Below are positions 1 through 23,290 of a stretch of 23,290 nt of DNA, in pieces (position 1 is the stretch's first letter; every line of letters starts with the position of its first letter). The DNA comes from Chloroflexota bacterium. GTDB taxonomy: Bacteria; Chloroflexota; Dehalococcoidia; JAUQQI01. The notes beneath the pieces are model-generated. The model was not told where the DNA came from and ran no database searches. It saw only the letters and a program-made list of their open reading frames with translations. The stretch spans positions 1 to 23,290 of the forward strand of contig JAUQQI010000080.1 in the NCBI GenBank assembly GCA_030549955.1. The letters run 5' to 3'. The position numbers and the translations under genes were made by a program.

Positions 1-1804
1 CCTCATCGTAGCCGACGTAACCGGGCGGCGCGCCGACGAGCCGGGCCACCGTGTGCCGCTCCGAGAACTCCGACATGTCCAGCCGGATCATCGCATCCTC
101 GGACCCGAACATGAACTCGGCCAGGGCCCGGGCGAGCTCGGTCTTCCCGACCCCGGTCGGACCAAGAAAGATGAACGACCCGATGGGCCGGCGCGGGTCC
201 TTGAGACCCGCCCGCGCCCGGCGGATCGCCCGGGCGACGACCTGAATCGCCTCGTCCTGCCCGATAATCCGCTTGTGCAGGATCTCTTCCAGGTGCAGGA
301 GCTTCTCGGTCTCGGTTTGGGTCAGCCTGGTGACCGGAATGCCGGTCCACATCGAGACGACCTCGGCGATATGCTCGGCCGTCACGACCGGCTTCTCCGT
401 CTCAACCCGCGACTGCCAGCCCATTTCCATCTGCTCGATCTTCTGGACGAGCTTGAGCTCCCGCTCCCGGTGCTCGGCCGCCAGCTCGTACTGCTGGGTG
501 GCGATGGCTTGCTCCTTCTCCCGCCGGATGGCCTCGAGGCCCTGGAGGGCATCCTTCAGGCTCGGCGGGGCCATGGAGTGCTGGAGCCGCACCCGGGAGG
601 CGGCCTCATCGATCAGGTCGATGGCCTTGTCAGGCAGGAACCGGTCCGGGATGTACCGGGCCGAGAGCTCGGCCGCGGCCTTGATGGCCTCGTCGGAGAT
701 GATGAGGCGGTGGTGCTGCTCGTAGCGCTCCTTGATGCCCCGGAGAATCTCGATGGTCTCCTCGATGGTCGGCTCCTCAACCAGCACAGGCTGGAAGCGG
801 CGCTCCAGGGCGGCATCCCGCTCGATGTACTTGCGGTACTCGTCCAGGGTCGTCGCCCCGATGCACTGGAGCTCACCCCGGGCCAGGTTCGGCTTCAGGA
901 TATTGGCGGCGTCAACAGCCCCTTCGGCGGCGCCGGCCCCGACCAGGGTGTGGATCTCGTCGATGAAGAGCATGCAGTTGCCGGCCTGGCGGATCTCCTC
1001 GATGACCTTCTTGAGCCGCTCCTCGAACTCGCCCCGATACTTCGTTCCGGCAACCAGGGCGCCGATGTCCAGGGTTACGAGGCGCTTGCCCAGCAGGGGC
1101 TCCGGTACGTCGCCGGCAACGATCCGCTGGGCCAGGCCCTCAACAATGGCCGTCTTGCCGACGCCCGGTTCGCCGATAAGGACCGGGTTGTTCTTGGTCC
1201 GGCGGCTCAGAATCTGAATGACCCGCTGGATCTCCTTCTCCCGGCCGATGACCGGGTCAAGCTTGCCGGCCCGGGCCAGGGCAGTGAGGTCCATGCCGAG
1301 CTGGTCGATGGTGGGCGTCCGGACGGGCGCCCGGTTCTCCGGGTGTGACTGGGGCATCGACTGCGACAGGACCCGGATGGTCTCGGCCCGAACCCGCTCC
1401 AGGTTTACGCCGAGGCTCTCGAGGACGCCGGCCGCAATCCCCTCGCCCTCCCGGACCAGGCCGAGGAGGAGGTGCTCGGTGCCGATATAGTGGTGGTTCA
1501 GCCGGCGGGCTTCGTCGATGGCCAGTTCGATGACCTTCTTGGCCCGCGGCGTCAGACCGATCTCGCCGCTTACGGTTCGCTCACCCCGGCCGATGATGAA
1601 CTCGACGGCGGCCCGCACCTTGTTGAGGTCCACCCCAAGGTTGAGAAGGACCCGGGCGGCCACCCCCTCGCCCTCCCGGACGAGGCCGAGGAGGATGTGC
1701 TCGGTGCCGATGTAGTTATGGTTGAACCGCTGGGCCTCCTCCTGTGCCAGGCTCAAGACCCGGCGGGCACGTTCGGTGAATCTTTCAAATTGTCTGTCTG
1801 CCAT
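1..1804 (-). CDS. clpC: ATP-dependent Clp protease ATPase subunit ClpC, C-terminal part outside window
   Basis: This is the Hsp100 unfoldase that feeds substrates to ClpP in the cytoplasm. Reading leftward from ATG at 1804, the window holds residues 1-601 of an expected 810-830. Two Clp_N repeats lie at about residues 5-75 and 80-150; each contains a YIGTEH motif. The first AAA+ domain has Walker A GEPGVGKT (211-218) and Walker [15 protein letters not shown]-type coiled linker follows ([19 protein letters not shown]). The second AAA+ domain has Walker A GPTGVGKT (548-555), and the open frame leaves the window just after GYVGYDE. The linker and paired Clp_N repeats separate ClpC from ClpB. It lies 45 bases after the S1-domain gene and is probably co-transcribed. 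The usual Bacillota partners ctsR, mcsA and mcsB are not upstream of it. The family call is very secure. Confidence 0.97.
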
Positions 1805-1849
1805 GGCCGGAACTCCAGGTAACCAATTTTTAGGCCAGCTAATTTAATA

Positions 1850-2971
1850 TTAACCCCCCGGCGCAAGCTCTTCCCGGGCCTGCCGGAGACTCAGCCCGAG
1901 CCGCCTTCGCTCGGGGTCAACGCTGATGACCTTAAGGGTCACCACGTCGCCCTCTTTCACCACTTCTTTGGGGTGTTTGACGGGACGGTCGCTGAGCTCC
2001 GAGAGGTGCACCAGCCCCTCCACCCCAGGCTCGACCCGGGCGAAGGCGCCGAAGCTTGCCAGCCGGGTAATACTCGCTCTCACGAGCTGTCCCACCCTGT
2101 ATCTTTCGGCAACCGTTGCCCAGGGCTCAGGCTGGACACGCTTCAGCGAGAGGGCGATCCGCTTCGCCTGCGGGTCTACGGCCAGAACGTAGACCTGCAC
2201 TTCCTCTCCTATTTTAACAACTTTACTCGGGTGTTCGACACGGTCCCAGGACAGCTCCGAAATGTGGGCGAGCCCTTCGACTCCGCCCAGGTCGACGAAG
2301 GCCCCGAAATCGCTGATGCCGGTCACCCGACCGGTCCGGACCTCGCCGGGCCGCACCGAACGGACCAGCTCCGCCTGCTGCTGCAGGCGGCGGGCCTGCT
2401 GGCCCAGCCGCTCGGACAGGATGAGCCGGTTGCGGCGCCGGTTAATGTCGAGGACCTTGAGGGGAAGGGTCTTTCCAACCAGGTCCCTCAGCTCCGCCCC
2501 GGTCCGGCCACTGATGAGCTGGGATGCGGGGACGAAGCCCCGCAACCCGGCCACAGTCACCACGACCCCGCCCCGCACAGCCTCCACGACCTGGCCCTCC
2601 AGGACCTCTCCGGTCCCGGCGGCCTTTTCAAGTTGCTGCCAGGCCTGCTCAACCAGACCCCGGCGCAGGGAGAGGATAACCTGACCCTCGGAATCCTCAG
2701 GCCGCACGACTAGGCACAGGACTTCCTGTCCGACGGCGAGCTTGACGCCGTGCTGAAGCAGGTCCTGGGCTTCGTGGGGTGGGACTAGGCCTTCGGACTT
2801 GGAGCCGATATCAACGAGGATCCCCTGGCGGTCTATCCGGACGATTCGGCCGGTAACCGCATCCCCCCGCCGTAAGACCGTGCGGCCGAACGGCTCCTGA
2901 CGCAGCCAGTCGGTAAGGGGGTCATGACCCTGGCTGACACCGCGGCCTCTATCCGGGAACTCGGATTCCAT
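1850..2971 (-). CDS. rpsA: S1 RNA-binding domain protein, four S1 repeats (RpsA/YpfD-like)
   Basis: This is a 373-residue cytoplasmic RNA-binding protein with four S1 (OB-fold) domains at about residues 35-104, 123-189, 207-277 and 292-363. The last two carry the best consensus (DFGAFVDLGGVEGLAHISEL and ASFGAFARVEPGVEGLVHLS). Domain 2 is divergent. The size and four-repeat layout match the short RpsA homologues of Bacillota (YpfD type), not the six-domain proteobacterial S1. No LytB or cytidylate kinase domain is fused or adjacent. The likely role is binding mRNA or 30S subunits, and an essential S1 role should not be assumed. The ATG at 2971 has a GGAGGG/AAGG purine run upstream. The gene has its own promoter-like sequence at 3004-3033 and precedes clpC by 45 bases. 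Confidence 0.9.
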   Translation of the reverse strand: MESEFPDRGRGVSQGHDPLTDWLRQEPFGRTVLRRGDAVTGRIVRIDRQGILVDIGSKSEGLVPPHEAQDLLQHGVKLAVGQEVLCLVVRPEDSEGQVILSLRRGLVEQAWQQLEKAAGTGEVLEGQVVEAVRGGVVVTVAGLRGFVPASQLISGRTGAELRDLVGKTLPLKVLDINRRRNRLILSERLGQQARRLQQQAELVRSVRPGEVRTGRVTGISDFGAFVDLGGVEGLAHISELSWDRVEHPSKVVKIGEEVQVYVLAVDPQAKRIALSLKRVQPEPWATVAERYRVGQLVRASITRLASFGAFARVEPGVEGLVHLSELSDRPVKHPKEVVKEGDVVTLKVISVDPERRRLGLSLRQAREELAPGG

Positions 2972-3003
2972 ACGGGTAAAGCCTTCCCTCCACCGCGCTT
3001 AGA

Positions 3004-3033
3004 ATTATACTTTCTGCCCCTGCCGAAAGTAAA
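3004..3033 (-). promoter_or_regulatory. Putative sigma-A promoter for the S1 protein-clpC unit
   Basis: On the minus strand a perfect TATAAT lies at 3009-3004. TTTACT lies 18 bases upstream at 3033-3028. Transcription would begin near 2997, about 25 bases before the ATG at 2971. The -10 is convincing and the -35 is only fair. An inverted repeat (3016-3042) occupies the spacer and covers the -35. Confidence 0.6.
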
Positions 3034-3042
3034 GGCAGGGGC
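3016..3042. repeat. Perfect 9-9-9 inverted repeat over a promoter (candidate operator)
   Basis: GCCCCTGCC (3016-3024) and its exact complement GGCAGGGGC (3034-3042) flank a 9-base centre. The element sits between the -10 of the S1-clpC promoter and just beyond its -35, where a repressor would block polymerase. The 9-N9-9 geometry is that of the CIRCE element bound by HrcA, but the bases are not CIRCE (TTAGCACTC). It is not followed by a T-run on either strand, so a terminator is less likely. Confidence 0.5.
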
Positions 3043-3130
3043 GGACCCGGCTGGTATGTTGGGTAAAGCTGTATAAATTAGCAGCCAGGTCGTGACGTGA
3101 AACGTGCGGGGGCTATCGCGGCGGTAATCC

Positions 3131-4399
3131 ATGGACCGTGCGGGTGAGGCGCCGCCGGTTCGCCTCGGGTTGAGGGCAAACTGGCGCCAGTTCGCCCTGC
3201 TGGTTGTCGTTAACGTTTTCGTGGGCGGACTGGTCGGGGTCGAGCGGGCCGTGCTGCCGGTCCTCGCCGAAACCGGCTTCGGCATCGCTTCCCGAACGGC
3301 GATTCTCTCCTTCATTGTGGCCTTCGGCCTCGCCAAGGCCGCCGCAAACCTCTTGGCCGGTGGCCTGAGCGACCGGTTTAGCCGCAAGCCGGTTCTGATT
3401 GCCGGATGGCTGGTCGGCCTGCCGGTTCCCATCCTGATAATGGCGGCGCCGGGCTGGGACTGGGTTGTCCTGGCCAACATTCTGCTCGGGCTCAACCAGG
3501 GCCTTTGCTGGTCCCTCACCGTCATCATGAAGGTGGACCTGACCGGGCCGGCCCGACGGGGCCTGGCCATGGGCCTCAATGAGGCCGCCGGTTACGGGGC
3601 GGTGGCGGGGTCGGCCTTTGCCGCGGCGGCCCTCGCCGAAGCCTTCGGCGTCCGGTTTCACCCGTTCCTGCTGGCTCTGGGCTTTGCGCTGACGGGACTG
3701 GTCCTCTCGGCTGTCCTGGTTCGGGAAACGCTTCCCTATGCTCGGCACGAGGCCGAACTGCAGGCCGGCTCCGCCGGCCGGAAGCCCGGGTTCGGCCAGG
3801 TCTTCTTGCTGGCGAGCTGGCGGAACCGGTCGCTCTTTTCCGTCAGCCAGGCCGGGCTGGTCAACAACCTCAATGACGGGATGGTCTGGGGCCTGTTCCC
3901 CCTTTTCTTCGCCGGTCGGGGGCTTGACCTGGTTACGGTGGGGGGCCTGGTGGCCGTTTACCCGGCAGTCTGGGGCTTCGGTCAGCTGGTAACCGGCGGC
4001 CTTTCCGACAGGGTCGGCCGGAAGGGACCGGTCGTCGCCGGGATGTGGCTTCAGGCCGCGGCTATCGGCGGGGTTCTGGTCGGCTGGGGAGCAGGGCCCT
4101 GGGCCCTGGCCATGGGGCTCCTCGGCCTGGGAACGGCCCTGGTTTACCCGACCCTGCTGGCGGCCGTCTCGGACATTGCCCACCCTGGGTGGCGGGCTTC
4201 GGCCGTCGGGGTCTACCGGCTCTGGCGGGACACCGGGTACGCGGTGGGGGCGATTCTGGCGGGTGTTCTCGCCGACCTTTTCGGGGTCCCGTGGGCTATC
4301 GGGGGGGTTGCGGCCTTGACGTTCATCTCAGGGCTGGTCGTGGCGGTCCGGATGGGGGAGAGCCTGCCCGGGAAAGGCCGAATTCCGGGACCGGCCTGA
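3131..4399 (+). CDS. Major facilitator superfamily transporter
   Basis: This is a 422-residue integral membrane protein with about 12 hydrophobic segments in two halves, joined by a polar stretch near residues 200-222. The MFS motif A appears in both halves: GGLSDRFSRKPVL (77-89) between TM2 and TM3, and GGLSDRVGRKGP (289-300) in the second half. This duplication and the length fit proton-coupled drug/solute exporters of the DHA1 or related families. The substrate cannot be read from sequence. The start is the ATG at 3131, followed by a short soluble N-terminus; its ribosome binding site is weak. It is transcribed divergently from the S1-clpC unit, with no regulator gene next to it. Confidence 0.9.
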   Translation: MDRAGEAPPVRLGLRANWRQFALLVVVNVFVGGLVGVERAVLPVLAETGFGIASRTAILSFIVAFGLAKAAANLLAGGLSDRFSRKPVLIAGWLVGLPVPILIMAAPGWDWVVLANILLGLNQGLCWSLTVIMKVDLTGPARRGLAMGLNEAAGYGAVAGSAFAAAALAEAFGVRFHPFLLALGFALTGLVLSAVLVRETLPYARHEAELQAGSAGRKPGFGQVFLLASWRNRSLFSVSQAGLVNNLNDGMVWGLFPLFFAGRGLDLVTVGGLVAVYPAVWGFGQLVTGGLSDRVGRKGPVVAGMWLQAAAIGGVLVGWGAGPWALAMGLLGLGTALVYPTLLAAVSDIAHPGWRASAVGVYRLWRDTGYAVGAILAGVLADLFGVPWAIGGVAALTFISGLVVAVRMGESLPGKGRIPGPA

Positions 4400-4437
4400 C
4401 CCTGTCCGGGGGCGGGTTTCGGCCGGCACCTGGTCGA

Positions 4438-4443
4438 TATAAT
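4438..4443 (+). promoter_or_regulatory. Possible -10 element before the unknown gene
   Basis: A perfect TATAAT (4438-4443) stands out in GC-rich DNA 55 bases before the ATG at 4498. No convincing -35 is found 16-18 bases upstream (GTTTCG region), so the promoter is tentative. Confidence 0.35.
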
Positions 4444-4497
4444 AAAGTTGAGGGGAAGCGGTAGAGACCGTCAGTCCGGGCAAAGGGAGCGAAGGCG

Positions 4498-5070
4498 ATG
4501 GTCAGCGCAATCCGGATCCAGGACCGGGACCTGCTCAGCCGCCTGAATAGCTACCTCGAGGGGCTCGACTCCTACCTTCGGGAGGGAATCGGCTGGCTTA
4601 TCTTCAACGCCGACCGGCAGCGGACGGCCCGAATCGTCAATTTCATGGTCGATATCCTGAAAGGCCGGCAGCCGCCCGTCGGCTTCACCCTCATGCCGTG
4701 GCGGGACTTCGCGATGAACGCCTACATGCTCAAGATTGAGCTGGCCCACCAGCCCCGCCAGGCAGAAGGCAGCGACCCGAAGATTGCCCAGGAGTACCGG
4801 ATTGCCACCCACGTCAGCCTCGAGCTTTACCGGCAGATGGTCGAGCAGACCCTGATTATCATAACCGGGCTGATACCCCACCACCCCCACGAGGCCGCTC
4901 ACCTGGACGAGATTCTCGACCACCGGGTCCAGCATCGGCAGGCCACCGTCATTATCACGCCCCGAATGCCCGACCAGCTCGCCGCTGATTTCGAAGCCAT
5001 CGACCCCTCGAAGCGGCTGTGGCAACGGATCTTTTCGCGCCTTTATGAGACCAGCCTGATCGCGTTCTGA
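4498..5070 (+). CDS. Unrecognised protein, 190 residues
   Basis: I do not recognise the family. The protein appears soluble and largely helical, with no signal peptide and no clear membrane segment. A moderately hydrophobic stretch (TLIIITGLIP) lies near residues 118-127 and is followed by a histidine-rich segment, HHPHEAAHLDEILDHRVQHR. Those clustered His, Asp and Glu residues could bind a metal, but that is speculation. Coding is supported by a long frame in gene orientation, codon-position GC bias like its neighbours, a purine-rich region before the ATG (AAAGGGAGCGAAGGCG), and a snug fit between the transporter and the oxidoreductase gene (51 bases to the next start). Confidence 0.8.
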   Translation: MVSAIRIQDRDLLSRLNSYLEGLDSYLREGIGWLIFNADRQRTARIVNFMVDILKGRQPPVGFTLMPWRDFAMNAYMLKIELAHQPRQAEGSDPKIAQEYRIATHVSLELYRQMVEQTLIIITGLIPHHPHEAAHLDEILDHRVQHRQATVIITPRMPDQLAADFEAIDPSKRLWQRIFSRLYETSLIAF

Positions 5071-5120
5071 GTCCGGTTCCCTTCCGGGCACTTCTAAACC
5101 TAGAGTCGGAGGACAGGGCT

Positions 5121-6122
5121 GTGCCGGAAAGACTCAGCGTCATCTTCGTGGGCCTCGGCCCCATCGGTCAGGAAGCAGCCACCCTTGCCCTTAAGAGGTC
5201 ATATCTCGAAGTCCGGGGCGGCGTTGATATCGACCCCCAGAAGGCCGGCCAGGACCTGGGCGACCTGCTCGGCGTCGGCCGCAGACTCGGCCTGAATGTA
5301 ACTGCGGACCTCAAGCGGGCCCTCGCTGAGACCTCGCCGGACGTTGTGGTTGTGTCCACGGGGTCGTATTTCCCCCAGGTTTACGGCCAGCTCATGACGG
5401 TCATTGAGGCCGGGGCAAACGTCGTGTCGACCTGTGAGGAGCTCGTTTACCCCTGGGCCGGCTACCCCGACCAGGCCCGACAGCTCGACATGCTCGCCCA
5501 GAAGCACGGCGTCACCGTTGTTGGCACCGGGGTCAACCCCGGGTTTGTCATGGACACGATGGCCCTCTTCTTCTCCGGAATCTGCCAGCAGGTCCGCCGG
5601 GTCTCGGCCTGGCGAATTGTCGACGCCGCCACCCGCCGCCGGCCCCTCCAGGAGAAAATTGGGGCTGGCCTCACCCCGGAGCAGTTCAGGGCCGCCGTCG
5701 AGGCGGGCCGGGTCCGCCACGTTGGGCTGCGGGAATCGGCCTACCTCGTGGCAGCCGGTCTCGGCTGGCGGCTTACCGACTACCAGGAGACGGTCGAACC
5801 GGTCATCGCCTCGGAGCCGGTCAGCACCGAATACGTTTCGGTCCCGACCGGTCACGTCGCCGGCGTCCGACAGGTCGGAAAGGGCTTCCGGGACGGTGAG
5901 CCGGTGGTGGAACTGACCCTCGAGATGTACGTTGGGGCCAGGAATCCCAGGGATGTCGTCACTATCGATGGGGTGCCGCCGGTGGAAGTCGAGGTTCCAG
6001 GTGGAATCCATGGTGACCGGGCAACCGCGGCGATTGTGGTGAATGCGATCCCCCGGGTGGCGGACGCCCCGCCGGGCCTCCTGACGATGAAGGACCTGCC
6101 CCTGGTTCACCTGCGGGCTTAG
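5121..6122 (+). CDS. 2,4-diaminopentanoate dehydrogenase-like / dihydrodipicolinate reductase-like NAD(P) oxidoreductase
   Basis: This 333-residue enzyme has an N-terminal Rossmann fold (VGLGPIGQEA, residues 10-19). A DapB-like middle section includes VVVSTGSYFPQV, a CEEL segment and GVNPGFVMDT. This pattern fits the 2,4-diaminopentanoate dehydrogenase (Ord) family, which oxidatively deaminates 2,4-diaminopentanoate in anaerobic ornithine degradation. Many members of this family have no proven substrate. No other ornithine-pathway genes (oraS/oraE, ortA/ortB) are in the window, so the substrate is open. The start is GTG at 5121, chosen for the GGAGG 8 bases upstream. It lies close to the upstream unknown gene and the downstream rimI-like gene and is likely part of the same transcript. 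Confidence 0.78.
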   Translation: MPERLSVIFVGLGPIGQEAATLALKRSYLEVRGGVDIDPQKAGQDLGDLLGVGRRLGLNVTADLKRALAETSPDVVVVSTGSYFPQVYGQLMTVIEAGANVVSTCEELVYPWAGYPDQARQLDMLAQKHGVTVVGTGVNPGFVMDTMALFFSGICQQVRRVSAWRIVDAATRRRPLQEKIGAGLTPEQFRAAVEAGRVRHVGLRESAYLVAAGLGWRLTDYQETVEPVIASEPVSTEYVSVPTGHVAGVRQVGKGFRDGEPVVELTLEMYVGARNPRDVVTIDGVPPVEVEVPGGIHGDRATAAIVVNAIPRVADAPPGLLTMKDLPLVHLRA

Positions 6123-6130
6123 GCCGGGTG

Positions 6131-6697
6131 ATGCTCAGCTTTGAACCGATGCAGCCGGCAGATATCCCGGCGGTGGTTGAGATCGACCGGCGCTCCTTTC
6201 CGACGCCGTGGCCCGAGTCGGCCTTTTACCGGGAACTGACCGAGAATCGGCTGGCCCACTACTACGTCCTGCGGGAAGTTCCGGAGGGCACCGAAGAAGG
6301 TCCGGGCGAAGTCGTCGGCTACGTTGGCCTCTGGGTCTTCCACGAGGAAGCCCACATCACAACCATTGCGGTTCGACCGGAGCGCCGGGGGCAGGGGTAC
6401 GGCGAGCTGACCCTGCTTAAGGCCATCGAAGCGGCCCGGCGCCTTGGGGCCAGCTACGTCACCCTCGAAGTGCGGGTCTCAAACACGGTTGCCCAGCGCC
6501 TCTACGAAAAGTACCGGTTCGGTCGGGTCGGGCTGCGGAAAGGGTACTACTCGGACACCGGCGAAGACGCCCTTATCATGACGGTCGAGGGAATCGATAC
6601 CCCGGCCTACCGGCGCTTCCTCGAAGCCCGGAAGGCCGGCCTGACCGCAAGGCTCGGCCACGTCCGGTGCGAATCCGAAACCCGGCCGACCGATTGA
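6131..6697 (+). CDS. rimI: RimI-type GNAT N-acetyltransferase (ribosomal protein S18 alanine)
   Basis: This 188-residue GNAT enzyme probably acetylates the N-terminal alanine of ribosomal protein S18, or other protein N-termini. The acetyl-CoA binding loop RRGQGYG is at residues 85-91, preceded by ITTIAVRPE. The family-specific tail motifs LEVRVSNTVAQRLYEKYRF (112-130) and RKGYYSDTGEDALIM are typical of RimI. A GTG lies immediately before the ATG (GTGATG at 6128-6133). I take the ATG because LSFEPM then follows as in relatives, but either codon could serve. The usual partners tsaB and tsaD are absent. It follows the oxidoreductase by 8 bases and is the last gene before the structured RNA. Confidence 0.88.
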   Translation: MLSFEPMQPADIPAVVEIDRRSFPTPWPESAFYRELTENRLAHYYVLREVPEGTEEGPGEVVGYVGLWVFHEEAHITTIAVRPERRGQGYGELTLLKAIEAARRLGASYVTLEVRVSNTVAQRLYEKYRFGRVGLRKGYYSDTGEDALIMTVEGIDTPAYRRFLEARKAGLTARLGHVRCESETRPTD

Positions 6698-6732
6698 CCC
6701 GACAAAATGTGGAAAACCTCCGCCCCGGGGTA

Positions 6733-6761
6733 TTGACAAGTCCGGGCGGATTTGCTAAAGT
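6733..6761 (+). promoter_or_regulatory. Strong sigma-A promoter for the structured RNA
   Basis: A perfect TTGACA (6733-6738) is followed after exactly 17 bases by TAAAGT (6756-6761). This is the best promoter in the window. The predicted transcription start, near 6768, coincides with the first paired base of the RNA's 5' domain, which supports an RNA gene beginning here. Confidence 0.8.
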
Positions 6762-6767
6762 AAAAGT

Positions 6768-6990
6768 GCCGGGGCCGGTAGTACGAAAGGAACCCGGTTA
6801 AAAATCCAGCAGGTACCCCGGCGACTCGGGGAGCCAAGTAGGTTGACCGGAAAGGAGCCGAAAGGCAGTCTCGAGCGACCAGGGACCGAAAGTCTGGTCC
6901 GGCGACGGACCGGGTAAGTAGGTTACAGTTGCTTGAGATGCCATAAGGCTGCCGGACCGGCAACCGAAAGGCTCCCCGATCTTTTTGTCT
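6768..6990 (+). ncRNA. Candidate free-standing structured RNA, about 220 nt, class not recognised
   Basis: It fills the gap between rimI and the MmgE/PrpD gene, with its own promoter and a terminal U-run. Domain 1 is closed by GCCGGGG (6768-6774) with CCCCGGC (6816-6822) and contains a hairpin resembling the sarcin-ricin loop (6775-6797). Domain 2 is a long rod: 6826-6835 with 6970-6979 (10 bp); an AAGUA/GAAA internal loop; 6841-6850 with 6957-6965 (9 bp, one bulge); AGCC (6856-6859) with GGCU (6947-6950); 6864-6876 with 6931-6942 (12 bp, one bulge). Its apical part includes a GGUCCG-GCGA-CGGACC hairpin (6896-6911). I could not match it to tRNA, tmRNA, SRP RNA, RNase P, 6S, T-box, or SAM, TPP, cobalamin, lysine, glycine or cyclic-dinucleotide riboswitches as I recall their conserved cores. 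It could also be a leader of the downstream gene. Confidence 0.72.
6970..6990 (+). terminator. 3' end / intrinsic terminator of the structured RNA
   Basis: The 3' strand of the rod's basal stem (GGCTCCCCGA, 6970-6979) is followed by TCTTTTTGTCT. Its pairing partner is about 135 bases upstream (6826-6835), so the terminator hairpin is the whole folded rod rather than a small local stem. Confidence 0.6.
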
Positions 6991-7014
6991 TTTGGCTCCC
7001 GCCTACCTTATAAT
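6985..7014 (+). promoter_or_regulatory. Putative promoter for the MmgE/PrpD gene
   Basis: TTGTCT (6985-6990) and a perfect TATAAT (7009-7014) are separated by 18 bases, placing a start near 7021 and the ATG at 7045. The -35 overlaps the U-run of the upstream RNA. A separate promoter downstream favours the RNA being its own transcription unit. Confidence 0.55.
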
Positions 7015-7044
7015 CAGCCGGCGATTCAACGAAGGAGCGTGCCG

Positions 7045-8448
7045 ATGTCTCTGACTCGAACCCTCGCCGACTTTATCACCGGTTTCCCGACCGACCGCAT
7101 CCCGACGGAGGCTTTCGAAGTCGCCACCCGGGCCGTCCTCGACACCCTCGGGGTCGCCCTGGCCGGCTCCGTGGAGCCTCCGGCCACCCTGTCAGCCCGC
7201 CTCGCCCCTGACCTGCCGGGCGGAACCGTTCTCTGGGGTCAAAACCGCCGGACGAACCCGGCCTACGCCGCCCTGGTTAACGGGGCTGCGGCCCACGCCC
7301 TCGACTACGACGACGTTCAGCACAGCTTGCGGGGCCATCCAAGCGCCCCGGTTGTCCCGGCCCTCTTTGCCGCCGCCGAAGCCGCCGGCCGATCCGGCCG
7401 GGACCTGCTGGCGGCGTACGTTCTTGCCGACGAGGTCGCTGGGCGCCTGGGCGAGGCCGTCGGGGCCCCACACTACGTGGCTGGGTGGCACAACACGTCA
7501 ACCCTCGGGGCCCTCGCGGCGGCCGCCGGTTGTGCCCGCCTCCTTGGCCTCGGGCCGGAAGAAACCTGCCGGGCCCTTGGCATCGCGGCCTCGATGGCGT
7601 CCGGTCTCAAGAAAAACTTCGGGACCATGACAAAGCCCCTCCATGCCGGCCTCGCCGCCCGGGTGGGTTACGAGGCCGCAACCCTGGCCGGCCTTGGTTT
7701 CACGGCCGATGACGCGATTTTTGACGGGTCCCTCGGCTTTCTTTCGGTTTATTCCGCCGGGGGCTCGGTCAACCCGGATGCCCTCGTTGATGGACTCGGC
7801 CAGCGCTGGCAGGTCCTTGACCCGGGCATCGCGGTCAAAATTTACCCGTGCTGTGCCGAGACCCACCGGGCACTGGATGCCATCTTCCTCCTGCTGGCCG
7901 AAACGCCCTTCGGCCCCCAGGAGGTTGAAGCCGTGGAGGCCCTCGTCTCACCGGTCGGAACCCCCCTCATCCACACGTCGCCGAAAACCGGCCTCGAAGG
8001 CAAGTTCAGCATAGAGTACTGCCTGGCGGCGGCGATCCTCGACCGCAAGATTAACCTCACGACTTTCACCGACCCGATGGTTAGCCGGCCGGAAGTCCGG
8101 TCCCTGATGGCGAAGGTTCGGCGGGTCTGGTACGACTTCCTCCCCGTGGGCAGCGGACTTCAGGACGACCTTCGGAGCGGCACCGACGTGCCCCTGGTCA
8201 AGGTTTATCTAAAGGACGGCCGGGTTCTCGCCAGGCGGGTCGAGGAGCCGAAGGGCGACCCGAAGAATCCTGTCAGCTGGGCCGAGCTGGTCGGCAAGTT
8301 CAGGGATTGCGCGGGCCGGGTGCTCGTTTCCCGGTCCATTGACCGCCTGGTCGAGCTCATCCGCAATCTCCGGGACCTCCCCGACCTGCGGGAGGTTTCG
8401 ACCCTGCTGGCCGGAACCCCCGAACCCGTGAGGGAGGCGGCCCGGTGA
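7045..8448 (+). CDS. MmgE/PrpD family protein (2-methylcitrate dehydratase-like)
   Basis: This 467-residue cytoplasmic enzyme belongs to the family that includes 2-methylcitrate dehydratase, cis-aconitate decarboxylase and iminodisuccinate epimerase. Family hallmarks are NGAAAHALDYDDV (79-91), GHPSAPVVPAL (97-107) and the segment MASGLKKNFGTMTKPLHAG. The start is the ATG at 7045, because GAAGGAG (7031-7037) lies 7 bases upstream. The in-frame extension back to 6985 runs through the promoter and is rejected. No prpB, prpC or acnD homologue is nearby, so a methylcitrate-cycle role is not supported by context and the exact substrate is unknown. Its stop overlaps the start of the GAF gene in GTGA, implying translational coupling. 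Confidence 0.9.
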   Translation: MSLTRTLADFITGFPTDRIPTEAFEVATRAVLDTLGVALAGSVEPPATLSARLAPDLPGGTVLWGQNRRTNPAYAALVNGAAAHALDYDDVQHSLRGHPSAPVVPALFAAAEAAGRSGRDLLAAYVLADEVAGRLGEAVGAPHYVAGWHNTSTLGALAAAAGCARLLGLGPEETCRALGIAASMASGLKKNFGTMTKPLHAGLAARVGYEAATLAGLGFTADDAIFDGSLGFLSVYSAGGSVNPDALVDGLGQRWQVLDPGIAVKIYPCCAETHRALDAIFLLLAETPFGPQEVEAVEALVSPVGTPLIHTSPKTGLEGKFSIEYCLAAAILDRKINLTTFTDPMVSRPEVRSLMAKVRRVWYDFLPVGSGLQDDLRSGTDVPLVKVYLKDGRVLARRVEEPKGDPKNPVSWAELVGKFRDCAGRVLVSRSIDRLVELIRNLRDLPDLREVSTLLAGTPEPVREAAR

Positions 8449-8933
8449 GCGAAGCCGGGCCCGAAACCATCCCCCCCGAATACCGGGCGAGGCTCGCCGA
8501 GCTCGAGGGGGCCATCGCCGGGGCCCGGGACTGGGCGACCGCCCTGGCCGAAACCGTCCGGCGGTTGAGGGACGCCTTCGGGAAATACAACTGGGTCGGA
8601 ATCTACTGGGTCATCCGTCACCAGCTTGTTCTGGTCGCCTGGGACGGCCCGGAACCGACTGAGCATGTCCGGATCCCGATTGGGGTGGGGATCTGCGGGC
8701 TGGCGGCTGAGACCGGAGATACGGTGGTTGTGCCCGATGTGAGCAAAGACCCCCGCTACCTGGCGTGCTTCCCCTACACCCGGTCGGAAATCGTGGTTCC
8801 CATCAAGCGGGACGGGCGGGTCCTCGGCGAAATTGACATTGACAGCAACCTGCTCGACCCGTTCGGTCCGGAGGACCAGACCTTCCTTGAGGCCGTGGCC
8901 GCCCTCCTTGCCGGAAAGTATCCCGGCGACTGA
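8445..8933 (+). CDS. GAF-domain protein, free-methionine-(R)-sulfoxide reductase-like
   Basis: This 162-residue protein has a single GAF domain with the fRMsr pattern: NWVGIYW (49-55), RIPIGVGICG (76-85), VVPDVSKDP and YLACFPYTRSEIVVPI (105-120). Free-methionine-(R)-sulfoxide reductases reduce free Met-R-sulfoxide using cysteines. Here C84 and C108 are spaced 24 residues apart, as in E. coli (C94 and C118). The position of the third family cysteine (E. coli C84) is a histidine, H74. The enzyme may work with two cysteines, or the protein may be a divergent ligand sensor. The start is GTG at 8445, overlapping the upstream stop by 4 bases (GTGA). The gene ends 12 bases from the convergent scpB, with no visible terminator. 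Confidence 0.8.
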   Translation: MSEAGPETIPPEYRARLAELEGAIAGARDWATALAETVRRLRDAFGKYNWVGIYWVIRHQLVLVAWDGPEPTEHVRIPIGVGICGLAAETGDTVVVPDVSKDPRYLACFPYTRSEIVVPIKRDGRVLGEIDIDSNLLDPFGPEDQTFLEAVAALLAGKYPGD

Positions 8934-8945
8934 AGGGGTTGCCAC

Positions 8946-9488
8946 CTAGGCGGATTCCTTAAGCCCCCGGAGCCGGCGTCTGATGGTCCCGTCCGGGTCG
9001 AGGCGGGTGGCGACCGCGTCCGGCGCCTCAAGGCCGAAGACCTCGAGAAAGTGCCGGCTCACGCCGTAGCGGACGGGCCGGCCGGGACCGGGGGCCCGGT
9101 CGACCACCTCGATGAGGCCCCTGGCCGCCAGCAACCCAAGGGCCCGCTCGGACGAGACCCCACGAATCCGGTCGACCTCAGCCCTTGTTACCGGCTGGAG
9201 GAGGGCCACGACTGCAAGGGTCTCCAGTAAGGGCCGGGAAAGTTTGGCCGGGGGCTCCAGGTCGAAGAGGGCGCGGACCGCCGGCGCCGCTTCCGGGGCC
9301 GTCACCAGGCCAACGGTGTCCCGGAAGCGCTGAAGACGGATACCCCGACCCTGCAGACTCAGCCCAAGCCGGTCAAGGGCGGCCTCGAGGTCTTCGGCCG
9401 GGAGGCCGGTGACCCGGGCGAGCCGGCTCAGGGGAACGGGCCGGCCGGCGGCGAAGAGCAGGGCCTCGACCAGGGCTTCCGGGTCCAA
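8946..9488 (-). CDS. scpB: Segregation and condensation protein B
   Basis: This 180-residue ScpB is the winged-helix kleisin-associated subunit of the SMC-ScpAB complex that compacts and segregates chromosomes. It begins with the usual EALLFAAGRPVPLSRLA segment and has two winged-helix modules. The second contains the family signature RPLLETLAVVALLQPVTRAEVDRIRGV, RGLIEVVDRAPGPGRPVRYGVS and the HFLEVFGL ending. The start is TTG at 9488, the only start codon that preserves the conserved N-terminus; its ribosome binding site is poor, so it may be translated by coupling to the amaP-like gene ending 12 bases upstream. scpA is not adjacent; it is usually the immediate neighbour in Bacillota. Confidence 0.92.
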   Translation of the reverse strand: MDPEALVEALLFAAGRPVPLSRLARVTGLPAEDLEAALDRLGLSLQGRGIRLQRFRDTVGLVTAPEAAPAVRALFDLEPPAKLSRPLLETLAVVALLQPVTRAEVDRIRGVSSERALGLLAARGLIEVVDRAPGPGRPVRYGVSRHFLEVFGLEAPDAVATRLDPDGTIRRRLRGLKESA

Positions 9489-9500
9489 CGGCGCCGAGGG

Positions 9501-10154
9501 TTACGGCGGATTGTCGGGCGGCGGAGAAGGGGGCGGGGTCGGGACTTCCTGCGGGGCCGGAGCCTGGGCGGCCGGGGGAACCGCCGCGCCCGGCCGGGGC
9601 CGCTCCACCGACCGGACGAAGGCCCGGATCTGCCGGGGGGCCACGCCGAGCCGTTCAGTCAGCACCCGCCGGGTAACATCGACCGCCTCCTGGGTCTTGG
9701 GTCCGACGTCGACGCTGGAGTCGAGACGGAGCTCGATGTCGACGTCAACCTGACGGCCCCGGGGCCGGACCTTTGGCCGGGCATCCCGGATGCCCGCAAT
9801 GCTCTCGAGCTCGAATTTGAGCCGCTGGGTTATCGCTTCGACGGTCAGAACCGCCTCACCGGGAACCCCCGCGAGTTTCACCCCGGCCGGCCGGCCCGGC
9901 AGCAGTTCGAAGACCAGCAGTATGAACGCGATGAAGGCTAGAAACGCCCCGAACAGGAAGAAAACCAGTCGCTCCTCGAAGGTCGCGTCGGTGAGATTCT
10001 GGAATAGCTGGGCGAGCCAGTTCCGGGAGAAGTCGGCGAGGGCTGTTGCCGCCTGAACGTGCGCAACCATCGCTGCCAGGATCGCGAGGAGGGTGCAGCT
10101 TATGAATACCAGCAGCAGGAGGACCACGACCACCCGGTTAAAAATGTTCACCAA
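9501..10154 (-). CDS. amaP: AmaP-like alkaline-shock response membrane anchor protein
   Basis: This 217-residue protein has two hydrophobic helices (about residues 7-31 and 63-86) joined by a roughly 30-residue extracytoplasmic loop. A soluble domain follows (90-185) that resembles the Asp23/AmaP fold (VDVDIELRLDSSVDVGPKTQEAVDVTRR split over 136-163). It ends in an unusual proline- and alanine-rich tail (186-217). AmaP tethers Asp23 to the membrane in Bacillota and is linked to cell-envelope stress. No asp23 gene is in the window. It lies 8 bases after mtaB and 12 before scpB, so it belongs to the same operon. The two-helix-plus-domain architecture makes the call fairly firm. Confidence 0.75.
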   Translation of the reverse strand: MVNIFNRVVVVLLLLVFISCTLLAILAAMVAHVQAATALADFSRNWLAQLFQNLTDATFEERLVFFLFGAFLAFIAFILLVFELLPGRPAGVKLAGVPGEAVLTVEAITQRLKFELESIAGIRDARPKVRPRGRQVDVDIELRLDSSVDVGPKTQEAVDVTRRVLTERLGVAPRQIRAFVRSVERPRPGAAVPPAAQAPAPQEVPTPPPSPPPDNPP

Positions 10155-10162
10155 GACCTCCT

Positions 10163-11482
10163 TCAGACAGGCTCGGCCACCAGGAGCTCGCCGTCGGACC
10201 CGGTGACCCGGACCCGTCGGACCCGGCCAACGGCTGCCTCCGGTGCCGGAAACCGGACCCTGAGGTAATTATCGCTCAGGCCCTCCCACCAGGGGCCGCC
10301 CGGGCCGGACCCGGCAGGCCCCTCGACCACGACCTCAAGGGTCACCCCCAGCTGCGACTGCCGGAAGGCCGCAGCCCACTCCTCGGCCAGGGCTATAAGC
10401 CGCTCACTCCGGACCTTTTTTACCGGTTCCGGCACCTGGTCGGCAAACCGGGCCGCCAGGGTGCCGGGCCGGGGCGAGTAACGGAAAACGTGGAGGCCGG
10501 CAAAGCCGAGTTCCCGGCAGACGTCGACGGTGGCTTCGAAGTCCGCTTCCGATTCGCCGGGGAAACCGACTATAACGTCGGCGGCGATAAAGGCCCCCGG
10601 AACCCGGGACCGGATTGCCCGAACAAGCTCCTGATACCGGGCAACCGTATAGCGCCGCCGCATCCGCCGCAGAACCGCGTCGCTCCCGCTCTGGAGGGGG
10701 AGGTGGAAGTGCCGGCAGAGCCGGCTACTGGGATACAGGTCCAGCAGGCGCAGGTCAAAATCGGCCGGGTCGATGGAGGAGAACCGGATGCGTCGAACCG
10801 GCGTTTCCTGAAGGAGGGCCCGGACCAGCTCGTAAAGGTGCGGCCGCCCGTCCCACTCCAGCCCGTAAGCCCCAATGCAGACGCCAGTGAGCACAACCTC
10901 GTCGAAGCCTTCGGCGGCGAGGGCCCGGGCCCTTTCCACCAGTTCCCGGAGCGGAACCGACCGGTGCCGGCCCCGGGCCCGGGGGACGATGCAGAAGGCG
11001 CAGACGTAGTTGCACCCGTCCTGAATCTTCAAGAGGGCGCGCGCCCGCCCCGGCCGCTCAACCCAGGTGTAAGCCCCGGCGGCCAGGTCCTGGGGCTGAC
11101 CCGGCATCGGCCCGAAGCGCTCCTCCCAGGCCCGGCGGATAATTTCCGGCAGGAGCTCCTTTTCCCGGTTCGGCACCACCAGGTCCACTTCGGGCATTGA
11201 CGAAAGCTCGCCGGGGGCCACCTGCGCATAACACCCGGTCGCAACGACAACCGCCGCCGGATTAGAACGCTTCAGGTGGCGGATGAGGTGCCGGGCCTTC
11301 CGGTCGGCGATGTGGGTTACGGTACAGGTGTTGACAACGTAGATGTCGGCAGCATCCTCCGGTTCCACCGGCACCAGGCCGGCCGCGGCGAGCCTGCGCT
11401 CAAGCTCCTCCGATTCAGCCTGATTCAACCGGCACCCGAGGGTGGCAACAGCAAAACGGGGCCCAACGTGGGAATCCACCAT
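10163..11482 (-). CDS. mtaB: tRNA (N6-threonylcarbamoyladenosine(37)-C2)-methylthiotransferase MtaB
   Basis: This 439-residue radical-SAM enzyme adds a methylthio group to t6A37 of tRNA to give ms2t6A. The N-terminal UPF0004 domain has its cluster cysteines at C17 (TLGCRLNQAE), C53 (NTCTVT) and C84 (GCYAQ). The radical-SAM motif CNYVCAFC gives C157, C161 and C164. A TRAM domain occupies the C-terminus. The TLGCRLNQ and NTCTVTHIADRKARH sequences mark the MtaB branch rather than MiaB or RimO. The start is ATG at 11482. It lies between a small basic-protein gene and the amaP-like gene, in the same direction, probably as one operon. Confidence 0.95.
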   Translation of the reverse strand: MVDSHVGPRFAVATLGCRLNQAESEELERRLAAAGLVPVEPEDAADIYVVNTCTVTHIADRKARHLIRHLKRSNPAAVVVATGCYAQVAPGELSSMPEVDLVVPNREKELLPEIIRRAWEERFGPMPGQPQDLAAGAYTWVERPGRARALLKIQDGCNYVCAFCIVPRARGRHRSVPLRELVERARALAAEGFDEVVLTGVCIGAYGLEWDGRPHLYELVRALLQETPVRRIRFSSIDPADFDLRLLDLYPSSRLCRHFHLPLQSGSDAVLRRMRRRYTVARYQELVRAIRSRVPGAFIAADVIVGFPGESEADFEATVDVCRELGFAGLHVFRYSPRPGTLAARFADQVPEPVKKVRSERLIALAEEWAAAFRQSQLGVTLEVVVEGPAGSGPGGPWWEGLSDNYLRVRFPAPEAAVGRVRRVRVTGSDGELLVAEPV

Positions 11483-11528
11483 ATCTGGACCAGATTGATT
11501 ATAGCCTGTCCCGGCCAGTCAGCCGGGC

Positions 11529-11693
11529 TTAACCGGAGGGCCGGGGAATCTGGGGGACGCCCGGGGTCCTAATGGTTTCCTGGCCGGCGGGCGGCCACAG
11601 GCCGAGCCGCATGAGCCGCCGGCGCTCCTCCAGTTTCTTTCGCTTCTTGCGGTGCTTGCGAAGTACTTTCCGGTAGCGCTCGCTCATACCCAT
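11529..11693 (-). CDS. Small highly basic protein, 54 residues (possible ribosome-associated protein)
   Basis: The first 30 residues are extremely rich in Lys and Arg (SERYRKVLRKHRKKRKKLEE, residues 4-23) and probably form one helix. The tail (residues 31-54) is Gly/Pro-rich and looks disordered. Such composition is common in tiny ribosomal proteins such as the COX24/bS22 type, but I cannot establish homology. The ATG at 11693 is preceded by GGGTGAG at good spacing and by a promoter at 11715-11744, which together make it likely to be translated. A second ATG two codons later is possible. It opens the mtaB operon, 46 bases upstream of that gene. Confidence 0.6.
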   Translation of the reverse strand: MGMSERYRKVLRKHRKKRKKLEERRRLMRLGLWPPAGQETIRTPGVPQIPRPSG

Positions 11694-11714
11694 GGGGCGC
11701 TCACCCGGTAGACA

Positions 11715-11744
11715 ATATTAACTGGGCGGCCCCGCCGCGGTCAA
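11715..11744 (-). promoter_or_regulatory. Putative promoter for the small basic protein-mtaB-amaP-scpB operon
   Basis: On the minus strand TTGACC (11744-11739) is followed after 18 bases by TAATAT (11720-11715). TTAATA with a 17-base spacer is an alternative -10. The spacer is almost pure GC, so the AT-rich boxes stand out. The start codon at 11693 lies about 15 bases after the expected transcription start. Confidence 0.6.
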
Positions 11745-11862
11745 GCGGACCCACCTGCCGTGACCGGGCAGGGGGCCGGGCCCCGGCCGGTAAGACGGTG
11801 CCAGATCGGGTAGTATTTACACGGCGAAGTTCCGAGGAGACGGCGACAAAGAGGAGGTTTCC

Positions 11863-13059
11863 ATGGACGTCTTTGAAAAGTGCCAGCAATTTGGCCGGGC
11901 CTCCGTAATTCAGCTCGCTCAGGCCGAGCAGATGTACCCTTATTTCATTCCCCTTCAGTCCCAGGCCGGCCCCGAGGTCGTTATCAACGGCCGGAAGATG
12001 CTCATGTTCGGCTCGAATAACTACCTCGGGCTGACCCAGCACCCCGAGGTAATTGAGGCCGCGATTAAGGCCATCGAAAAGTACGGGACAAGCTGCACCG
12101 GGTCCCGGCTCCTGAACGGCACCCTCGACCTCCACGAAGAGTTTGAACACGAGCTGGCTCGCTGGCTCGGGAAAGAAGCGGCCCTGGTTTTCACCACCGG
12201 TTTCCAGACGAACCTCGGGGCGATTTCGGCCCTGGTCGGGCGGCGGGATGTCGCGATTATCGACCGGGCTGACCACGCCTCCATCGTTGACGCGACCCGC
12301 CTCTCCTTCGGGCAGACGGTCCGGTTTAAGCACAACGATATGGAGGACCTTGAGCGGCTTCTCGACCAGTATTCCCGGGACCACGGGGTTCTCATTGTGG
12401 TCGATGGGGTCTTCAGCATGGAAGGGGACCTGGCCGACCTGCCCCGGATCGTCGAGCTTAAGAGGCGCTACGGGGCCCGCCTCTTCCTTGACGACGCCCA
12501 CGGCCTCGGCGTCCTCGGACCCACCGGTCGCGGCACCGCCGAGCACTTCGGCCTCCTAGAAGAAGTCGACATAATAATGGGGACTTTTTCGAAGTCCTTC
12601 GCGTCCACAGGCGGCTTTGTTGCCGGGCCGGCCGATGTCATCTGGTACATAAAGCACACGGCCCGGTCGTTCCTCTTCAGCGCGAGTATTCCGCCGGCCT
12701 CGGCCGCGGCGGCGTATGCCGCCCTCCGGGTGATCCAGCGGGAGCCGGAGCGTCTGCGGAGGCTCTGGCACAACGCCCGGGTCCTCAAGGAGGGGTTCGA
12801 GCGCCTCGGCCTTAACACCGGCCGGAGTCAGAGCCCCATCGTCCCCATCATTGTTGGGGACGAGTTCAAGCTCGGCCGGTTCTGGAAGGGCCTTTTCGAC
12901 CGGGGGGTCTACGTCAATGCGGCCGTCGCCCCGGCCGTGGCCCCCGGCAGTGAGCTCATCCGCACCAGCTGTATGGCAACCCACACCGACGAGCACCTTG
13001 AGCGCATGCTGGCCGTGGTGGCCGAAACCGCCCGGGAAACGGGGCTTATCCGGGACTGA
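11863..13059 (+). CDS. Alpha-oxoamine synthase, serine palmitoyltransferase-like (KBL/AONS/SPT family)
   Basis: This 398-residue PLP enzyme belongs to the family that condenses an amino acid with an acyl-CoA and releases CO2: glycine C-acetyltransferase, 8-amino-7-oxononanoate synthase and serine palmitoyltransferase. PLP contacts visible are H138 (DHASIVD), D210/H213 (LDDAHGLG) and the Schiff-base lysine K244 in GTFSKSFASTGG. The GTFSKSF motif and the GTSCTGSRLLNGTLDLHEE segment (76-94) resemble bacterial serine palmitoyltransferases more than Kbl (GTLGKA-type) or BioF. The start is ATG 11863, with GAGGAGG six bases upstream. The next gene, a reductase of the extended SDR family, starts three bases after the stop. 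Automatic annotation would probably say kbl. The exact acyl-CoA and amino acid are unproven. Confidence 0.85.
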   Translation: MDVFEKCQQFGRASVIQLAQAEQMYPYFIPLQSQAGPEVVINGRKMLMFGSNNYLGLTQHPEVIEAAIKAIEKYGTSCTGSRLLNGTLDLHEEFEHELARWLGKEAALVFTTGFQTNLGAISALVGRRDVAIIDRADHASIVDATRLSFGQTVRFKHNDMEDLERLLDQYSRDHGVLIVVDGVFSMEGDLADLPRIVELKRRYGARLFLDDAHGLGVLGPTGRGTAEHFGLLEEVDIIMGTFSKSFASTGGFVAGPADVIWYIKHTARSFLFSASIPPASAAAAYAALRVIQREPERLRRLWHNARVLKEGFERLGLNTGRSQSPIVPIIVGDEFKLGRFWKGLFDRGVYVNAAVAPAVAPGSELIRTSCMATHTDEHLERMLAVVAETARETGLIRD

Positions 13060-13062
13060 ATC

Positions 13063-14046
13063 GTGGCCGGGTCACGGGTATGCGTCGTCACCGGCGCGAC
13101 CGGCTTTATCGGCAGTCATCTTGCCGAGACCCTCGCCCGGGCCGGCTGGCACGTCCGGTGTCCGGTGCGAAGCCTGGCCCGGGCCCGCTGGCTTGGGGCC
13201 CTGCCGGTTGAACTCGTCGAGGCTGACCTCACCTTTCCCGAAACCCTCGACGGCCTCTTTGCCGGGGCCGAAATCGTCTTCCACCTTGCCGGGCTAACCC
13301 GGGCTTTACGGCCCGGGGAGTTTTTCCACGCCAATGTTACCGGCACGGCCAACCTGCTTCGGGCGCTCGTCCGGTCTGGCAGTTCCTGCCGCAAGCTCGT
13401 CTTTGTCTCGAGCCTGGCGGCGGCCGGACCGTCCCGGCCCGGCATTCCCCGGACTGAGGAGGACCCGCCCGCTCCGGTGAGCATCTACGGGAAGAGCAAG
13501 CGACTCGCCGAGGAGCAGGTGATGACGGCCTGCCCCGTTGACTGGGTGATTCTCCGGCCACCGATCGTTTACGGACCCCGGGACGGGGAAGGCCTCCTCT
13601 ATTTTCGGGTCGTTAAACTCGGGCTCCGGCCGGTCCTCTGCGTTGAACGGCACTTCAGTATCCTTTACGTTTCAGACCTCGTTCGCGCCATCCTGCTCGC
13701 CGCCGAAGCGGGGCGGCCGGGCACCGTTTACCACGTCGCCCATCCCACCCCCGTCTCCTTCCGGACCCTGGCCGAAGGCATCGGCAGGGTGATGGGCCGG
13801 CCGGGGTGGCTTCTCCCCGCGCCGGGCTGGGCCTTTCGGCTGGCCGGGAGGCTGGCCGACCGGGCTGCCCGAGCAAGGGGCCGGCCAATGGTTTTCAGCT
13901 ACGACAAAGCGGTTGAGATGACCGCCGGGGACTGGGTCTGCGACTGCCGCCGGGCCGAAGCTGAGCTGGGCTTCCGGGCCGAGGTATCCTTTGAGGAAGG
14001 GCTCAGGAAAACCTACGAGTGGTACCGGTCGGCCGGCTGGCTCTGA
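13063..14046 (+). CDS. NAD(P)-dependent extended SDR (epimerase/dehydratase-like reductase)
   Basis: This 327-residue extended short-chain dehydrogenase/reductase has the N-terminal cofactor motif TGATGFIGSHLAE, the DLTFPETL/FHLAG segment, a VSSLAAAG catalytic serine region, and the active-site YGKSK (Y-x-x-x-K, near residue 143). A C-terminal WVCDCRRAEAELGF...EGLRKTYEWY tail is typical of NAD-dependent epimerase-like reductases. The start is GTG at 13063, tightly linked to the oxoamine synthase, so both products are made together. Given the partner, it may reduce the 3-keto group of the condensation product, like CerR in bacterial sphingolipid synthesis. The alternative is an SDR-type threonine dehydrogenase paired with a Kbl. 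The gene ends 3 bases from the convergent glycosyltransferase. Confidence 0.85.
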   Translation: MAGSRVCVVTGATGFIGSHLAETLARAGWHVRCPVRSLARARWLGALPVELVEADLTFPETLDGLFAGAEIVFHLAGLTRALRPGEFFHANVTGTANLLRALVRSGSSCRKLVFVSSLAAAGPSRPGIPRTEEDPPAPVSIYGKSKRLAEEQVMTACPVDWVILRPPIVYGPRDGEGLLYFRVVKLGLRPVLCVERHFSILYVSDLVRAILLAAEAGRPGTVYHVAHPTPVSFRTLAEGIGRVMGRPGWLLPAPGWAFRLAGRLADRAARARGRPMVFSYDKAVEMTAGDWVCDCRRAEAELGFRAEVSFEEGLRKTYEWYRSAGWL

Positions 14047-14049
14047 CGG

Positions 14050-15585
14050 TTATTTCGGCGTCGGAATGTAGTGCCCCCGGGGCCGGTTTCCGAGCAGGTA
14101 AGCGGTCGAGGTCCGTAAACCGGCAACCCCGGTCAAAATCGGGATGTAAACGGGAAAAACCAACCAGAACAGGACCATGTCCCGCAGGCCGCGCCAGCCG
14201 GGCCTTCCCGGTCCAACCCATTCCGGCACCGCCAGAAGGGACCAGTAAACGATAAGGCCGAGGACCGTGACGGCGGTCAGGGCCAGCCCAACCAGCCAGT
14301 TCATCGTCTCAACGCGGTAGTAGGGGTAAAGGAGGGAATCGACGAGCTTGGCGGCGGAGAATCCGACCCCCGGTATGAGGGTGAGGAGGTCTCGCTCCAG
14401 CCCCGACCAGAGTTTTCGAAGCAGCAGGGGGATGTGGCCAAGGCGGGCGGCCTCAACGAACTCGTCGAGGGGGCCTTCCCGCCAGCGGGCGCTCTGCTTG
14501 AAAAGGCTCTGGAACGACCGGATGTAGGTCCGGACTCGCGCCCGGAGGGTCGAGTGGTCGCCAATGGCCATCACCGGGTAGACCCAGACCGGAACCGGAA
14601 TACCCACGACCCGGAACCGGGGCCCGTAGCGGGCCCGGAGCCGGAATTCAACGCCGCTGTCCTGGCTGTGGGAGTTGGTCGGCCAGAAGTCGACGGTCGC
14701 GTACAGGCCCAGGGTTCCGGCGGCCCCGGTAAAGGCGATTTCGGGCCGGCGGATCCACCCGACCGTGTGGGCCGACGTGGCCAGGGCCGCCAGCCGGCTA
14801 TGGAGGGGTGCCCGCCAGTAATCAAGGGTGAAGAGCACCACCGGCTGGTAGAGGTGGAACCGCCGTTCGGGGTCCTCCAGGAAGGTTACGACCAGGGCTG
14901 GCAGAAAGTTTGGGTGGAACCGCGTATCCGAATCCAGGTCGACGACAAGCACCTGCCAGGGGTCCTCGCCCCGGGCGAGGGCCTCCCGGTACAGAACATG
15001 CCCGACCCAGTGCATCGCCGAACTCGGGCCGGGCAGAACGTCCGGCTCGTCGGGGTGGGCGACCTCCCTGACCGGAAGCCGCCCGGCAAACTCGGCCCGG
15101 AGCCTGGCCACAAGGGGCCGGGTCACCGGGTCGTTCTCCTCGGTACAGTAGACGACCTCAACGTTGACGAGGCGGCCCTCCGGGTCCTTCGGCCAGTTCG
15201 AGTCATAAATTGATTGGACGCTTGCCCGCAGCATCTCGTAGTTCGACTCCCGGTAGGCCCGGACCAGGAAGATGATTCTGAGCCGGCGCCATCCGGGATG
15301 GGCCTCAAGGCGGCCAAGCCAATCCTCGCGGCTTGACCGGAGGACCCAGGGCCGGTTAATGAGGGCGCTGACGCCGTAGTAGAAAACTTTCGCCACGAAG
15401 ATGACAAATCCGCAGGCGACGACGGTGAGGCCCACGCCCGGGTGTATAAGGGACAGCCAGACCGGGGCGGTCAGGAAAAGCCACGCCATCAGGCCGGGAT
15501 AGGCTTCGTAGAACCGCTGCCGTAGCTGGCCCGCGGCCTGGAGGCTGCGAAGGCGGTCGAGCGCGGCAAGGGTCAGGCCCACCAT
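14050..15585 (-). CDS. Membrane-bound family 2 glycosyltransferase with QxxRW motif
   Basis: This 511-residue protein has two N-terminal hydrophobic segments (about 32-75), a cytoplasmic GT-A catalytic domain, and hydrophobic C-terminal segments after about residue 425. Catalytic signatures are IIFLVRAYRE (104-113), the DxD-type DLDSD (216-220), QDSG (308-311, likely catalytic-base region) and QSARW (364-368), the QxxRW motif of processive synthases such as cellulose or hyaluronan synthase. It therefore probably transfers sugars from a nucleotide donor at the membrane, perhaps forming a polymer. There are no PilZ domain or export partners nearby. The ATG at 15585 has AAGGA six bases upstream. 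Its own extended -10 promoter lies in the short gap after the glycerate kinase gene. Confidence 0.8.
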   Translation of the reverse strand: MVGLTLAALDRLRSLQAAGQLRQRFYEAYPGLMAWLFLTAPVWLSLIHPGVGLTVVACGFVIFVAKVFYYGVSALINRPWVLRSSREDWLGRLEAHPGWRRLRIIFLVRAYRESNYEMLRASVQSIYDSNWPKDPEGRLVNVEVVYCTEENDPVTRPLVARLRAEFAGRLPVREVAHPDEPDVLPGPSSAMHWVGHVLYREALARGEDPWQVLVVDLDSDTRFHPNFLPALVVTFLEDPERRFHLYQPVVLFTLDYWRAPLHSRLAALATSAHTVGWIRRPEIAFTGAAGTLGLYATVDFWPTNSHSQDSGVEFRLRARYGPRFRVVGIPVPVWVYPVMAIGDHSTLRARVRTYIRSFQSLFKQSARWREGPLDEFVEAARLGHIPLLLRKLWSGLERDLLTLIPGVGFSAAKLVDSLLYPYYRVETMNWLVGLALTAVTVLGLIVYWSLLAVPEWVGPGRPGWRGLRDMVLFWLVFPVYIPILTGVAGLRTSTAYLLGNRPRGHYIPTPK

Positions 15586-15605
15586 CGCCGGTCCTTATCC
15601 GGTCC

Positions 15606-15614
15606 ATTATACCA
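15606..15614 (-). promoter_or_regulatory. Extended -10 promoter for the glycosyltransferase gene
   Basis: On the minus strand TGGTATAAT (15614-15606) gives a perfect -10 with the extended TG motif, 21 bases before the ATG at 15585. No good -35 is seen. It lies in the 38-base gap after the kinase gene and would allow separate expression. Confidence 0.5.
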
Positions 15615-15623
15615 GGTTCAGAC

Positions 15624-16799
15624 TTAAGCTGGCTGGCTGCCGGCCAGCAGTCGGCCCAGGTCAATGAGCCGGCAGGCCCGCCCGGCGGCCGCGCTCAGGA
15701 GGTCGAAGGCCCGGGCCATCGCCTCGGCTTCCGTGAGGGGTCCGGGTACGATGGGCACCACCGCCCCGATGCCAAGCCGGTAGACCTCTTCGTAACCGTG
15801 TCCGAGCCGCCCGGCCAGAAGGACGACCGGGCGGCCGCGGACCCCGGCCCGCTGGGCGAGTCGGGCCGGGGTCTTACCGAAGGCTGTCGACCGGTCGACA
15901 GCCCCTTCGCCGGTGAAAGCGAGGTCGCAGTCCTCCAGGCGGTCATCAAGCCCAACGGCTTCGAACACAACCTCAGCCCCCGGCCGTACCCGCACGTTGG
16001 GCAACAGCAAAAGGCCGGCCCCGAGCCCCCCGGCAGCCCCAGCCCCGGGCACGTTAGCGACATCCCGGCCGAGGTCCCGGCGAACCACTTCGGCGTAGTG
16101 GGCCAGGGCCTCATCGAGGAGGCGGACCATTTCCGGGGTCGCCCCCTTTTGGGGTCCGTAAACGGCGGCGGCCCCTTCCGGCCCACAGAGGGGATTGGTC
16201 ACGTCCGAGGCGACGATTATCTCGGTTTCGGCGAGTCTCAGGTCGAGGCCTGAGGGGTCAATGCGGTCCAGGGCAAGGAGTCCCTGCCCGCCCGATGGAA
16301 TCGGCTGGCCATGCTGGTCCAGGAGGCGCATTCCGAGGGCTTGAAGCATGCCGGCCCCGCCGTCGTTGGTCGCGCTGCCCCCAATCCCCACAATAATCCG
16401 GCGGAACCCGGCGTCAAGGACGGCCCGAATGAGCAGGCCAGTCCCGTAAGTCGTCGTTATGAGCGGATTCCGCTCCTCAGGCTTGAGCCGAGCCAGCCCT
16501 GAGGCCTGCGCCATCTCGACCACCGCCGTCTGACCGTCGCCAAGGACGCCGAATTCAGCCGCGACCGGCCGCCCGAGGGGGTCGACCGTCGCCGCCCGGA
16601 TTTTGCGGCCCCCGGTTGCCAGGACGAGGGCGTCGACGGTGCCGTCGCCCCCGTCGGCGACGGGGACGAGGTCAACCCTGGCATTGGGCCAGGCGGCCCG
16701 GATGCCGTCCGCGATGGCCCGGGCGGCGTCGAGGGGCGTCAGCGAGCCCTTGAAACCCTGGGGGGCAACCAGGACCTTAACCGGCCTGGAGGCGCTCAC
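15624..16799 (-). CDS. glxK: Glycerate kinase (GlxK/GarK family)
   Basis: This 391-residue kinase phosphorylates D-glycerate, usually to 2-phosphoglycerate in this family. Typical segments are VLVAPQGFKGSLTPLDAA near the N-terminus, VPVADGGDGTVDAL (around 60-73), GIGGSATNDGGAGMLQALG (around 157-175), ASDVTNPLCGPEGAA and FTGEGAVDRSTAFGKTP. The length is normal for the family. The ATG at 16799 lies inside the 3' end of cinA (23-base overlap), so translation is probably coupled. No tartronate-semialdehyde reductase or other glycerate-pathway genes are in the window, so its metabolic source of glycerate is not shown. Confidence 0.95.
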   Translation of the reverse strand: MSASRPVKVLVAPQGFKGSLTPLDAARAIADGIRAAWPNARVDLVPVADGGDGTVDALVLATGGRKIRAATVDPLGRPVAAEFGVLGDGQTAVVEMAQASGLARLKPEERNPLITTTYGTGLLIRAVLDAGFRRIIVGIGGSATNDGGAGMLQALGMRLLDQHGQPIPSGGQGLLALDRIDPSGLDLRLAETEIIVASDVTNPLCGPEGAAAVYGPQKGATPEMVRLLDEALAHYAEVVRRDLGRDVANVPGAGAAGGLGAGLLLLPNVRVRPGAEVVFEAVGLDDRLEDCDLAFTGEGAVDRSTAFGKTPARLAQRAGVRGRPVVLLAGRLGHGYEEVYRLGIGAVVPIVPGPLTEAEAMARAFDLLSAAAGRACRLIDLGRLLAGSQPA

Positions 16800-18009
16800 G
16801 GAGGCTTCGCCAGAGGAGGTGGAAGGCGGTCAGGACGGCCCGACGACGGACTTCGGGTCGGCTCATCGGCACAACCAGCCGCTGGTAAACGGCCTCACCC
16901 GGCACGTCAAGGCCGACGAAGGCCGCCCCGGGCGGTTCGCCCCAGTCGCCCACCGTTTCATCCCCGACGGTGGCGAGGCCAACCTCAGCCCCGAATTCTT
17001 GACGGGCCAGGGCTGCAAGCTTGAGGGCCAGATTTCCCGGTCCGGCCCCCCGGTAGGTTTCCGGGTCAAACCCGAGGCGGACCAGCTCCGACGGGCCTGC
17101 CAGCACGAGGCCGCCGGCGAAGGCCCCTTCGGCGTCGGCCGGCTCGGAAAGGGCGGCTGCCAGCAGGCCCCCGGTCAGCACCTCGATGAGGCCGAGCCGC
17201 CAGCCCAGTTCCCGAAGCCGACGCAGGATAACCCCTACGAGGGTCTCGTCGTCCGCCCCGTAAATATCGGGCCCAAGGATCGCCCGAACCTGGGCCTCAA
17301 CGGGCTCGATAAGGGACCGGGCGGCCTCGGGGCTTCCGGCCTTGGCCGTTATCCGGACATGGATGCCGTCGGGCTTGGCATAGGTTGCTACTGTCGGATT
17401 CCTTGAGCCAACCAGCGGCCGGATTGCCTCCTCGACGGCCGATTCGCCCCGGCCGATAACCTTCAACGTCCGGGAAAGGATTATGCCCGCGCCGGCTACC
17501 GCCCGGAGGCGGGGCTTGACCTCGTGCTCCCACATCCGGGTGAGTTCCCGGGGCACGCCTGGCATCGCGACGACGAATTTGCCGTCCTTTTCAACCCACC
17601 AGCCCGGGGCGGTGCCGACCGGGTTCGGCAACGGCCGGGCCGAGGGTATCAGCATCGCCTGGGTCAGGTTGCGGGGTGGCATCTCAAGGCCCCGGGCCGC
17701 CCAGAACGCCCGCTGGCGCTCTTCAAGTTCCGGGTCAATATACAGCTCCTCGCCGAGGACCCGGGCGATCGCGTCCCGGGTGAGGTCATCCTCGGTCGGC
17801 CCGAGGCCACCGCTCAGAATGACCAGGTCAGAGCGGCTCAGGCCCCGGGAGATTGCCTCGGAAAGGCGGTCAAGGTTGTCGCCAACGTGGGTTACCCAGT
17901 AGAGGTCAATCCCCAGCTCGGCCAGTTCCCTGGCCAGGTAGGCCGAGTTCGTGTCAACGATCTGGCCGAGCAGAAGCTCGGTACCGACCGCAATGATTTC
18001 AGCTTTCAC
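16777..18009 (-). CDS. cinA: CinA-like protein with intact N-terminal domain and degenerate C-terminal deamidase domain
   Basis: This 410-residue protein starts at GTG 18009 (VKAEIIAVGTELLLG), not at the further-upstream ATG inside the Nudix gene. The N-terminal MoCF-like COG1058 domain (1-170) is complete: GTELLLGQIVDTNS, SGGLGPTEDDLTRDA and MPGVPRE are present. In CinA this domain has ADP-ribose pyrophosphatase activity. The C-terminal CinA/PncC domain (about 255-405) should have an AESCTGG motif with the catalytic serine of NMN deamidase. Here it reads IEVLTGG (275-281), so serine is V277 and cysteine L278. The usual GIAGP-type loop is also lost (TVGDETVG). Deamidase activity is therefore unlikely. 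It overlaps the Nudix gene by 11 bases and the kinase gene by 23. Confidence 0.9.
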   Translation of the reverse strand: MKAEIIAVGTELLLGQIVDTNSAYLARELAELGIDLYWVTHVGDNLDRLSEAISRGLSRSDLVILSGGLGPTEDDLTRDAIARVLGEELYIDPELEERQRAFWAARGLEMPPRNLTQAMLIPSARPLPNPVGTAPGWWVEKDGKFVVAMPGVPRELTRMWEHEVKPRLRAVAGAGIILSRTLKVIGRGESAVEEAIRPLVGSRNPTVATYAKPDGIHVRITAKAGSPEAARSLIEPVEAQVRAILGPDIYGADDETLVGVILRRLRELGWRLGLIEVLTGGLLAAALSEPADAEGAFAGGLVLAGPSELVRLGFDPETYRGAGPGNLALKLAALARQEFGAEVGLATVGDETVGDWGEPPGAAFVGLDVPGEAVYQRLVVPMSRPEVRRRAVLTAFHLLWRSLRERLQAG

Positions 18010-18508
18010 GCGGGCCCTTCTGACGTAGCCAGCTTTCCCAGGCCCGCCGGTGGGTTTCGAAAACCAGAATGTCCGGGGAGAGCTCCTCGGGCGGGACAAG
18101 CCGGACAGCCTCGGCGTCATCGCCGGGGCTCAATTCGCCACCCCGGGCCCGGGCCTTGAAAAAGATTACAATCCCGCTCCGGTTGCTGTCAAAGAAGGAG
18201 CAGACATCGACGACCGGCCCAAGCTCGACCTGAAGGCCCGTCTCTTCCTGAACCTCCCGGCGGGCGGCCCCCTCGACCGTTTCGTCGGCATCGACGTAGC
18301 CGGCGGGGAATGCCCAGCCGCCCCGCCCGGGCTCGTAGCGGCGGCGAACGAGGACGACCTGGCCGTTTAATTCGACAATGCAGGCTGCGACCGGAACCGG
18401 GTTAAGGTAGTGGACGTGGCCGCAGGCCGGGCAGACCGGGCGGGGCTTCCCCTCAACGAGGCGGTCTTCTAATGGGTTGCCACACTGGCTGCAGAAGCGA
18501 GGCTTCAC
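17999..18508 (-). CDS. Zinc-ribbon Nudix hydrolase (ADP-ribose/NADH pyrophosphatase-like)
   Basis: The protein has 169 residues from GTG 18508. An N-terminal zinc ribbon (C6-x2-C9, C26-x2-C29) is followed by a Nudix domain with a perfect Nudix box: G at 70, five residues, E76, then REVQEETGL (84-92). Zinc-ribbon Nudix proteins of this size hydrolyse nucleoside diphosphate derivatives such as NADH or ADP-ribose. An in-frame TTG at 18523 would add five residues, but it sits on the edge of the 30-base palindrome; I prefer the GTG. Neither start has a good ribosome binding site. The 11-base overlap with cinA, whose N-domain also acts on ADP-ribose-type substrates, suggests a shared nucleotide clean-up role. 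Confidence 0.88.
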   Translation of the reverse strand: MKPRFCSQCGNPLEDRLVEGKPRPVCPACGHVHYLNPVPVAACIVELNGQVVLVRRRYEPGRGGWAFPAGYVDADETVEGAARREVQEETGLQVELGPVVDVCSFFDSNRSGIVIFFKARARGGELSPGDDAEAVRLVPPEELSPDILVFETHRRAWESWLRQKGPRES

Positions 18509-18522
18509 CGGACAGCAGGTCA

Positions 18523-18552
18523 AAAGGCGTACCGGGGCCCCGGTACGCCTTT
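18523..18552. repeat. Perfect 30-base palindrome, possible terminator or processing hairpin
   Basis: AAAGGCGTACCGGGG (18523-18537) is followed directly by its exact reverse complement CCCCGGTACGCCTTT (18538-18552). On the minus strand, the direction of transcription, it is followed by only TTTTG, so termination would be partial at best. It lies between the Fe-S carrier gene and the Nudix gene and touches the alternative TTG start. It may reduce expression of the downstream genes or stabilise the 3' end of the upstream message. Confidence 0.65.
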
Positions 18553-18577
18553 ATTCCGCGGCGATGACGGTTCCAGG

Positions 18578-18934
18578 TTAGCGGCAGCGGCCGGAGTGAA
18601 CCTTACCCTGCTCGGTGGAGAAGGAGTGGCCGCAGGCGCAGGTCGAGACGGCATTCGGGTTGTTGATGGTGAAACCGGCGCCCATGAGGCCGTCGATGTA
18701 ATCAATCTCGGCCCCCCGGAGGTACTGGGCGCTGAGCGGGTCGATGACGACCCTGAGCCCGTCGGCCTCAACGACGTAATCGTCCTCTTCGATGGTGTCG
18801 TCGAAAACCATCCCGTAGGAGAACCCGGCACACCCGCCGCCGGTAATGAATACCCGGAGGGCGTAATCGGTCTTCGCCTCCTTCGCCATCAGGCTCTTAA
18901 CCTTGTTGATCGCTTCAGCCGTCAGGGTAATCAC
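18578..18934 (-). CDS. iscA: A-type iron-sulfur carrier (HesB/IscA/ErpA family)
   Basis: This 118-residue protein carries or donates Fe-S clusters or iron to apoproteins. The three conserved cysteines are present: C35 in GGGCAGFSYG, and C99 and C101 in the TCACGHSF motif, which corresponds to the usual CGCGSSF. The core DDYVVEADGLRVVIDPLSAQYLRGAEIDY is typical. The start is GTG 18934, with GGAGG nine bases upstream. It follows the cysteine desulfurase gene by 34 bases. An IscU/NifU scaffold, usual in such clusters, is not next to it. Confidence 0.94.
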   Translation of the reverse strand: MITLTAEAINKVKSLMAKEAKTDYALRVFITGGGCAGFSYGMVFDDTIEEDDYVVEADGLRVVIDPLSAQYLRGAEIDYIDGLMGAGFTINNPNAVSTCACGHSFSTEQGKVHSGRCR

Positions 18935-18968
18935 TTCAGAACCCCTCCCTCGCGCTCGGCGTTTGCCA

Positions 18969-20153
18969 TTATTTTAGCATACTTCCGGCCGCAAGTGCAC
19001 CGGCGGTCCGGAGCCGCCCGACCAGGTCCGGCAAAATTTCGAGGACGTAGTCGATGTCGGCGTCGGAATTCCCCGGTCCGAGCGTCAGGCGCAGGGTGCC
19101 CCGGGTCCAGGCCGGTCCAGCCCCCATCGCTACGAGCACATGGGACGGCTCGGCCGACCCGGTTGTGCAGGCGCTCCCGCTGGAGGCGCAGATTCCGGCC
19201 AGGTCGAGGCCGGCCAGCAACGATTCTGAATCCACGCCTTCAAACGAAAAATGGGCGTTGTTGGCGAGCCGCTCGGTCGGGTGGCCGTTCAGCCTGCTGC
19301 CGGGAACCCGCTGCAACACCCCGGCAATCAGCCGGTCCCGGAGCCGCCGGCAGTGCTGGACGTGGGCCGCCCGGCCCGATTCGGCAAGCTCAAGGGCAAC
19401 CGCCAGCCCGACAATCCCCGGCACATTTTCGGTTCCGGCCCGGCGGTTGCGTTCCTGGTTACCGCCCACAATGAGGGGGCTGAAGGGGGTGCCGCGCCGG
19501 ATATAAAGCAGGCCGACACCCTTTGGCCCGAAGAACTTGTGGGCTGAAAGCGAGAGCAGGTCGACCCCGAGCCGCCCGACATCGAGGTCCAGGAGGCCGG
19601 CGGCCTGAACAGCATCCGTGTGGACCACAACGGCCGGGTTCACCTGTTTGACCAGGCGAGCAATCTCGGCCACCGGCTCCACGGTGCCGACCTCGTTGTT
19701 CGCGTACATTACCGAAACCAGAATTGTACGGTCGGTAACAGCCCGGGCGACGTCGTCGGGGTCGACCCGGCCGTAGCCGTCGACCGGGACGTAGGTTACC
19801 TGGAAGCCCTCCCGCTCCAGTTCCTGGCAGGCGTGGAGAACGGCATGATGCTCCACTGCCGACGTGATGATATGATTGCCGCAGGCCCGGCAGGCCCGGG
19901 CGACGCCCCGGATCGCGGCGTTGTCGGACTCGCTTCCGCCGCTCGTAAAGGTGACCTCCGACGGCCGGCAACCCAGCACGGCCGCGACCCGCGCCCGGGC
20001 ATCCTCAAGGGCTCGCTGGGCTTCCTGGGCGAGGGCATGAACCCCCGATGGGTTCCCGAACTTTTCGGTGAAATACGGAAGCATCGCCTCCAGGACCCTG
20101 GGGTCAACGGGAGTAGTCGCGGCATGGTCGAGGTAGATTCTCCGGCTCGTCAT
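18969..20153 (-). CDS. nifS: Cysteine desulfurase (NifS/IscS group I)
   Basis: This 394-residue PLP enzyme removes sulfur from cysteine to give a persulfide for Fe-S cluster and tRNA thiolation pathways. Visible features are [12 protein letters not shown] at the N-terminus, H103 in AVEHHAVL, the PLP lysine K206 in [21 protein letters not shown], and the catalytic cysteine C329 on the flexible loop [17 protein letters not shown]. This loop type marks group I (IscS/NifS). The ATG at 20153 has GGTGA seven bases upstream. Its immediate neighbour downstream is the A-type carrier. A 54-residue zinc-ribbon gene lies 84 bases upstream on the same strand. Confidence 0.96.
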
Positions 20154-20237
20154 CGCGGTTCACCACTCCCAGTATATGGCCGGTGGGTACCAGGGGTCAA
20201 ACCGGCGGGCGAGCCGGCGTTCGGACAGCCCGGGTGC

Positions 20238-20402
20238 TCAGCTGCGGTTCAGGTTGCCCGAAGGCTGGGTCTGGGGCTGCATCAGGTGGCGTTCATGCCA
20301 GATGCTACCGCAGCCGGCATTGGCCGCCGAGCAGAGGTAGAAGCCGCCGCCGATGCTCTTGAGGCCGGACCGGCCGCATTTCGGGCATACGAGTTCACTC
20401 AT
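20238..20402 (-). CDS. Small zinc-ribbon protein, 54 residues
   Basis: The sequence starts MSELVCPKCGRSGLKSIGG and carries cysteine pairs C6-x2-C9 and C24/C31 (FYLCSAANAGCGSIW), a zinc-ribbon pattern. The tail (41-54) is Gln/Pro/Asn-rich. I do not recognise a named family; it could bind zinc or nucleic acid. The ATG at 20402 has GCGGAGA at good spacing. It lies between the terminator at 20491-20532 and nifS, on the same strand as both. Confidence 0.7.
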   Translation of the reverse strand: MSELVCPKCGRSGLKSIGGGFYLCSAANAGCGSIWHERHLMQPQTQPSGNLNRS

Positions 20403-20490
20403 TTCGTCTCCGCCTGGCTGGTGCTGGTTTATGAAAGCGTCCTTTTAATAATTATCGCAAATTTCCGGACGAGGGTGCCGTGACCTGAAG

Positions 20491-20532
20491 CAAAAACCGG
20501 CGGGCTCTAGTCCCCCCTCTAGAGTCCGCCGG
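20491..20532 (-). terminator. Intrinsic terminator, minus strand
   Basis: On the minus strand CCGGCGG, one mismatch, CTCTAG, an 8-base loop, CTAGAG, one mismatch and CCGCCGG form a 13-bp stem (20532-20497). UUUUUG (20496-20491) follows directly. There is no U-run on the plus side, so the direction is clear. No ORF ends just upstream, so it terminates a non-coding transcript or attenuates the zinc-ribbon-nifS message. Confidence 0.8.
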
Positions 20533-20730
20533 CGCGAGCTGAGACCCTCACCTCCTTTCGCAGAATTCGCTTCCGGTCAGCCACCCAGGTGGCTCCGAGC
20601 GGTCGGTCTTTATCCCCCCTTTCGCTGGATTTGGGTGGAGGCTAACTCGGCTTCGCTCCTCCTCCCTCGATGCTCATCTTACGTTGGGGTCCTGCCCCGA
20701 CCGCAGTCCATTATCCCCAGCTTTTTCAAC
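20491..20730 (-). ncRNA. Candidate structured leader or small RNA ending in the terminator
   Basis: This fills most of the 443-base gene-free gap between the zinc-ribbon gene and the ABC transporter. On the minus strand it holds several local stems: GGGG/CCCC around 20686-20698; GGAGG/CCUCC around 20637-20662; AGCCACC with GGUGGCU (20594-20579) extended by CGG/CCG; and the terminator. An 11-base AAAGGAGGTGA (20558-20548) matches the full Shine-Dalgarno sequence but has no start codon at useful spacing. The 5' end is uncertain; a GGGGATAAT near 20718-20710 could be a -10. I could not match it to a T-box, SAM, TPP, lysine or cobalamin leader. Confidence 0.5.
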
Positions 20731-20792
20731 ACCGTCCGACCAGTTCTCCACCCGCAAGGTGCCGCCTGAGTGCCCGGCCCTAGCCGGGGGAG

Positions 20793-20798
20793 TATAAT
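20793..20798 (+). promoter_or_regulatory. -10 element of the ABC importer promoter
   Basis: A perfect TATAAT (20793-20798) lies 48 bases before the ATG at 20846. The -35 region is poor (GTGCCC around 20770). The ribosome binding site AGGAGG follows at about 20832-20837. Confidence 0.5.
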
Positions 20799-20845
20799 AG
20801 GGGGGCGGTTGGCCCTATCCATCACGAGGATCAGGAGGGCATTCG

Positions 20846-22525
20846 ATGGCCGCTGACCGATGGCGACCTGCCAGCTTCCGGTTACCGATCACCCCCATAA
20901 ACCGGAGGGAATTCCTTCGGGTGCTCGGTCTTGGGGCGGTAGCCGCGGCGCTGCCCATTGTGGAGAGCTGCGCGCCGGGGGTGCCCCAACAGGCGGTCAC
21001 CTCGGAGGCCGAGACTCCCCGGCGGGGAGGCATCCTGACCGTCCAGCTCACCGCCGACCCCGAAAGTCTCGACCCCCACGTCACCACCCACCTCTGGGCG
21101 TCCCGGACGCTTCAGATGATTCACGACACCCTTGTTGTGCTTGATTACGACGGCACCATCAAGCCGGGCCTGGCCGAATCTTGGGAAGTCAGCCCGGACG
21201 GCCTGGTCTACCGGTTCCACCTCCGCCGGGATGTACGATTCCATTCGGGCAAACCGTTGACCGCCGCCGACGTAAAATACAGCCTGGAACGCTGGAAGAC
21301 GACCCCCAGGTCACCGACGGCGTATAACATCGACCAGGTCACCTCGGTGGAAACCCCCGATGATTACACCGTGGTACTCCGCCTCTCCCAGCCGTTCGTC
21401 CTGCTTCTTGACAACCTTACAAGTGGGTGGGCATCGATTCTCAACCGGGAGGCGGTGGAGCGTCTCGGACAGAACTACGGCGTCAGTGGGGCCGAGGGAA
21501 CCGGTCCGTTTAAGTTCGTTGAGTGGACCCGTAACCAGCGGCTGGTTCTGGAGCGCAACCCGGAATACAGCTGGGGGCCCAAAATCTTTTCGAACCAAGG
21601 CCCGGCATACGTTGACCGGGTCGAGTTCCGGATCATTCCCGAAGAAGGCACGCGGGTGGCCGAGTTTGAGGCGGGCAACATTGACATCTTAAGCGATGTG
21701 CCCGGTGTTGAGGTTTCCAGGCTCGAAAAGTCAACGACCGTTTCCGTCGTTAAGTACGAGCAGCTTCAGACGGCCTACATAGGTCTGAAGACCTCGGACC
21801 CGGTTCTGGCCGATGTCCGGGTGCGGCGGGCCCTCAATCACGCTACCAACAAGGACGAGATAATCTCGTCGGTGCGGTACGGCCTGGCGACCCCGGCCCT
21901 CGGTGTGTTGCACCCTAAGACTTGGGGGTACTGGAAAGGGATCGAGCAGGCCGCGTATAAGTTCGACCCGCAGCGGGCTGCCCAGCTCCTTGACGATGCC
22001 GGTTGGAAGCCGGGGCCGGACGGGATCCGGCAGAAGGACGGCCAGCGCCTCCGGCTGAACCACATTGTAACGGATACCCAGGCGGCCAAGCTGCAGGCCC
22101 AGGTGATCCAGGAGCAGTGGCGTCGTGTGGGGGTGGAGCTCGAGATCCGGCCCATGGAGAGTGCGGCCTTCTTTGCCGCCCTCAGGGCTGGGGAGCACCA
22201 GACCTTTGCCATAAGCGTCTTTTACAATAACGCCGATGTCCTTTATTTCTACTTCCACAGCCGGCAACGGCCGGCTCCCAACCGTTTCGCTTGGGCTGAC
22301 CCGAGAACGGATGAGCTTCTCGAAAGATCCCGGTCGACGCTGGACGAGGGCCAGCGCCTCCAGATTTACGAGGAGCTTCAGCGAATTGTCCACGAAAACG
22401 CCCTGTGGGTTCCCCTCACCCACGACCTTGGCGTCCTGGGGACAAGTCGCCGAACGGGCGGGGTCAGGGTCCATCCCTCGGCCTGGCTTTATAAGTTCCT
22501 TGACCTGTATGTGAGGACCGGCTAG
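20846..22525 (+). CDS. ABC transporter substrate-binding lipoprotein, family 5 (peptide/nickel type)
   Basis: This 559-residue secreted binding protein belongs to the DppA/OppA/NikA family. The N-terminus has a Tat-like signal, INRREFLRVLGLGAVAAALP (residues 18-37), followed by a lipobox-like VESC whose cysteine is near residue 42. It is therefore probably folded before export and then anchored by lipid. The mature part shows the family pattern: GGILTVQLTADPESLDPHVT, PGLAESWEVSPDGLVYRFHLRRDVRFHSG (split over the 115-145 region), GTGPFKFVEW and ARVRRALN-like VRRALNHATNK. The start is ATG 20846, with AGGAGG seven bases upstream. The permease gene follows 20 bases after its stop. The ligand (peptide, nickel, sugar or other) cannot be inferred. 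Confidence 0.93.
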   Translation: MAADRWRPASFRLPITPINRREFLRVLGLGAVAAALPIVESCAPGVPQQAVTSEAETPRRGGILTVQLTADPESLDPHVTTHLWASRTLQMIHDTLVVLDYDGTIKPGLAESWEVSPDGLVYRFHLRRDVRFHSGKPLTAADVKYSLERWKTTPRSPTAYNIDQVTSVETPDDYTVVLRLSQPFVLLLDNLTSGWASILNREAVERLGQNYGVSGAEGTGPFKFVEWTRNQRLVLERNPEYSWGPKIFSNQGPAYVDRVEFRIIPEEGTRVAEFEAGNIDILSDVPGVEVSRLEKSTTVSVVKYEQLQTAYIGLKTSDPVLADVRVRRALNHATNKDEIISSVRYGLATPALGVLHPKTWGYWKGIEQAAYKFDPQRAAQLLDDAGWKPGPDGIRQKDGQRLRLNHIVTDTQAAKLQAQVIQEQWRRVGVELEIRPMESAAFFAALRAGEHQTFAISVFYNNADVLYFYFHSRQRPAPNRFAWADPRTDELLERSRSTLDEGQRLQIYEELQRIVHENALWVPLTHDLGVLGTSRRTGGVRVHPSAWLYKFLDLYVRTG

Positions 22526-22545
22526 GGCCGGGGGTATTGGGCCGG

Positions 22546-23290
22546 ATGCGCCGCTACATCCTGAGACGGATCCTTGTCATGCCGGTGGTCATTCTGGGGG
22601 TGTCGTTTTTCACTTTCCTCATGCTCCATCTGGCCCCGGGCAACCCGGCCCAGATCATCGCCGGCCCGGATGCCCCGCCGGAGGTCGTGGCCCAGATCGA
22701 GCAGGAGCTGGGCCTCGACCGGCCGGTCTACGTCCAGTACTGGAATTACCTTTCCGGCGCCCTTCGGGGCGACCTGGGCCGGTCGGTCCGGACTCGCAAG
22801 CCGGTATTTGACGAGGTTATGGCCGCCCTACCGAACACGGTCGAGCTGGCCGTCGCGGCGGTGGTCATGGCTCCAGCCATAGCCATCCCGGTCGGTGTAA
22901 TTTCGGCGGCCCGGCGGGCAAGCTGGGTCGACGCCTCGGCCATGTTCGTCGCGTTGCTGGGAATTTCGATGCCGGTCTTCGCCCGGGGTCTGATCCTGAT
23001 GTGGCTGCTGGCCTTCAGCCTCGGCCTTTTCCCCATCTCGGGTCGGGGGGGACCCCTGTGGACCCTTGACGGGCTAAGGCACGTCTTCCTGCCGGCCTTC
23101 ACCCTGGCCATTGGCCTCATGGCGGTCCTGGCCCGGCTTACCAGGTCGGCCATGCTGGAGGTCATCAACCAGGATTACATCCGGACGGCCCGGGCGAAGG
23201 GGCTGACTGAACGGGTCGTTATCTTCCGTCACGCCCTCAAAAACGCGACGCTGCCGGTGGTTACGGTCCTCGGCCTTCAGCTCGCCGGGC
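22546..23290 (+). CDS. ABC transporter permease, DppB/OppB family, 3' end outside window
   Basis: This is the first 248 residues of an expected 305-335. The N-terminal RRYILRRILVMPVVILGVSF leads into the first membrane helix, and the family LAPGNPAQIIAGPDAPPEVV and QIEQELGLDRPV segments follow. The cytoplasmic coupling (EAA) loop is visible as DYIRTARAKGLTERVVIFRH followed by ALKNATLPVV. The frame is open at the right edge. It is the inner-membrane partner of the binding protein upstream; the second permease and ATPases are expected beyond the window. Confidence 0.95.
   Translation, partial: MRRYILRRILVMPVVILGVSFFTFLMLHLAPGNPAQIIAGPDAPPEVVAQIEQELGLDRPVYVQYWNYLSGALRGDLGRSVRTRKPVFDEVMAALPNTVELAVAAVVMAPAIAIPVGVISAARRASWVDASAMFVALLGISMPVFARGLILMWLLAFSLGLFPISGRGGPLWTLDGLRHVFLPAFTLAIGLMAVLARLTRSAMLEVINQDYIRTARAKGLTERVVIFRHALKNATLPVVTVLGLQLAG

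Follow-up and report, generated by a model that had tools for sequence, protein, structure and literature searches.

The raiA motif, or ModT RNA (RF03072), is described as a stand-alone and densely structured bacterial RNA of about 210 nt (PMC11751092; PMC11706538), with two core pseudoknots being ascribed to it (PMC11751092). Dictyoglomi-1 RNA (RF01703) appears in a list of the noncoding RNAs of Dictyoglomi (PMC2864571). The sarcin-ricin (S/R) motif has been characterized as a recurrent, modular, and autonomous 5x4 loop (PMC8450098), and bulged-G modules are stated to be frequently tied to protein binding (PMC7247131). The ribosomal sarcin-ricin loop (SRL) is described as being inserted at the GTPase center and as contacting EF-G and L6, with A2660, G2661, and A2662 being of importance and G2661 being directly involved in GTPase activation (PMC6562825). 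Many large structured bacterial RNAs have no known mechanism, and an SRL-like hairpin in such an RNA provides a specific handle.

We analyzed a stretch of 23,290 nt of Chloroflexota DNA (hereafter, the window), in which a probable undescribed structured RNA gene had been proposed at positions 6768-6990 (the original prediction). This proposal was supported by the lack of a match in Rfam, an exceptional fold that is better on one strand, a putative promoter of its own, a terminator-like end, and three candidate sarcin-ricin modules. The modules are new relative to the original prediction, with the apparent SRL mimic being the most informative feature. The element is probably a real, unusual, and undescribed RNA with an unexpected ribosome-like hairpin. 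Its features and its neighbors are as follows.

6128-6697, plus strand: upstream neighbor, a GNAT acetyltransferase gene (rimI-like), assigned with Pfam
6733-6761, plus strand: putative promoter of the RNA, TTGACA (6733-6738), 17-nt spacer, and TAAAGT (6756-6761), agreeing with the consensus at 10 of 12 bases and having a TG ahead of the -10 hexamer
6768-6822, plus strand: predicted 5' domain of 55 nt with a 7-bp closing stem (6768-6774/6816-6822; closing-helix pair probability, 0.98), within which lie the SRL-like hairpin and, at 6798-6815, a linker of 18 nt
6775-6797, plus strand: SRL-like hairpin UAGUACGAAAGGAAC, parsed as CCGG-U-AGUA-C-GAAA-G-GAA-C-CCGG, with a 4-bp CCGG stem (pair probability, 0.87)
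6823-6981, plus strand: predicted long rod, 159 nt, in which helices alternate with internal loops
6834-6842, plus strand: 5' strand of the outer candidate sarcin-ricin module, CC-AAGUA-GG, pairing with 6964-6971
6860-6863, plus strand: GAAA of a 4x4 internal loop, opposite AUAA at 6943-6946, in the MFE structure
6886-6892, plus strand: 5' strand of the inner candidate sarcin-ricin module, CC-GAAA-G, pairing with 6915-6922
6902-6905, plus strand: apical GNRA tetraloop GCGA capping a 9-bp helix, from sequence and MFE
6915-6922, plus strand: 3' strand of the inner module, U-AAGUA-GG (loop bases 6916-6920/6888-6891)
6964-6971, plus strand: 3' strand of the outer module, CC-GAAA-GG (loop bases 6836-6840/6966-6969)
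6970-6993, plus strand: 3' arm of a 10-bp GC-rich helix followed by UCUUUUUGUCUUUU, read from the sequence as a probable intrinsic terminator, the "loop" of which would be the rod
6985-7014, plus strand: TTGTCT-N18-TATAAT, a promoter-like site that would serve the downstream gene separately, from the promoter scan
7045-8448, plus strand: downstream neighbor, a gene for an MmgE/PrpD family protein, assigned with Pfam

Organization of the locus

The element is housed in a 347-nt gap between the rimI-like acetyltransferase gene (6128-6697) and the MmgE/PrpD gene (ATG at 7045). A promoter scan of positions 6500-7200 returned three sites, compared with a mean of 0.1 for shuffled sequences. The promoter of the RNA had been called near-perfect, a label for which "good with an extended -10" is the better substitute; the 10 consensus bases and the TG stand. 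The predicted start, at 6768 and 7 nt past the -10 hexamer, falls as claimed on the first base of the 7-bp closing stem. The 3' end also agreed with the original description of a U-run followed by a separate promoter, with a U-rich tail beginning at 6982 and the second promoter-like site, the -10 hexamer of which is a perfect TATAAT, being located past the terminator-like end. The T-run of the tail overlaps the -35 hexamer of this second site. A terminator scan found no intrinsic terminators, because it was restricted to loops of 3 to 8 nt.

We infer from this arrangement a stand-alone RNA gene. Transcription would begin from the promoter at 6733-6761 and would stop at the U-tract past the rod, ahead of the separate promoter of the mmgE/prpD gene.

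Predicted secondary structure

The fold predicted for the transcript is very strong and consists of a small domain at the 5' end followed by a stiff, elongated rod. The 55-nt domain of the original prediction corresponds to 6768-6822, and a rod with an apical GCGA was also recovered, its length being 159 nt (6823-6981) rather than roughly 154 nt. From the base, the rod helices of the MFE structure comprise 2 bp, 10 bp (6826-6835/6970-6979), 5+4 bp, 2+4 bp, 4 bp, 11 bp, 4 bp, and the apical 9 bp. Pair probabilities in the rod ranged from 0.91 to 0.999, with the exception of the 2-bp base at 6823-6824 (0.49). The 4x4 loop formed by GAAA (6860-6863) and AUAA (6943-6946) is one that we take to be possibly of the UAA/GAN type.

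The MFE of 6768-6990 was -113.5 kcal/mol, compared with -78.4 kcal/mol (SD, 4.3) for 200 dinucleotide shuffles (z of -8.17), none of which folded as well. A fold scan of both strands over the entire 23 kb, comprising 309 scan windows with 30 shuffles each and hence rougher z values, gave -6.8 and -6.3 for two windows on the element, -3.65 for the next best, and a mean of -0.69. These values confirm that the structure is real. The GC content of the element (61%) is below that of the window (66%) and so does not explain the fold, in line with the earlier assertion that GC content alone hardly accounts for the complementarity. The minus strand had an MFE of -97.1 kcal/mol, 16 kcal/mol weaker than that of the plus strand. 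Five of the 53 base pairs of the rod are G-U pairs, and, given that these correspond to A-C mismatches on the opposite strand, they favor the plus strand.

Candidate sarcin-ricin modules in the rod

We take AGUA/GAA to be the core letters of the sarcin-ricin motif. Two internal loops of the rod contain the same nine bases, AAGUA/GAAA, with GG/CC on one side and with the strand order swapped between the two copies. The outer loop (6836-6840/6966-6969) forms a 5x4 AGUA/GAA motif with canonical flanking pairs in the MFE structure. The inner loop is likewise 5x4 if G6892 and U6915 pair with each other; the MFE structure opens this G-U pair, giving a 5x6 loop. Among 4000 dinucleotide shuffles of the element, two AAGUA/GAAA modules were present in the MFE structure of none and one module in that of 54. 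Division of the window into 1154 tiles yielded 1148 tiles with no module, four with one, and two with two. Both two-module tiles and three of the four one-module tiles lie on the element, with the remaining tile being on the minus strand at 6188-6410.

With the 5' hairpin included, the RNA would contain three sarcin-ricin modules, as judged from sequence. The likeness to the sarcin-ricin or bulged-G internal-loop motif, which forms 5x4 loops in rRNA and also occurs in riboswitches, lies in AAGUA/GAAA with canonical flanks, present twice. The element differs in having two identical copies of opposite order in one rod plus a hairpin form.

SRL-like hairpin of the 5' domain

Residues of the 5' hairpin were assigned to a U.C and an A.A pair, bulged G6781, U6782.A6791, A6783.G6790, C6784-G6789, and a GAAA tetraloop (6785-6788), with the non-canonical pairs being assigned by analogy. 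The MFE structure shows weak competing pairs within the hairpin (probability, 0.36 to 0.47) in place of the sarcin-ricin arrangement, because the energy model cannot score the non-canonical module.

The corresponding region of the 23S rRNA from the same genome (contig C308; RF02541, 971 bits) reads CTCC-T-AGTA-C-GAGA-G-GA-CC-GGAG. The 2.47-Mb assembly contains the core AGTACGARAGGA at exactly two sites, the element and this 23S rRNA; of 4000 shuffled versions of the element, two contained AGTAC-N4-GGAA. We also searched both strands of 1.48 Mb of fetched loci, with those holding the element left out, for the layout AGTA-n-GNRA-n'-GA on a stem of at least four pairs with at most one mismatch. 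The layout was found in two places, the 23S rRNA of the same genome and a eukaryotic-type large-subunit (LSU) fragment, both of which are rRNA, in a sample that is non-random in that loci L098, L102, and L109 had been fetched with the core pattern itself. The archaeal-type LSU locus L098 contains the core and failed the stem rule.

The likeness of the element (CCGGTAGTACGAAAGGAACCCGG) to the SRL, helix 95 (H95) of 23S/28S rRNA (CTCCTAGTACGAGAGGACCGGAG in the same genome), consists of the AGUA-C-GNRA-G-GA core, one mismatch below it, and a Watson-Crick stem. GGAAC is shared by the element with two LSU loci, L098 (a match to the archaeal model) and L102 (a match to the eukaryotic model). The element differs in having GAAA instead of GAGA at 6785-6788, an unrelated stem, a location outside any rRNA, and no LSU match in Rfam. 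The hairpin is not a copy of H95, and an LSU rRNA fragment or pseudogene was rejected given the lack of an LSU match in Rfam. At the level of sequence only, the hairpin appears to be a close mimic of the ribosomal SRL.

Two observations concern the rRNA loci themselves. The 23S rRNA gene of the same genome (L109:2236-2945, minus strand, contig C308) harbors a group I intron (RF00028, 59.7 bits) with an open reading frame at 2268-2831 for a LAGLIDADG endonuclease of 187 amino acids (PF00961, E of 5.4e-24). The rRNA of L098 (genome G311) best fits the archaeal LSU model, and that of L102 (G276) the eukaryotic LSU and small-subunit (SSU) models; both genomes are assigned to the bacterial class, and their assemblies are probably contaminated.

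Comparison with known RNA classes

A search of the window with Rfam at the gathering threshold gave no match for the element, with alignments below the threshold being at chance level only. At an E of up to 10 over 6650-7100, four alignments were obtained, none of them to 6S, raiA, OLE, or SRP RNA, consistent with the original statement that no common RNA class could be matched.

Of these four chance-level alignments, only that of Dictyoglomi-1 RNA (12.6 bits, E of 1.8) makes structural sense, resting on a CCGAAAG/AAGUAGG module that both RNAs have close to the foot of a long helix. Membership of the element in a broader undescribed RNA class including Dictyoglomi-1 RNA would account for this shared module and for the similar size (236 model positions), in a comparison made by the two ends of the model only. 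The score, however, falls far short of the 150 bits required at the gathering threshold, and the same model gives 18.6 bits on 23S rRNA, so that such scores need not mean descent. Application of the Dictyoglomi-1 model to 197 genomes of the class yielded three weak matches and none above the cut-off; one of the three is inside 23S rRNA, and the other two showed no match to a single-sequence model of the element (R1). Given the score far below the cut-off and the alignment to 23S rRNA, we did not file the element under Dictyoglomi-1, and we consider a common class very improbable.

The element resembles raiA RNA in its apparent stand-alone nature, comparable size, and dense structure. It differs in the lack of a match to the raiA model and in its extra pairings: among bases unpaired in the MFE structure, we found only A/U-rich pairings with the U-tail, of at most six pairs.

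The rod-shaped RNA polymerase regulator 6S RNA (RF00013) needs a large open central bubble, and we know of no 6S RNA with a separate 5' domain carrying an SRL-like hairpin. A diverged housekeeping RNA, most plausibly a 6S RNA invisible to the Rfam model, would agree with the element in size and rod shape. No 6S RNA was found in the same genome, and the Rfam model detects one in only 1 of 36 genomes (this genome plus 35 relatives); the 6S RNA of this class is thus either absent or unseen by the model. Against a 6S identity, there was no match at an E of up to 10, the largest rod loops in the MFE structure are 5x4 and 5x6 with no large bubble, and the element has a separate 5' domain with the SRL-like hairpin. 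We therefore regard a 6S identity as extremely improbable.

Retrons, OMEGA/TnpB RNAs, group II introns, and integron attC sites were dropped from consideration, with none of 18 window proteins scanned with Pfam being a reverse transcriptase, TnpB, or integrase. Two window open reading frames, at 4498-5070 (plus strand, 190 amino acids) and 14050-15585 (minus strand, 511 amino acids), had no Pfam match at an E of 0.001.

Search for homologs

The source genome is 82% complete, with 334 contigs and 2.47 Mb, and contains the element in single copy. The nearest kin in the genome sets searched belong to the same class only. A BLASTN search of 148 genomes, including that of the element, detected no second example; such searches yielded nothing in phages and only one 22-nt chance match in plasmids.

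Searches with single-sequence models, which diverged homologs may escape, were performed on genome sets that overlap and include the source genome, with the 393-genome class set and the 400-genome phylum set being draws from larger groups. Model R1 detected no homolog in the 393 class genomes, two other matches at E values of 0.22 and 0.48 being short hairpins, and none in 14 genomes picked from 80 loci of an MtaB search, in which the MtaB relatives among the matches listed showed at most 45% identity. A second single-sequence model, R2, gave no second example in the 400 phylum genomes or, with laxer filters, in 39 genomes (the source genome plus 38 others). The pattern AGTACGARAGGAAC matched in 12 of the 393 class genomes including the source, and folding of the other 11 loci revealed the rod in none; two of the 11 are archaeal- and eukaryotic-type LSU rRNA according to Rfam. 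Three patterns matched 7, 3, and at least 120 stretches of viral contigs, and none of 90 loci tested had an R2 match at an E below 1. Three of the seven viral loci matched by the first pattern (L091, L092, and L094) consist of arrays of short GC-rich hairpins with CGAAAGT or AAAGTAGG spacers. The element is represented by one sequence only, with no sign of selection being seen beyond it, and its class and function are thus tentative.

The lack of homologs would suit an inverted repeat, such as a transposon remnant or DNA hairpin, that folds well by chance and is not an RNA gene, as would the strong unrelated folds that adjoin mmgE/prpD genes elsewhere (for example, z of -10.5 and -6.8 at locus L129). 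The element is nevertheless single copy in the assembly, its rod contains five G-U pairs, and the other strand folds worse. Its internal loops also correspond by sequence to specific RNA three-dimensional modules that are exact repeats in opposite strand order, and it has a promoter, a terminator-like end, and a further, SRL-like hairpin that is not part of the rod. The three sarcin-ricin modules in particular make a plain inverted repeat unlikely, and we judge this explanation improbable overall.

Possible mode of action

Because bulged-G modules are autonomous in their folding and often serve as docking sites for proteins or other RNA, a protein-binding scaffold or decoy acting in trans is the most likely role for the element. 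We thus favor, as the probable interpretation, a stand-alone noncoding RNA of approximately 215 to 225 nt with its own promoter and three sarcin-ricin modules that would most likely act in this way and not through base-pairing. Our best reading is of a lineage-restricted, trans-acting, protein-binding RNA, the 5' domain of which would mimic the SRL. The likeliest partner of the 5' hairpin would be an SRL-recognizing translational GTPase, ribosomal protein L6, or an assembly factor, with binding of a translational GTPase being a guess. It is quite possible that the modules have a structural role only: bulged-G modules also act as mere structural joints, and resemblance to the SRL may therefore not mean shared partners.

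Munishkin and Wool reportedly described in 1997 the binding of EF-G to oligonucleotides that mimic the SRL. Of the three important SRL bases, A2660 and A2662 have identical equivalents in the element, with that of G2661 being replaced by A (numbering by analogy), a change that argues against simple GTPase activation. A more specific and rather speculative proposal is that a regulatory RNA imitating the SRL captures a translational GTPase, L6, or another SRL-binding factor in trans, with the G-to-A change permitting binding yet neither normal activation nor cleavage and with the two identical rod modules offering further docking sites, in the manner of a "ribosome in pieces" decoy. In the open-licence PMC literature, we found no free-standing RNA that mimics the factor-binding center of the ribosome. 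If the element does bind SRL partners, it would be a free-standing mimic of this center that controls translation; if not, three bulged-G modules by sequence in one compact natural RNA would still make it useful for structural work.

Neighborhood of mmgE/prpD genes in relatives

A cis-acting leader of the mmgE/prpD gene, either a riboswitch or an attenuator, with the rod as the aptamer and the closing helix as the terminator, would be consistent with the position of the terminator-like rod end about 60 nt before the start codon. Structured leaders with embedded terminators are described in PMC6478431. The separate promoter-like site past the terminator, with its perfect TATAAT, argues against a leader, as does the neighborhood of the homologous genes. 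Homologs of mmgE/prpD were found in 63 of 235 genomes of the class, including the source genome, at an E of 1e-60 or less. A search of 29 homolog loci of the class with R1 on both strands gave no convincing match (best E, 0.069), and neither CCGAAAG nor the SRL core was present upstream in any of the 28 loci with 460 nt of upstream sequence, L126 being too short. Upstream fold z values were -7.1 for the locus of the element, -6.8 for L129, -4.6 for L131, -4.0 for L135, and -3.8 for L123, with the rest being -2.5 or weaker. The strong upstream folds of L129, L131, and L123 were inspected, and those of L129 and L131 had no match in Rfam. Nothing thus suggests a conserved leader of mmgE/prpD, a few upstream stretches folding strongly in other ways, and we consider a leader unlikely.

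The stretch L129:1165-1470, which lies upstream of an mmgE/prpD homolog and yielded the z values of -10.5 and -6.8 in two tilings, contains direct repeats of 16 to 18 nt. This fold looks like a repeat element and is unlike that of the RNA described here.
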